NCBI GenBank assembly: GCA_963575745.1
Contig: CAUYUJ010014327.1
Span: 612,916-676,915 of the forward strand
From: Prorocentrum cordatum
Lineage: Eukaryota > Sar > Dinophyceae > Prorocentrales > Prorocentraceae
Reading direction: 5' to 3'
Length of the DNA: 64,000 nt
This document shows, in pieces, positions 1 to 64,000 of this stretch (position 1 is the stretch's first letter; each line of letters begins with the position of its first letter). The notes below the pieces were generated by a model. That model did no database searches, was not told the origin of the DNA, and was given only the letters and a program-made list of their open reading frames with translations. The translations under genes were made by a program, and so were the position numbers.

Positions 1-95
1 AGGGAGAGAGAGAGAGAGGGGGAGAGAGAACGAGACAGAGGGGGGAGATCGAGAGTGAGAGAGACAGGGAGAGAGAGAGAGAGAGAGATAGGATG
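1..95. repeat. GA-rich simple repeat
   Basis: Nearly pure purine (GA)n tract with short interruptions. No coding signal. Confidence 0.9.
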
Positions 96-141
96 AGATG
101 AGGATGCGGAGGGAGGCGCGTGCGGTGCGGGGGGGCTGGCC

Positions 142-254
142 CAGAAGGTTGCGCACGCTGGCCAGGCACGTGTACAAGGTGGTGTCACGCAAGTCGTGGC
201 CGAAATGGTTCGCTGACGCAGTCAAGGATCGCACGCTGATTAACCAAATGCGCA
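142..254 (+). CDS. possible upstream exon of the 0.5-7 kb gene
   Basis: A short open stretch between a GA repeat and a CA repeat reads as ordinary protein (RTLARHVYKVVSRKSWPKWF, then ADAVKDRTLINQM). An acceptor-like CCCAG precedes it. There is no clear start codon or donor, so it is offered only as a probable internal exon of the gene that continues from 469. Function unknown. Confidence 0.3.
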
Positions 255-372
255 TAGCGCACGCACGCACAGACGCACGCACACACGCACACACACACAC
301 ACGAACACACGAACACATACACACACACTCACACTACACACACCACCACCACCATCACCACCACAAACACAC
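255..372. repeat. CA and CAC simple repeats
   Basis: Runs of (CA)n followed by CACCAC, lying in what would be an intron between the possible exon at 142 and the exon at 469. Confidence 0.85.
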
Positions 373-468
373 GAACACAAATCCAATAATCACGAAAAAT
401 GGTCGACCATGTTTCGACCACTTTACGACAATGGTGTGACATCTTGCAATCATGTTCCGCGCCCCCAG

Positions 469-960
469 GAGCATGGCCTCACGCCGGATGACACCTGCGA
501 CGGGGGCGATGATCAGGACGAGAAGACTGGAGACGGGAACTCGGAGGAGTGGGTTTCCACGTACAAGTTCAAGCAGACCGAGTACAAGATGGCATTCGAC
601 GAGACCATGGACAGCATGATCAGGACGAGATCGAATGGAGCAGGGAAGAAGATACCAGAGCCGCCAAGCAAGACTGAACGTGATGAACATGGCAAGGTGA
701 TCGCCCATTGGCCCGACGGCATGAGGTACAAGTACCTGGACACACGAGGAGACGGAAGCACCACGAAGAAAGGCAACACGCGCATCCACGTCACCACCAT
801 GGGCACGGGTGATCGCGCAGAGACCCTCTACATCAAGATGCGCAACAACCAGCCGAAGGGCAAGGAGATGCAGCATTTGTGCACCCTCGTCCGCATACAC
901 CCCGACGGGACCAACGAGCAGTTGACGCAGGTCGACGCCGCGTGGTTCTCTGGCGGCCAG
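469..960 (+). CDS. exon of a multi-exon gene of unknown function
   Basis: Acceptor CCCAG at 464-468 opens a 164-codon exon in an acidic, lysine-rich, low-repeat frame (EHGLTPDDTCDG, EEWVSTYKFKQTEYKMAFDE, TKKGNTRIHVTTMG). The reading ends at ...WFSGGQ, where a GC donor (CAG|GC at 960/961) starts a 115-bp intron to ACACAG at 1075. Joining gives ...SGGQ-DESIKFTKKIL in phase 0, which supports the boundaries. I recognise no catalytic domain. The gene is probably the one continuing at 1076, 2424 and 2933. Confidence 0.6.
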
Positions 961-1075
961 GCCCCAATGCCCACGACAATGCTGAACCATTGCGCCTCTC
1001 CCCCGTCTCCCTGCCCTTCGCGGCTGGGATCGGGGAGGGGGTGCGATGGTTCTGCGCGTCGCGGGTTCTACACAG
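961..1075 (+). other. GC-AG intron, 115 bp
   Basis: Begins GCCCCAATG after CAG and ends TTCTACACAG before GACGAG. CAGG occurs at both junctions, the same short direct repeat seen at other introns here. A GC donor is normal in dinoflagellates. Confidence 0.6.
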
Positions 1076-1597
1076 GACGAGTCCATCAAGTTCACGAAGA
1101 AGATCCTCGACGCCATCAAGGGGGGCTCGATCTACAGCAAGCAGGAGGCCGACACCATGAAGAAAACCTTGATGAAGGAGGGCGGCATCACCAAGTCCGC
1201 GCCTCCAACTTTGAAGCGCCCAGCAGCTGCGGCGCCACCCGTAGCAGCCACTGGCCACGGCACCGACGGGGGCGCCGCGTTCGAAGCCGATGGAGCTGAT
1301 GGCGACGACCCAGCCGAAGATGGAGATGTAACAGCAGGGGTGGAGGTGGATGCGCCTGCGGAACCAGAACCAGCTGCAGGGCCAGGCGGAGATGGCCCGA
1401 ACATCACCCCCAAGAAGAGGATCCGCGCGAAGAAGTCCTCGCATGACATCATCCGTGAGGCGCTCGACATGTCGCAGTCGCAGTCGCAGGTCGGCTTGGA
1501 CAGCGTCCAGGTCAAGCGCCAGGAGTCCCAAGTGGGCAACGAGACGGTCGTGCAGGCGGAGGTGGAGGCCACCAGGGAGGATTCCAAGGGTGATAAG
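1076..1597 (+). CDS. exon of the same gene (KKILDAIKGG module)
   Basis: 174 codons, phase 0 at both ends. It starts DESIKFTKKILDAIKGGSIY and continues with a lysine-rich helix-like stretch, an alanine/proline/acidic linker, a basic stretch TPKKRIRAKKSS and SQSQSQ. The donor is AAG|GTCCGATC at 1597/1598; otherwise the frame stops at 1613. Composition suggests a soluble protein with disordered linkers, possibly nuclear because of the basic patch (inference). The product is unknown. Confidence 0.6.
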
Positions 1598-2423
1598 GTC
1601 CGATCGTGTTTCTGAGTCAGCTAGATTCCAACGCCCCGAAACATTAATGATCACGTTGCCCCAGAAACGCACCCACCCCTCCGTTACACCCCCCCCCAAC
1701 CCGCTACACGCCCAAAAACACGAAGCACCCCGAACGATGTTGTTTTTGAAATTTTGGCCCCGATCGTTGATTGTTCTCTTGGGAGGATGCCCGTGCAGAC
1801 CCAACGGCCGCGGAGTCCGACTCTGACTGTCTCCTCGGTTCTGCGAGGATGCCAGGGGCCGATGATTGCGCTGAGGCCAGTCGGCTGTTGTTGGACCGCT
1901 CGGGTTCTGATTCTTCGTAGTCTCAGTCTGCGAGCTGAGGATCATCATCCGTGGATGCGCCGCGTTCCGTCAGACGTCCGAAAACATGGTTGCCCTGCCG
2001 CGGTGGATGAGCCGCGGTCCGTCAGACGTCCGAAAACTGGGGGTAAGCCGCTAGCTCTGCCGCGGGCAATGTGCATTGGATATCGTGATTCCAACAGGGG
2101 TCTGGGTCGGCGGGGTGGGCTGGGGCCTGGCACGGTTTGGGGTCCAGATCGGTTACCAGTTGTTGTTAGTCGTGCGGCGTTGGGGGCTACATGGGTTTGC
2201 TGTGAGTTTGCCTGGGGATATTGTCTGGCAATCGCCTGGGCGGTCGCGATGGCTGAGACTTCTAAAACAAAGATTGCTCATGGTTGTTTGTATCGGGTGC
2301 GTCCTGGGTAAGTTTGTCGCAAAACAGCGTGTCGGAATCGGACAACCTTTGGGCATGCCCGCCCAATGCCGCCCCCGACTCCTCCGCATTAGTGCTCAAA
2401 GGTCCCGATCAGGTTCGTTTCAG
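1598..2423 (+). other. GT-AG intron, about 826 bp
   Basis: Donor AAG|GTCCGATC and acceptor TTTCAG|GTCCATCGC. The hexamer AGGTCC is present at both junctions (1596-1601 and 2422-2427), as if the intron sequence had duplicated its target. Both flanking exons are phase 0. Nothing coding is seen inside. Confidence 0.5.
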
Positions 2424-2820
2424 GTCCATCGCTGCATGTATACAGAACCAATCACCAAAGAGATGATGGACAGCCCGCGCGCGGGCACCGTGATCCACGG
2501 GCTGCTGGTGAAGTCGACTGCGACTGCGCCCACGCCCACGACGGCGCCTCCCTCAGCACACGCCAGCGGTCACGGCAGTGAACCTGGGTCGGCGCCGCCT
2601 CGAACGCCTCAGGAACCAGTGCAGGTGGACGACTCACCCCCTGATAGTGGCCACGGCTGGGTCGACAGCATGACTTCGTTCACGGCGCCGACCACCCTGG
2701 AGCCCCGCGACGTCGGGAGTAAGGAACCAGCGACGCAAACGGTCCCCGACTCTCAGGGCGACCAGCTTCCAGAAGGTCAGGGCACTGGCATGGGGTACCT
2801 CAGCCCCCAGGAACGGCACG
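2424..2820 (+). CDS. exon of the same gene (S/T/P-rich)
   Basis: Reads VHRCMYTEPITKEMMDSPRA followed by an alanine/threonine/proline/glutamine-rich stretch ending ...YLSPQERH plus one base. The 5' phase matches the exon ending at 1597. The 3' end is a GT donor (CACG|GTAACC), phase 1, which matches the next exon at 2933. Likely a disordered region; function unknown. Confidence 0.55.
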
Positions 2821-2932
2821 GTAACCATGAAAAAACACTTCCGATAAAGGGGGCTCGCAGACGTTTTTCGGTTTGCAGGGGTGGGCCCAGGCGGGTCTGC
2901 ACTTCATTGGGCAGTTCGCATGGATGATCCAG

Positions 2933-3441
2933 ATCAGGAGGAGGAGGAGGATGAGCATATGTCAGGGGAAGCAGCGAGTTAGCCCCAGGACCACAAGGGG
3001 GATGACGACGCGTCCCTGGCCGAGATCGCGTCGCGCTGGGGCATCACAGTCCAGCAGAACCCCCTGCGCTCGACCCCGTGCCAGTCGCAGCCCGTCCTGC
3101 CAGCGGCAGGTGAGTTGGCGAACCAGTGCATGATGTCCGCGGGGAAGGCGCACGTCTCGGAGCAGGTGGTTGTTTCGTCGCAGGTCGCAGTCTCCGAGCA
3201 GGTGACGGTTTCAGGCCAAGTTGATGTTCCATGCGGTGTCCCTGGCGAAGCTCGGGTCGCCCATCCAGACGGTCAGCAGCTGGCGCCACCGATCCAGCAA
3301 CCACCAGTCGGCGTTGCCGACGGCAGCGACCTCCGCGGGCTCCCAGCAGACCCCAGCAAGCACCACGGGGAGATTCCTGCGATGGACTACCTCGGGAACA
3401 AGCTGATGGACATGTACAAGGCGGAGCATCGCATCAAAGGG
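2933..3441 (+). CDS. exon of the same gene with an in-frame TAG
   Basis: Acceptor CCAG at 2929-2932 restores the phase (G+AT = Asp) and gives DQEEEEDEHMSGEAAS, then an in-frame TAG at 2980-2982, then PQDHKGDDDASLAEIASRWG and about 145 further good codons (ANQCMMSAGKAHVSEQ; AMDYLGNKLMDMYKAEHRIKG). A VSEQV/VSSQV/VSGQV repeat gives a short heptad-like segment. Either the stop is a lesion or read-through, or the true acceptor is CCCCAG at 2988. The exon ends near GGG|GTGCGG, just before a poly-A tract. Confidence 0.5.
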
Positions 3442-3445
3442 GTGC

Positions 3446-3480
3446 GGAATAAAAAAAAAAAAACAAAAAAAAAAAACAAG

Positions 3481-3516
<36 letters not shown>

Positions 3517-3560
3517 AAATAAAAAAAAAAAAAAACAAAAAAAAAAAAAAAAAAAAAAAA
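3446..3560. repeat. A-rich tract
   Basis: About 110 bases of almost pure A with a few C and G, directly downstream of the exon ending near 3441. It could be a captured poly-A tail, but no target duplication was found, so it is left as a simple repeat. Confidence 0.8.
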
Positions 3561-3654
3561 GTATCCACAATCCCACGCGCCTAATGTAAAATTTACCGCG
3601 GCAGCGTTCAGATACACGAACGTGCCGCGCGATGTCAACATGTGCTTCTAGCAC

Positions 3655-3880
3655 ATACGCACGCGCACACACACGCACACGCACGCACACACACACACAC
3701 ACACCCACACACGCACACCCACCCACCCACCCACCCACCACCCACACCGCCCACACACACACCACACACACGACACGCACACACACACACACACACGCCT
3801 ACGCACCCACCCACCTACCCACCCACCCACCCACACACACACAAACACAAACACACACACACAACCACGCGCAAACCACC
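3655..3880. repeat. CA / CCCA simple repeats
   Basis: (CA)n and (CCCA)n microsatellite; long open frames here on both strands are artefacts of the repeat. Confidence 0.9.
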
Positions 3881-3905
3881 TATCATAGCACACCTCCCCC
3901 GCCAG

Positions 3906-4011
3906 GAGATGGCGACGACACGGAGGCCGCCGCCGACGATGACGACAGGGACATTGCGCTCGAGGAGGCGTACCACAGCAGGACGCCAAGGGCGGAGATG
4001 GAATACGGAGG
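3906..4011 (+). CDS. small acidic exon, probable
   Basis: Acceptor CCGCCAG precedes an acidic frame (GDGDDTEAAADDDDRDIA, then LEEAYHSRTPRAEMEYG) ending at a G|GTGAGG donor. Too short to identify. Phase with the neighbouring exons was not resolved. Confidence 0.35.
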
Positions 4012-4239
4012 GTGAGGGATGCGTTAGGGTGGTCGGGGGATGGGGGTAGGATTAATGAAGGAGGCGGTACATGTGGAGAGGGGCATTGAGGAACACACGA
4101 GGGAGGTGATGATGGCGTGGGAAGATATGAGGACACGATAACGTGGGATGGGGAAACCAGGACAACACGGATGATGCGAATGACGGGTGAGCACGAGGGG
4201 GGGGGGGGGAGGGCACGGATGACGGGAGCAATGGCGAAG

Positions 4240-4570
4240 ATAGTGTTGACGATGATGGTTATGATGATGAGGTTGATGATGATGATGGTGGTGATGATGC
4301 TGATGACGATGATGGTGATGATGAAGATGGGGATGATGCTGATAATGGTGATGATGGTGTTGATGTTGATGCTGATGCTGATGCTGATGATGATGGTGGT
4401 GGTGATGAGGATGATGATGGTGATGATGTTGATACCGATGACGAGTATGGTGTTGCTGATGATGCTAATGGTGGAGATGATGCTGATGGTGATGATGCTG
4501 ATGCTGATGTTGGTGATGTCGATGCTAACGATGGTGATGTTGATGTTGCTGATGCTGATGATGATGATGG

Positions 4571-4605
<35 letters not shown>

Positions 4606-4675
4606 GTGTTGGTGCTGATGGTGATGATCGTGATGCTGATGAGGCGGATGTGGAGGATCACGATGAGGATGACTA
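4240..4675. repeat. GAT trinucleotide array
   Basis: Imperfect (GATGATGGT)n array. The Met-rich and Ile-rich open frames on the two strands are shadows. Confidence 0.9.
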
Positions 4676-4708
4676 AGATGAGGTGCAACTGTCTAGAGCT
4701 TCGGAGCA

Positions 4709-4888
4709 GGAGCTGCAAGAAGGTGGGCAACACGGGCCAGCGGTTCAAGCGCTACATCGACTCGAACGACCCGCAGGCCAAGCAGGACGCCAAGAAGTAC
4801 GCCTGCCTCCAGGGCCAGACAGCGAAGGAGGCCTTCCGCCTCCAGTGGTGCGACCAGCTCTTTGCGGTCTACCAGAAGAAGCGGCCAT
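4709..4888 (+). CDS. exon: KVGNTGQRFKRYIDSND module
   Basis: Opens after CGGAGCAG and reads KKVGNTGQRFKRYIDSNDPQ, AKQDAKKYACLQGQTAKEAF, RLQWCDQLFAVYQKK. This pattern of a basic helix followed by KxxxxxR-W is one I associate with a recurrent dinoflagellate family that continues with a GGKW...N...R..FLY segment, and that segment follows in the exons at about 5149 and 5580. The donor near 4885 is not resolved. Function unknown. Confidence 0.55.
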
Positions 4889-5148
4889 GACGGGATGGGG
4901 GAGGCAGATACGGAAGGGGTGTAACAGAGGAGACGGAGGAATGACTTAGTTAAGGAAGGAGATCAAGGACAGGATTAGGGAGGAGCAGGATGAGTCGGCT
5001 GCATTAATCAAGACACCGACTCATGAGGAAAGAAAAGTCGGAGATCAAGAGGAGGGTGCAGATACGGGAAAGGAGGCAGTGTGGAGGGAGAAAGGTGGAG
5101 GAGAAGGAGAGGAGCAACAGGGCAAGGAGTAGCATTCAATCCACGTCC

Positions 5149-5235
5149 AAAGAGGCGCTTCACGCAGACGTCGTACGAGGCTGACGAGGAGTGGGGGGAG
5201 TACGAGCCGTTCGAGCGCGTCGCGGGGCTCCAGAG
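5149..5235 (+). CDS. exon of the 4.7-6.9 kb family gene
   Basis: After GTCCAAAG the frame reads RRFTQTSYEADEEWGEYEPF then ERVAGLQ, which follows ...VYQKK of the previous exon and precedes the AAANICAACIKLGGKW exon. The purine repeat downstream (to 5510) is intronic. Splice sites are not GT-AG and are uncertain by a few bases. Confidence 0.5.
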
Positions 5236-5369
5236 CTCGCACGGCGTGACTCGCACAGGGCTGCAGGCGCTCGGGGCGGGGTGGACGGGGGGAGGGGACT
5301 GGACAGGAAGGACGGAGAGGTGGACGGAGGAGGGCGGACACGGGGGGAGGTGGGCGGAGGGGGGACGTG

Positions 5370-5510
5370 CAAGGAGGGGAAGGAGGAGGAGGAGGAGGAA
5401 GATGAGAAGGAAGAGGATGAGGAGGACGGGAAGGAGTAGGAGTAGGAGGAGGAAGAAGAAGAAGAAGAAGAGGATGAGGAAGAGAAGGAGGACGGACCAA
5501 AAGAGGATGA
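5370..5510. repeat. GGA/GAA purine repeat
   Basis: Imperfect (GGAGGA)n and (GAAGAAGAA)n tract within an intron. Confidence 0.85.
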
Positions 5511-5563
5511 CGGAATATGGGAACGGGAACCGCTCGCATCGCCCCCCCCCCCGCCCGACCCAG

Positions 5564-5652
5564 GCAGCAGCGAACATCTGCGCTGCCTGCATCAAGCTTG
5601 GCGGCAAGTGGTGCAGGTACAACGCGTGGAGCAAGCGGATGGAGTATCTCTA
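5564..5652 (+). CDS. exon: ACIKLGGKWCRYN module
   Basis: Acceptor CGACCCAG opens AAANICAACIKLGGKWCRYN then AWSKRMEYL. The GGKW-x3-N-x4-R-x2-YL pattern matches the second half of the recurrent family module noted for the exon at 4709. The frame stops right after EYL, so the donor must lie at or just before the TAG at 5653. Confidence 0.55.
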
Positions 5653-5807
5653 GCTATCGCGCTGTCGCGATCCGCCGCTCCCCGATCAGAGAGAGGAAAT
5701 AAGGAAGGCGGGATGAGGGCGGGAGGCGAAAGATAAGCGACGAGGGCGACAATGGGTAACTGTGCGATCTGCCGCATGGTCGCGTTACGCTGCCACGCGG
5801 ATTGCAA

Positions 5808-5987
5808 GGCGGGCTTTCGGAACAGATTCGAGAAGGCGTGGTCCCAGTGGCAGGGCGATCATCCAGACTATGTTGCGCCAGATTTCGAGAAGGCGCCCGA
5901 CGAGTCCAAGCGCCAGAAGACCGAGCACCCGACGGCGGATACGGCGAGCAGCTCAGGGCAGCAGCCGCAGCAGCAGCCGCAGCAGCC

Positions 5988-6038
<51 letters not shown>

Positions 6039-6167
6039 AGCGGCGGAGTGCCGCACGGCGCCCGGGCAGTCCGCTGCTGCGAGCCGCGGCGGCGGGCAAG
6101 CGCCCGCGGCGGCAGGGGAGCTCGGCGGCGCCCCGCTGGTGGCAGCAGAGGATACACGCGGGAAACA
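5808..6167 (+). CDS. exon with poly-glutamine tract
   Basis: Reads KAGFRNRFEKAWSQWQGDHP, DYVAPDFEKAPDESKRQKTE, then a (CAG)n-encoded glutamine tract at about 5960-6037, then an Ala/Gly-rich linker. FEKAWSQWQ continues the family module. The tract is a likely site of length polymorphism. The frame is left at about 6167 and re-enters a different frame at about 6237 across a short C-rich intron ending CCCCCAG. Confidence 0.55.
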
Positions 6168-6236
6168 GTTTCAGGTTGTTTCCCGAGCTTGGGGTTCGGG
6201 CGGGGCCCTGGGGGCCGTTGCCGAATCGAGCCCCCA

Positions 6237-6947
6237 GGCATGGGAGACAGCCTCGAGCTGTTTCCTGTCGAGGAGACGAAGACGGGCGATGCCGAGACTC
6301 CCCCTGTCAAGCGGCAGCGCACCAGCGAGGCCCCGATTCTCGAGGCGAAGGCCAAGGTCAAGAGCACGATCAAAGGCAAGAGCAAGGCAAAGCCCAAATC
6401 CAAGTCCAAGCCGCAGCCGATGCCGTCGCCGTCGCCAGTCGAGGATGAGGCCGCTGATGAGCAGACGGACAAGGCCCGCAAGAAGGAGCAGCAGAAGGAG
6501 ACGCAGCAGATCGTGAGGAACGCGCAGGCCAGCATCGCCCTCTACAGCCAGGCGTGCAACCAGGTCAACACGATGATCGAGGTGGCGCAGAAGGGCGAGG
6601 ACAAGAAGTGGGCGTGGGCGAAGGATGACGAGTTCTTCCAGAAGATGAAGGACGGCGCTCCCCACTTTCATCCTCCATTACTTAGTTCCCGCCTCGCCAT
6701 ACCTCTCCAGGAGCAGCTGGCGGTGGTGGAGAACCTGGCCGGCCCGATGACGTTCCTCAAGACCTGCGTGATGTACGACCTCGCGCAGGTGAAGGGCATG
6801 TACGACGAGTCCACCTACGTGAGCTGCCTCGGCAAGATCCCCGAGAAGGTGAACAAGCCCGTGGCCAAGCTGAAGGCGCTGCAGCTTCGGGTCCAGCAGC
6901 TCTACGACCTCAAGAATGCCAGGGTGGAGCTCTCGGAGTCGGACTAG
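6237..6947 (+). CDS. 3' exons of the poly-Q gene
   Basis: Reads GDSLELFPVEETKTGDAETP, a basic KAKPKSKSKPQPMPSPSP linker, then a probable coiled coil (KKEQQKETQQIVRNAQASIA...) and a helical C-terminus (EQLAVVENLAGPMTFLKTCV; YDLAQVKGMYDESTYVSCLG; LKALQLRVQQLYDLKNARVE) to a TAG at 6945. A C/T-rich segment at about 6651-6716 ending CTCTCCAG looks like a 66-bp AAG|GAC...CAG|GAG intron that happens to be open. The same frame continues open and protein-like for some 45 codons after the TAG. Confidence 0.6.
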   Translation, partial: GMGDSLELFPVEETKTGDAETPPVKRQRTSEAPILEAKAKVKSTIKGKSKAKPKSKSKPQPMPSPSPVEDEAADEQTDKARKKEQQKETQQIVRNAQASIALYSQACNQVNTMIEVAQKGEDKKWAWAKDDEFFQKMKDGAPHFHPPLLSSRLAIPLQEQLAVVENLAGPMTFLKTCVMYDLAQVKGMYDESTYVSCLGKIPEKVNKPVAKLKALQLRVQQLYDLKNARVELSESD

Positions 6948-7756
6948 GTGTGCGCGTTGAGCTACACGGCCGCCGAGTGCACTGAGCCCTCGATGGGCAT
7001 CGGACGCCGCTCTGAGGAGCGGGCACGAGCAGACATCGCTCGCGAGATGCTCTGCTTGTTAGGGGGGAGGCGCGGGTCCGCATGCCCACTACCACGGGAA
7101 CTTCAGGTAAGGAAGGAAGGATAATAACTGAGTCCCCCCTCCCCCGTCTCGCGTCCTTCAGCTGGCCCCCAACGCGAAGCGAGGTTTGTATGAGGGAAGA
7201 AGGGGTGATAAAGAACACTGAACGGTATGAACAATGCGAGTTGGAGGGGGACGGCAAACGGGATGACGAGTCATGAGCAGGAGGGAGGACGCACACCATC
7301 AATTTCCGACGGCAGTGACCGTCAGAAGGAGGCGTTGTTGGCGCTTTCGGGGACGTACGTTTACCCGCAGCGTTGGCCGAAGACCTGCCCGACAGGGCGG
7401 CGCCACCCGCCCTCCGCCCCTCCGTAGAGTCGAGGTTCGCGATCAGCATTGGGATGGCGAATGGCAGATCGGCAGCGCAGAAACTCTGCGACAGGCATGC
7501 GCCGAGACAGGCCAGACGCGTCGAGGCAAAGCTCGGGCCCAACGTCAACGCTTCCGAGGTGTGTATGTAAACGGGGCTCGCCCGTCGCCCACAAGCTGGA
7601 TTCGGACGGAACGCAACCGCCGTCAGAAATGATGGGAATCGGATGCGAAAACCAAGGCCGCTCATGAAACACTCGGGTCAATTCAGGAAAAAATATGTAA
7701 CGCTGGGGTCGGCGCGCAAAAATCCCGATCGCACAGCTGTCGGGACCACGAGACAA
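6948..7756. other. no confident gene
   Basis: The first 130 bases continue the reading frame of the upstream exon past its TAG (LSYTAAECTEPSMGIGRRSE). The rest has only short unsupported frames. Confidence 0.4.
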
Positions 7757-7930
7757 CCCCGACCATTTTTCGACCATTTTTCGACAACGTTCCGACCATT
7801 TTTCAAGACGTTGCGACCATTTTTGCTACAATCCCTGTAAAATAACAGTGTTTGGTGCATGGTCGCTGCGACCATTTTCCGACCATTTTCCGACCATCTT
7901 CCGACCATTTGCGGCCCTCCCCGACCATTT
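7757..7930. repeat. CGACCATTTT short-unit array
   Basis: Roughly 11-12 bp units of the form CGACCATTTTTC / CGACCATTTTCC, broken once near 7830-7865. The same unit recurs at 12175-12395 and, degenerately, near 400 and 9478. Confidence 0.85.
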
Positions 7931-8956
7931 TTGATGCCTGATGGCGCGTGCCGACTCGGCGCGAGCAGCACCACAAAAAAACAGGATGTCACTCGGTCCC
8001 GACGGTCGCGCGACACTTCGGGCGGGGAACCGATGCGCCCGACCCGCCCCGCTGCCCGATGGATGGAGGACGGGGGGGACATCGGTATAGGAGGTTGCGG
8101 AGATCGGGCGGTGACACGTGAGGGCGGGTCGGGCGCTTGGCCGAGGGGCAATGATAGGGGGGGAGTGGCATAGGGGGTGCGCATCGGCGTGGAATCGACG
8201 ATACATCACCGATAGATCGGCGATATGCCCCCGACAGCAAATCAGGACCTTCCTGGGCGGGTTGAGGCTATCATACCCCGATCGGCGATCAATGTGTACT
8301 TAGGGATCGATGCGCCTATGCCCTATGCCGATCTCCCCCCATATCGTTGCCCCTAATTGGCTCCCCCCAGAGTTTGGGCCGCCCCCCCCGCCATAATTCT
8401 GGTTGCCCCCCCGCGCCCCAACAGGCGCGGCCGAAGCGGGGGCCTCCTCCACAACGGTTTCGAGATCAAGCTGCGCCGATCGGCGTGCCCGCAGACTTCA
8501 TGCATATGACGCAGCAGGCGCCCGCCACTACCCTTTTGTCTTCCTGCTCCCCAACACAGTCGTATCGGCCCCGCGTGGGCCTCTGCACCGCACTCTCGCA
8601 GTCGGGTCTCTGGCCGCTCGGTGGGCCTCGCGTGGCCAGTCGGGGACACAAAGCAACGCAACGCACAGCAATACAACGCACTGTGGGCTGATAGATGATC
8701 GGATTGAGGTGAACTCGGTCTTTGGGCGGTTTGCAATTTAAGCTCGGATTCGGTCATCGTTGTATGCACCGTCGCTTACGGATAAAGCACTCACCACATG
8801 CGCCGCTGCACCTACCGCACCCTATCGCACACCGCACACATCGCCACGCACGCCTAAGCTAACTTCAAATATGCTAAGCGAAACGCATCCCATCACAACA
8901 AACACGAGGATCAACAACACCATAGCATGATCAGCACCGCCAACATCTAGACCCGT
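7931..8956. other. no gene seen; low-complexity and CACA/CGCAC-rich
   Basis: No frame with protein-like composition. Near 8640-8830 there are degenerate ACGCAACGCACAGC-like words. Ends at the relict spliced leader at 8957. Confidence 0.5.
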
Positions 8957-8978
8957 CCTGTAGCCATTTTGGCTGTCC
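8957..8978 (+). other. relict dinoflagellate spliced leader
   Basis: GTAGCCATTTTGGCT at 8960-8974 is an uninterrupted 15-base match to the DinoSL, preceded by TCCT (one extra T). It is followed by GTCCTTTCAG|AG and then ATG at 8987. A genomic SL copy directly before a start codon indicates that the gene descends from a trans-spliced mRNA that was retroposed. The TTTCAG just after it can serve as the present trans-splice acceptor. Confidence 0.85.
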
Positions 8979-8986
8979 TTTCAGAG

Positions 8987-9454
8987 ATGGACCATGTCGC
9001 GGGCGCCCCGTGGGACGATGCGAATGCTGCCAGGGAGCGGGCGCGTCTCGATGCTGGTGCCCAATTTGGACATCAGCTCATCAAGATGTATGCAGGTGCG
9101 CAGCCGATGACAGCGGTATCACTTTGCACTCTCGCGTTCTATGCGTGGAAAGGTGGTTTGGATCATGAGCTCGTGCGACGGCTGGCTCTGAGGCCAACTC
9201 AGGGATCGCAAGGCAACTTCCAACAGCACCTCGATAGGGTCGTCGATCGGATGCCGTCTGCACAATTCTACTGGATTGATGTGCCAATACACGGGGTGGA
9301 CGGGACACGGAGGCGCAAGTCGCTACCAGTGATACCCATGTGGGAGGCGCTTGAGCGAGAATTAGCATCTACTCCTGAGCTGAGACCAGACAAGTTGGCT
9401 GAGGACATCAACGCGCAGGAGTGGTATCGGCTGTATCCGTGGGCGGAATGCAAT
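8987..9454 (+). CDS. first coding exon, recurrent dinoflagellate family (CxCGCxGWC protein)
   Basis: ATG 12 bases after the relict SL opens MDHVAGAPWDDANAARERAR, then FGHQLIKMYAGAQPMTAVSL, CTLAFYAWKGG and ...LYPWAECN. From memory this is the N-terminus of a large, repeated dinoflagellate family whose middle carries CxCGCxGWC and ALYxDG motifs and whose later part has D-x-LH-x2-Y-x-GV. I suspect descent from a transposase, but this is not established. The frame runs into the intron at about 9455-9617 (CAAT|GCCCGC is a GC donor candidate; phase not resolved). Confidence 0.7.
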
Positions 9455-9617
9455 GCCCGCCGAACCCCTGGCCATGTGCGACCATGGTTCGACCACATAT
9501 CGATCAACGATCGACCGCACTTATAGACAAGCTGACTCACCGCCTGGTTCGCCCGCCAAGCGGGCGTGCGGACCAATGGCGCCCTGCCATGCAGAGACGT
9601 GGCCCAGCTGGGCACAG

Positions 9618-9800
9618 GCCACTGATGCTGGCGCTCTATGCTGATGGCATACGCTACACGAGGAGCGACAGGACTGGTAAATCAGACAGCCTCCTCTTGG
9701 TGACGATGCGCACGCTTGCGTCGCGACGCCGCCACCCCCTGGCAGTAATTCGCAAGAGTGAGATGTGTCGGTGCGGGTGTCGGGGCTGGTGCACAATATT
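9618..9800 (+). CDS. second exon: ALYADGIRY ... CRCGCRGWC
   Basis: After GGGCACAG the frame reads PLMLALYADGIRYTRSDRTG, SLLLVTMRTLASRRRHPLAV and RKSEMCRCGCRGWCTIF. Four cysteines in CxCGCxxWC suggest a metal-binding knuckle. The frame is lost after ...TIF and picked up in another frame at about 9990. No AG precedes that re-entry, so the interruption may be a degenerate intron or an insertion lesion. Confidence 0.65.
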
Positions 9801-9989
9801 CACCCCCTGGTCGGGTGTCCGCCGCCCCCCCCCATCCGCCGTGTCACGCGTGAACATCGCCAGTGACGTCTGCAACGTACATGATGGCGCGTGCTTGGTG
9901 ACCGCCTGCAAAGGGCGGCGGGCCCGCCCATGGACATGCAACGAAGTGGCACATGGCAACCTACCTGTGCCTCATTACTGGGGCGTGCG

Positions 9990-10366
9990 GATATCCATTG
10001 ATGCTCTTCTTGCGTTGGTGTGTTGCCGCATGCCTCGAAGGAAAAGTGCCACCATGCCGCCACGACGGGTCTAACTGGTTGCTCGGCGATCCTCGCGGAG
10101 AGCGATCTGGAACCGTTATTCCCATGGCTGCACTAATTTGGATCAAAGGTGACCTCATCGAGCAAGCCATCACCTTTGGCTTGCGAGGACTCGCGTCACA
10201 ATATCATCCATGCATGCTGTGCGCCACTATGGCAGAGAACATGCACGACTACGACGAGGTGACGTTCGCGGACGACCTCTGGGGGAAGATGGGGCCAGAC
10301 GAGTACGAGGCGGCGTGCCAGAAGTGCGAGATCGTAATCTACCTGCTGCACGAGGACGATCGACAG
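9990..10366 (+). CDS. third exon: RHDG ... WIKGD ... HPCMLC
   Basis: Reads YPLMLFLRWCVAACLEGKVP, PCRHDGSNW, MAALIWIKGDLIEQAITFG, LASQYHPCMLCATMAENMH and YEAACQKCEIVIYLLHEDDR. The order RHDG, IKGD and HPCxxC fits the family. The 3' end is CGACAG|GAGGCG: a GA donor at 10366/10367 keeps phase 0 into the next exon. Confidence 0.65.
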
Positions 10367-10481
10367 GAGGCGGGTGCGGGCATGTGTGATTGTTTTGTTG
10401 TGTTGCCGTTCCCCATCCCGATTTCGAGACCCTCCTTTTCACGGCATTCCTAAACTATGTGTTGTGTGTTGTTAGCCCCAG
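10367..10481 (+). other. GA-AG intron, 115 bp
   Basis: CAG|GAGGCGGG to CCCCAG|GTGCTG, with CAGG at both junctions (10364-10367 and 10479-10482). A GC donor three bases later is also in frame. Confidence 0.5.
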
Positions 10482-10985
10482 GTGCTGTGCCGTGGAGGGC
10501 TGTATTTGGACGGCAGGAGGGGGAACGTCCGTGGTCGCACGCTTTCTCGCGACGTGCCATCCCTTGGGCTACGTGCTGGCGACAGGCTGGAACCATCTCC
10601 CCACCTCGTCGATGTCGCCGACTTCCCTGACATAAGCTTGCCTGCTGTTGTCCGCTTCTGGAGGCCGACAGTGGTCGGGAACCAGGTGGTTGACCCCTTG
10701 CACCGCCGCAACCCTTTGTTCGACCTGGCTGTGCACGTGAGCCCGTCACTGTCGTTTTGCATGGACGTGCTGCACGTACTCTACATGGGCGTGCATTGTC
10801 GGCTTGTGGCTACTGTCCTCTGGCGTCTCCTCAAGGCCAACCCGTGGAATATTCATGGGTCCTCTGACGTTGCGGTGGAGGCAGGCCTGATCCGACTGAA
10901 GTCCCACCTCCGGGCTTGGTACGACCGATCGGGAGTTCCAACAGGAGATCGCGTGCAGGATCTGACAAGGTCCATGCTGGGCAAG
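10482..10985 (+). CDS. fourth exon: GDRLEPSPHLVDV ... MDVLHVLYMGV
   Basis: Reads LCRGGLYLDGRRGNVRGRTL, LGLRAGDRLEPSPHLVDVAD, FPDISLPAVVRFWRPTVVG, RRNPLFDLAVHVSP and FCMDVLHVLYMGVHCRLVAT. The D-x-LH-x2-YMGV segment is a family landmark. Ends LTRSMLGK at AAG|GATATG. Confidence 0.7.
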
Positions 10986-11114
10986 GATATGGGATGCCAC
11001 GTCGATGGCCCCTCCCCTGCCTAACCCTCCATCCTTTTCACCCTCCCCCTCTCACCCCAAACCCGCCCCCACATCCCCATGGCCCGCTCGCCTCCCCCAT
11101 CCTTGCCCTCCAAG
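10986..11114 (+). other. intron with 6-bp direct repeat CAAGGA, 129 bp
   Basis: CAAGGA occurs at 10982-10987 and again at 11111-11116. Splicing AAG|GATATG...CCAAG|GAGGAT joins GK-EDYPHMK in phase 0. The same target hexamer flanks introner intron 4 of the coiled-coil gene. Terminal inverted repeats are not obvious here. Confidence 0.55.
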
Positions 11115-11582
11115 GAGGATTATCCGCACATGAAGACAATGGGGTGTGAAACGAACGGTCTCTTGCCATGGTGCCTGGTGCTGCTCGATGAGTTCGGGGC
11201 GCGTCTGGAAACTGGGCAAGCTCTGAAGCGATGTTGCGAGACGCTGAAATCCCCTGTCGAGATGCTCCGAGAGTGCCCAATCAGACCGAGCGCTGAGTAC
11301 GCGGAGCAGTTGTGGGCCCAATGTAAGGAACATTTGATCGCAACTAATGATGCAGGCATCGAGCACCTCCACAAGCACCATTTCTGGACGCACATGGTGA
11401 GACGGGTTATGCGCCATGGCCCGCCGTATGCAGCTGCTGTGTTCCTTGATGAGACGTTGAACTTGGCCGCTGCCACTGTGGGGGCTGCCTGCCATAAGGC
11501 GAACTGGGAGGCGAGGTTTTTCGAGCGTATCAACTTGTACGCTACGAAAGGTTCGGGGAACGCCTCTCATTTTTTTCGGTAG
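11115..11582 (+). CDS. last exon of the 9-11.6 kb family gene
   Basis: Reads EDYPHMKTMGCETNGLLPWC, EEFGARLE-like DEFGARLETGQALKRCCETL, IEHLHKHHFWTHMVRRVMRH, PPYAAAVFLDETLNLAAATV and HKANWEARFFERINLYATKG, stop TAG at 11580. KHHFWTHM...FLDETLN...AH matches the C-terminal order of the family. Whether the whole gene still makes a protein is uncertain because two upstream junctions are not clean. Confidence 0.65.
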   Translation, partial: EDYPHMKTMGCETNGLLPWCLVLLDEFGARLETGQALKRCCETLKSPVEMLRECPIRPSAEYAEQLWAQCKEHLIATNDAGIEHLHKHHFWTHMVRRVMRHGPPYAAAVFLDETLNLAAATVGAACHKANWEARFFERINLYATKGSGNASHFFR

Positions 11583-11654
11583 CTCGTGAACTGGCGTAAG
11601 GTTTCACCATTGGCACTAGCATCGCGCAACATTGCGCAACTGCCAGATTTGATA

Positions 11655-11831
11655 TAACCTCATCATCACCACCACGATCATGGTCAGCATCCTCATCCTC
11701 GTCATCAGCACTACCACCCTCATCATAACCAACCTCATCATCATAGCAATAGTATGTTCAATCGGTATATTCATCTTAATATGGATCCTCATCACCCGTA
11801 TCATCCTCATCGTCGTCTCGATCGTCATCAC

Positions 11832-11863
<32 letters not shown>

Positions 11864-12075
11864 CCATCACCATCACCATCACCATCATCATCATCATCAT
11901 CCTCATCCTCATCCTCATCCTCATCCTCATCTTCATCATCAGCATCATCATCAGCATCACCACCAGCAGCAACAACATCGCCATCACCATATCGCCACCA
12001 TCGTCATCATCGTCATCACCATCATCACCATCACCACCACCATCGTCATCCCCATCATCGTCACTGTCATACCAT
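11655..12075. repeat. ATC trinucleotide array
   Basis: Imperfect (CATCAT)n array; His-, Ile- and Met-rich frames are shadows. Confidence 0.9.
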
Positions 12076-12174
12076 GCGCTGTCTAATTACACGATCCTCT
12101 GCCCAACCGCAGCGGTAATCCGAGCCGCCAACCAATTCGCCCAAAGAAACGCCAGAAGGAGGTTCCAACGACCA

Positions 12175-12395
12175 GTTCGCGACCATTCTGCGACCATTTT
12201 GCGACCATTATGCGACCATTATGCGACCATTTCGCGACCATATTGCGACCATTTTGCAACCATGTTGCGGCCATTTTGCGACCATTTTGCGACCATTTTG
12301 CGACCATGTTGCGACCATTTTGCGACCATGGTGCGACCATGTTGCGACCATTTGTGCGACCATTTTTGCTACCATTCTGCGACCACTTTGCGGGA
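12175..12395. repeat. GCGACCATTTT array
   Basis: About 19 units of 11-12 bp (GCGACCATTTT, GCGACCATGTT, GCGACCATTAT). Same family as 7757-7930. Confidence 0.9.
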
Positions 12396-12399
12396 ATGG

Positions 12400-13370
12400 G
12401 GTTGTCAAGCAAACCACCTCTCCCCATCCTCTCACATCCCCCGTGTCGCGACAATCTCTCCACATCCTCACAAACCTTCTGCTCACCCCTACTTGTACGA
12501 ATCTCTCCTGCGTGTAAGGGGCATCGGTTTCCGCATCCTCATCTGTACTGCAACCTCCTAATCATCCGTGTCAGCGTTGTTGCCTCCCCTTCAACGCCGT
12601 GCCAACATAGGGCCCCCCTCGTCCTCGACGCTTCCCCATCGGGCCCCCATGCCGCCTCCTGGAGCAAGAATGACGCGGGGGAGAGGTGCCGAGAGGCGCC
12701 AGACGTTCGGTACATTTTTTTTTGGGGGGGTGCGGGTGAGGGGCGGAGGTACTCAGTCTGCCGTTCACCCCATCAGTCCTAGCCAAATTACCTGCTATCG
12801 GGCCAGGCCATTCCCTGCTTACCCGTTCTCCAGGTTCTGCTCCAGGGGATGGCGGTGGCGATGGGGGCTGGATTCGCGCCCGCCGCTCGCCCAGAGGCTG
12901 GGGACGCAGCCCCCCCCCAAAGATGCCTCGCGCATTTTTGTGCGAGACGGCCCAACAAGCCCCGAAGAGGGCTCCGAAACGGCCCAAGATCGCCCAAGAG
13001 GGCCCCAAACAAGACGGCCCCAAGACGGGCCCAAGAGGGAACGCGAACCAACAATTCGAGCACTCCGCCCCAAGAGGCCCCCAATCGATCCCCTAGAAGC
13101 CCACCTCGACAAGGCCGATTCGTCCCTGGGCCCGTCTGTCGATAGCGATGGTTGCTCACCGAGCCGCAGACGGAGAGTTGAGGCTGAGCTTGAACGCCGC
13201 AAGGTGGACACACATGTGAAGTATAATATGCGCGCGGGGGCGGGGAGGGGGACATGGGGTGGACAAGTGATGGACATGAGGAGGAGGAGGAGGGGAGAGG
13301 CGGACGATAGAGGAGGATACGTGAGGGTGGAGATGCGCCCGTGACATCCAGGAGCTCCACGAATGACATC
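12400..13370. other. no confident gene; GGCCCAAGA-type words at 12930-13100
   Basis: Contains a short block of the dispersed GGCCCAAGA-type repeat. Open frames on both strands look compositional. Confidence 0.45.
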
Positions 13371-13374
13371 GCCG

Positions 13375-13375
13375 C

Positions 13376-13415
<40 letters not shown>

Positions 13416-13420
13416 CGAGA
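13375..13420. repeat. GA microsatellite
   Basis: Pure (AG)n run. Confidence 0.9.
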
Positions 13421-14127
13421 AAAAAAGAGAGCTGCGCACCTTGAGGGGAAAACCTAGCGGGAGCACTGGCAACACAAACACCAATATTAGTAGGCCAAAT
13501 TCGGCCCAACGGAAGCCCGACGGTAGTCGTTTTCGATGTGGTGACTCCTGCGCGTCGCTGCCCGTGCCCTGTCGCAAAAGATTCATATGCGAGGAGTGCC
13601 GTCTACGGCGAAGAAGGCGGTAACGAACACGTCGCACATGTATTTTCTCATAATCCAGGGTTTCGCTCGATTCACCCGTCGCCCCTGGGGGATATGGGGG
13701 GCGCGTTCTGGGGGAACAAAAAAAGGGAATTTTTAGGTGAATGGCGAACTCCAAACAGACCAACCATCACAAAACTCCAAAGTCCAAGAATACAAACCCA
13801 AAAAAAATCAAAACCTCCCAGAAATAAACCCTCCACCAAAAATTAAATACCAGAAAAAAACGCATATCCAAGACCCCAACATACACAAGGTCCAACACAG
13901 GTGTCACCAATACAACACACACCAAACCAAAAAACAAAACTGCCGTGGGTGCGGATGCAGAGGGCTTCCCGTGAAGCCAAACACACGAAACCACAAGAGA
14001 ACTAGCGACATCGGTGCAGTTAGCTTCTTTGCCCGTGATGATCGAATCTCAAACTTAGCTTGCGGGGACGGTTGGCCTTGAGACATGAGTTCGGGGAGGG
14101 GGCGTTGCGCGCGGGCTGTCGCCGCAG

Positions 14128-14345
14128 GTGGACCCCCTGCCACAGAACGCCTCGGTGGAGTCGATCGTCCACGCGGCGGTGATGCCGACGATGGGGTGTT
14201 GGGGCACCGATCGTTTCAGACACGGTGTCGAGCTCTGTTCGGGCTGGGGGGAGTACTCCTACTGGTTTCGGAAGAGCCACGGCGCCGAGACCCACGAATT
14301 CGACCGCGAGACCCGCAGCCTTGATGAGGACCTCTCCACCGTCAG
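14128..14345 (+). CDS. exon 1 of a C5-methyltransferase-like gene
   Basis: Acceptor GCCGCAG at 14121-14127 opens VDPLPQNASVESIVHAAVMP, then GVELCSGWGEYSYWFRKSHG and AETHEFDRETRSLDEDLST. E-LCSGWG followed about 15 residues later by EFD resembles motifs I and II of a SAM-binding methyltransferase fold. I associate it with a dinoflagellate family that has DLFSGVG in this place. No start codon is in this exon, so a 5' exon is missing. The donor is AG|GATATT (GA), and splicing completes an AGC codon giving DLSTVSGIAW. Confidence 0.7.
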
Positions 14346-14579
14346 GATATTGTTTTATTTTCGAATGTCGGGGTACTGACGGCACGCCAATACGCTGTAA
14401 AAGTTTGTTGTGCACACACTTGTACATATACACACGCACTAGGGGATCTAGAATTGGATTGGGACGCACGTGTACTACTGCACGGGAGCACTATAAATGG
14501 GAACACGAGGACGGCAAATGGTGCACAATGGGGAGGAGGGGTGGTCTGCAATCGAAACGAAGTGCTTCCTTCCATCCAG
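14346..14579 (+). other. GA-AG intron, 234 bp
   Basis: GTCAG|GATATTG ... CATCCAG|CGGC. Both sides carry CAG. The intron is AT-richer than the exons. The boundaries are supported by reading frame and family pattern (TVSGIAW). Confidence 0.6.
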
Positions 14580-15046
14580 CGGCATCGCGTGGGCGATCAT
14601 GCTCTTACTGACGGTCGTGCCGAACGGTGTTGTGTTTATGGCGCCGCCGTGCAGCGACTGGACGTGGCTGAACTCTTACACAAGTGGCAGGTACTTGTCT
14701 GAGTTCGGACACGTGGGTCACCCAGGCGTGAAGGCGTCGAACACGGTCGCTACTGCTGTGTCTATGTTGATGTGGATGTGTCACATGCGTGGCTTATACT
14801 ACATGGTTGAGCAACCGAAGGACAGTTCTATGTTTAAATTTCCAGCTATGGCCTCGATGATTGAGATGACGAATGGATCGAAGCTGCTCACCTACCAAGG
14901 CCCGTTCGGGGCCGCAATCCCGAAGCCCACAGTCCTGCTGCGCAATATGGGTGACGAGCTGACGGCGTCTTTGGTGAAACCGTCGCCGCCGAGGGGCTCG
15001 ATGAAGGCGAACGTGTGTTGGACATCGAACGCTGGGGTCTTCAAAG
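14580..15046 (+). CDS. exon 2 of the C5-methyltransferase-like gene
   Basis: Reads GIAWAIMLLLTVVPNGVVFM, APPCSDWTWLNSYTSGRYLS, VGHPGVKASNTVATAVSMLM, LYYMVEQPKDSSMFKFPAMA and AAIPKPTVLLRNMGDEL. PPC is the catalytic motif IV signature of C5 cytosine methyltransferases, and VEQP stands where the ENV-like motif VI would be. The protein is far shorter and more diverged than DNMTs, so enzymatic activity is inference only. The 3' end is AAAG|GTGCCC, phase 1. Confidence 0.75.
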
Positions 15047-15514
15047 GTGCCCTGGGCCAACGTTACAACTTAAACCGCCGAGGAGGAGAAACGAGGGAGG
15101 AATCATGAGGTGGACGAACCACGACAATACGTGACTACCTGTTGGTAGGACCGCGGGGGTGCGGGCCGAACAGGGTGGACGTAGACGTGGAGGACGAATG
15201 CGGGAAGGTTCGGAGCACGAGCAGGGAGGAGGCGAGGAGAAACACGAAGGGCGATTCAAGAACGTCGGAGGATAGGAACTGACATGCCGACTCGGTACAT
15301 CAGTCTTGCGACGGGGGGGGTCGGCAGGGGGAGGGCCATGAGGCGGCGGGGTGTAGATAAGGGAGGATGGGGGCGAGGAGGATGGGCGGGAGTACGGAGG
15401 GCGGTGGGTGGAGGCGGTGCCGGAGGGAGCGAGAGTGGGTGGCGATGAGCTGGGCCCATCGGGGGCTGGCATACGACAAGCAGTCGAAGGGAGAGAGAGG
15501 GGGGGCGACGGCAG
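15047..15514 (+). other. GT-AG intron, 468 bp
   Basis: AAAG|GTGCCCTGG ... GACGGCAG|GCACG; joining gives VFKG-TSDLKATEHYP in frame. Confidence 0.6.
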
Positions 15515-15606
15515 GCACGTCCGACCTGAAGGCCACAGAGCACTACCCCACCTCGTTCGCCCAGGAGCTCGCGAACGTGGCCGCGCGGGCCGTCGGCCTG
15601 GTGTAG
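15515..15606 (+). CDS. exon 3 (C-terminus) of the C5-methyltransferase-like gene
   Basis: Reads GTSDLKATEHYPTSFAQELA then NVAARAVGLV and TAG. LK-x-TEHYP-x-SFA matches the C-terminal pattern I associate with this family (LKET-x-x-YP-x-x-F), which supports the intron placement. Confidence 0.65.
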
Positions 15607-16204
15607 GCCCGATCGCCTCCAGAATTTGATGTTGAATTCCGTGCCTGCTGGGTAATGGTGCACCCGCCCCCCGTGTACCAACCTGTCGCATTCCTGGCCC
15701 CTCGCATCCATGTCCCGTTTCGATTCCCGTGCGTTCTCGTCGAAACTGGGATCGCCTTCAGCGCCCCATCCATCGCCCCCCAATCTGCTCGCAATTCGCG
15801 TCATCGTCCTCGTCCTGATCCCACCCCGTGCCACCCCTCCCCACCATCACCGATTCCCCCTCCCCCCTTTCAGATTACCCCAGCGTCCCCATCGCCGACA
15901 TCGCATCCCGCATTATCGTTTCCCCCACCCCTCTATTCTCCATCACCCTTCGACCCCGCCCACTTCAGTCGCGTCGAAGGTCCGACGTTCGCCCCACCTG
16001 TTGAACACCACCCTCGGGCCGCCCCGCGTCGGAAGCGAGGCGGGGGGTGGAAAGGGGGGCGGGCGGGCACATGGCGCCTGACTGGGTGTTGAGCCCACTC
16101 ACACCACACGAGGGGAAACGGAGAGTAGACGGGCAGGAGGGATGAGGAGGATAAGGGCGGTTGGCTAGGAGTAGGACGGGACTGTGTAGATCGACGAGGG
16201 GGGA
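15607..16204. other. no gene seen
   Basis: C/T-rich low-complexity DNA; frames on both strands are compositional. Confidence 0.5.
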
Positions 16205-16900
16205 GAGAATGAGACAGAGATGCCGCGAAAGAGCGAGAGAGAGAGAGAGAGAGAGAGAGACAGGAGAGGTCGGCATAGCGAGAGAACGAACGAGGGAGAG
16301 ATAGACAGAGTGATGATTGTGAATATCTATATACAGAGAGAACGGGAGAGGGAGAACGGGCGATATAGACAGATCGAGAGACATATACATATAGAGATAG
16401 AGCGAGAGAGATGGGGAGAGAAGGGGGGGGAGAGAGAGAGAGAGAGAGATAGAGCGGGAGAGGTACCGACATGCATAGATGTATATATATATATAGAAAG
16501 AGAGAGAGAGATCTAGAGAAGGGGACGAGAGGGATAGAGTGAGAGCGAGTCGGAGGGGGACCGATATATCTATATGTATGTGTATATATATATCGAACGA
16601 GCGATGAAGCGATATACAGAGAGCGAGAGCGAGAGCGATAGAGAGAGCGAGAGCGAGAGATAGATAGAGATAGAGCGAGAGAGATGGAGATAGAGGTAAA
16701 CGAATGCGATATACATACATACATATATATATACACATATATATATATAGATATAGAGAGAGGGAAACCTATATACATCTATGTACATACATGTATACGC
16801 GTGCCATGGCTGGGCGTCTTGCTAGAGGGGGAGGGAGAGAGCGAGAGAGAGATATGTAGAGGGAGGGAGACATAGAGACATAGAGGGAGAGATAGAGAGA
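16205..16900. repeat. GA / ATAT / TATC microsatellite block
   Basis: Long purine-rich (GA)n with embedded (TA)n and (ATAG)n; Ser/Leu/Tyr-rich frames are shadows. Confidence 0.9.
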
Positions 16901-17534
16901 GCAATACCAATCCATTTGACAGGGAACAGGAGCGCAATGGTCTGCACTGCGTACATACACGTGCAGACATGTGAAAAGGAACGATGTATAGAGAAGGATC
17001 ACGATCTATACATATATATAAGGATAAGGACATATACGGGTTCACTTAAAGCGATGATGTGGAGGAATATGGATCGGGTGGAGAGAATGATGCACGATCG
17101 GGAGATGATGAGGAACAGTCGAATGCCTTTCCCAGGCCTTTTTGCTGCTGCTGCTCTTTCCCACTCGCCCTCATACCCCATGTTTTTAAGCCTCGCGATC
17201 CTCGATATCATTATCATTATCGTTCTGCTTACGTCTCTCCTCGCCTTTTCCCCAACGGGTTGTTTCAGCCTTTGTCCCCGCCTATTCCTTCCACCTCTCC
17301 CCCTCCTCTGCCCGCTCCTCTTTTTCTCTTTCGCCACCCCCTCCGTGCCCACTATCCTCGTGCACTATCCCTATTCACTCCTCTCCTCGTTTGCCTGCCC
17401 CCCTGCCTTCGCTGCTGCTTCGCGCTGGCGCGGTACCGTCACTGGATCGAGACCGCGACCGCCCCCGCGGTCGCGGAGGGCGGCCGCGGCGACGAGCTCG
17501 CGGGCGACGGGGGCGCCAGGCAGAGCGGGAACGC

Positions 17535-17602
17535 AATATATATATATATATATATATACATATAGCTATGTATAAATATATATATATACATATATATACG
17601 CA
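17535..17602. repeat. TA microsatellite
   Basis: (TA)n with CATA interruptions. Confidence 0.85.
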
Positions 17603-17764
17603 GGCTGACGCCGTGAACCGCACATGCCAATCAGAACAGGCTGCACGCCTCGCCCGACGCCCGCGCACGCAGGCTGACGCCGCGCCGTTGCCGATCGAAT
17701 CGCACGCGTGCGCGCATCAATCATGCGTTCACAGCCATCAAACACTCGAACGCATCAAAATTGA

Positions 17765-17935
17765 CAAAAAAAAAAAAACGAGTTTGTCAATTTCAACATA
17801 AAACCAGAGTTAGTCAATTTTCGCAATAAACAATACAGTTAGTCAATTTTCAACAAAAGACAAGTACGTAGTCAATTTTGTTAACATAAACACAAAGTTT
17901 GTCAATTTCATGTGTTTTCAACATTGACTTCATTT
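17765..17935. repeat. five degenerate ~30-bp tandem units (GTTAGTCAATTTT)
   Basis: AT-rich units each containing GTTAGTCAATTTTCAACA or a close variant, at about 17780, 17810, 17841, 17871 and 17900. They abut the 3' truncation point of the reverse-transcriptase ORF on the minus strand and stand out from the GC-rich surroundings. Confidence 0.7.
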
Positions 17936-17939
17936 TAGT

Positions 17940-18640
17940 CCTCTCCATCCTCAGGGCGGCGAGCTCCCAGGCCGGCCCCACCAGCACATGTCCCAGGGCC
18001 GCTGGAGTAGCCAAGGAAGATCGCGGTGGGTCTCGATGAAGGGCATTGGTGGCCCGGCAGTCGAGAACGAGTCGAATGGCCCCATTCTTCTTCCAGACAA
18101 AGAAGGCACCCACCCGAGACCGGATCCGAGTGCGCCATGTGATAAGTCCAGCCTTCTCCTACTGTCGCATGAGGACCCCCCGCTCCGACTGAGGCCCAAC
18201 CAGACGAGGATCCCAATAAGCCCGTGGAAGATCGCGAAGCTCATCCACCTCCGCCTGCGGCCGAAAGATGTGACGTTGAGGGTCCAGGAGTTTGCGCCGG
18301 GCGGTCGGCCCGACGAGGCGCTCCACGGGTTGAGGGCGGAGGTCGCCTTTGAGCACGCGGAGCTTCTCCGGGTCGAAAGGCGCCACCGTCGTGTCCTGGT
18401 CTGTGTCGTAGATATCCTTGCACTTGAGGAGCTCGCACAAGGCTCCTGCTGGACAAAGCTGTCGTTCGTCAGGCCGAGGGAGAAAGGCACTGACAGCACG
18501 GCCGACGTTCCCGAGGACCGCGTCGTTGAAAGCGGAGACCGGCTCGCCGGACTTGTGGCGGTTGGGGAACTCGTAGGTCGAGTACCCTGAGCCGGCGGAG
18601 TACAGGGAGTTGAGCGACGAGACGGCATCAGCCACCAAGT
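17940..18640 (-). pseudogene. reverse-transcriptase ORF, N-terminal RT part, truncated
   Basis: Minus-strand frame reads VADAVSSLNSLYSAGSGYST, FNDAVLGNVGRAVSAF, KCKDIYDTDQDTTVAPFDPE, ERLVGPTARRKLLDPQRHIF and VLMRQ, an in-frame TAG near 18159, then EKAGLITWRTRIRSRVGAFF and VWKKNGAIRLVLDCRATNAL. The last segment is the start of a reverse transcriptase fingers domain (VWKK-x-G-x-x-R-L-V-x-DCR). The domain breaks off about 30 residues later at the AT-rich tandem repeat, so the catalytic YxDD region is missing here. Decayed retroelement or retroelement-derived gene. Confidence 0.7.
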
Positions 18641-18839
18641 TCTCGCGCTCGTCCTGCGCGGCCAGACGCCGGCGGAGATACCGAGGTAATCCCTGACGAT
18701 CCTCTGCGCTCCGATGCCGAAGACGATTAAGAGGAAAAAGGCCACGCCCGGGTCAGGCTGACCACGGGACGCGGGCATGACAGGAGGCATCCCGACCAGC
18801 ACGGTGGGGCGGCCTCCTCCTGCCAGGACCGATCGATGA

Positions 18840-19984
18840 TCACTTCCCCCCGTCGCCCTTCCTGGGCTGGGGGGCCTTCGAGGCGTTGACGAGCTCCTCC
18901 GCGTAGAGGCGGTGCTGCTTCATGGTGAAGGCCTCCGTCTTCTGCTCCTCGGCGGTCCACTTCGCGAAGTCGCCCACCATGGTGGAGCCTCCCGTGGCCA
19001 GGCTGCTGTGGACCGTCACCCCTGCGCCTCGGAAGTCCGGGGCCGTCGCATTCCTCATCACGGCGGCATGGATCTGAAGGGCGAGTCGGGCGGCTGCCTC
19101 CGCACCAGCACTCTGCTGACCATTCACCTGGTCGTAGGAGAGGAGGTGGTGCACGACGATCAAGAGGTCGCGGTGCTTGTGGGCCACGGGATGCTCGGGC
19201 GAGAGGCCAGAGCTCGCGAGGTAGAAGTCGTGGTAAGAACCAATGTCGTGGCCCGACCCCCGAATCGCAGCGAACAGCTCGGCGCACGCCGAGGGCCCGC
19301 GGAACGGCCAGTCGTCGGGCGGCTTCGGCTTGAACGGGGTCATGACCGCCATGGCATCCCGAAGCAGGAGGTGCCGTCGGCAGCCGCGTCCCGCTCGAGT
19401 GGCAGGATGCGGGGATCCCGTCCAGGGCCGTTCCGCTTCTCGCTGAGCCAGTCCGTGTAGTCCGTGCGGGACACCCGCTCCACGAAGCGCCAGTGGTGGT
19501 CGCCCCCGGCGTCGCGGACCTCCACCATCCCCTTCGCATCCCGGTTGATGAAGCCAGCCGGGTTCGCCAGCACCGCGTCCTCCACCGCCTCGCCGAACTC
19601 GTCGTCCGCCGTGTCGGAGTAGTACCACTTGGCCTCCGCGTTCCCCGCAGCAACCGCAGCCACACCTCCGAGCACCACAGCCAACTGACGGGCCGCCCGG
19701 TGCCAGCCCGCCAGCGCCTCCTCGTTCACATCCCCGAAGTGGTAGTGATTGTTGCGGAGGCGCGCTGGAGCTGGAGCGTTCCGAGGGATCGGCAAGACTC
19801 GAAACTGGGCTAAGTCGATGACCTGGATGTCGCCGTCGGGCGTGGCCACGACCCATCGCCCCTGATCGTTCAACTTCTCGAGCAGGATCCTGGTGTGCCA
19901 ATTCACGTTCGCATCCTCCGGGAAGTACACCGCGATCTGAGGCTCCACAATGTCCAGCCCTCTGAAGTCGGCGGCGTTGGCCAT
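18840..19984 (-). pseudogene. middle ORFs of the RT-family gene, frameshifted
   Basis: Starts ATG at 19984: MANAADFRGLDIVEPQIAVY, VNWHTRILLEKLNDQGRWVV, ALAGWHRAARQLAVVLGGVA, GFINRDAKGMVEVRDAGGDH, to LPLERDAA near 19390. There the frame must shift by one base to continue as RRHLLLRDAMAVMTPFKPKP, PDDWPFRGPSACAELFAAIR, YHDFYLASSGLSPEHPV, HLLSYDQVNGQQSAGAEAAA and KWTAEEQKTEAFTMKQHRLY, stop TGA at 18840. The order of motifs (VNWHxRILL, FxxWxxxE, SYDQ, KQxRLY) fits the region that precedes the RT domain in a repeated dinoflagellate family. Confidence 0.6.
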
Positions 19985-20475
19985 CACTCAGGAGCAGGCA
20001 GAACACGAGGAGACCGACGAGGACGCCAGACGGCCGAGCTGGCCGAGGGCGGTGTAGACGGAGTGGAGATGCCCGCTCGCGCGCCGGGGCCAAACCCGGC
20101 GTGCAAGTAGTCCTCGTTGTCGTAGTGATCGTGCGGCGGGACCGACCGCCGCGACGCACGCCTGCTGCACGTACAGCCCAGGCGCACCCTGCCGAGCCCA
20201 AGCCCGGCCAGCAAGAAGACAAGCCGGTCCACCCAGTCCCAGGGGATCCGCGCCAGGAAGTCGTCGTCGATGGAGACCACGCTCTGGCAGGGCGGGCACT
20301 CCGGGCAATCGGGCACGTGCCCGTACTTGGGTGCAGGCTGGGGCGCGAGGGCCCACCAGTCGCGCCAGTCGACCCCCTCGAGGAAGTGTGACCAGCGCCC
20401 AGCGCCTGCCGCCGCCGCCGCGAGGACGATCGGCCCAGCGCCGAGGTGGGGGCGCGCGGCACCTGGCTCCGCCAT
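19984..20475 (-). CDS. N-terminal ORF of the RT-family gene (membrane segment)
   Basis: ATG at 20475: MAEPGAARPHLGAGPIVLAA, a Trp-rich stretch VDWRDWWALAPQP, a Cys/Pro cluster PDCPECPPCQSVV and a hydrophobic helix WDWVDRLVFLLAGLGLG followed by basic residues. The CPxC cluster next to a single membrane helix is the N-terminal pattern of the same family. Its TGA stop overlaps the ATG of the next ORF by one base (TGATG at 19986-19982), which may be a former continuous frame broken by an indel. Confidence 0.5.
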   Translation of the reverse strand: MAEPGAARPHLGAGPIVLAAAAAGAGRWSHFLEGVDWRDWWALAPQPAPKYGHVPDCPECPPCQSVVSIDDDFLARIPWDWVDRLVFLLAGLGLGRVRLGCTCSRRASRRSVPPHDHYDNEDYLHAGFGPGARAGISTPSTPPSASSAVWRPRRSPRVLPAPE

Positions 20476-20550
20476 ACAATGGCTAGAACCAGAGCGAGCT
20501 GCGGTCCGATGAAGACACTGATAAAGCTTCCAGAGCAACAATATGCGCTA

Positions 20551-20650
20551 ATCGAGGCGACATCGACGCTGCATCGGGGCCATCTCATCGGCTGCCAGAC
20601 GCCAAACGACCCTAGTGCACTCCAAGGACGGGATTGCGAGGGTACACAAG
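20551..20650. repeat. 100-bp direct repeat, copy 1
   Basis: Matches 20921-21020 at an offset of 370 bp with only a few differences (CATCGACGCTGCATCGGGGC ... GGGTACACAAG). Shares its CGACGCT words with 27896-28030. Confidence 0.85.
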
Positions 20651-20920
20651 TAGTTAACCCACGGGAGCCTCCCATACAGTACGGGCCCGACCACAAGAAA
20701 CCTTCCACAAGAAACCCATCCCTGAGGCCCCAGGACGTCCATTGATGTGTTGAGTGGGAACGTCGCGCTTTCCATAGCAAAACCATCGAAGCCCAAAAAA
20801 CCAAGGGCACCCTGGAGGCAAGCAGGGTGTTTCTTGGCATGGGCTTCCACTGTACCATCTTGCTGGCTGGCTCTCGCGAATTGACGTTGGTCGACGCTGA
20901 ACGACGCTATATCGACGCGA

Positions 20921-21020
20921 ATCGAGGCTACATCGACGCTGCATCGGGGCTATCTCATCGGCTGCCAGACGCCAAACGACCCTAGTGCACTCCAAGGACG
21001 GGATTGCGAGGGTACACAAG
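20921..21020. repeat. 100-bp direct repeat, copy 2
   Basis: See copy 1. Preceded by additional CGACGCT words (20891-20920). Confidence 0.85.
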
Positions 21021-21670
21021 GCAACCCTGATTTGCTACCGCCTGGCGTCGCAGTTTTGCCACAACCGGCAAGTTTACCTTGTTTCGGGCCCGGGGCCCTC
21101 ACGGATCGATTCGGCTCGCAAAACGCCGCGGAGAGATGGGGTCCAGGACTCAGGTCAACTTTGTGTTAACGGTGTCGGATCTCAGCGAGGCTCAGCTCCA
21201 CCTCTCCTGCTGGAGCAAGGCTTCATATTCTCACTGCCGGGGCCCTCGATCTTCTCCCACACACCGTTGGTCACTCCTCCCTGGGGCCCGAAATCGGGTT
21301 TGATGATCCAGGCTACGAGTAGGCTTAGGTACCCATCGGCCTTTGACGGCTTTCTGCGGTCTTCCCTGGTGGTCGCTGGTGGTCTTTCGCGGCGTATGGC
21401 GGTCTTCGGCGCGAAAGCTGGACGGCTGCGTTCACGAAGGGTCCCATGATCCGTGGTCGAGCACCTAGCAAAAAGAAGGGTGAGGGGGACGGTGAAGGCC
21501 GGGTGTTGCCAGAAGTGCACCTGGCCCCAGGTGCTTCCAGGACTTCCAGGGAGCCTCACACGGGCCTCCAGAGCACCCCTCACGAGGCCTCGAGGACCCC
21601 AGGGGGTCCAAACATTTGGCGAAAAGCTGGGGGCACCTGGGACCAGGGGCACCTTCACAACAAGGGCTCC
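21021..21670. other. no gene seen
   Basis: GC-rich mixed sequence; frames compositional. Confidence 0.4.
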
Positions 21671-21671
21671 C

Positions 21672-21832
21672 TCGAGGGCGCGAAGTTATTCGCGCTTCGC
21701 GCTTCGCGGTCCTCGTTCCTTCTCCCCCTCCTCCTCGTCCTCCTATTCTCCCTTTGGGAGGGCGGCGCGAGAGCGCGAAGTTATTCGCGCTTCGCGCTTC
21801 GCGCAGCGCGAAGCGCGAAGTTGGGAGCCCTA
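21672..21832. repeat. duplicated TTATTCGCGCTTCGCG block with perfect hairpin
   Basis: GCGCGAAGTTATTCGCGC followed by TTCGCG repeats occurs twice (about 21679 and 21773). The second copy ends in a perfect 14-bp stem with a 3-base loop: CTTCGCGCTTCGCG at 21790-21803 against 21807-21820. Confidence 0.75.
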
Positions 21833-22114
21833 GTCACAAGCACCCGAGCAGGCGGCGTCCACGAATCTGCTGTGCGCAGCTGCTCTTCTCGGCACCTCCC
21901 GGCGCCCAGGAGGCGCCCCGTGCCTCGGCAGGTGGCCGCGAGACTGGCAGCCAGCGGCGGCTGCTGCCCCAATGCGGGCAGGGATCACGTCCCCCTCCGC
22001 AGGAGGCGAGACCGACGAGGCGCTCGCCGGGATCCTGGCACGCGGCGGCCATGGAGACTTTGGCTTGCCTACGCTTGCCATGTTTACCCTGAATAGATCG
22101 AAAATGCCGGGAAT

Positions 22115-22205
22115 CACCCCCCCCCTCCTCCTCCTCCTTCTCCTCCTCCTCCTTCTCCTCCTCTTCCTCCTCCTCCTTCTCCTGCTCCTCCTCCCACCCT
22201 TCCCG
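22115..22205. repeat. CTC/CTT pyrimidine repeat
   Basis: (CTCCTC)n with CTT; Leu-rich frame is a shadow. Confidence 0.9.
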
Positions 22206-22699
22206 CCAGTCCTCGTCACCGCTTTCTCCCTCGTCCATTTCACCCCTCCCCCTCCCCCCTCCCAACACCTACGACTCAGACATCCAGCCGACGAACATTA
22301 CGACGACGACGACGACAATGTCGAGAACGACGGCGACGATCTCTTGACATCGTGCTTAGCTATTTCACGCGTTGCAGCAGGGAACTACGCGTAAATTTGA
22401 GCGCTCCCCCCCTTCCCCTTGGAGCCCGAAAAAAATGGACAACATACCATAACCCCTCTCCTCGCATACTTGTGTTGCTCTGAAGGGGCCCAGGAATACG
22501 CAAACAAATGCATGCACACAATGCACACCTATACAGACTGCCAGGATGCCACGGAGTGGGCGTGTCCCCAGGTCCTTTGCCTCATCCCCAGGTCTCAGTC
22601 CTCAATCCTGAGGAGTCTATAAGCAACCCGGAGCCCAAATTGCCACCAAACGTTCGGGACTTGCCGCCGTTCCCCTGGGCTCCCCCGAGTCTCCGCGCA

Positions 22700-24049
22700 T
22701 GACTCGCTCGGGCCCGAGAGGCTTATCAGACGGACCAAGAGAGCCCCAAAAGGCTCCCGAGACGGTCCGATAGGGCCCCGAGACGCTCCCAGATCGCCCC
22801 AGGACGCCTACGACTGCCCCAAGATGGCCCAAGAGGCCGCCAAGAGGGCCCAAGAGGCCTCCAAAAGGCATCCCAAGAGGGCCCCAGAAAGCCCAAATTA
22901 TCGATGTTCCGTCACTCGATGTTTGAAGGATTCTGGCGGTGTCGCCATTTCGGCTTCCCGACGCTCGCAGACGGCCCTAGAGGCCCCCAAGACCGCCCGA
23001 AGACGGCCTAAGAGGCCTCTGAGAGGGCTCCCAGACGGCCCAAGAGGCGCCGAAAAAAAAACCCAAGAGGGCACCTAGAAGGCCCCGAAATGCACCCAAA
23101 AGAAGAAGAAGAAGAAGAAGAAGAAACAGCAACACAAACCGAAAACCCGAGCCTTCCGCCCCACGAAACCCCTAGGAGACCCCAAGAGGCGCCCAGAAAA
23201 AAAGCCCCAAGAGGCCCCCAAACGGCCCCTACGAGGCGCCCAAACTGCCTCCGAGAGGCCCCCGAGAAGCCTCCCGCAAAATCCCAACGAACATCCAACA
23301 AGCTTCATACCCACATCCCAGGCACGGTGGCGGGATGGGCCGAAGACCATTAGACAATCCGCCGCCCCCTGTCGATTCATCGCAGGGGTGCCTGGCGTGC
23401 TTGACCCTTTCGGTTTTGGTTTTGGTTCTCTTTCCAAAAGAACTCTCCCAATGGGTTTCGGCCCGTCCCGCCACCGTGCCGTTCGCTCGGGACATCCTCA
23501 AAAAATCGCGAGGATGGCCCAATACGTTCGGGACATCCTCAAAAAACTCTCCCAATACCGCCAACTCCACGAAAAATCCTCCCTGAAACGGCCGTTTCGC
23601 TCGGGACATCCTCAACAAAAACGCGAAGATGGCCCAAGATGGCCTCCAAGTTCGCCCACAAGACGACCTCCAAGACGGCCCAAGAGAGTCCAAGACGGCC
23701 CAAGACGGCCCAAGAGGCCCCCCAGAGGCCTCCCAGACGGCCCAAGAGGCCTCCGAGAGGTCCTCCAGGAGGGCCCGAAGAGGCCCAAAGCCTTTATTGT
23801 CCGTAGGTGTTTGAAGGATTTGGGAATTTGCTTCTTCTCGGCATTCCGACGGCTCAAGACGGCCCAAGAGGCCCCCAAGATCGCCCAAGAGGCCCTCAAG
23901 AGGGTCCCATGACGGCCCAAGTGGCCTCCAAGACGGCCCCCAGAGGGCCCCAAGACGGCCCAAGAGGCCTCCAAGACGCCCCCCAGAGGGCCCCAAGACG
24001 GCCCAAGAGGCCTCCAAGACGCCCAAGATGGCCTCCAAGACACGCCCAC
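22700..24049. repeat. dispersed GGCCCAAGA-type repeat array
   Basis: Imperfect units such as GGCCCAAGAGGCCTCCAAGA and ACGGCCCAAGACGGCCC, with a less repetitive core (GTGTTTGAAGGATTTGGG ... TTCCGACGGC) near 22905 and 23800 and the GGTGCCTGGCGTGC block near 23390. Gly/Leu/Trp-rich minus-strand and Lys/Pro/Gln-rich plus-strand frames are shadows. Related arrays occur at 27.5, 30.2, 46.4, 48.2-53.7 and 60.9 kb. Confidence 0.85.
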
Positions 24050-24088
24050 GTGTTCCCCGAAGGCTTTCCAAACCGATTCGGGGAACAC
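24050..24088. repeat. hairpin A of the composite repeat
   Basis: GTGTTCCCCGAA, a 15-base loop, then TTCGGGGAACAC: a perfect 12-bp stem. Identical arms occur at 50184-50222 and, with one change, at 51951-51989. Followed by CCGATAGCTTGGCAGG and ACGTTCGGCCACATAGGCGC. Confidence 0.85.
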
Positions 24089-24359
24089 ATGGTCCGATAG
24101 CTTGGCAGGTCTGGCCTCAACGTTCGGCCACATAGGCGCTTCCACAAAGGCAGGGCGATAGAGACTTCAATACTGCCTAGATTTTCGCCTTCCCCTCCAC
24201 TTCCCATATTTTCCCATACCTTCAAGGGAATCTGCGTTTACGTGCGTCTGACCCTACGTTTCCCTTCTGATCCTCGGAGGGTGCCAGCGAGGCACCTCCC
24301 CAGGTGCACCCACTCCCTGCGCCGACCGGTGCCCCCGCGGGCCTCGCGAGGGGTGCCTA

Positions 24360-24570
24360 TTGAGGCGGGTGGTAGAAGAGGAGGAGGAGGAGGAGGAGGA
24401 GGAGGAGGAGAAGGAGGAGGAGGAGAGGAGGAGGAGGAGGAGGGGGAGGAGGGGGATGGCGGAGGAGGAGGAGGAGGGAGGAGGAGGAGGAGGAGGAGGA
24501 GGAGGAGGAGGGAGGAGGAGGAGGAGAAGGAGGAGGAGGAGGAGGAGTAGGAGGAGGAGGAGGAGGAGTG
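24360..24570. repeat. GGA purine repeat
   Basis: (GGAGGA)n. Confidence 0.9.
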
Positions 24571-25136
24571 GGGGCAGACTTCACAGGGCCCTAGACAAGG
24601 CCTTCTTGGAGCCAGGCGGAGCCCAGAAGGAGCCCGCAGGGGCCCCTGTAGGGCCCTTTCCATCACCCCCCCAGCTAGGTCACCCACCCCTTGCCACCCG
24701 CCCGACCAGAGGCCGTGTGGACAGCCGGGCCAGGGACACCTTTTTGGCAGCACCCGGCTCCTCTTCGCGGCTCCTGGCAAACTGGCGCGACGAGAGGAAG
24801 CGGGCCTTACGGTAAAGATGGCACGGCGACCTGACGCGGTGGCTTGCGCGGACCGTCGGCGCGGCACGCCACGCTGCACACGAAGGCGCTCACGCGCGAC
24901 CTTGCGCGGGAAGCTCACGCGCGAAATCGGCGCAGACGGCCCCGTTTTCTGTCTGTGTCGCTGGACTGGCACGACGGAGACTGGTCGTGAGGGACACGGA
25001 TCCTGGACACCGGTGGGGGTCTCTCCCTGGGCCCCTGTTGTCGTCCCGGGCCCGTCTCCTTCGGCCCCAGGGCCAGTGGCGAGGGCCCACGGGAAGCCAA
25101 AGCGTGAGAAGTGATGATTCGGGGGGACGAAAACTT

Positions 25137-25342
25137 GGACGTCCGAAATGGGTACGGAAAGAATGGGTACAATGCCCAACAGCAGTTCCTGTCCATTCTG
25201 AACAGGGCTCGCTGTCGGTGTCGCCGTGGCATGTGTCCATTTGAGACAGAAGGCCGCCTGCCCAACAGCGGCCGCTGATGCTTGGGACAACATTTGCTGT
25301 TGAGCATTGTACCCCTTCTTTCCGTACCCACTTCGGGCATCC
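25137..25342. mobile_element. MITE-like element with long terminal inverted repeats
   Basis: Arms 25137-25182 and 25297-25342 are inverted repeats of about 46 bp with few mismatches (shared GGGTACGGAAAGAA and GGTACAATGC). Pairing continues inward through CAACAGCA. Total about 206 bp, no ORF. A target duplication was not identified. Confidence 0.7.
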
Positions 25343-26367
25343 AGAGAAAAGCGAGGAAAGGACCGGCTCGGGCAGGGATCTCGTCGCCCTACACCGGCCC
25401 TCTACAGGCCCCCGAGAGCGAGACCGCACGAGGCGGGGACCGGGCGGGGCGCCCGGGCCCCGCGCGGCGAGGAGTACGGGCGAGGGTGGGTCGACGCTCC
25501 ACCCTACAGTCGGGGCGTTGACCTTAAGGAACCCTAAATGAGGAACGAGGCCCCTTTTCTCCATAAGTTAAACTCCGATCTCCCATCGAGAACACAAGGA
25601 GAACGCCTGGGGCAAGCTGTGAAACAATTGAGGAACACGGGGCCCCTCCCCAACGAACAGGGTTCCTTCGTCAGCGACCCGACTGTACAGCCGGGCCTGG
25701 GCCGGAAGAGCCTCCCGCAGGAGCGTGGGGGCCCTCCGTCGGCCACAACGCACGGAGCGGCCAAGGGCACCCTCCCCGGGGTGCACGGGAACGTCCAACA
25801 GAAGCACGAAGCACACGGACCTGGGGGCGCCCGCCCGAAGCGACCTCGGTCTCGTGCCTCGGTCCGACTGCAGGGCCCTATAGGGACAGCCGCCTCCCCT
25901 GCAGGGTTGCCCCTGAGATCACCCACGGACCCCCTCCCCTCCGGAGCCCCCCGTTCTTCACATGCCCGTCGTTCGGGAGAACTGGGGAGACACACGAGGC
26001 AGGAAGGCGTTCACACTGGGTTGGGCCTCCGCCCGCCGCCTCGAGAGGATGGAGGAGGGAACACCAAACACGTGAAACGTACGTTGGTCACCTCAGAAGG
26101 ACCAAACACGTGAACATCATTTCTCTGAGGTCCACGCGGGCTTCTTGGATCGGCGCGGGGCCCACACTCTCTGGCGCGCGGGGCCCAACGGCAGCTCAGG
26201 ATCTGTCCCTGGGCCCCTCATGGGGCTCAAACGCACCAGCTCCCCTAGCTGCGCCCAGCCGTGGCGACGATGGGTCCCCCCGAAGGCCAACTACCGTTGC
26301 CTCAACTCGCCCTTCCCTGATACCCACTCGATACTCATGGCGGGGCGAGGCTTCTAGGGCAACCAAT
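25343..26367. other. no confident gene
   Basis: GC-rich mixed sequence without supported exons. Confidence 0.4.
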
Positions 26368-26513
26368 AGGTACTGATACCGCTATTCACTCCCCGGACCT
26401 CTCCTGGGGTGCGCTCCCACCAAAGTTTCGAGGCGACTCCAGCGATGGCGACGACGGCCTCCAAGGAGGCCCGACGAGGCGACAACGAGGCAGTGGGAGC
26501 GGTATCGGTACCT
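26368..26513. repeat. inverted repeat, 16-bp arms
   Basis: AGGTACTGATACCGCT at 26368-26383 and AGCGGTATCGGTACCT at 26498-26513 (15 of 16 paired). The left arm and the following CTCCTGGGGTGCG text recur near 32307-32347, so this is a dispersed element. Confidence 0.5.
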
Positions 26514-27540
26514 TTTCCTCCTCCGAGCTTCCAGCGCCGCCTTTCGCAGGCAAAACGCAAATTCGTATCCGCGACCTGGCGGGCCGGGCCCCCTGGGCCG
26601 CGACCCCGCGGATACGGGGCGTTTTTGTCACGGATGCCCCGCACGCGTGTATCCGCGGGATCGCGCCCCGGAATCCAGGCCGCGAGGGCGCGGATTTGGA
26701 TACGCTCGCCGCTCCTGCCCCCTGGTTCTCGGGTCTCAGCTCGGCCGCCCGCTGTGGACGATCTGGGCACCCCTGGAACGCCCGCGGCGAGGCGCAGCCG
26801 CTGGACGGCATCCAGAGGCTGGAGAGCCGCCGAGAAGCAGCGAAGGCGCCCACAAACCTGCAACCTCGAACCTCCCCGCGTTCGCCGCTTGCGAGCCTTG
26901 TCGAAGGCGCCGTGGGTGGGCCGGCACAGGCCCAGGCCCATCACCCACGGGGCGCGCGGCCCCCCCGCGCGCGAGGGGCGCGCGGCGCTTGCGCAGGCGC
27001 GCGGCTCGAGAGGGGGCCAAACGCGCGGGGACGGCGCGGGCGGCGGCGGCCGCCACAAATGGCCCGCCAGCAGGAGTCGAGGCGGCTCAAGAAGCAGGCC
27101 CCCAGGATCGCCCCAAGACTGCAGGGCCCAAAGGCACGCCCCCAGAGGGCCCAACAAGAGGCGCGGGGCGCGGCCACCCGACGCGCGGGGCGTGGTCGCC
27201 GCGCGCGCGCGCGGGGGCAGCTCGGGGAGGCTCTGCGCGGGGAAGGCGCGGGCGGTGGCGGCGGCTGCTCAGGCCCGCCGGCGTGCGAAGAGATCGAGGC
27301 GGCAAAAGAGTCAGGAGGCAACTCCTGGGAGGTCTTCGCCGGAACGGTTAAGGCCCAATAGGCCCGACGAAAGGGCCACTTAGCCGGATCAGGCCGGATT
27401 AAGCCTGGTTTAAGAAAATCGCAAAATAATATACGGGGTTAAGCTGGACTAAGCGGGATTGTAAGCGGGATTCAGCCAGACTCGGTCGGCCAGTTTTCGA
27501 CACGGGCTCTGCCAGAGCCGAGTCTGAATTTAACCTCCCA
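26514..27540. other. no confident gene; extremely GC-rich
   Basis: Arg/Ala/Gly-rich frames in all phases reflect composition (many CGCG and GGCGGC words). Confidence 0.45.
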
Positions 27541-27800
27541 AGAGTTGCATCCTGACAAGAGGCCCCCAGGATCGCCCAAAGACGCCCGAAGAGGCCCCAC
27601 GGTAGGCCACAGTAGGCCCCGGAGACGGCCCAAGAGGGGGCCAGGAGGAGCGTACGAGGTGACGTCACCTCAAGACGACCCTCGAGAAGGCGCGCACGAA
27701 CTGACATTTCGAGCCCTCCACCTCGAGGCGGCCGAAGAGGGTCCAAAGAAGGGCTCAAGAGGGGAGCGAGAGGGCGGCGCGGGCAGCGGCGGCTGCCCAT
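27541..27800. repeat. GGCCCAAGA-type repeat block
   Basis: Short block of the dispersed array family. Confidence 0.7.
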
Positions 27801-27895
27801 GCCCGCCAGCGTGCTGGAGATATCGAGGCAGAGGTCTTCCTGCCACGCATTCTTCTGTGGTACCTCCTGGGAGCCTCCAATGTCATCTTGCTGGC

Positions 27896-28030
27896 CTTCG
27901 TGAATCGACGCCAACCGACGCTACTCGACGCTAGCAAACGCTAAACGACTCTACTCGACGCTACATCGGCATTTCTCATCGACTACCAGACGCTGGTGCA
28001 CTCTACAGCCATCTAAAGCCAGAGTTGCGA
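27896..28030. repeat. CGACGCTA-word repeat, diverged copy of 20.55/20.92 kb
   Basis: Repeated CGACGCTA words followed by CATCGGCATTTCTCATCG and CCAGACGCTGGTGCACTC, aligning with the 100-bp repeats at 20551 and 20921. Confidence 0.6.
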
Positions 28031-28740
28031 GGACAAACAGAGGATCACGTGACTTGCCACCGAAGCATTCGTCTGTCGCAAAATTGGAAGAAAAACTGTC
28101 GGAGTTCCGCTCGGATTCCTCGGATCAGCGCTGGACCTCCCCTAGCGGCGCCTCCGGCGCCGCCCCTGGCGCTCCGGGGCCCACTGCAAATCCAAAGAAC
28201 ACGCGCGAACCACCAACGAACAAATGATGCCGCGTTTTCTTTCTTCGATCTTTTCTTTCTCTCCTTTCCTTCTTTCTTCTTCTTCGATGTCCAGATGCCG
28301 CCTGCTCTGGCAATTCCCTTGCGCGTGTTCAGCCTCCTGGTCGCGATGCCCCCCCCCGCAGAAAACAAACAACGCCAGCCATGTCGGCGTGTGCGATGAG
28401 GCGTGCCGGGAAGGTCGTCCGAGGGAAACGCTCTTTGAATCGATTTGGATCCTCCTTTCTTGGAGGCCATTTTTGGGTACTCCAAACTCGACAACCCGGA
28501 AGAAATCGAACCAGGCAGTAATGCGAGGAAACGGTTTAAAAGAAAACGCCTCCCCCCTCCCCCCGGACCCCCAAAATGATTGAGTGGGGCGGACTAATAG
28601 AATTCAGCCGCCGGAAACTGTTTTTTAATCGTCCGCCCCCCGGCGTTCGCTTCACATATGACAGCCTACCCCTCCCTCCCATCCCTTACCATGGCGTAGA
28701 TCCCCTCTCTACTCGCACAGTTGGATGTCGAGCAGGGCAA
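28031..28740. other. no confident gene; shared palindrome block
   Basis: Contains GGATCAGCGCTGGACC and the palindrome GGCGCCTCCGGCGCC (28147-28161), both of which recur near 60436-60504. The rest is T/C-rich low-complexity DNA. Confidence 0.45.
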
Positions 28741-28965
28741 TGATCTCGAAAGGGTACGCGATGCATTGTAGAGCACGGCATGGCAGGGCGTTGAAGAGCA
28801 CCGCAAAGCGTTGTATGTCACAGCGTGGCGTGGCGTGGCGCAGTTCAGAATTGCATTACAAATCTTTGCAACGCAAAGCATGGCATCGCACAGCGGCCCC
28901 GAACATAACATTGCATAGCGTGGCGTTCAAGATCAAAGCGTAGCATGGCAGAGCACGACGTGGCA
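28741..28965. repeat. degenerate GCATGGC/GCGTGGC words
   Basis: Recurrent 10-12 base words (GCGTGGCGTGGCG, GCATAGCGTGGCG, GCATGGCAGAGC). Confidence 0.6.
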
Positions 28966-29077
28966 CGTTCGTCGCCACAGACGGTCCGCCTGCTTTGCCT
29001 TTCTCCGCCAGAATTCTCTTCCGCGCGCGCCGTTGCGCAATTCGAGGGGGGGCGGCCGCGGGGCGCCCGCTTCCCTT

Positions 29078-29340
29078 CCCTGACTCCGGATCCGCCCTAC
29101 TTTGGGGAAAATCGTTATTAAGTAGGGCTTGGAATTTCCGCCTTACTTTTCAAGCCCCGCTGATGCCAATTTCCGCTCTACTTTTCTGTTGTTGTTTCCG
29201 CCCTACTTCTTTGGATTTTCGCCCCATTTTATGTTGGGTGCAGAAATTTCCGCCATACTTGTTCGGCTCCTTATAGGTGGATTTCCGACGCAATTTTAAG
29301 TTGGTAAAAAAGCCAAAATAGGGCGGATCTGGAGTTAGGG
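29078..29340. mobile_element. MITE-like element with internal ATTTCCGCCCTACTT repeats
   Basis: CCCTGACTCCGGATCCGCCC at 29078-29097 is inverted at 29321-29340 (CCCTAACTCCAGATCCGCCC on the other strand), with pairing continuing into TACTTTGG. Inside are four or five degenerate copies of TTTCCGCCCTACTT, about 35-50 bp apart. No ORF. Confidence 0.65.
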
Positions 29341-29475
29341 TTGCCCGCCGAGCCGGAGAGGGGAGGAGGAAGAGGAGGAAAGGAGGAAAAGGAGGAGGAG
29401 GAGGAAGAGAAGGAGGAGGAGAGGAGGAGGGCGAGGGGGAGGCGGAGGAGGGGGAGGAGGAGGAGGACGAGCTCG
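29341..29475. repeat. GGA purine repeat
   Basis: (GGAGGA)n with GGC. Confidence 0.85.
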
Positions 29476-29884
29476 CCCTGCAAAATCACCCCGTCCACCA
29501 CCCTCGCCCCCGCGCCCTGGATCGCCACCTCGTGCCCCCCCCCCCCCCCTGGCCTTCCAGGCAACCCAGAACTGTCAGCCCCCCGTCTGCCTGCCCTGCC
29601 CCCCCGCTATTGCGGGGGCGAGGAGGCCCGCGAAACCATTTTTTTAATCGTCCGCCCCAAAAAGTTTTTTGAATCGTTTCCTTGCATTAGTCGACTCGAA
29701 GGTAAACAACGTCACTTTGATTCCCTCGCCCCCGCTCCTCGCCCTCGCCTTCCTCCTTATGCCATCATCCCCCCGTTCATTTTCACATTTGCCTCCCCCC
29801 CCCGCCCCGTCCTGATGCTCCCCCCATCGTCCTCCCTACCCCTATCCTCCGCCCTCCTTCCTCTCTCGCTTTCTCGTCTCTACA

Positions 29885-30030
29885 CCCCGTCCCAAAATCA
29901 TTGGATTTCGGATTTGCCCGGTCGCGATCAGTAACGATCGATCGAAATTCCAAGTCGGTCGCGACCGATCGCGACCAATTCCCAAATCGGTCACGACCCA
30001 TTTTGAAGCACGTCGGTCGCAAACGATACC
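29885..30030. repeat. GTCGCGACC / CGATC short-unit repeat
   Basis: Degenerate 10-13 bp words (GGTCGCGACCGATCGCGACC), partly self-complementary. Confidence 0.6.
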
Positions 30031-30179
30031 GGAATCCCACCAACCCTTAGGGCGAAAATGGTCTAGCGAGTTCTCTTTTTCCTCTTCCAAGAGTTCGGTC
30101 CTTCCTCTTCCCAGAACCCCTTTCGTTTCTGGGAGGGGTACCCTCCCCCTCCCTTCCCGCGAGCCGCGAGCTGTCAGGG

Positions 30180-30650
30180 CGCCCGAGATGGCCCAAGATG
30201 GCTCCAACTCAGATGCTCCAAAATGGCCCCCAACACGGCTCAAGATAGCTGACCATGAATCGGGGTAGCTTCCGGCACACCACCAAGAGGCCAAGATGGC
30301 CCCAAGAGTTGGCGGAGTCCTCTCAAGACTCTCCCAATGGAGCCAAAGTCTTTCAAGAACCGGAGAAACTTAACTGATGTATGACTTTTCGCCTTTCGTT
30401 TCCGATGAAACTTTTGAAGCCCTCCGCAGCGCCCAAGAGCTGCCCAGGAACGCCCGAAAAGGCGATTTTGATGGCCCCAGCGGGGGGACGCAAAACAGGG
30501 ATCAAAGAGGCGCTGCAGGGCCCCCAGAAGGACCCCAAGCGAACCCCAAGAGGGCCCCAAGACTCCACAAAAGACCCCCAAGAGCAAGAGGACCCCCAAA
30601 TCCCCCAAAAGAAACCCAAGAGGGCTCCGAAAGGAGACTTTGAAGGCTCC
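30180..30650. repeat. GGCCCAAGA-type repeat block
   Basis: Another member of the dispersed array family, with CCCCAAGAGGGCC words. Confidence 0.7.
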
Positions 30651-30830
30651 GGTCTTGAAACACACGGCGGAGGCGCCGGTGATTAGCGCCGATGGCCTGC
30701 CGACTGCAAGAGGGCGACGGGCGCGACGCAAACGGCGCCGCTCCAGCGGAGGGGGACATCAGAGCCTCTGAGACAGTCAACCCCTATAATAAGGATGCGC
30801 GATAAGGATGCAAGGGCCTTGGAGGGACAC

Positions 30831-30923
30831 GTTAACGATTTTCGAACAAGGCTGGCCAGCGAAAGTCGCCAAGGATGGGCCGAAGGGGCAGGGATGCAAA
30901 GGTACCCTTGGGAAGATTGTCCA
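30831..30923 (-). CDS. short ORF downstream of a relict SL
   Basis: MDNLPKGTFASLPLRPILGD followed by FRWPALFENR and stop. Ordinary amino-acid composition and position just after the relict SL suggest the 5' end of a retroposed mRNA. Too short to identify; may be only a fragment. Confidence 0.3.
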
Positions 30924-30956
30924 TGTTTACTGTGCGGTTTGACTGTATAGGGGGCG

Positions 30957-30978
30957 GTTGGGCAGAAATGGCTACGGA
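30957..30978 (-). other. relict spliced leader, minus strand
   Basis: On the minus strand the 22 bases start TCCGTAGCCATTT (13 bases exact) and then CTGCCCAA, matching the DinoSL at 18 of 22 positions. About 35 bases downstream is an ATG opening a 30-codon frame (MDNLPKGTFASLPLRPILGD). Confidence 0.6.
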
Positions 30979-31134
30979 TAGGAGAAAAAAAGAGGCGGGG
31001 GAAAGAAGCGCCTCAGCTGGCGGGCGATGCCGGCATGGACAGGCTACACACAAGAAGGGGAACAGAGGGTGAGGAGCGGAAGAAGCAGGCGGAAAGAGTT
31101 TATCCTTCTCCCTCTGCCTCCCGCCCCGTCAACT

Positions 31135-31800
31135 ACAACGTCATAGGACGACGACCACAACGACGACGATGACGGCGACGGTGAAGGCGACGGCGACGGC
31201 GACGGCGGCGGCGGCGAAAGCGACGGCGACGGCGACGGCGGCGACGGCGACGGCGGCGGACGACGCACTTCGGAAACTCCATTGGGGGGGTGCTGCGTAC
31301 GACCGCGGTAGTCAACGACGACGACGACGAGGGGGAGGACGACGAGGAGGACGAGCGGGACGAGGAAGACGAGGACGAGGACGACGACACACTGTAGACT
31401 ACGGCAACGACGACGATGATGACGACGGCGGCGACGACGACGACGACGACGGCGGCGACGGACGACGACGAGCTGCGGACGCGCTAGTTGCAATCGGCGA
31501 CGACGACGACAACGACGACGACCACGACGCTCTGCGAATGTCCTATGGGCGGTGGGGGGGCTGCGCATGCCCGCTGTAGTCGTCGACGAAACGGCGACGA
31601 CGACGACAACGAGCACGAGCACGAGCACGAGCACGAAAACGAAACCGACGACCGACGACGACGGTTAGGCCTGCCGCGGTCGACGACGCCGACGGCAACG
31701 ACGACGACGTCAATAACGCGACGACGACGGCGGCGACGACGACGCACTGCGGATGCCCCATGAGTGGGGGGGCTGCGTAGGCCAGGCCCGCTGTACTCGA

Positions 31801-31855
<55 letters not shown>

Positions 31856-31862
31856 TGTGGCA
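31135..31862. repeat. GAC/GGC trinucleotide arrays
   Basis: Imperfect (GACGACGAC)n and (GGCGAC)n, ending in a pure GAC run at about 31800-31855. Confidence 0.9.
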
Positions 31863-34080
31863 CGTCAGTAATCAGCCTGGGAAAGGGAAAAAAACTTCGC
31901 CTCGGATGTACACGATCCCCATGACAAATTCCTTACGACGAGCAATCGGTCTGAGGCTGCCGTGCATGAGGGTACACGATTCCCCTGACGGCGCCAACGG
32001 GTGGGGGCCTCTTTTGCTAATCACACGCTGAAATTATGTGTGCGCCTTTCTTTCGCTCCTGATGTTCATCCTCCTTCCCTCGCCCCCATGAGGGTTCCAG
32101 GGATGGCCTGAAGAGGCCTTCTACGGCCACCCCCTTTTCCCTCACATCTCCCTGTTCACTCTGTCTGCCCGCTCTGTTTCAGCACATGTGCTTCTTCGTC
32201 GTTTTGTTCCGCCAAGTCTCTTGGGTATGGTTTTTGAATGGGTTGGCGGCGACCAGAAAATTCTGGCATCCAACGCCCCCCGCCTTCGCTCCCTGGGAAA
32301 CCAAAGGGTACCGATAGCGCTATTCCCTGGACATCTCCTGGGGTGCGTTCTGAACAGGACTTCGGGGCGAATCCGGTGGCGGCGGCGAGGGCCACCCTCG
32401 AGAGGCCCAAAAAGGGGAGCACGAGGGAACGGCAACAAAAGGGGGACGTTGTCCTCCTCCCCTCACATCCGACGCTGCAACAAAAAAGTACAGCATCGCA
32501 GAAAATCGCGACCGGACCCCCGACCTCATCTTTCTGCGTCGTTTTTCGACGCGGATCGAACTGTGAGGGTCCCAGGGCCAGAAATTTAACGAAAACGCCC
32601 GGTGAGTTGCCAGGATCATGAGGTCTGGCTCCCATGCCGCCATTTCCCGCCGCCCGGTTTGTTCCCTGCGCTGGTCGCTCCGCGCGCCCCCGCGCGGCCC
32701 ACTGCGGTCAGATGCAGCCAGACGTGCGCCGCCCGGGCGCCAGCCCGGTGTGGCGCGGGCGCGGGTCCGTAAATTCCTGTGGGGTTGGCGCGCGGGTCTG
32801 TGGATTCCTGAGCGGCCGATTCGACTCGAGCCAGCCGATCGCAGTCAAACTTCCGTCGTAGGGCGCAAGCCCCGACCCCTTGCGTTGTGAAAAAAACAAG
32901 ACGGGAGGTTTGTTGCGGCCTACGGGGGCCCTTCCCAAGCCTCGGGAGCGTCAAAAAAACAACTCAGGAGGAAAACCGGTCCTGGGGACCCCGTATTGGC
33001 AGAATCACGACGTCGGATCTCCGGGGTCGTAGCACGCAGCGACAACCTGACCTGGACCCCACACGGTGCAAGAATATGCGCGAATACGTGCACTCGACTG
33101 TTCACCCTCCCACCAATTCTGAACCCGATGGCCAGCTCGACGTGCGCCCCCGTGGAAACGATGTACTGCTTCTCTGGCGGGCTTTGCCGCAACTCGCTGC
33201 TCATGAGCGGGCCGCGCGCAAGACTCCGCGGCCGCGGGAGGGGAGCGGAACTCAGGCATACGCTGCATTTTTCTCCGGCGCGGCCTCCCCAAGAAATCCC
33301 GACCACTTCCACGGAACCAGTGGTCATCCCGTGTCGTCGCTTGGCGGTCCCGGGGCCCGGCGAGGGCCCCCTGGGGTCGGTAACGGCCAAACACCCTGCG
33401 TCGTGATGTTTGTTCCGCCGCGACCATGTCTGGGGGGGCCAAGGCACACTCCAAGCACACGCGGTCGGGCGCTGGCGCACAGCCGCAGCGGAGTGACGGG
33501 AGGATACGAATCGAATCGAACGTTGGGGGCACTTGGTTCGTCTGATCACGTGAGACGCATGGGCATCACCTGGTACATCACCAGCTTGCAGCTATCATAT
33601 AAAACCTGTCTACGCCCTGTGGACCGATCGGGGGATTTTGCAAGCCCGACGTGCCCACAGGAGTACTGCTGGGAAGGGAGGAGAGGGGAGGGGACCGAAG
33701 CGCGGGCGATGCGGCTGGCGGCGCGGGGGGCGGGGGGCAGGGGGATTGGGCGCGGGGAGCGAGGGGGTGAATGGGAAATCGGGCGATGGCGGACGGGTTA
33801 GAAGCGGTGATCTATGCATAACCACCGCCTGGAGGGTCGACTTCCGCACACCTCCACAGGCGGTTTTGCCCCCCTCGGGGGGCGAACTATACCCAGATCC
33901 ACCGCCCACTGGGCCCCCGGGACGTCGGTTCCCAGGCGGCCACGGGGGCCCGGGGAGGCCCCACGAGGTCCCAAAAATGCAACCAAGAGACCAGTGGAAG
34001 GCCTCCCACGAAACCCCAAGAAACCTTCCCAAAAAGCGTTTGTCCGCAACCCACCTTGGCCCCAATTGTGCCCCGAGAAG
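31863..34080. other. no confident gene
   Basis: Mixed GC-rich sequence. Only short frames; the block near 32300-32350 repeats text from 26370-26420. Confidence 0.4.
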
Positions 34081-34084
34081 CCGT

Positions 34085-34165
34085 CGAGAGGCCTCCTCCT
34101 CCTTCTCCTCCTCCTCCTCCTCCTCCGCCTCCTCCTCTTCCTCCTGATCGTCCTCCTCCTCGTGG
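34085..34165. repeat. CTC pyrimidine repeat
   Basis: (CTCCTC)n. Confidence 0.85.
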
Positions 34166-34669
34166 TGGTCGGGCGAGGGGGGTCGGGCGCCGACCTGGAC
34201 CTCGGCGCGGACCCGTGGGGCCGGTCGCGGCTGGGGTGGGATGGCTGTGGGACGGGCACGCTTCCCTCCCCCCCTGATCCACTTTCCCGCCATGGGGCTA
34301 GCCTCGTACCTACGTCGTGCGCTGGCGTAGAAGGTAATCATGACCAGACGAGGATCCCTGCCGGAGGGCCGCTGATGTCCCCACCCCAGGAAGACGCAAA
34401 TCTAGCGTCTGCCTTCCGGCTCTGGGCGTGGCACCTTCCCGGAGGGAGCCTGGGAAACTGAGGGAGATTCGGGCACGGTGGCACGCAAGTCCTCGTACCC
34501 TCCCCCTCTCTCCCAGGGCTGCTTCCCGAGAGTGGTCTCATTCATCCCTGGGCTGACGTTGCGGGGTTGCTGTCGGTCGGAGGTTGGGCCCCGCAGCTCT
34601 CCGCCAAAGGGGCTGAGCCCGCAGTCCCAACATGCCACCTCGCTGGGAGGCCACCAACCAACCAACCAA

Positions 34670-35112
34670 CCCCTCCTCCTCCTCCTCCTCCTCCTCCTTC
34701 TCCTCCTCCTCCTCCTCCTCCTCCTCCTCCTCCTCCTCCTCCTCTTCCTCCTCATCCGCTTTCTGGTGCCCCCCACCGCCGCCAGCTGCAGTAACTACTT
34801 TGGTGGTGATGGGCCGCAGAGTCCAAACAAATCCTTCCTCCTCCTCCTCCTCCTCCTCCTCCTCCTCCCCCTCCTCGTCCTCCTCCTCATCCTCCTCCTC
34901 CTCTTTCTCCTCGTCATATTCCTCCTCTTCCTCCTCCTCCTCCTCTTTCTCCTCCGCCTCCTCCTCTTCCTCCTCTCCTCTTCTTCTCCTCACCTCATGT
35001 CATAATGCCCTGATGTCCTCGTCTCATCTTATCGTATGTTCATCATGTTCCTGGTATTTCTGTTATTCCTGTTTCTCCTCCTCCTCCTCCTCCTCCTCCT
35101 CCTCCTCTGCTT
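34670..35112. repeat. CTC pyrimidine repeats
   Basis: Three (CTCCTC)n blocks; Ser-, Leu-, Pro- and Glu-rich frames are shadows. Confidence 0.9.
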
Positions 35113-35289
35113 CTTTTCTGACTGGTATGATCAGTATGATTTATTATGCCTAATAGTATTAGTATTTCTATAAGTAGTCGTTTTCGTATTCGTCTTGTCT
35201 TCTTAAAACTATTACTGTCACTATTGCTATATTCGTATTAATATTACTAGTTCTCTTCATGTTATGAGAATTCGTATGGCCATTGTTAC

Positions 35290-35402
35290 TATACTTCCTC
35301 CTCCTCCGCCTCCTCCCCCTCCTTTTCCCCCTCCTCCTCCTCCTCGTCCTCTTCCTCCTCCCCCTATTCCTACTCCCGTTCCTCCTCCTCTTTCCTCCTC
35401 CC
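35290..35402. repeat. CTC pyrimidine repeat
   Basis: (CTCCTC)n with CCC. Confidence 0.85.
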
Positions 35403-35654
35403 ATATCGATTCCCCTATCGTCCCTTCCGCCCGCCATAAGCACACCAACATGAAGCAACTTATGTAATATGGGCCGGCCAAGTTGGCGAAACGATTCCAA
35501 GTTTCCATATGCACAGCCCGCTCGGTCCCCAGGACGACGAATCCCAGGCGGTGGATATGGATAAGCCCCCGCCTCGCAAGGGGCGGGGGGAGGACGAGAA
35601 AGAGGAGCGTGATGTGGACAAAGACACAACAATCTTTCTGCCTTCTGCCGAGAA

Positions 35655-36266
35655 TTAACGCAAACTTTTCCGCTATGCTCTGAATTCTCAATTTCTCGAT
35701 TTCCTCTTCAGCAAGGCGCCGCTTTGCTTCGTCCGCGATGCCCGCTTCATTTGCCTCAGCATGCTGCATCAACTTCTGCGCATCTTCAACAACGACGGTT
35801 TTCTCACGTTCCATCCTTTGCGCGGCTGCCTGCTTTTCGGCCTCAGAAACTGCAAGCTGACGTTGGGCCTCTTCGGCCGCCTTTTTATTGACCCGCGCCT
35901 CAGAAGTAATATGCTGTATATGCGCGCTCGCAGCCCTCAGCTGCTCTCGATCCTGTCTATATCTTGCAACCCATTCTTGGATTGCAAGATGATGGCAATT
36001 GTGCTCTTCCATCGTGATATATTCGTTACGAAGCCACGCTTGGCTACATTTGGTGCAAACCTTCAAGAGGACACACTGGTCTTCGACATGAACCCCCCAG
36101 CGTGCGTGCGCTTTCCCAGGCCACCGGTTCTCCGCCTGGGAAGGGCACGTTGGCCCTGCATTCCAACAACGCTCCCGTATAGAAAACCTGCTGGTAGCTC
36201 TATTCGATGATGTTATCGGCGAGCCAAAGGCATTGAATCCTCTGGAGCTGGAACGCCCAGCCCTGG
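35655..36266 (-). CDS. coiled-coil protein exon with a Cys/His cluster
   Basis: Open on the minus strand from about 36266: RAGRSSSRGFNAFGSPITSS, SIRERCWNAGPTCPSQAENR, VHVEDQCVLLKVCTKCSQAW, LRNEYITMEEHNCHHLAIQE, then a charged coiled coil (NKKAAEEAQRQLAVSEAEKQ; AANEAGIADEAKRR-like heptads; LAEEEIEKLRIQSIAEKF). C-x2-C followed by H-x-C-H-H could bind a metal. There is no ATG at the 5' end of the frame, so it is either an internal exon or starts at the Met of TMEEHN (about 36012). Base composition is less GC-rich than the flanks. Confidence 0.5.
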
Positions 36267-36368
36267 GGCCTTATTTAAACGTCCCCTCTTACTATTCAGG
36301 GTCGGCGTGTGTTGTTCCCTTGCCCTTACGCCCCTTTTGAACGCATCAACACCCATGCTCCTTGCCAA

Positions 36369-37360
36369 CTAATCTCGCTCGTCCTGAACAACAAGCTCAT
36401 CGAGCTCTGGCACTCCATCTCTGCTTATTCGAGGCAGCGAGAAGCCTGGTCTGTAAAGACCTTGCGATAAAAAAGGCGAAACATTGAAGTCGTCATTATC
36501 ACTCTTCGGTTTCTTCGTCATCGGACGAGGAATCGTCCCTGTAATCTCTCGCGTACTCTTCACCACACGTATAGCTTCGGGACAGCTCATTATCGGGTGT
36601 GCCGATGAGCAGTCATTTTGAATCAGGCTTTCTCAGTCCTTTCAGTCATCGTCTGAATCAAGAACAGCTTTCTGACTTGCCCCAATGATCATACGTTCAG
36701 AAACAGGATCAGCACACATATCAAGAAGAGGCTCAAGATGACGAGACGGTCCAGGCGAAGTTTGAAATCGAGCACACCCCTCGTTCTTTTGTATCGAATG
36801 GGAGCAGTCCCCTTCAGACTGCATATCGTTCACATCCTCGCTCTGTCCATACAACGTATATTGGACCGCACTTTCGACGCCCTGATGCTCAACGCCTGAT
36901 GCTTCGATGGGAGCATGGTCCAGCACCATTTTCCATCTCGAGATCTATGTCAATAGATGTCTGAGAGCCAACGTGTGCCATCACCAATTCGGAGGGCCCC
37001 TCGGTCGAAGTTCTGGCTGTGCCATACCTTCCGCATGAGTGTAACTCTATGGGTCTTCTCTCTGAATCAACCGACGAATCCCTTTCTGTCAACTCGAACA
37101 TAGTCGTGGAGTTTCCTTACAGGGGGGAATATGGGGGCTCTGTCGCCTCACTAAGGCGCTTATACTTGCGTCGCGCACGGAAGGTATTGGATCTTCTGTT
37201 TTTTTTTCGAGCGTGCCTTCTTGAGATTCATGCTTTGCGAAGCGAGCGGCTGTGCCGTCGTTTCGGCTGATATCCAGTCTTTTGCCTGGATAATCATAAT
37301 CCCCACAATCTGTCCCGACGATGTCTCATAGTCAGTGGGTTCCGCGAGTGACATGGGCAA
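36369..37360 (-). CDS. candidate multi-exon gene of unknown function
   Basis: Four minus-strand blocks in three phases look protein-like: SLAEPTDYETSSGQIVGIMI with QAKDWISAETTAQPLAS (from 37360); LTERDSSVDSERRPIELHSC with AHVGSQTSIDIDLEMEN (37101-36930); GVEHQGVESAVQYTLYGQSE with SERMIIGASQKAVLDSDDD (36929-36642); and SDNDDFNVSPFLSQGLYRPG with FSLPRISRDGVPELDELVVQ, stop at 36369. Short introns or frameshifts must separate them. The region is clearly less GC-rich than its neighbours. No domain recognised. Confidence 0.4.
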
Positions 37361-37399
37361 GACGGGATAATGCCGTCAAGCATGCCCTAAAATAACACC

Positions 37400-38450
37400 G
37401 AAGGGAGGAGGCCAGCCCGCCGGCCGACGCACGCGCGCGCCGCAAGCTCGCTCCTTTTCCGCTTCCTTAGAGCCAAGTACATAGCTGCGGAAACGCAAAT
37501 CAAGAAGAAAGAGCAGCAGACAGTGCAGGCGCAGGCAAGGCGAGTGAGACGGACAGGCTCCTGGTGGTGCGGAGGGCTTCATTGACTGCTTCGTGTCCCC
37601 AAAGGCTCCAAGGGGCTCCCCGGCGGTCTGCTTCCAGGAACTGCCCGACGCCCGCGCGCTCTGACCAGCGCCGTGCCTATTGTCAGCCACCTGTGTGTTT
37701 TGCTCCGTGCCGCAGGCAACCCGTGCACGTCGCCAGCACTTCGCAATGCACGGTGCCAGAGCCGCGGTCACCGTGGCGCAAGTACAAAGAGAAAGGAAAT
37801 ACGAGAGAAACTAATCGATACAAAACGAGGGAGCCTGCGGCTCGGGCAACCGCGGACCAGGCGAGCAGGAACGCAACGCAACTGGAAACAAGGAGAGGAG
37901 TGAAAGAGCTGGGTAGGAAGTGGTCGCGAAACGGCGGCGCACGAAGCTCGTGCACAGCAATGCACTCCCCCGCGAACCCAACGGCTTTTCTCTCCCAGTC
38001 AACGCCGAAGTCCCTGCCCCGCGATACTCGAAGCCGCTTATGGTCTGGTCCATCGCAAGGATAAAAGTAAGTCGCCCAACGTTGCGGATCGCGCCGCGCG
38101 ATGCGCAACGCCCGATTATCTCCATGCCTTCGCGCCGCCTCCTCTCAAGAAGGGCAGCCGCTCTGGCCCAGACCGCGACGCGCGTTGCGCTGTTATCTTT
38201 GCGACCCAGCGGGTGACCTCCTCCGAGAGGAGCAGGACGGGGAGGAAAAGGAGGACGAAGGGCAAAGGCCCTTGCAGACATCTGGCGTCGTGATTCTTTC
38301 GCACCGTGGCTCCGCAGAGTTCTGGGCTCCCTCCGCAGGACCAGTAGTTGGCTGACGGTCCCAAAACCCGCCGAAAATCCCCAGAGGCTGAAATTGTATA
38401 ACAACCTTCCGCCGTGATTTCGCCCACACCGAGTGAAGGAGGAGAAGGAG
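37400..38450. other. no confident gene
   Basis: Mixed sequence with short frames on both strands; none has convincing support. Confidence 0.35.
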
Positions 38451-38454
38451 AGGG

Positions 38455-38690
38455 ATGAGGAAAACGAGGAGGAGGAGGAGGAGGAGGAGGAGGAGGAGGA
38501 GGAGGGAGGAGGGAGGAAGGAGGAAGGATGAGGGAGGCGGGAGGTGGGAGGAGGGAGGGAGGGAGGGAGGAGGTGAGACGAAGGAGGGAGGAGGAGGATG
38601 GAGGAGGGAGGAGGGAGGATGGGGAGGAGGAGGGAGGACGGAGGAGGGAGGAGGGCGCAGTGAGGAAGGAGGAGGGCGGATGATGAGGAG
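38455..38690. repeat. GGA purine repeat
   Basis: (GGAGGA)n. Confidence 0.9.
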
Positions 38691-38714
38691 AAGGAGGATG
38701 AAGCTGAGGTGAGG

Positions 38715-39000
38715 AAGGGGATGACGATGATGATGCTGCTGCTGCTGCTGATGATGATGATGATGACGATGATGATGATGATGCTGATGCTGATGATGAT
38801 GATGCTGATGACGGTGATGATGCTGGTGATGACGATGATGCTGATGATGCTGGTGATGCTGATGGTGGTGGTGGTGATGATGATGCTGATGATGATGTTG
38901 ATGATGATGATGCTGATGATGCAGATGATGCTGATGAGGATGCTGACGCTGATGCTGATGATGCTGCTGATTATGATGATGACGATGATGCTGATGAATG

Positions 39001-39064
<64 letters not shown>

Positions 39065-39148
39065 AATGATGGTGATGAAGATGAAGATGAAGATGATGCT
39101 GATGCTGATGCTGATGCTGCTGATGATGATGGTGATGATGATGATGAG
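38715..39148. repeat. GAT trinucleotide array
   Basis: (GATGATGCT)n, same type as 4240-4675. Confidence 0.9.
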
Positions 39149-39735
39149 GAGAAGGAGGAGGTGGAGGAGGTGGAGGAGGAGGAGGAGGAGGAGGAGGAGG
39201 AGGGGAGGAGGAGGAGGAGGAGGAGGGGGAGGAGGAGGAGGAGAGGGGGGAGGAGGGGGGGGGCGGGGAAGGCAAAGGAGTTGGAGGAGGAGGAGGAAGA
39301 GGAGGAGGAGTATGGGGAGAGGACGAGCAGGGGGAGGAGGAGGAGGAGGGAGGAGGAGGGGGAAGAAGAGGTGGAGGAGGAGGAGCAGGAGGAGGAAGAC
39401 TGGAGGGGACGGAGGAGGAGAACGAGGAGAAAAAAGAAGGAACAGGAATAGGGCGGAGGAGGAAGAGGAGGAGAAGGAGGAGGAGGACGAGGGGAAGGAA
39501 GACGAGGAGGAGGAGGAGCAGGAGAAGGAGGAGGGGGAGGGGGGAAGGAGGAGGAGAAGGAGGAGGAGGAAGAGGAGGAGGAGGAGGACGAGGAGGAAAA
39601 GAGGGGGAAGGAGGAGAAGAAGAAATATGCTGATGAGAAGCAGGAGGAGGAGGGGGAGGGGAGAAGGATGGGGAGGGGAGCAGGAGGAAAAGGAGGAGGA
39701 GGAGGAGGAGGAGGAGGAGGAGGGGGAGGGCGATC
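39149..39735. repeat. GGA purine repeat
   Basis: (GGAGGA)n with AAG; the very long minus-strand frames here are shadows. Confidence 0.9.
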
Positions 39736-39979
39736 CTTTGTGAATTCGTGGCCCTTCGGGAACCACATCTCCGGGACGCACGCATTCGGCAGAGCCTCGT
39801 CGCGGGGCGGCCGCGCATCGCACATGCTCCGCCATTCCCTGGCCACAGGGGGAGGGAGGGAGGGAGGAGGTGGGGGGAGGAGGGAGGAGGGGTGATGAAA
39901 GTCATCGTGCGACAAGAAGGAACACATAACAAGAAACGAAGGGGCTACTACAGCAGTTCGTGCCCCTCCTCTCCCTCCT

Positions 39980-40325
39980 CCCTGCGTTTCACCCAGTACA
40001 ACGTTTCGTGGCCCCATAGGGAGCTCCACCGAAGGCCCCAATGCCCCCGCCCGCATGCGTCCCAGAAGCCCCATTTGGCATCTTCACCCACCCAGTACAG
40101 CGTTTCGTGGCCCCATAAGGGACTCCACCCAAGGCCCCAGTGCCACCGTCCGTATGCGCCCCATTTCGGCACACCACCCACACAGTACAGCGCTCCCCCC
40201 CGCCCAGTGCAGCGCTTCGTGGCCCCTAAAGGAGCTTCACCGAAGCAGATATTCACAATTACGGTAACCACAACTGCATATGGTTGGGACCTTCGCCAGG
40301 ATAATTTTCAGCCGCATCTTTCAGC
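39980..40325. repeat. tandem repeat of about 100 bp with conserved tail
   Basis: Three to four units containing ACAGCGTTTCGTGGCCCCAT, GAGCTCCACCGAAGGCCCCA and GCGCCCCATTTCGGCAC. The array ends in a unique tail GAAGCAGATATTCACAATTA ... CAACTGCATATGG ... TTCGCCAGG, which is also found, diverged, after the related array at 46060. Confidence 0.75.
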
Positions 40326-40447
40326 AGACGGCGTCCAGGCAACAAGCGCGTGCCGAAGCAGATGAACGGCATGCCAAACGCGCGCCGATACATCTGTGAC
40401 GCGCCAAACGCGCGCAGAGAGAACAAACCGATTGCGGTGAAACCCTG

Positions 40448-41003
40448 TCAATGCGGAGCTTGACCATCAAGAGCCGCTACTAAGGACATCGTCTTCTGGC
40501 ACCCTGCCTCAGGCGTCGCAGCCTCCGTGTAATCATCCTCGCCCAGCAGCCCTCCGATATGAAATCCAGCACGCCGAAGGTTCTTAAGGTAGACGTTCAA
40601 ATACTGCTGCCACTCGCCAGTGAGACAGTGGGCGACTTTGAGCTCCACCGGCCCGAAGCTCACCCATTTCGGCTTGTTGTCGCGCGCGACGCGAGCGTTG
40701 AAGCGGAAGCCTCCAGGCTTCGCCTTGTCTGCCCACGCCCCTGTGACGTTGACCTCCTGGAAGTACATGTCCGAGCATCGTGCTCCCAGTCGACGTGCGT
40801 CGGCCTGCACAACAAGCAGCGCGTCCTCGACGGGCTTTCCGCGTGGAATGCTGACCAAAATAGACTTGTCCGGCTTCGCCAAGACGAACCGCTGACCGAA
40901 CATATTCCGCAGGTGTGGGTCGCCGACGGCGGCCGCCTGCACCTGCGTCGGCGCTGCCGCCGGAGTCGGACCTGGCGTCGGCGTCGGACTTGAAGTCGGG
41001 CTT

Positions 41004-41036
<33 letters not shown>

Positions 41037-41111
41037 CTCGGCGACGGGCTTGGCGTCGGGCTTGAAGTCGGGCTTGGCGTCGGGCTTGGCGTCGGGCTTG
41101 GAATCGGGCTT

Positions 41112-41156
<45 letters not shown>

Positions 41157-41644
41157 CTTGGCGTCGGGCTTGGCGTCGGGCTTGGCGTCGGACTTGGAGT
41201 TGGGCTCGGCGTCGGACTCGGCAACTAGCTCGGCGTCGGGCTGGCGACGGGCTTGGCGTCGGGCTCGGCGTCGGACTCGGCGAAAGGCTCGGCGTCGGGC
41301 TGGCGACGGGCGTGGCGTCGGGCTCGGCGTCGGCCTCGGCGTCGGGCTTGGCGTCGGGCTTGGCGTCGGGCATTGAGTCGGGCTCGGCGTCGGACTTAGC
41401 GTCGGGCTCGGCGCCGGGCTCGGCGACGGGCGTGGCGTCGGGCTCGGCGACGGACTCGGCGTCGGACTTGGAGTCGGGCTCGGCGTCGGGCTTGGCGACG
41501 GACTCGGCGTCGGGCATGGCGTCGGACTCGGCGCCGGGCTCGGCGTCGGGCAGGCGTCGGGGTGGGCGTCGGGCTTCGGGGCTCGGCGTCGGGCTTGGCG
41601 TCGGGCTTGGAGTCGGGCTCAACGTCGGGCTCGGCGACGGGCTT

Positions 41645-41677
<33 letters not shown>

Positions 41678-42858
41678 CGTTGAGTCGGACTTGGCGTCGG
41701 ACTTGGCGTCGGGACGATCGGGCTCGGCGTCGGGACTTGGTGTGGGGCTCGGCGTCGGACTTGGCGTCGGGCTTGGCGTCGGGCTTGGCGTCGGACTTGG
41801 CGTCGGACTTGAAGTCGGGCTTGGCGTCGGACTCGGCGACGGGCTCAGCGTCGGGCTCGGCGTCGGGCTTGGCGTCGGAGTTGGCGTTGGGCTCGGCGTC
41901 GGGCTTGGCGTCGGGCTTGGAGTCGGGCTCAGCGTCGGACGCGGCGTCGGGCTCGGCGTCGGACTTGGCGTCGGGCTTGGCGTCGGGCTCGGCGACGGGC
42001 TTGGCATCGGGCTCGGCGTCGGGCTCAGCGACGGGCGTGGCGTCGGGCTCGGCGCCGGGCTCGGCGTCGGGCTTGGCGTCGGGCTTGGCGTCGGGCTTTG
42101 AGTCGGGCTCGGCGTCGGACTTAGCGTCGGACTTGGAGTCGGGCTTGGCGTCGGACTCGGCGTCGCGCCTGGCGTCGGCGCTGGCGCTGGCGAAGCCGAC
42201 GGTGCGGGCGTCGGCGCCGGCGAAGGCACCTGCGTCGGTGCCAGGGTCAGTGCCTCGAAGACGCGGGCGTGACGATAATTTTGCCCAGCACCGTCGTTCC
42301 AGCTCGCTCCAATGGCCACGCGGCTGCCGTCGCTGCTGGACGACACCGACTGGCCACTGCGATCGCCTAAGGCTTCGCCATCGATGTCCTGCCCCACCTG
42401 GATCCAAGTGTTGCCCGAGAGCCCGAAGACGCGAACGTGTCCAGAAGCTGACCCAGCGCCGTCGTTGGTTTCTGCTCGAATGGCCACGCGGCTGCCGTCG
42501 CTGCTCAGCGACGCCGAATGGCCACTGAAACCGCCAGAGGCTTCGCCATCGATGTCCTGCCCCACCTGGCTCCAACTGCTGCCCGAGAGCCCGAAGACGC
42601 GAGCGTGACCAGAACCTGACCCAGCACCGTCGTTCAACCTCGCTCCAATGGCCACGCGGCTGCCGTCGCTGCTCAGCGACACCGACTGGCCACTGCGATC
42701 GAATGAGGCTTCGCCATCGATGTCCTGCCCCAACTGGCTCCAAGTGTTGCCCGGGAGCCCGAAGACGCGAACGTGACCAGACCCGGACCCAGCACCGTCG
42801 TTCCCCTTCGCTCCAATGGCCACGCGGCTGCCGTCGCTGCTCAGCGACACCGAAGATC
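40448..42858 (-). pseudogene. propeller-repeat / PTPS-linker / GDPH-domain gene, 5'-truncated
   Basis: Minus strand. 42858-42250 holds four repeats of 56 codons (168-169 bp) of the type [35 protein letters not shown], a beta-propeller-like repeat I have seen in dinoflagellate surface proteins. About 42165-41000 is a 12-bp array encoding PTPS. 40925-40448 is a folded C-terminal domain: [103 protein letters not shown]-x7-G-x-F recalls von Willebrand type D domains. Indels in the array change its frame (PTPS to DAEP to RRAR), and a TAG stands near 41225, so the ends are in the same frame but not continuously open. The N-terminus is cut off next to a LINE fragment. Confidence 0.7.
40990..42165. 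repeat. 12-bp tandem array encoding PTPS
   Basis: About 95 units of GGCGTCGGGCTC / GGCGTCGGGCTT (plus strand). On the minus strand it is free of stops in all three frames except where units have diverged. Confidence 0.9.
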
Positions 42859-42899
42859 CACGCGGCGGTTCAGTCGAGCCCACCCACCCAGGTGTCGGG

Positions 42900-43610
42900 C
42901 GTTAGCGGGGTGATCTCGGAGACAAAGACAGGTTTTGGCGAACGCGGAGTCATCTCGGCTCGTCCAGAAGCACCTGCTGGTAGGGAGGATGGACCACTGT
43001 TCCAAGCGAGAAGGATAGCGGAGCATATCAACTTTACCACGGGGAGATTGGAACGCAAGCTGGCGAAGGGAGGTTGGAGCCTTAACCCAGCCAAAACCAA
43101 CCACCTGGTTTGCCTTCGAGGCCCAGGGGTAGATGGGATCACTCAACAACTGCAAAAAGAAAAGAAGATCCAGGGCACGCCGACGAGGGAGATGCGAGTA
43201 CTGGGACCGTACATACCTGGGGATCAGGACTACGCTAAGGAGATCAGGAGGAGATGTGAAGCAATGCGCATAGCCTACAGACAATGTGGTTGCTTCTGGT
43301 CTGCTGATACCACCGACGAAATAAAGAGGGTGACGTTCAAAGCGGTAGTATCAGGGGCGGGCCTTACCGCCACCCCGGTGCGTTCGGCAGCACCATGGCA
43401 ATTCTTCTGAACGAATGGCTGGAGGCAGAAAGAGTTGGACTCAAGAGGATGGCACGACCAGGAGTTGCGCCAACAAAGAAGTGTTCAACCGCATGGAGGG
43501 TACCGCGTTGCGCTGCAGAGTTGACTACACGCGGACTGCGATGGCACAGGCAATGGGCGAAACATCCAGAGGAAGTTGGCAGTTTTTTTGCAGCAATATT
43601 TGAAACATAG
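42900..43610 (+). mobile_element. LINE reverse-transcriptase fragment (3' part), frameshifted
   Basis: Reads ISARPEAPAGREDGPLFQAR, LERKLAKGGWSLNPAKTNHL, VCLRGPGVDGITQQLQ, REMRVLGPYIPGDQDYAKEI, MRIAYRQCGCFWSADTTDEI, KRVTFKAVVSGAGLT; then, after a frameshift near 43390, LLNEWLEAERVGLKRM, AAELTTRGLRWHRQWAKHPE. RYLGP-like VLGPYI, R-x-R-x-x-AM and a late R-x2-RW-x2-QWA are landmarks of the region downstream of the RT active site in dinoflagellate non-LTR elements. The catalytic part is absent (5' truncation at about 42.9 kb). Its sequence is interrupted at 43611 by a retrocopy and may resume at 44895. Confidence 0.7.
43596..43610. repeat. target-site duplication, left copy
   Basis: ATATTTGAAACATAG, identical to 44880-44894. 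Confidence 0.95.
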
Positions 43611-44879
43611 TTTTTGTCCTGACAAAGACCAGCCGCACGCGTACTGGCCAGAGGTTTGAAAAACGCGCAATTGCGCCGTCCTCAGTGGCGGACCGAAAGG
43701 ACCGAGAACAGGCTGAGGAAGGCCACCGTGATGAAAGCCACCTCGAACAACGAACAGGCGAAGACGTCGGTCACGCCATCGAAGCCCGTGCGCTCGTGCC
43801 CGCATAAACGTGCCCCCCCGATCACTGGGAGCTGCCCCCCCGAAGAGCTCCTGCCGCCAGCAGCACCGTCGACGCCTCATGGACCCCGACACCCACCACA
43901 AGGCCAGCATGCTCGCCAGAGGGCCGCTCGACCAGACGATCAGGGCGCACATCAGCAGATGCACCACCTGCGCCGTGGGCTCCAGCATCGTCCCCGTCGT
44001 AGACGTCCTTGCCGCGAATGCCCGCCACCTCCGTCCCATGCGCACTGGGGCGGACCTCCGTCGAAGACTCCAGTACCAGCCGATCGTCCGACACACCGTG
44101 AGCCCCGAACGCCTGAGCCAGAAAACCAGGGTCCTCTGCAGGAGGATGCACCAGCGGAACAGGGAGTACAACAGCAGGCACTCCAGCAGCAATGCGGACA
44201 CCCAGATCCCCAGCAGGAAGATCTCCAAACATACCGCCACGAAACCCTTCACTGCCAGGGTGGCCCGACTCCATGAAGCCGTCCTCGCCCTCGAAGCCGA
44301 ACGCCGAGCTGAAGGCGACTGCCCCGCACGAGCACCGAAGCCCGTGCCGCCGTGCCGGGACAGAGCCGAAGGGCAGCCCCGCCTCCCAGCCCAGCCGCGG
44401 GACGGCGGCCGCCCAGGCGATGCCGCTGGCGGACGCCGAAGCGAAGCCTCCAGGCGGCACCCGCGCGGCGTGCCAAGCGGCGTTGCGGCGCCGCCTGGAG
44501 CTTCCAGGGACGCGGCGCCCGCTGGCCGCGCACTGGAGGGCAGGCCTAGACGCGAGCTCGCGGTCGCGCCATGAGCCAGGCTCGCCACCTGCGCCAGCGC
44601 GGCGGCCGATGGCCGCCACAACAGCAGCCTGCCGCCGCTTCCGAGCGGCACGGCGAGCCGCCGTCGGGCCCAGGGAGTCGATGTCAGCCTGCCGTTGCGA
44701 TGAAGGCCGCCACGCTGTCGGGCCGCCCGCCGCCGCCATCCCCGAGAGCCAAAAGCCCCACTCCCCCAAGTCCCTCACGCCCGCCAAGTTGCCCCGTGAA
44801 ACTGGGGTCTCGGGGTACGCCGGGGGACAAGGTCCAGGAGCAGGGGGCCAACGAAAAGCATGAGCCAAAATGGCTACGG
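43611..44879 (-). pseudogene. processed retrocopy of a trans-spliced mRNA
   Basis: Minus-strand orientation: relict DinoSL at 44880-44859, about 1.2 kb of body, AAAAA at 43615-43611, and a perfect 15-bp target-site duplication on both sides. This is the full structure of an L1-type retroposed mRNA. Two long minus-strand frames overlap: one with an ATG near 44742 (MAAAGGPTAWRPSSQRQADI ...), and one with strongly hydrophobic segments (VAVCLEIFLLGIWVSALLLE; MCALIVWSSGPLASMLALWW) suggesting a membrane protein. I could not decide the coding frame or identify the parent. The insertion sits inside the LINE fragment. Confidence 0.85.
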
Positions 44880-44880
44880 A
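44859..44880 (-). other. relict spliced leader, 21 of 22 bases
   Basis: On the minus strand: TCCGTAGCCATTTTGGCTCA then TG, one mismatch to the DinoSL (AAG to ATG). It forms the exact 5' end of the retrocopy, abutting the target-site duplication. Confidence 0.95.
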
Positions 44881-44894
44881 TATTTGAAACATAG
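44880..44894. repeat. target-site duplication, right copy
   Basis: ATATTTGAAACATAG, identical to 43596-43610. Confidence 0.95.
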
Positions 44895-45087
44895 AATGTG
44901 GACCGCCTGTGCGTAGTTAGGATGAATGGAAAAGGGGTGGGCACGCGAGACGTCGACGCTGTGGGCAAAACAGGTGGTCATGGATTTTCAAGGCGCGGCA
45001 GGCTGGTGCCCGCAGAGGCAGTCAGATATCGTAATGTCACCGAAGGGCATGTTGGGCTGGGAAGCGCGGGTTGGAACAAACCCTTGC

Positions 45088-45460
45088 GAGCGTACGGCGG
45101 ATAGCGCCCCCACCTCCAGCGCACCCTCTGTGCTGTCGAGAAACTGCCACGCCTGCGACGCTTTGCGAGCGTACGACGGACAGCGCCTCAACCTCCAGCG
45201 CAGCCCCTGTGGTGTCGAGAACCTGCCACGCCTGCCACGCTTTGCGAGCGTACGGCGGATGGCGCCCCCACCTTCAGCGCACCGCCTGCGATGTCGAGAA
45301 ACTGCCACACCTGCCACGATGTGCGAGCGTACGACGGATAGCGCCCCCCGCGCCCCCACCTCCAGTGCACCCCTTCTGGTATCAAGAAACTGCCACCTCC
45401 GGTGCACCCCCTCTGTTGTGGAGGAAGTGTCGCGCCTGCCACGCTTTGCGAGCCCGAATC
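45088..45460. repeat. 79-bp tandem repeat, 4-5 units
   Basis: Units start GAGCGTACGGCGGATAGCGC at 45088, 45167, 45246 and 45325 (exact 79-bp spacing) and carry CTGTCGAGAAACTGCCACGC. The fourth unit has an insertion and the fifth start is at 45449. Confidence 0.9.
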
Positions 45461-45529
45461 AGATAGGGAGACCACCCCCATTGCACCTCACTGTGGTGCT
45501 CATGTGTTGTGTGGTGTGCGTGTCATGTG

Positions 45530-45656
45530 TATGATGCGTGTGCGGCTGTACCTGGACGTGTCTCATGTGGGTGCCCAGTATGTGTCATGTGAATGATGCG
45601 TGTGCGGCTGTCTCTGGACGTGTGTCTCATGTGGGTGCCCACTCTGTGGCGCATAC
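45530..45656. repeat. about 62-bp direct duplication
   Basis: ATGCGTGTGCGGCTGT ... TCTCATGTGGGTGCCCA occurs twice in tandem. Confidence 0.85.
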
Positions 45657-46059
45657 GTGCCGAGGGGGTGGGTTGCGCGCGGGTGAGAGGAGGAAGGAAG
45701 AGGAGCAGGGGAGAAAGGGTGTGTGTGTGTGTGAGGCTCGCGGGTGCGAAGCGGCAGGGAAGAAAAGCATCACCCCACGAAACGTGTGGGGAAAAACCTA
45801 AATCCCACGAAACACGTGGGGAATGCATGCCTTGTTTGCCCAGCCGTCCTGCGGTGCTGCGTCCTCGTGCTGAAGAGACAGCGCCCCGCGTCTCGTTCCC
45901 TCCTCCTCCTGCCTCTTCCTCCCGCTCCCTCCTCCTTCCTCCCGCCCCTGCACCTCCCCCACGCAGGTTCCTGTTCCAGCACACCTGCTCCCCTCCGACT
46001 TCGGCACACACCCCACGCGCTTCGCGCCCCCATGGGGCAGAGAAGGGGGGCTTCCCCGA

Positions 46060-46378
46060 AGGCCCCATTTGGCAGGGCCCACCTTCTGTTCGATGCACTG
46101 CGGCACATCCCTCACACGTCGGGTGGCCCCCGAAGGAGCTCCATCGGAGGCCCCAGTGGCAGGATCCGCGCGCGGCTCCCCGCCCATCTCGGCACACTCC
46201 TCGCTTGCCTTGGCCCCCTCGGGAAGCTCCACCGAGGGCCCCGGTGGCAGGGTCCGCAGGCGGCGCCCCGCCTATTTCGGCACACGCATCACCCGTTTCG
46301 TAGCCCCACCGGGAACGCCACCGAAGACGATTTTCACAACTCCGCTACTCACGACTGCATGTAGTCCGGTTCTTCGCC
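46060..46378. repeat. tandem repeat related to 39980-40325
   Basis: Three units with GGAGCTCCATCGGAGGCCCC and CATCTCGGCACAC, ending in a tail with ACGATTTTCACAACTCC ... GACTGCATGTAG ... TTCTTCGCCGG that aligns with the tail at 40240-40300. Confidence 0.7.
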
Positions 46379-46429
46379 GGGTGTAGACATGTCTGTTCTT
46401 CAGCACAAGACCACCCTAGAGGTCTCCAA

Positions 46430-46725
46430 ATAGGACCCCCACATCGCCCGATCATACGTCAAGACGGCCTCTCGACAGCCCAAGAGGGCCCCAGCCAGTC
46501 CAGGACGGCCCCATTAGAGTCCCAGACTGGCCCAAGAGGGCCTCCGAGGGCACCCAAGACAGAATTGGAGTGCCGATCGACGGTCGAAGATGGACACAAG
46601 ACAGCCCCACCACGGCCCCAGTAGAGGTCCTTGACCGCAAAGAGGGCCCCAAGACTGCCCAAGGAGGCCCCACGGGACCCCCGATGCTGCCTCGCAGGAG
46701 GCCAAGCCAGCCCCAGGAAGACTCG
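46430..46725. repeat. GGCCCAAGA-type repeat block
   Basis: Member of the dispersed array family. Confidence 0.65.
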
Positions 46726-46889
46726 AGTGAGCTCCATGAGAGCTCCTCAAGTGGTGAAGACGAAAGGCGTCACATGCTACGGCCCCGTCCCCTTCCTCCT
46801 CGTCAATTTCCTCCGCTTCAGCGTCATCAGCATCATGATGTTCCTAATCGCGCTTGTCCCGATACTCATCTTCCACCTCCTTCTTCTGT

Positions 46890-46945
46890 TCCTCCTCCCC
46901 CCTCCTCCTCCTCCTCCTCCTCCTCCTCCTCCTCCTCCTCACCCC
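46890..46945. repeat. CTC pyrimidine repeat
   Basis: (CTCCTC)n. Confidence 0.85.
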
Positions 46946-47246
46946 CTCCTGGCCATCGTTCCCTTAATTATCCGATCCGCCCGAAGACGACCTCAAATGA
47001 TCTAATCCAAACTGAAGACGGCCGAGGTGTGACATGTGACGTCCAACTGACGGTTACTCAAACCATCAACGCACACTGTGCCTTTCACGCAACTCGACTC
47101 ACATGTTCTGCTGCCTCTCGAACAATCGCCTCCAAGAGTATTGGGCTGTAAGGGGGCCGGGCTTGCCGCAGGCAACTTGGTAACGACTTGGAGCTACAAG
47201 AGAAAACTGCGCGTCGGTCCATCCTTAGCGCGAACGGCGCGCGTGT

Positions 47247-47498
47247 ATGTCAGGAGCCCCAGAAGTGACAACGCCCAGCAAGCGAACGGCACGGTCCCCC
47301 AAACGGATGGAAAAAAATACCAATATCCAAAACGAACTCCAACACATGCTTGCACCAAATGGTGCTTTCATGCTCTCGAGATTCGAGCAAGACGACCCCG
47401 AGGTTCCTGGCGGTTCCAAGCGGTTTGCGGCCATAGAGTCCCACCCCCTGGGGTCAGAATCCCTGAGCGCGAACAATCATGATGCCTTAAAGCTATAA
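47247..47498 (+). CDS. small hypothetical ORF
   Basis: ATG frame of 83 codons with balanced composition: MSGAPEVTTPSKRTARSPKR, EKNTNIQNELQHMLAPNGAF, LSRFEQDDPEVPGGSKRFAA. Not recognised. It could be an exon on the opposite strand's intergenic flank or chance; the opposite frame is also open. Confidence 0.25.
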   Translation: MSGAPEVTTPSKRTARSPKRMEKNTNIQNELQHMLAPNGAFMLSRFEQDDPEVPGGSKRFAAIESHPLGSESLSANNHDALKL

Positions 47499-47833
47499 AG
47501 AAATCGCATAAACGACCGAGCGTCGAACCAGCTGGACTGGCACCCTGGCGATCGTCCCAAGACTCGCACGAAGCGCGTGAAATGAGCTGTGATACATCAA
47601 TCTGCCGATGCCGCTTCCGTTACCGTACAAGTCAACCCAAGTCAACCCATTCCCTGCTCAGACGCCTCTCCAGAAGTAGGAACCTTTTTTGGGCACGAAG
47701 GACGACAAGCACAAGCTCTATCACCGAGCGTTACACTCCTTCTACCCTCCTCCCTTCTCGTCCGTCCTAATCGCCATCCTCTGTGGCCTTGTACCCATCA
47801 CTCGACTGCGGCGCTGCCGAAATGGCGGCCCAC

Positions 47834-47941
47834 TTACAGCAGCGAGTAGTCGGCGCCGCTCAGCACAGCCTTGGCCTTTCCGAGCGCGTCGATCTCGCCA
47901 CTGCGCGCCTCCTTCCTTGCATCGAAGTCCGCCACCGTGCT
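47834..47941 (-). CDS. coiled-coil gene exon 6 (C-terminus)
   Basis: Acceptor TTCGTGCCTCAG opens STVADFDARKEARSGEIDAL then GKAKAVLSGADYSLL and TAA at 47836-47834. FDxRKEAR...AKAVLSGADYSLL is the expected C-terminal pattern after ECDWLxQY, so the exon is assigned across a 6.1-kb intron. The exact 5' boundary could be a few codons downstream. Confidence 0.7.
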   Translation of the reverse strand, partial: STVADFDARKEARSGEIDALGKAKAVLSGADYSLL

Positions 47942-50900
47942 CTGAGGCACGAAGTGGAATGTCCTCAGGTGAAGGCTGCACAGGAGGTAGGCGTGCTGGA
48001 CAAAGTGCGCTGGTGGCGCGTGGCCCTAAATTAATTCAGTAAGCCAAAAGTAATTTAAGTCTAAGTAAGCCAAAAGGTAATAAGCAAGCCTAAGTAAGCC
48101 AAAATGGAGCCCTCTGCGCTCGGCATTGTATTGCTCTCCGAGGGGCCCAGCCCCGAGTTCTGGTCGCTCATGGGGCTGCCCGCAGGCCCTTCGAGAAGCG
48201 TGTCGAGGCATTCTCCCTTGGGCTGGAGGACCCTGACGCGTGCACAGCGAGGGCCTCCAAGAGGCTCCCAGAACGGTCGAAGCGGGCCCCGAGACGGCCC
48301 AAGAGCGACAGAGAGGCCCGTAAGGCGCCCCAAGAGGGCTCCAGGAGGCCCCCAAATAGGGCCCAGGCAACACGATTAAATTCCTATAAGTTCTGTCAGA
48401 CTTTAACTTTCTCGCCATGTTGGGCTTCCGGCGTTCCAAGACGGCCCAAGATGCTCCCAAGATCGCTCCAAGACGGCCCCAGATGTCCCAAGAAGCCTTC
48501 AAGACGGCCCAAGAGGGCCCCCAAGACGACCCCAGAAGCCACCAAGACGGACAAGAAGGCCCCAAGAGGAAAACTCGAACTGACATTTCGAGTCCGCCGC
48601 CCCTAAGAAGCCCCCAAGAAGTCCAAGACAGCGCGCAAGAGGCCCCAAGACACCCCCAAACCGCCTCCAAGAGGCTTCCGTTATGGCTCCCAAGAGATCT
48701 CCACAGGCATCCAATAGCCGACTGACCTACATTCCAGGCGCGGTGGCGGGATGGGCCAAAGACCACTAGATCCGCCGCCCCCTGTCGATTCATCGCAGGG
48801 GTGCCTGGCGTGCTGGACCCTCTCGGTTTTGGTTTTGTTTCCAAAAAACTCCCCCCGGGGCTTCGGCCCGTCCCGCTGGCCATCCGGAAAACCCATCCGT
48901 CAATGCGTCTGTTGCGCCAAGATGGTCCAAGATGGCCTCCAAGACGGCCAAGATGGCCCAGGATGGCCTCCAAGATGCCTCCAAGACAGCTAAGATGGCT
49001 CCAAGATGCACTCAAGACGGCCCAAGATGGCCTCAAGATGGTCTACGACGGCCCAAGAGGCCAGCAAGAGGCCTCCAAGACGGCCCAAGAGCCCTCCAAG
49101 ACGTCCTCCTGGAAGGCCCGAAAGGACCAAAACCATTGATTGCCCTTAGGTTTTCTAAGGATTTTGACATTTGCGCCTTTCCGGTTTTCCGACGGCCCAA
49201 GAAGCCCCCAAGATCGCCCAAGAGGCCCCCAAGAAGGCCCCATGACGGCCCAAGTGGCCTCCAAGACGGCCCCAAGAGGGCCCAAGACGGCCCAAGAGAC
49301 CTCCAACACGCCCAAGATGACCTCCAAGACGCCCAAGATGGCCTCCAAGACGGCCCCGAAGCGCCCCAAGAGGGCACCATGTCGGCCCAGAAAGGCCCCC
49401 AAGATGGCCCCCGACGGACCAGGAACCCATCAAGATGGCCGAAGTTGGCTCGAAGCTGGCCCAAGACGGTCCAAGAGGCCCCCAAGAGGGCCTCCAGGAA
49501 GTCCAGAAGACGCCCAAATCATGGATGTTCCTACGATTTTTGACGGATTTTGACATTTGCTTCTTTTCGGCCTTCTGACGGCCCGAGACGGCCCAAGAGC
49601 CCCCCAAGATCGCCGAAAGATCGCCCAAGAGGCCTCCAAGATGGCCCCAGAATGGCCCAAGAGGGCCCCAAGACGGCCCCAAGAGGCCCCCAAGACTGCA
49701 CAGGAGGCCTTTAAGACGCCCAAGATGGCCTGCAAGACGGCCCTGGAGCATTCCAAGAGGGTCCCAAGTCGGCCCACAGAGGCCCCCCAAACGGCTTCCG
49801 ACGGCGTCAGACGGACCAGGAGCCCACCAAGGCGGCCGAACATGGCCCTAAGATGGTCCAAGACGGCCCAAGAGGCCTCCAAGAGGGCATCCAGGAAGGC
49901 CCGAACATACAAAAATCATGGATTTCCCATGGGTTTTTTGAAGGACTGTGGCATTTTCGTTTTTCCTGCCTTCCGACGGCCCGAGACGGCCCAAGTGCCC
50001 CCAAAGATCGCCCAAGAGGCCCAAGACACAGCCCCAAGAGGCCCCCAAGACGGCCCAAGAGGCCTCCAAGACGCTCAAGGTGGCCTCCAAGACGGCCCAA
50101 GAGCCCTCCAAGACGTCCTCCAAGAAGGCCCGAAAGGGTGAAAATGGCCTCCACACGGCCAAGATGACCTTCAAGATGCCCACGTGTTCCCCGAAGACTT
50201 TCCAAACCGATTCGGGGAACACATAGTCCGATAGCTTGGCAGGTCTGGCCTCAACGTTCGGCCACATAGGCGCTTCCAAAAAGGCAGGGGGCGGCGGTGA
50301 TTCGCCGTAGGCGTCTTCGATCCGCCGCCCCCTTTTGATGTATCAAAAGAGGTGCCTGGCGTGCCATATTATATGGTGTTTGGTGTTGGTTCTTTGTCCA
50401 GAAGAACTCCCTAGGGCTTCGGCCCGTCCCGCCGGGGTCCTGGGAGATTCCCGAAGATCCATCCGTCAATGCCTCGGTTGCCCCAAGTTGGCCCAAGATG
50501 GCCTCCAAGGGCCAAGATTGCCCAGGATGGCCTCCAAGATGCCTCCAAAACAGCCAAGATGGCCTCAAAGACGGCTAAGATGGCTCCAAGATGCACTCAA
50601 GACGGCCCAAAATGGCCTGAAGATGGTCTACGACGGCCCAAGAGGCTCGCAAGAGGCCTCCAAGACGGCCCGAGAGGCCTCCAAGAGGTCCTCCAGGAAG
50701 GCCCGACGAGGCCCAAATCATTGATTGTCCTTAGGTGTTTGAAGGGTTTGGGCATTTGCGCCCTTTCGGCTTTCCGACGGCCCAAGACGGCCCAAGAGGC
50801 TCCCACGATCGCCCCAAGATCGCCCAAGAGGCCCCCAAGAGGGCCCAAGTGGCCTCCAAGACGGCCCCAAGAGGGCCCAAGACGGCCCAAGAGACCTCCA

Positions 50901-53900
50901 ACACGCCCAAGATGGCCTCCCAGACGCCCAAGATGGCCTCCAAGATGGCCCCGAAGTGCCCCAAGAGGGCCCCAAGTCGGGCCAGAAAGGCCCCCAAGAC
51001 GGCCCCCGACGGCGTCAGACGTGCCAGGAATCCACCAAGATTGCCGAAGTTGGCTCGAAGCTGGCCCAAGACGGTCCAAGAGGCCCCCAAGAGGGCCTCC
51101 AGGAAGGCCAGAAGAGGCCAAAAACATTGATGTTCCGAATGTGTTTGACGGATTTTGGCATCTGCTTCTTTTCGGCCTTCCGACGGCCCAAGACGGCCCA
51201 AGTGCCCCCAAAGATCGCCCAAGGCCCCCAAGACGGCCCCCGACGGCGTCAGCCGTGCCAGGAATCCACCAAGATTGCCGAAGTTGGCTCGAAGCTGGCC
51301 CAAGACGGTCCAAGAGGCCCCCAAGAGGGCCTCCAGGAAGGCCAGAAGAGGCCAAAAACATTGATGTTCCGAATGTGTTTGACGGATTTTGGCATCTGCT
51401 TCTTTTCGGCCTTCCGACGGCCCAAGACGGCCCAAGTGCCCCCAAAGATCGCCCAAGAGGCCCACGACAGCCCCCAGAGGCCCCCAAGACGGCCCCTGGA
51501 AGCCTCCAAGACGGCCCTTTCCAAGAGGGCCCCAAGTCGGCCCATAGAGGCCCCCCAAACGGCTTCCAACGGCGTCAGACGGACCAGGAGCCCACCAAGG
51601 CGGCCGAACATGGCCCTAAGATGGCCCAAGACGGCCCAAGAGGCCTCCAAGAGGGCCTCCAGGAAGGCCCGAAAATTATGAAATCATGGATTTCCCATGG
51701 GTGTTTGAAGGATTGTGGCATTTTCTTTTTTCCTGCCTTCCGACGGCCCGAAACGGCCCAAGTGCCCCCAAAGATCGCCCTAGAGGCCCAAGACACAGCC
51801 CCAAGAGGCCCCCAAGACGGCCCAAGAGGTCTCCAAGACGCTCAAGGTGGCCTCCAAGACGGCCCAAGAGCCCTCCAAGACGTCCTCCAAGAAGGCCCGA
51901 AAGGATGAAAATGGCCTCCACACGGCCAAGATGACCTTCAAGATGCCCACGCGTTCCCCGAAGGCTTTCCAAACCGATTCGGGGAACACATGGTCCGATA
52001 GCTCGGCCATGTAGGCGCTTCCAAAAAGGCAGGGGGCGGCGGTGATTCGCCGTAGGCGGCTTCGATCCGCCGCCCCCTGTGGCTTGCTACAGGGGTGCAA
52101 GGCGTGCACGACGTTCGGTAGTTGTGGGGTCTTTTGTAAACATTCCACGGGCATTCGGACCAATCCGCCGGCCACCCGGAAGGTCGCACAAACCTCCGGA
52201 CCTGTTGGTTGTTCCGCCATCAGCACCTGCTCACACGGCCCCAAGATGGTCTCCAAGACGGCCAAGATGGTCCCCACGACGGCTACCATGGCCGCAAGAG
52301 AGCCCAAGATGGCCGCAAGATGTCTTCAAGACGGGCCGAGATGCTCCCAAGATGGCCTCAAGATCGCCCAAGAAGCCTCCAAGACGGCCCAAGAGGCCCC
52401 CAAGACGACCTCCAGGAAGCCTCGAAGAGGCCAACATCATGGATTGCCAATCGTTTTTTGCAGGATTCTGGGGTTTGCTCATTTCTGACTTTCCGACGGC
52501 CCAAGACGGCCCAAGAGCGCCAAAGAAACCTCCACGATGGCTCCCTGGTATCCCGAGAGGCCCCCAAAACAGCCTCAAGGGCTCCAAGACGTCCCAGGAG
52601 ACCTCCAAGACGCCCAAGATGGTCTCGAAGATGGCCCTGAAGCGCCCCAAGAGGGCCCCTAGCCCTAGTCGGCCTAAGGAGGTCCCCAAGACGGCTACCG
52701 ACGGCATCAAACGGGCCAGGAGCGCCCTCAGACGACCAAAGAACCCCCCAAGGAGCCTCCAAAGGCCCCCAAGACTCCAAGAGGCCCAAGGAAGGCCGAG
52801 GAAGCTGGGGCGGCGGCGGTTCGCCGCAGGCGTCTGAGATCCGCAGCCCCATGTTGGCTTGCAACAAGTCGGCGACTCCAAAGGTTGTGGTTTGCAAAGG
52901 GTGTGATTTGCAACAGGCACCCTGGGGCACCCTGAGGGGCGCGCGGGGACCTCAACAGAGTTCTCCCGCGCCCCGAGCAGGCCCGACGAGGACTGTGTCG
53001 TGCCCCCCAGGCCCCAACGGTGCCGATCGCAAACCACACCCCGGCGTAAGCAGACCCTTCGTAGTCGCCGAACAGGGGTGCCACGCGTGCCAGAACTGAG
53101 GCAACGTCTGGTCTTTACGAAGGCTCCCAATAGGGTATCGGTCGATCGCGCCAGTCCTGCGGAAAAGAATTTCCATCTGCTTTCCGCGCCATGAGAGCCC
53201 ATAAAAGTCCCAGGTCGTCGGCCTGCCTGCTCTAGACGCTCCCACGATGGCCTCCAAGACGGCCAAGATGGTCAACCAGACGGCTACGAGGGCCCCAAAG
53301 AGGCCACGACAACCCCAGGATGTCTCCAAGATGGGCCCAGATGCCCCCAAGACGGCCCAATATAGTCCCAAGATCGTCCAAGACAGCCTAAGAAGTCTCC
53401 AAGACGGCCTTAAAGGCCTGCGAGAGGATCTCCAGGACGAGGGCCCCAAGACGGCCAGGAGACCTCCAAGACGCCAAAGATGCTATCAAAAACGGCCCTG
53501 AAGCGCCCCAAGAGGGCTAAACGTCGACCCAGACCGGCCCCCAAGACGGCATCCGACGCGCCAGGAACGCCCTCGGACGGCCAAGGAGCCTCTCAAGAAG
53601 CCTCCAAAGGCCCCCAAGAGGCCCAAGGACGCCTCGACGAGGCCTCAACAGGAAGCTCCTGGGAGGCTCCAGGAGTGCCCCAAGAGAGCTCTTCCTCTTT
53701 CTCCTCCTTGTTCCTCCCCCTCATCCTCTCCTCCTTCCTCCCTCACTTGTTCCCCGAATGATTTCCACAACGGCTTGAGAGCCCAGAATGAGAATCGATA
53801 AATCGGATCGGCTTAGTGCGCCTCCAATAAGACATCGGAACCCAAATCGGAATCCGAAGTCGGATCGAATCGGAATCGAAAGCCATCGACGTCGGCTCGA

Positions 53901-56900
53901 ATCGGCTCGAATCGGATCGAATCGAGCCTGCAACGGCTAGGGAAACACGTAGTCCGATAGCTTGGCCGAGCTCTGGCTGCAAAACGTTCGGCCATGCAGG
54001 CTCTCCCCAAAAGGCAGGCAGGAAGCGGCGGTGAAATTCGCCGCAGGCGTCTTCGATACTGGATAAGCCAATCGCATTCGGCATGGAGTTGGGAGAGGTA
54101 CTTGTCCGTTGCCATGAGCGCCTTGGCGGTGCTGGCGCTGTCGTCCTTGGCCGCCTGCAGGTCGCTCTCCAAGTCTGCCTTCTCGGCGGCCTTGGACGTC
54201 AGCGTCTTGGAGTCGGTCGTGCGCTTGTCCTTCGCGCCCGCGATCGTCCTGTCATAGTCCTCCTGCGAGTCCTTCTCCTCTGTCTCGGCCTCGGTCATCT
54301 CCTTGCGGCGGCGAGCCCGGGGGGAAGTGAGAAAGAGAAGGCTTTCTTGGAGGGCTCAGCAGCCCCCCGGCCTTCTGAGAGATTCTCAAACTTGAGCAGG
54401 GACCGACCGCCCCAGCATTCCTAACACGAAATGCTGTTAGAACCCAACAGTGTTCTAATACTATGTAAAAGTTATTGGAACATGAACCCGATGTGTTAAA
54501 TAACAACCGTCTTTACCAGAAATGTTCTAAAACCATTTCGTGCAGACAATAAAAGTGTCTTAGAACTTTCTCTCGTGGGACTATAGGCGAGCCAGGACGC
54601 TTCGCCACTGCTTGACTAACGCCTTCCCCGAAGACGCAGGAAACCTCCCCGAAGGCGCGAGGGTTTCTGAGAAGCCCCGCCGCCTTCTGAGAAGGCCATC
54701 TCCTTCTCACTCCCCCCTCTCGCTCGCCGCCGATCCTTGTCGAGATCGCTGATCAGCAGGTCCATCATGGCGATGACCCCAGCACTCTCCTCGGACTTCT
54801 TCGCGTACGCGCTCCAGGTCTCTGGCGGCGGTGCGCCAGCGCTCGTGCGCTGCGCGCGCTCGGACACCTGCACCAGCGCCGCCGAGCTGCCCATGTCGCG
54901 CTCGATGGCGCCCTGGGCGGAGAGCTCGACCTTGGCCGGCGGGTTGTACAGCTTAGGATCCGCCGCCCGGGCCTCGTGCAGCGGTCGGCGTGCGTCGGGC
55001 CCCTGGCGTCTCTCGGCGCGTTTCCCGCCCCAGGTCCCCCCCTCACCAGTCCTGGGGAAAGCATCCACGACGCTTCGAGCCACAGAGGTGCACCCACCTG
55101 CTGACCCAGGCCCCCGACGTCATGATTTGTTCATTGCGTCGACACCCGGAGGTCTGCACCCATTCCCAGGGACCAGGTCTTTCATCCCGAGTCGTTTCGT
55201 GGACAGTCCCGAGGCCTGGCAGGGGCCCCCAGAGGCCGAAACTAGCGAAAACCCTCCCGTCGTGATGATTTCTTCACGACTCGAGGGGGTCAGGGGAGGG
55301 GGGAGGGCGGCGAGGGGGATGAGGAAGAGGAGGAGGAGGAGGAGGAGGAGGAGAAGGAGGAGGAGGCGGAGGAAGAGGAGGAGGGGGAGGGGGAGGAGGA
55401 GGAGGAGGAGGAGGAGGAGGAGGCCCTGTGTCTGCGCGCTTCTCTCTTTTTATGTTTGTTATGCCCTCGGCACGGCACGCTGCCCGGGAGCCCCGCGGAT
55501 CCTCCCCCCCAGAGCCTGCTTCCCCTGGCGCCTCCTCCTCCCCACGGCGCGGCGGCGGATGCAGGCGCGGCAGCGCACCGCGATTGTAGAACTGGTTGAG
55601 CCTGTTCCTGTCGGGTCGGGCGAAAGGGGGGGATAGCAAAGGGGGGGTTTTAGAATCAGCTCACGTAGCTGATTTCCCCGGCGCCTCCCGGCGCCGGAGG
55701 CGGCTATGTATCGAGGACTGGGCCCCTCGGTGGGGCCGAAACCAGCTGCATGCAGCAGATTTCGCAACCCCCCCTTTCCCAATCCCCCCCTTTCGTCCGG
55801 CCCGATCCTGGCGAACAGGAGCAGTTCCTTCGCGGCGCCGTCTGCGGCCATCAGCGCCTTGTACTCCTCGTGCTCGCCCTTCCGCAGCGCCGTCGCCTCC
55901 GCGACGCTCTTGTCGAGGGCCGCGATGCCGGTCTCCAGCGCCGAGATGTCCTCCGCGGCGCTGCTGATGCTCTCCTTCGTGCTCGCGATGGCAGTCGCGA
56001 GGTCCGACGCTTCGCGTGTCAGCGACTTCTTCTTGTCCTCTGTGGAATCAAACTGCGAGCCACAGTACTCCTTCTTCTCCGCGTCATCGGCCTGCTCTTT
56101 CTTGAGCAGAACGACCATATCGTCGATCATCTTGATCACAACCTCGAACCCGACCTTCTTTCCTCGGAGTGCCAGCACCAGGAAGCCGAGGCGGGCGTGG
56201 TCCGCCTCGCTCTTCAGCTGCGCTTGCTGGACCAGGGCCACGGCGCGCGCGCGCTGGCTGGTGGTCGTGACCGCGACCTGCATCAAGCTCGCACTGGGCA
56301 CCGGGAGTGTCTTCTCCACCGGGGCCCATGGTGGGGGCTACCAGGCTGTGCTGAACGAACCCACCCTTTCGGAGCGGTCTGGGCTGGCCAGTGCGCAACT
56401 TGGGGCCATCGTGGGTCCTGTTGAGGCCCTATTCGGCAGACATCGGTTCGCCGTGAGGCCGTGTTGGGCCTGTTTTTGAACTCTTTGCGATCCTCTGGGA
56501 CCACGCTGCACCTTGTGAGGCTCTCTTGTGATGTCTTGGGGGCCGCTTTGGGTGGCCCCTGGGTATGTCTTGAGCACCATCGGGAACCCGAGATCCCCTC
56601 CCTGACGGCTCAGCTAAGACTCTGCATGAGGAGGCACCCCCAAAAATGTGAATCACTCGGTGTCCTCTGTCTGAGGTCCCCCTTAACTCACAGACTCTGT
56701 TGGTGCCCGCCTGAGGCCCTCTGGGATTATCTTTTGAGATGGCGGGCGCCGTGGGACTGTCTGCAATGCTGGGAGCGCCCTTGGGAGGCACTGCGGCTAT
56801 CTCATGGCCCTCCTCGATGCCCCTTGCGGCCTTTTAGGCCGTCCTGGAAATCACGGGGCCTCCCAGGACGGATATTGGAGAAGTCCAGGGAGGCGGGAGT

Positions 56901-58872
56901 AAAAGTGTACAATTGTAGCCCTGAGGGTATGCTGGGGAACCTGTCTGGGGGCCAAACTTCGCATGTACTAGATCCACTGCTTGGGGCCCTTGAGGCTCCG
57001 AAACCATTTACAAACTAGTCAAACTGGCGCCATGGAAGCACCAAGCATGCGCAACACACGCAGGCACACACAGGCACGCACACACACACACACACACACA
57101 CTAGGCGCCCATGCGGTTGAAAACTGATCAAGCTATGATGCACAATGCACTCCAGGCCTCAAAGGGAATATATGCTTTAATATGTGAGCCAGCGTGTATC
57201 CAAAAATTGTGAAATCTATGCGGTGTAAACGTTGTGGTTTGAGATACGTGAGTGGAGTGAACAGTGGAACTGGAGCCTGTGCGATGTGAACTAGAAAGTG
57301 CAAGCTACGCATCGTGAGACATGTGGTATGAGCTGGAGCTCGAAGCCACGCGGTGCAACCTGAAATGTTAGACAGCGCGGCCCCCGAACGGTGGGTTACT
57401 GCACTGTGGAGTGGAGACTGTAGGGCGTAAGCAAGTGGGTGTAAGCAGTGTAAAGCAAGCTGTGTGATGCGAGCTGTGGAGGTGAATGCTGTACGGTGTG
57501 AGCCATGTGATACAAAAGGATCATCAGTTTCGAGAACACCTGAAGTGCAAGCACAGTTTGAGGACAGATTCACGTTTGCTCTCTGGATGCGTCAGGACGC
57601 GACTAGAGACACTATCGAGTTCTTGTGGGGCCGAAGGTGGACCTGAATAGCTGCAAGCTGGTCCAAGAAAGACCAGAGGTACCTCAACAAGTCCCCAGGA
57701 GGGCCTGAAGACCGTCCAGGGCTGCCACCACTGATAGGCTCGAACTTGTCAACAAAATTGCAAACATGATCCCAAGAAGCCCCACAGAGGTTAAACCTCC
57801 GACTATCCCAAAATGACAGATTCCACGGGGGGGGGGAGGCAACGGCACAGGGGGGTCCCTCTGGATTGAACAGCTCCAGCGCATCGTCGTCATTCAGAAT
57901 CTTGATGGTCTCAGTGAGGGCGGCGAGCTCATCGTGACGCGTCTTCACGCGTTCCTCGTAATCCTTGTCCTTCGTAGAGCAGCCCGATTCCAACTCTTGG
58001 AGGAGCTTCTGATCTTCGAGCAACGCAGTTTCTGACTCGCTCAAATCATTCTTCATCTGGACGATGGTCACGCCCAGCGACCCGCTCTTCGAGGTCTTGG
58101 CCTCGACGGACAGTGTCAGCGCGTCGATCTCTTTGGCCTTTGCAGCGACCACGGCCTCGAATTCCTTGATTGCGTTGGCCTCCATGTCAGAAGCGTCTGC
58201 CAAGCTCTTCGAGAAACTGTCGCCCATTTCCTTCAGAATTCCGGTCACCTCCCCGCTCTGGGGCACGTACGCGGAGCTGCCCTTCCCAGACAGGAATGAG
58301 AGGAGCACCTCGCGGTCGTCGTCTTGGATAGCGTCTCCCTTGGTCAAGACGATGTTGCGCAACAGGCTTGCCGACGTAGTCTGCAGAAATCCACCCGCCA
58401 TTCCTTTAGTCAGCGCGGCGACTGCCTGCTTGATGGCAGAAATGTAGCTCTCGAGCTCTGACTTTGTGGCCGCGAATTTCGCAGCGTCCCTCCCGCGGAT
58501 CGAGGTCGCGGTGGCGACGGCCGTCTTGGCTTCAGCGCGCTCCGTCTGCGCTTCCTTCAGCCCCTGCTTCACCTGGGAGAGCTGCTCCTCCGCTGCCTTC
58601 AAGTCGGAGCCAAGCTGGGTGCCCGTCGTGCCCGCAGCGGAGATGCTTGCAGCGAGATCTGCGGCCCCCGTCTTGCAGTAGCAGGAGAATTTCTTGTACA
58701 TCTCCTCCTCCTTTTCGCCTTCGGCCTCAACCTTCTTCTGCATCGACTGCAGCATCGAAACAACCCTGCGCACCGGATTAGCGGCTGCCCTCGCGTTCGA
58801 CCGCAGGGAGGCGGCCTGCCCAGTGGCCGGACATGCGACCAGCAGAAGGGCCGCGAACTTGAATGCAGCCAT
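47834..58872 (-). CDS. secreted coiled-coil protein gene, six exons (whole model)
   Basis: Exons, minus strand: 58872-57866, 56314-55808, 55607-55582, 54956-54736, 54301-54056, 47941-47834. They sum to 2115 bases, 704 codons plus TAA, in frame at every junction. Residues 1-20 (MAAFKFAALLLVACPATGQA) are a signal peptide, followed by RRVVSMLQSMQKKVEAEGEK, a CYCKTG motif and long helical, coiled-coil segments to the C-terminus GKAKAVLSGADYSLL. From memory this is an abundant dinoflagellate-only family of unknown role, probably secreted or cell-surface. A decayed DinoSL lies about 53 bases before the ATG. Introns 2 and 4 are introners; intron 5 is 6.1 kb of repeats. Confidence 0.8.
48020..48112. 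repeat. GTAAGCCAAAA direct repeats
   Basis: GTAAGCCAAAA occurs three times, about 30 bp apart (48041, 48068, 48098), inside intron 5 near its 3' end. Confidence 0.6.
48740..48860. repeat. composite repeat: GGTGCCTGGCGTGC block with hairpin C
   Basis: CCGCCGCCCCCTGTCGATTC ATCGCAGGGG forms hairpin C, followed by GGTGCCTGGCGTGC and TCTCGGTTTTGGTTTTG. Nearly identical to 23325-23440. Confidence 0.75.
50184..50222. repeat. hairpin A, second copy
   Basis: GTGTTCCCCGAA / TTCGGGGAACAC, perfect 12-bp stem, 15-base loop. Confidence 0.85.
50286..50362. repeat. hairpins B and C, composite repeat
   Basis: Hairpin B: GGGGGCGGCGG, TGATTCGCCGTAGGCGTCTT, CGAT, CCGCCGCCCCC. Hairpin C: CTTTTGAT-GT-ATCAAAAG. 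Then GGTGCCTGGCGTGCC. Confidence 0.8.
50990..51457. repeat. 234-bp tandem duplication
   Basis: 50990-51223 is repeated at 51224-51457 almost without change, including the core GATGTTCCGAATGTGTTTGA. Confidence 0.85.
51951..51989. repeat. hairpin A, third copy
   Basis: GCGTTCCCCGAA / TTCGGGGAACAC. Confidence 0.8.
52030..52108. repeat. hairpins B and C, third copy
   Basis: Hairpin B with an 11-bp outer stem; hairpin C is CCCCTGTGGC-TT-GCTACAGGGG (one G-T pair), then GGTGCAAGGCGTGC. Confidence 0.8.
53739..54056. repeat. interrupted composite repeat with CGAATCGGAT insertion
   Basis: Left half of hairpin A (TGTTCCCCGAA at about 53747) is separated from GGGAAACACGTAGTCCGATA (about 53940) by about 170 bp rich in CGAATCGGAT words. 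Hairpin B remains as GCGGCGGTGAAATTCGCCGC. The end of this copy is the start of intron 5. Confidence 0.65.
54056..54301 (-). CDS. coiled-coil gene exon 5
   Basis: Reads EMTEAETEEKDSQEDYDRTI, AGAKDKRTTDSKTLTSKAAE, KADLESDLQAAKDDSASTAK and ATDKYLSQLHAECDWLIQY. The intron starts ATCGAAGACGCC, which is the inverted end of the composite repeat (hairpin B side). Confidence 0.8.
54302..54735 (-). mobile_element. introner forming intron 4 (434 bp)
   Basis: Target-site duplication CAAGGA at 54739-54734 and 54305-54300. Ends: TCGGCGGCGAGCGAGAGGGG followed by GAGTGAGAAGGAGATGGCC, and inverted CGGCGGCGAGCCCGGGGGG followed by AAGTGAGAAAGAGAAGGC, some 45 bp of terminal inverted repeat. Splicing AAG|GATCGGC...GCAAG|GAGATG restores DLDK-EMTEAETEEKD. 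Same TIR family as 59051-59226 and 59768-59970. Confidence 0.9.
54736..54956 (-). CDS. coiled-coil gene exon 4
   Basis: Reads PKLYNPPAKVELSAQGAIER, DMGSSAALVQVSERAQRTSA, APPPETWSAYAKKSEESAGV and IAMMDLLISDLDK, ending at the duplicated CAAGGA. Confidence 0.8.
55320..55425. repeat. GGA purine repeat in intron 3
   Basis: (GGAGGA)n. Confidence 0.9.
55582..55607 (-). CDS. coiled-coil gene exon 3, 26-base microexon
   Basis: Encodes the junction residue plus NRLNQFYN. The pattern LLLFAxNRLNxFYNPKLY is what I expect for the family, so the microexon is required to join exons 2 and 4 in frame. The 3' boundary (AATC|GCGG) is a GC donor; the next acceptor (GGATC|CTAAG) lacks AG. Confidence 0.7.
55608..55807 (-). 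mobile_element. introner forming intron 2 (200 bp)
   Basis: Target-site duplication CAGGA at 55810-55806 and 55610-55606. Element ends TCGGGCCGGACGAAAGGGGG and, inverted, TCGGGTCGGGCGAAAGGGGG; pairing extends about 42 bases with further G-runs. Internal hairpins include AATCAGCT-ACGTG-AGCTGATT. Splicing AG|GATCGGG...GACAG|GAAC uses the AG|G of each duplication and restores ...LLLFAR-NRLNQFYN. Confidence 0.85.
55808..56314 (-). CDS. coiled-coil gene exon 2
   Basis: Reads KKTLPVPSASLMQVAVTTTS, ARAVALVQQAQLKSEADHAR, VGFEVVIKMIDDMVVLLKKE, DAEKKEYCGSQFDSTEDKKK and AADGAAKELLLFA. A KEYC cysteine and charged heptads are visible. Ends GCC AG at the duplicated CAGGA. Confidence 0.85.
57060..57105. 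repeat. CA microsatellite in intron 1
   Basis: (CA)n. Confidence 0.85.
57170..57505. repeat. degenerate GTGCGATGTGAGC words in intron 1
   Basis: Recurrent 10-12 base words such as TGTGATGCGAGCTGTG and CGGTGTGAGCCATGTGATAC. Confidence 0.55.
57866..58872 (-). CDS. coiled-coil gene exon 1
   Basis: Start codon ATG at 58872. Carries the signal peptide, FSCYCKTGAADLAASISAAG, SELESYISAIKQAVAALTKG, DREVLLSFLSGKGSSAYVPQ, SGEVTGILKEMGDSFSKSLA and TIKILNDDDALELF, ending with AA of a Lys codon. Intron 1 (57865-56315) begins TCCAGAGGGACC and ends so that its inverted end reads TCCACCGGGGCC; these may be short terminal inverted repeats, but the acceptor lacks AG. Confidence 0.85.
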
Positions 58873-58923
58873 CCTGCTGCCGCGATCAGACTACGTTAGT
58901 GACTGATGGGGCGAACGTGACCT

Positions 58924-58945
58924 ATTGAGCCAAAGCGGCTGCGCG
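58924..58945 (-). other. decayed relict spliced leader
   Basis: On the minus strand GCAGCCGCTTTGGCTCAA matches the DinoSL core at 15 of 18 bases (16 of 22 over the full length), correctly oriented and about 53 bases before the ATG at 58872. Confidence 0.6.
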
Positions 58946-59050
58946 GGGAACCAGTTGTTCCTTCTCCACCATGGGGGATGCCCTAGCGGGACCAGCCGCA
59001 TCGTCGTACAGAGGTCTCGGGCTTCAGGGGGAAAGCGCGGCCGATGAAAA

Positions 59051-59226
59051 TCGGCGGCGAGCGAGGAAGGCCTTCTCAGAAGGTTCGGAAATCCCCCGGC
59101 CTCCTAAGGAATTTTCTAAGCCTTCCTCAGAGACACAGAAGACAACTCAGAAGGCCGGAGCGCTTCCGAGAAGCCCCGTCGCCTTCTGAGGCCTTTTCCT
59201 TCTCACTTCCCCCCCTCGCTCGCCGC
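59051..59226 (+). mobile_element. non-intronic relative of introner 4
   Basis: Starts TCGGCGGCGAGCGAGG and ends CTCGCTCGCCGCCGA, with inner GGCCTTCTCAGAAGG and TTCCTTCTCACTTCCCCC: the same terminal inverted repeat as intron 4. 176 bp. No exact target duplication seen. Confidence 0.75.
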
Positions 59227-59767
59227 CGAGAGAAAGGAGAGGAGGAGGACAGAATAAGCGCGCTCGCGGAATACCTGACATCCGACCCTTCCCACCCATC
59301 CCGTCCGACCGTCGGGTGTTGCCAAAGGTGACCCTGACCCAAAAGGCCCCCCTTGCCGTCGCTCGGACGTCCATTTCCCGTGCATTTTTCGGTTTCGTGC
59401 GTGTTTTGGTTTTTCGATGGTCCAGGATGGTGATCGATGGTTCTCGCCGAGAAAAAATGCACACGTCCGAGCGATGCCAAGCCCCAACTTGAGGCTCCAG
59501 TTTGGAGCCCCTGGCCTCCCCGGGCCTCGCGAGGGGTGCTCTGAAGGCCGAGGGGCCTCCTCGGAGATCCTGGGGACGCCTGGGGCCAGGGACGCTGCCG
59601 TCCGGCAACGCCCGAGGCTGCGCTGGACTCTCTCTTCTCCGCTGGCCAGGGCATCCTCGATGACCCTGGTCCCCCGAGCGAGGCCATCGCGTGGTGCGCT
59701 AGCAGAAAGGGGGCCTTGTACAGTGGGCCAGGAGGAGGTATGATGATGGGGAGGAGGCGATGAACAT

Positions 59768-59970
59768 TCGGCGGCGAACTAGGGGGAGAAGTGAGAAGGA
59801 AAAAGCCTTCCCAGAAAGCGGCGGGGCTTCTCGGAAGCCCTCCTGCGGCCTTCTGAAAAGATGTCCGTGTCTTCGGGGCAGGCTTAGAAAACTCCTCAGA
59901 AGGCAAAGAGGGCTTCCGAGCCTTCTGAGAAGGCCCGCCCCTTCTCAATTCTCTCTGGGCTCGCCGCCGA
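59768..59970 (+). mobile_element. second non-intronic relative of introner 4
   Basis: Starts TCGGCGGCGAACTAGGGGG then AGAAGTGAGAAGG and ends CTCTGGGCTCGCCGCCGA. 203 bp. Flanks AACAT and AACGT may be a diverged 5-bp target duplication. Confidence 0.75.
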
Positions 59971-60875
59971 AACGTGAGGGCGAGAAGGGCGAAGCACAGA
60001 ACAAGGAGGAAGCAGGAGGAGGAGGAGCAGCAGCAGGAGGGGCAGAGGAAGCAAGAAGACCACTGGAAGGCGGAGGGAAAAGGATGCGGACGGCAACGGC
60101 AAGGAACGGATCGGATCGAAGCGTGGCCCCCGATGGGGAGATAGCGCAAACCTGGACGGGAGGAGCAAAACACCAATCCTAACATGCGGCCAACGCTGCA
60201 GCGGCAAGACCATGTTTTGAGGGGCCGAAAACGCTCTGACCGGGGAAGCCATATCGGAGTCCATCTCGGGACAGTCCTGTGAAAACATTATGCGGAATGG
60301 GCGGAGGAAGTACAGACACCGCAAAGCAAGCGAGGATATTCGCACTCACACTAAGCAATCATGGAGGTGTACGCGTAGGCGTGCGTGGAACAGTAAACAA
60401 GCACATAAACACAAACTTCGGTAGGTTCGCATATATTCCTTGGATCGGTGCTGGACCCCCCTCCGTGGCAGGCTCAACGCGCCAAGGGCGGCGCCGGAGG
60501 CGCCGCCAGGAGGCCCAGCGTAGAGTCAAAAACTCCGCGAGGAGCTCGTACAATCATGTTTGTGTTGATTCGTCTTCTTCCACATCCCAGGCGATCAGCA
60601 GTGGACGGCTAATGCTTGAGTCTGCAGAGACATCTCAAAGAGGACTGGACCTCGCGGATGCCAGCGGCACCCATGAAGGCGCCCTGGCGCGAAGCTTCTG
60701 GATTGCCGAACAGCCAATGTGCCTCTGGCACGACGTGGAGCGCCCGAAGGCTCGCAGCTGCGTTGCTGCTGCAGCCGAGCCTTTCCGGGGTCTCCCGAGG
60801 TGCTCCCTGCGAGTCCTGGGGCGTTTCCCGTCGGCCCCGTGCACGCTGTGGCCGCCCAGAACGACCCCCGGAACA
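59971..60875. other. no confident gene
   Basis: A plus-strand Glu/Gly/Ala-rich frame (59760-60182) is mainly compositional. 60436-60504 carries the GGATCGGTGCTGGACC block and the GGCGCCGGAGGCGCC palindrome shared with 28.1 kb. Confidence 0.4.
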
Positions 60876-60879
60876 CATC

Positions 60880-61390
60880 GACGTGTCCAAGAGGCCTCCG
60901 ATTCGCCGGAAGATCGCCGCGAGACGCCCAAGATGCCTCCAAGATGACCTAAGATGCCACGCGAGGGCCCCAGCAAGCGAAAAAACATGAGTTCCATTGG
61001 ATGGTTGAAAGATTTTGGCGTTCCCGCCTTGTCGGGATCCCGACAATCCAGGACGGCGCAAGAGGCCTCCGAAACCGCCCCAACATGGCGCAAGAGGCCC
61101 CCAAGGGGGTACCGATGCAGGCCGCGAGGCTTCCAAGACGGCCCGAGAGGCCGCAAAGAAGGCTCACGAGGGCACAACAAAACGCCCAGAGAGGGATCCC
61201 AAATGGGGGAGCACGAACCAGCATCTTCAGCGCTCCGCTCCAAGGGGCCCTCGGGAGGCCCCAGCAGGCCCCCAAAGCCCCAAGGTGCCCCAGGGAACCC
61301 CCAGGAGGCCCGCAGGAGGCCCCCCGAGAGGCCCGCCAAGAGGCTCCGAGGAGGCGTCAGTCCACAAGAGGCCCAAAGAGGCGCCCAAGA
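60880..61390. repeat. GGCCCAAGA-type repeat block
   Basis: Member of the dispersed array family, with a core-like segment near 60990 (ATGGTTGAAAGATTTTGGCG). Confidence 0.7.
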
Positions 61391-61394
61391 TTGT

Positions 61395-61580
61395 GTCGGG
61401 CGTGTCCCCCTACAGGGGGCCGTTCGTCGAAAAAATAGAAATACCCAAAAAATTCACCAAAAAGGTAAGAAAAACTAGAAAAATAATCCCCAGACTATTT
61501 GTGGACTATTTGTTTTACCAAGTTTGGTGGTCTGTTTTCTTTTTCGTCGAACCCCCCCCCGTAGGGGGACAGGCCCGACT
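61395..61580. mobile_element. AT-rich MITE-like element
   Basis: TGTCGGGCGTGTCCCCCTAC at the left is inverted at the right (AGTCGGGCCTGTCCCCCTAC on the other strand), with pairing continuing into GTTCG-x-CGAAAAA. The 100-bp interior is strikingly AT-rich compared with its flanks. No ORF. Confidence 0.7.
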
Positions 61581-61748
61581 TAACCCCAAGAGGCCCCAAG
61601 ACGTCCCAGGAAGGAACCCGAGAGCGCTCCGAAGAGACCCGAAGCAGCACCCCCGAGAACTCAAACCCGCACGCCTGGCAACGGTGGCGGGGTGGGCCGA
61701 GGGCAACGATAGCCGTACCAAGAGATATGCAGCACCCTGGCGTCGGAG

Positions 61749-62003
61749 ATGGCACGGGCGAAGCTCGAATGGGCCGACGCCTACGAGCGCATGAAAAACG
61801 ACCCCCGCCCCCCACATGAAAAACTAATTCTACAGTCATGGGACCGCCAAACGACGCGAGACTGGCAAGCGGAAACAGCTCGACGGCTAGCCAACGACAA
61901 CGCCGCGCAATTCAATATGAACGGCGCGCTGCTGCTATGCTCGTCGGCGTTTGATGAACCTGGCGCTGCCTTTGTGCCGGCGCGCTGTCAATGGCCAGAG
62001 TAA
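61749..62003 (+). CDS. small hypothetical ORF
   Basis: ATG frame of 84 codons: MARAKLEWADAYERMKNDPR, PPHEKLILQSWDRQTTRDWQ, AETARRLANDNAAQFNMNGA. Composition is protein-like but nothing is recognised and there is no supporting context. Confidence 0.3.
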   Translation: MARAKLEWADAYERMKNDPRPPHEKLILQSWDRQTTRDWQAETARRLANDNAAQFNMNGALLLCSSAFDEPGAAFVPARCQWPE

Positions 62004-62665
62004 TTGTGGATGTTCGCGCGCTCGAGCCAGGGCATCAAGCAAGGGGCGCGTCGGCTCTTGGCGGCGCTGGCAAGAGCCCGGGGCGGCGCCCGGGGCCCGC
62101 CCCGCACGGGCGCGCATCGGAAAGTCTAGGTCCACCCCCAAAACAAAGTTTAGGCACCAGGCAAACAAAAGTCAACATACGCTCTACATAAGATCGATCT
62201 AAACTTCCCCGAAGCGAAAAGTCTCGCGGAAGGGTGTGCCACAAAAAATTCATATAAACAAAAAAGGTGTTTATACAAACGCCCAAAATACTTTATATTG
62301 GAACCGATGCCCCAAGAGAAACGCCCCCCATCTAAACTTTTCCGTCGGCGGGTTCCGAAGGGGCGGCGGCGGTGGGGGTGGGGGCCCGCGGCTGGGCCAG
62401 CGGCGCTGCCGCGCGAAAGACAACGCCGCCGTCGCCTCAAACTGCACGCCGCGGCCGCGGCATGCGCGGCCCTGGGAGTGCCGGCGCGGGCGCGGCAACG
62501 TCGGGCGGGCCCGGCACGTCGCCGCGCGCGCGGCCACCCCTGCGGCAGCTGGTAATGGCCTCGCCGACAGGGAGCCTACACTTACGCACATTCGCCATAC
62601 ATTCAAAACGCTAACATGCAACATCTAGGAATGCAGGGGCGAAGATCGGATCCCAACCGTTCAGC

Positions 62666-63045
62666 CTAACCGATGAACGCTTCCCCGTGCAGCGCGCCGT
62701 CGATCGCCACGGCGTCGTCGCCGTAAGGGTCGTGTAAGACCGGGCCCATCATGGCGCGCATGGCTAAGGCCGTTGGCACCGCCGCAACGGCGTTCCTGCC
62801 GCAAGAGCGGCGCGCGCGGCCGCGATAGGCCCGCAGCAACGAGCATGTCGCCACCGTGGCAAGCGTTCGTTGTAGACCCAGCGTGATCATCCCGGCTCCA
62901 ATTGCCATCGCTGCCAAGCGCGGGGGCGGGGGCCTGCTCCGAGCAGGCGCTCGCTGCAGCGACGCCTCCGCCGCGGCTCCTCCATCGCGAAGTGCAATCG
63001 CCGCGCGCAGCGAGCCCGTCGCCCCGAGTCGGTAGTCTGGGAAAA
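62666..63045 (-). CDS. last exon of an unknown gene
   Basis: Minus strand, after GATCGAAG: VFPDYRLGATGSLRAAIALR, RLAAMAIGAGMITLGLQRTL, ATVATCSLLRAYRGRARRSC and MMGPVLHDPYGDDAVAIDGA, stop TAG at 62668-62666. A moderately hydrophobic stretch could be a membrane segment. It joins the exon ending at 63196 as ...AVAVRK-VFPDY. Confidence 0.5.
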
Positions 63046-63195
63046 CTTCGATCACGGGCGCCGCCCTCCACCTCGCGCAACGCTAACCCCCTTTCCTCGA
63101 GAGCGGCCCGCGCGCCCCCGAGACTCCGGCTGGCGCCTGATTCCCCCCCCCCCCCCCCTGCAAGTCGCCCAATTGCCCCCGCGCCCCGCCGCCCT

Positions 63196-63685
63196 CCTTC
63201 CTGACCGCGACAGCGCGTGAGCCGTCCAAAACAACGAGGGAGGTAAGGGTGTTCACGCGGGCGAGAGCATGACGAATGCAATTTGACACTGGAAAGGCGA
63301 CCGCGACCAACCCGCGGATCGCACCAACCCTCATCGCCCCAATTAGCGCGGGGCGATGAATGCGCCAAGATCGAGTCGGCGCTCGCTCAGCACATCTGAA
63401 GCCCGGGCGCCGCGCCGCCGCCTGGTCAACGATGGCACTGACGTCGCCCGACGCGACAGGGACGGGCCCGTCTGTCTCGACCCGGCATAGCGGCGAGGCA
63501 GCAGGGAGTCGAGTAGAGGGGGGGTCCTCGCACAAGCAGTTGCAGACCGAGAGCATCGAATGTCGCCCAGGCCCGCCCGCCCTTCCAGGCGACAGAACAA
63601 ATGCACCGAGCGCTTGGCCCTCGTTCGGGGCCAGGGCGCACTCGAGCGCCTCGCAATCGGAGAAGAAGGCCATGGGGATCGGAGT
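63196..63685 (-). CDS. internal exon of the same unknown gene
   Basis: Reads FFSDCEALECALAPNEGQAL, GAFVLSPGRAGGPGRHSMLS, VETDGPVPVASGDVSAIVDQ, RAPTRSWRIHRPALIGAMRV and NTLTSLVVLDGSRAVAVRK. Boundary at 63195/63196 is inferred from phase; the donor is not GT. Confidence 0.5.
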
Positions 63686-63703
63686 AGGCAGCAGGGCTGC
63701 TTC

Positions 63704-64000
63704 TTAGGGAAGGGGTCGACGGATGGCCCCCTGACCCAGTTCCTGAATCAGTGATTTCGCCTCGCTGACATCCCTGAGCAAGATTACCTGAAAATCGCAC
63801 AACCAACCCGAATCCTCCCGGACAGCAAAGTCGCCGCGCGCAGCGTTGACCTGGGCTGGAGGCTTGGGAGCGAGCAAGCTCCGATTGCATGGCCTCCTGT
63901 TGGACCCCACCCCGTCATCGCAGTGCAGGAGGCTGTAAAGATCTCGCGTGAAGATCCCAGCACTGGCGCCACCGAAGACGCGGTCGACTGCGTAGATTCT
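63704..64000 (-). CDS. exon of the same gene, enters from beyond the window
   Basis: From the window end: RIYAVDRVFGGASAGIFTRD, LYSLLHCDDGVGSNRRPCNR, LLAPKPPAQVNAARGDFAVR, EDSGWLCDFQVILLRDVSEA and KSLIQELGQ. The junction to the next exon near 63690-63720 is unresolved. Not recognised; the gene's 5' part is outside the window. Confidence 0.55.
   Translation of the reverse strand, partial: RIYAVDRVFGGASAGIFTRDLYSLLHCDDGVGSNRRPCNRSLLAPKPPAQVNAARGDFAVREDSGWLCDFQVILLRDVSEAKSLIQELGQGAIRRPLP

Follow-up and report, generated by a model that had tools for sequence, protein, structure and literature searches.

The evidence supports reading intron 2 of a gene in the 64-kb stretch of Prorocentrum cordatum DNA analysed here (the window) as a transposon-born intron, that is, a terminal-inverted-repeat (TIR) introner, whose splicing is deduced from homology. 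Very probably, a 195-nt MITE inserted into an exon at the sequence CAGGA, the resulting target-site duplication (TSD) supplied both splice sites, and GA-AG removal of the element restores the mRNA. A single assembly holds the filled copy, its duplicate, and 13 empty paralogous sites, which makes the origin of this intron easy to read. The case points to a general transposon, as opposed to a specialised introner, as a possible source of GA-AG introns.

The host gene and its inferred intron

The interrupted gene, whose product the original prediction took to be coiled-coil, runs on the minus strand from 58872 to about 54059, and its second intron consists of nearly nothing beyond the 195-nt element. 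The features of the gene and of the element are as follows.

57868..58872, minus strand: exon 1, end approximate (exon model and homologue matches)
55808..56313, minus strand: exon 2, start approximate (exon model and homologue matches)
55608..55807, minus strand: inferred intron 2, GA-AG, 200 nt (exon model, homologue alignment, and empty sites)
55806..55810, minus strand: upstream TSD CAGGA, whose AG is the end of exon 2 and whose final GA is the inferred 5′ donor (sequence; 5-bp TSDs in other copies)
55611..55805, minus strand: complete, non-autonomous TIR element (MITE) of 195 nt (inverted ends and family copies)
55761..55805, minus strand: 5′ TIR on the gene strand, beginning TCGGGCCGGACGAAAGGGGGGG (arm comparison and TIR-consensus scan)
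55656..55760, minus strand: element interior with further hairpins (folding)
55611..55655, minus strand: 3′ TIR, pyrimidine-rich (CCCCCCCTTTGCTATCCCCCCCTTTCG), adjoining the acceptor (sequence and arm comparison)
55606..55610, minus strand: downstream TSD CAGGA, source of the inferred AG acceptor (sequence; other copies)
55583..55607, minus strand: exon 3, 25 nt, end approximate, reading R-NRLNQFYN with the split codon (exon model and homologue alignment)
54736..54957, minus strand: exon 4, start approximate (exon model and homologue matches)
54059..54301, minus strand: exon 5, end approximate (exon model and homologue matches)

In the exon model, exons 2 and 3 join at GCCAG|GAAC to give ...AADGAAKELLLFA-R-NRLNQFYN.... 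The original prediction held that no coding sequence is lost at AG|GA and, with these predicted splice sites, the joined frame would indeed run on continuously with that of the homologues. A Pfam search with the spliced protein finds no family at 1e-3; PF27870 is the database entry for many of its homologues. The G+C content of the window lies between 0.57 and 0.66 per 4 kb, and the reported P. cordatum mean is 59.7% (PMC10666404). Intron 3 (54958-55582) contains a long GGA repeat. At its downstream end the homologues need FYN|PKL, yet no fitting AG acceptor is seen (GCGGAT|CCTAAG).

Structure of the element

The inverted ends of about 42 bases, the 5-bp CAGGA duplication, and the hairpin-rich interior that had been described from the letters alone are all present. 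The arms at 55611-55655 and 55761-55805 are 45 nt long and pair at 36/45 positions (80% complementary), the 5-bp direct repeat (TCCTG on the plus strand, CAGGA on the gene strand) stands exactly at both ends of the element, and the folds place further hairpins in the interior. An exhaustive scan of the window, covering all 7.0 million combinations of start and length between 150 and 259 nt and requiring an exact 5-nt repeat together with 30 or more of 45 inverted end positions, passes two places: the element itself (36/45) and an element-like stretch at 25134-25345 (38/45). A second scan, for 5-nt repeats with 14/20 inverted ends at lengths of 60-1200 nt, likewise yields two matches in the window, the element and 54305-54733, against 0-1 per sequence and three in total in eight first-order Markov controls. 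The folding z-score of the element is -8.9 as DNA and -7.95 as RNA, with 0/200 shuffles equally stable in either case. On these scans and folds, the inverted-repeat element and the direct repeat at 55606-55810 are confirmed as real, beyond chance.

Within the window the element stands alone as a full-length copy, no second one being found by self-comparison or TIR scan. The 20-nt TIR consensus has no second match in the 64 kb at up to three mismatches (shuffle expectation 0.06), and the partial matches to the element are weak, for example 41 nt at 21875-21915.

Family copies across the genome

The family was sought in the whole assembly (4.13 Gb in 21,875 contigs). A first-look search with a 205-nt query, which included both window TSDs and so biased the flanks toward the window’s own target, returned 4,272 candidates, of which 40 were scored, with identities of 95-100% across 195 nt or more in each. 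Exact matches to an internal 20-mer number 92, against 0 for its reversed control. A pattern made up of one G/C, four unspecified positions, and the initial 19 nt of the 5′ TIR has 2,194 exact matches, with 0 for its control. With 2,194 matches for a single class of 5′ end, the family numbers thousands of copies, so that the possibility of no other copies, named beforehand as grounds for abandoning the introner reading, is ruled out.

Two samples of copies were examined. The first comprises 39 of the 40 scored candidates, the fortieth being the window copy, and in this flank-biased sample 34/39 have an exact 5-bp TSD. The second comprises 88 of the 92 20-mer copies, the other four being the window copy and three already sampled; with ends free to shift by up to 6 nt, 55/88 have an exact 5-bp TSD, as do 48 of the 61 that align over the full length. 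When the right ends are re-dealt among the 88 copies in 200 trials, the mean is 2.0 and the maximum 6. These counts are not independent, since duplicated regions are present, with unique left flanks in 85/88 and 37/39 copies. Consensus sequences built from the 39 copies and from 75 of the 88 give the same 195 nt except for one base, which lies inside the 20-mer, and six positions separate the window copy from the first consensus. The family thus has the marks of a MITE: a length of 195 nt, TIRs, a 5-bp TSD, and high copy number. Three longer variants (L173, L179, and L180) carry about 170 nt extra just after a 38-nt 5′ end, and this insert has no stop-free run longer than 56 aa.

Target preference and coding context

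Among the 55 TSDs of the 20-mer sample, seven are NAGG, of which five end in A, C, or T; NAGGA accounts for two, and the mirror form NCCTN for six. The family appears to be a general MITE whose 5-bp targets are diverse and mostly not AG|G, and which makes an intron only occasionally. The original designation as a TIR introner is qualified in this respect, the family not being confined to introns (AG|G in 7/55). Exon targeting had been considered from an excess of NAGGA in the 39-copy sample and was dropped, as the query held both TSDs and the 20-mer sample gave diverse targets.

It is unlikely that the family is instead a dedicated introner whose copies are mostly introns and which is strongly selected for, or targeted to, AG|G sites in exons. 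Genome-wide, AGGN precedes the 5′ TIR 358 times and the mirror CCTN 214 times (binomial 1.9e-9), and AGGA outnumbers its mirror by 141 to 96 (p=0.004), as such an introner would have it. A control triplet nevertheless tilts similarly, with AAGN at 149 and CTTN at 103, and the AGG tilt does not differ significantly from that of the control (Fisher p=0.35 for AGGN and 1.0). Splice selection as an account of the AGG orientation excess was dropped on this ground. The near-equal 7/55 and 6/55 above also speak against dedication, as does the coding context of the copies, judged by a crude score of GC by codon position that was trained on one gene and applied at the joined flanks with a threshold of at least 10. 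For the first 20 listed copies of each kind, with AGGG copies skipped, 2/20 AGG copies pass in sense and 2/20 in antisense, against 3/20 and 2/20 for CCT; there is no clear difference between them, and the AGG and CCT counts retain six copies with wrong 3′ ends, namely nested, reversed, or longer copies (L150, L160, L170, L173, L179, and L180). By the same crude one-gene score, 3/88 20-mer copies and 6/39 flank-biased copies pass, compared with 26/264 random flank points.

A second exonic copy

Exonic insertion is clear in two cases, the window gene and a KH-domain gene that is split by a family copy at C4369:386707-386911. Joined at CAG|GA, the KH gene matches Pfam KH_1 over the junction (E=1.7e-12), and when more of the locus is taken in, the joined frame extends to 607 aa and contains a series of KH-like repeats. 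Without splicing, this frame meets a stop within the element. The empty site is represented by a sister KH repeat of that 607-aa frame, which reads GTCCAGGACATC; at the DNA level, GGTGGTCCAG|GACATC in the sister unit is the empty form of GGTGGTACAG|GACATC at the insertion. In this gene, a neighbouring repeat thus preserves the empty site of the insertion.

Further candidates are of a different grade. Three copies (L017, L022, and L038) are open across AG|GA but match no Pfam family, and in DNA as GC-rich as this, open frames are frequent. Another (L021, CAG|GC) has a DnaJ match of 3.4e-5, below the Pfam cutoff.

The junction in homologues and the public gene model

Homologues of the spliced protein were compared at the junction among the best 120 of 6,432. 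In 118 of these 120 the alignment is free of gaps up to 10 columns from the junction; this number includes P0001, which has different residues there, and the remaining two, P0010 and P0012, have a gap after FYN. The residues following the junction are NRL in 118 of the 120, NKL in one, and IGP in P0001.

P0001, an NCBI Prorocentrum cordatum protein, is the best of these 120 homologues, at 97% identity over the 361 residues searched, and belongs to the window gene or to its duplicate. Its FARIGPARAADPKL stands in place of the FAKNRLN(Q/K)FYNPKL of most relatives, such that IGPARAAD replaces NRLNQFYN. As read here, the model would splice from a donor lying 10 nt into the element to an AG of intron 3, leaving out the 25-nt exon 3. 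This junction is the main result against clean GA-AG splicing of intron 2. P0001 also joins exon 1 to exon 2 slightly differently from the exon model used here, and the paralogue models P0010 and P0012 are likewise odd, at the next junction on the FYN side. Gene prediction easily misses a short exon flanked by two poorly predictable introns.

Taken at face value, the P0001 model would mean that the element is retained, or spliced from a donor within its TIR, leaving a paralogue that is altered or dead. In the frame of exon 2 the element is open, with no stop ahead of exon 3 when it is read through and with 200 nt shifting the frame; because this read-through frame stays open, a stop does not argue against retention of the window element. 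Such an outcome is still very unlikely. Of the best 120 homologues, 119 have NRL or NKL just after the junction, and the exon 3 residues that correspond to it are intact in the window. The aligned exon bases of the duplicate gene (L001 on C17782, compared with window positions 54059-57240) are 98-100% identical, with 502/506 in exon 2, against about 96% in introns 1, 3, and 4. The copy in the KH gene, if retained, would meet the stop described above.

Empty sites at related loci

The predicted clean removal of the element as a GA-AG intron also agrees with the paralogues. When the junction-spanning protein was compared with the assembly (150 of 535 candidates scored), the window locus and its duplicate on C17782 matched only up to residue 91, and 12 paralogues of 87-91% identity continued through the junction without stops. 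All 13 paralogue pieces that were fetched are contiguous at the junction and are without the first 12 nt of the TIR, in keeping with the earlier expectation of intronless related loci, here found within the same assembly. The element in the window breaks up an exon that relatives keep whole.

The site reads GCCAAGAA in 11 paralogues, GCGAAGAA in L147, and GCTAAAAA in L148, compared with GCCAGGAA in the window. The AGG (Arg) codon of the window is AAG in 12/13 paralogues and AAA in L148, and among the best 120 of 6,432 homologues the junction residue is Lys in 107 and Arg in two. The AG acceptor needs a base that is missing from all 13 paralogues. Because both TSD copies carry this base and the paralogues do not, the substitution creating the AG|G site probably preceded insertion of the element. 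Between the window gene and the C17782 duplicate the element is identical at 195/195 positions, and gene conversion is a possible source of this identity.

The empty sites bear directly on whether an older intron already stood at this position, with the MITE inserting into it later or replacing its content. The window gene has other introns, and P. cordatum introns are long, with a reported mean of 4,709 bp (PMC10666404), two points in favour of such an intron. An older intron is highly improbable here, since the TSD falls exactly on both splice boundaries with zero leftover intron sequence and 13/13 fetched paralogues are without an intron at the position. As for a foldback or inverted repeat of local origin that is not mobile, which the strong self-complementarity might call to mind, its chance is negligible, being refuted by thousands of same-ended copies, many with 5-bp duplications.

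Proposed mechanism

For the reading preferred here, insertion of the MITE into an exon, the following course is proposed. A transposase making 5-bp staggered cuts would have moved the 195-nt MITE into exon 2 at CAGGA, and the target duplication would have left CAG|GA at either end of the element. A spliceosome that accepts GA donors could then remove the element together with one TSD copy (GA...AG), restoring the pre-insertion mRNA exactly. The GA donor would come from the first TSD copy and the AG acceptor from the second, with the element contributing neither dinucleotide. The contribution of the element to splicing may lie in its pyrimidine-rich 3′ end and in a foldback stem that draws the splice sites together. 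A GA donor is ordinary in P. cordatum, because 23.8% of its introns are reported to use GA, next to 24.7% with GT and 51.4% with GC (PMC10666404).

The 55 TSDs of the 20-mer sample share the register N-[A/C]-N-[G/T]-N. With an NAGG target, this register would place AG at the acceptor and G[A/C/T] at the donor, and tolerated GA/GC donors would make such insertions spliceable. It is conceivable, if doubtful, that an ordinary MITE makes introns by way of this register and that P. cordatum owes its GA donors largely to fossil target sites rather than to a tuned introner feature.

Other repeats in the window

A probable TIR element of a different kind occupies another intron of the same gene.

54302..54735, minus strand: intron 4, GA-AG, with inverted ends at 54305-54733 and a 5-bp repeat AAGGA (exon model and scan)

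Elsewhere, copies of a different high-copy repeat are 77-80% identical to the middle of this intron (query positions about 119-342), so that intron 4 probably consists of a second TIR element with a repeat nested inside it. In self-comparison, 54616-54733, 59069-59229, and 59768-59935 resemble the end sequence of the intron 4 element on both strands. Elsewhere in the window, 8142-8356 has a TIR-like pair (20/24) with a TTGGC direct repeat and a G-run in its ends. Self-comparison also delineates direct-repeat arrays at 40958-42238, 42256-42853, and 45084-45453, and a common, diverged, highly repetitive family at 22726-24155 and 48249-53623.

Relation to known introners

Introners are reported to be enriched in genes in 161/175 genomes (PMC9860276). 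As the original prediction stated, TIR introners are known in dinoflagellates: the one described from Symbiodinium microadriaticum has the TIR of a DNA transposon, a 4-bp TSD, and a 3′ splice site within the element (Gozashti et al. 2022, PMC9860276). It resembles the present element in its dinoflagellate host, in combining a TIR with a short TSD, and in co-opting a splice site from the TSD. The two differ, in a comparison by description only, in the TSD (4 bp as opposed to 5 bp here) and in the 3′ site, which the Symbiodinium element brings itself, whereas both dinucleotides would come from the TSD here. The Florenciella introner is alike in carrying neither splice site, according to the legend of Fig. 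2E in the same article, but it belongs to another lineage (PMC9860276). Dinoflagellate introner families that create introns are also attributed to Polarella glacialis (Roy et al. 2023, as cited in PMC11453091), a likeness again drawn by description only. Amoebophrya introners share inverted repeats, direct repeats over the intron boundaries, and a hairpin; they are described with varied non-canonical boundaries and without a family-specific inverted-repeat motif, in contrast to the uniform 5-bp TSD and constant ends found here (Farhat et al. 2021, PMC7789003).

In P. cordatum itself, 10.4% of genes are reported to contain introner elements (PMC10522408), and introns are reported as enriched in such elements by a pattern search that looked close to the ends of introns for 8-20-nt inverted repeats together with 3-5-nt direct repeats (Dougan et al. 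2023, PMC10666404). That work and the present one share the species and the combination of inverted with direct repeats. As presented in that article, the result is a pattern count without a described family, while the present analysis adds a consensus, a TSD, a copy number, and empty sites. The literature searched, which did not extend to supplements, holds no description of the 195-nt family. The element is filed as a new family of a known kind, the TIR introner.
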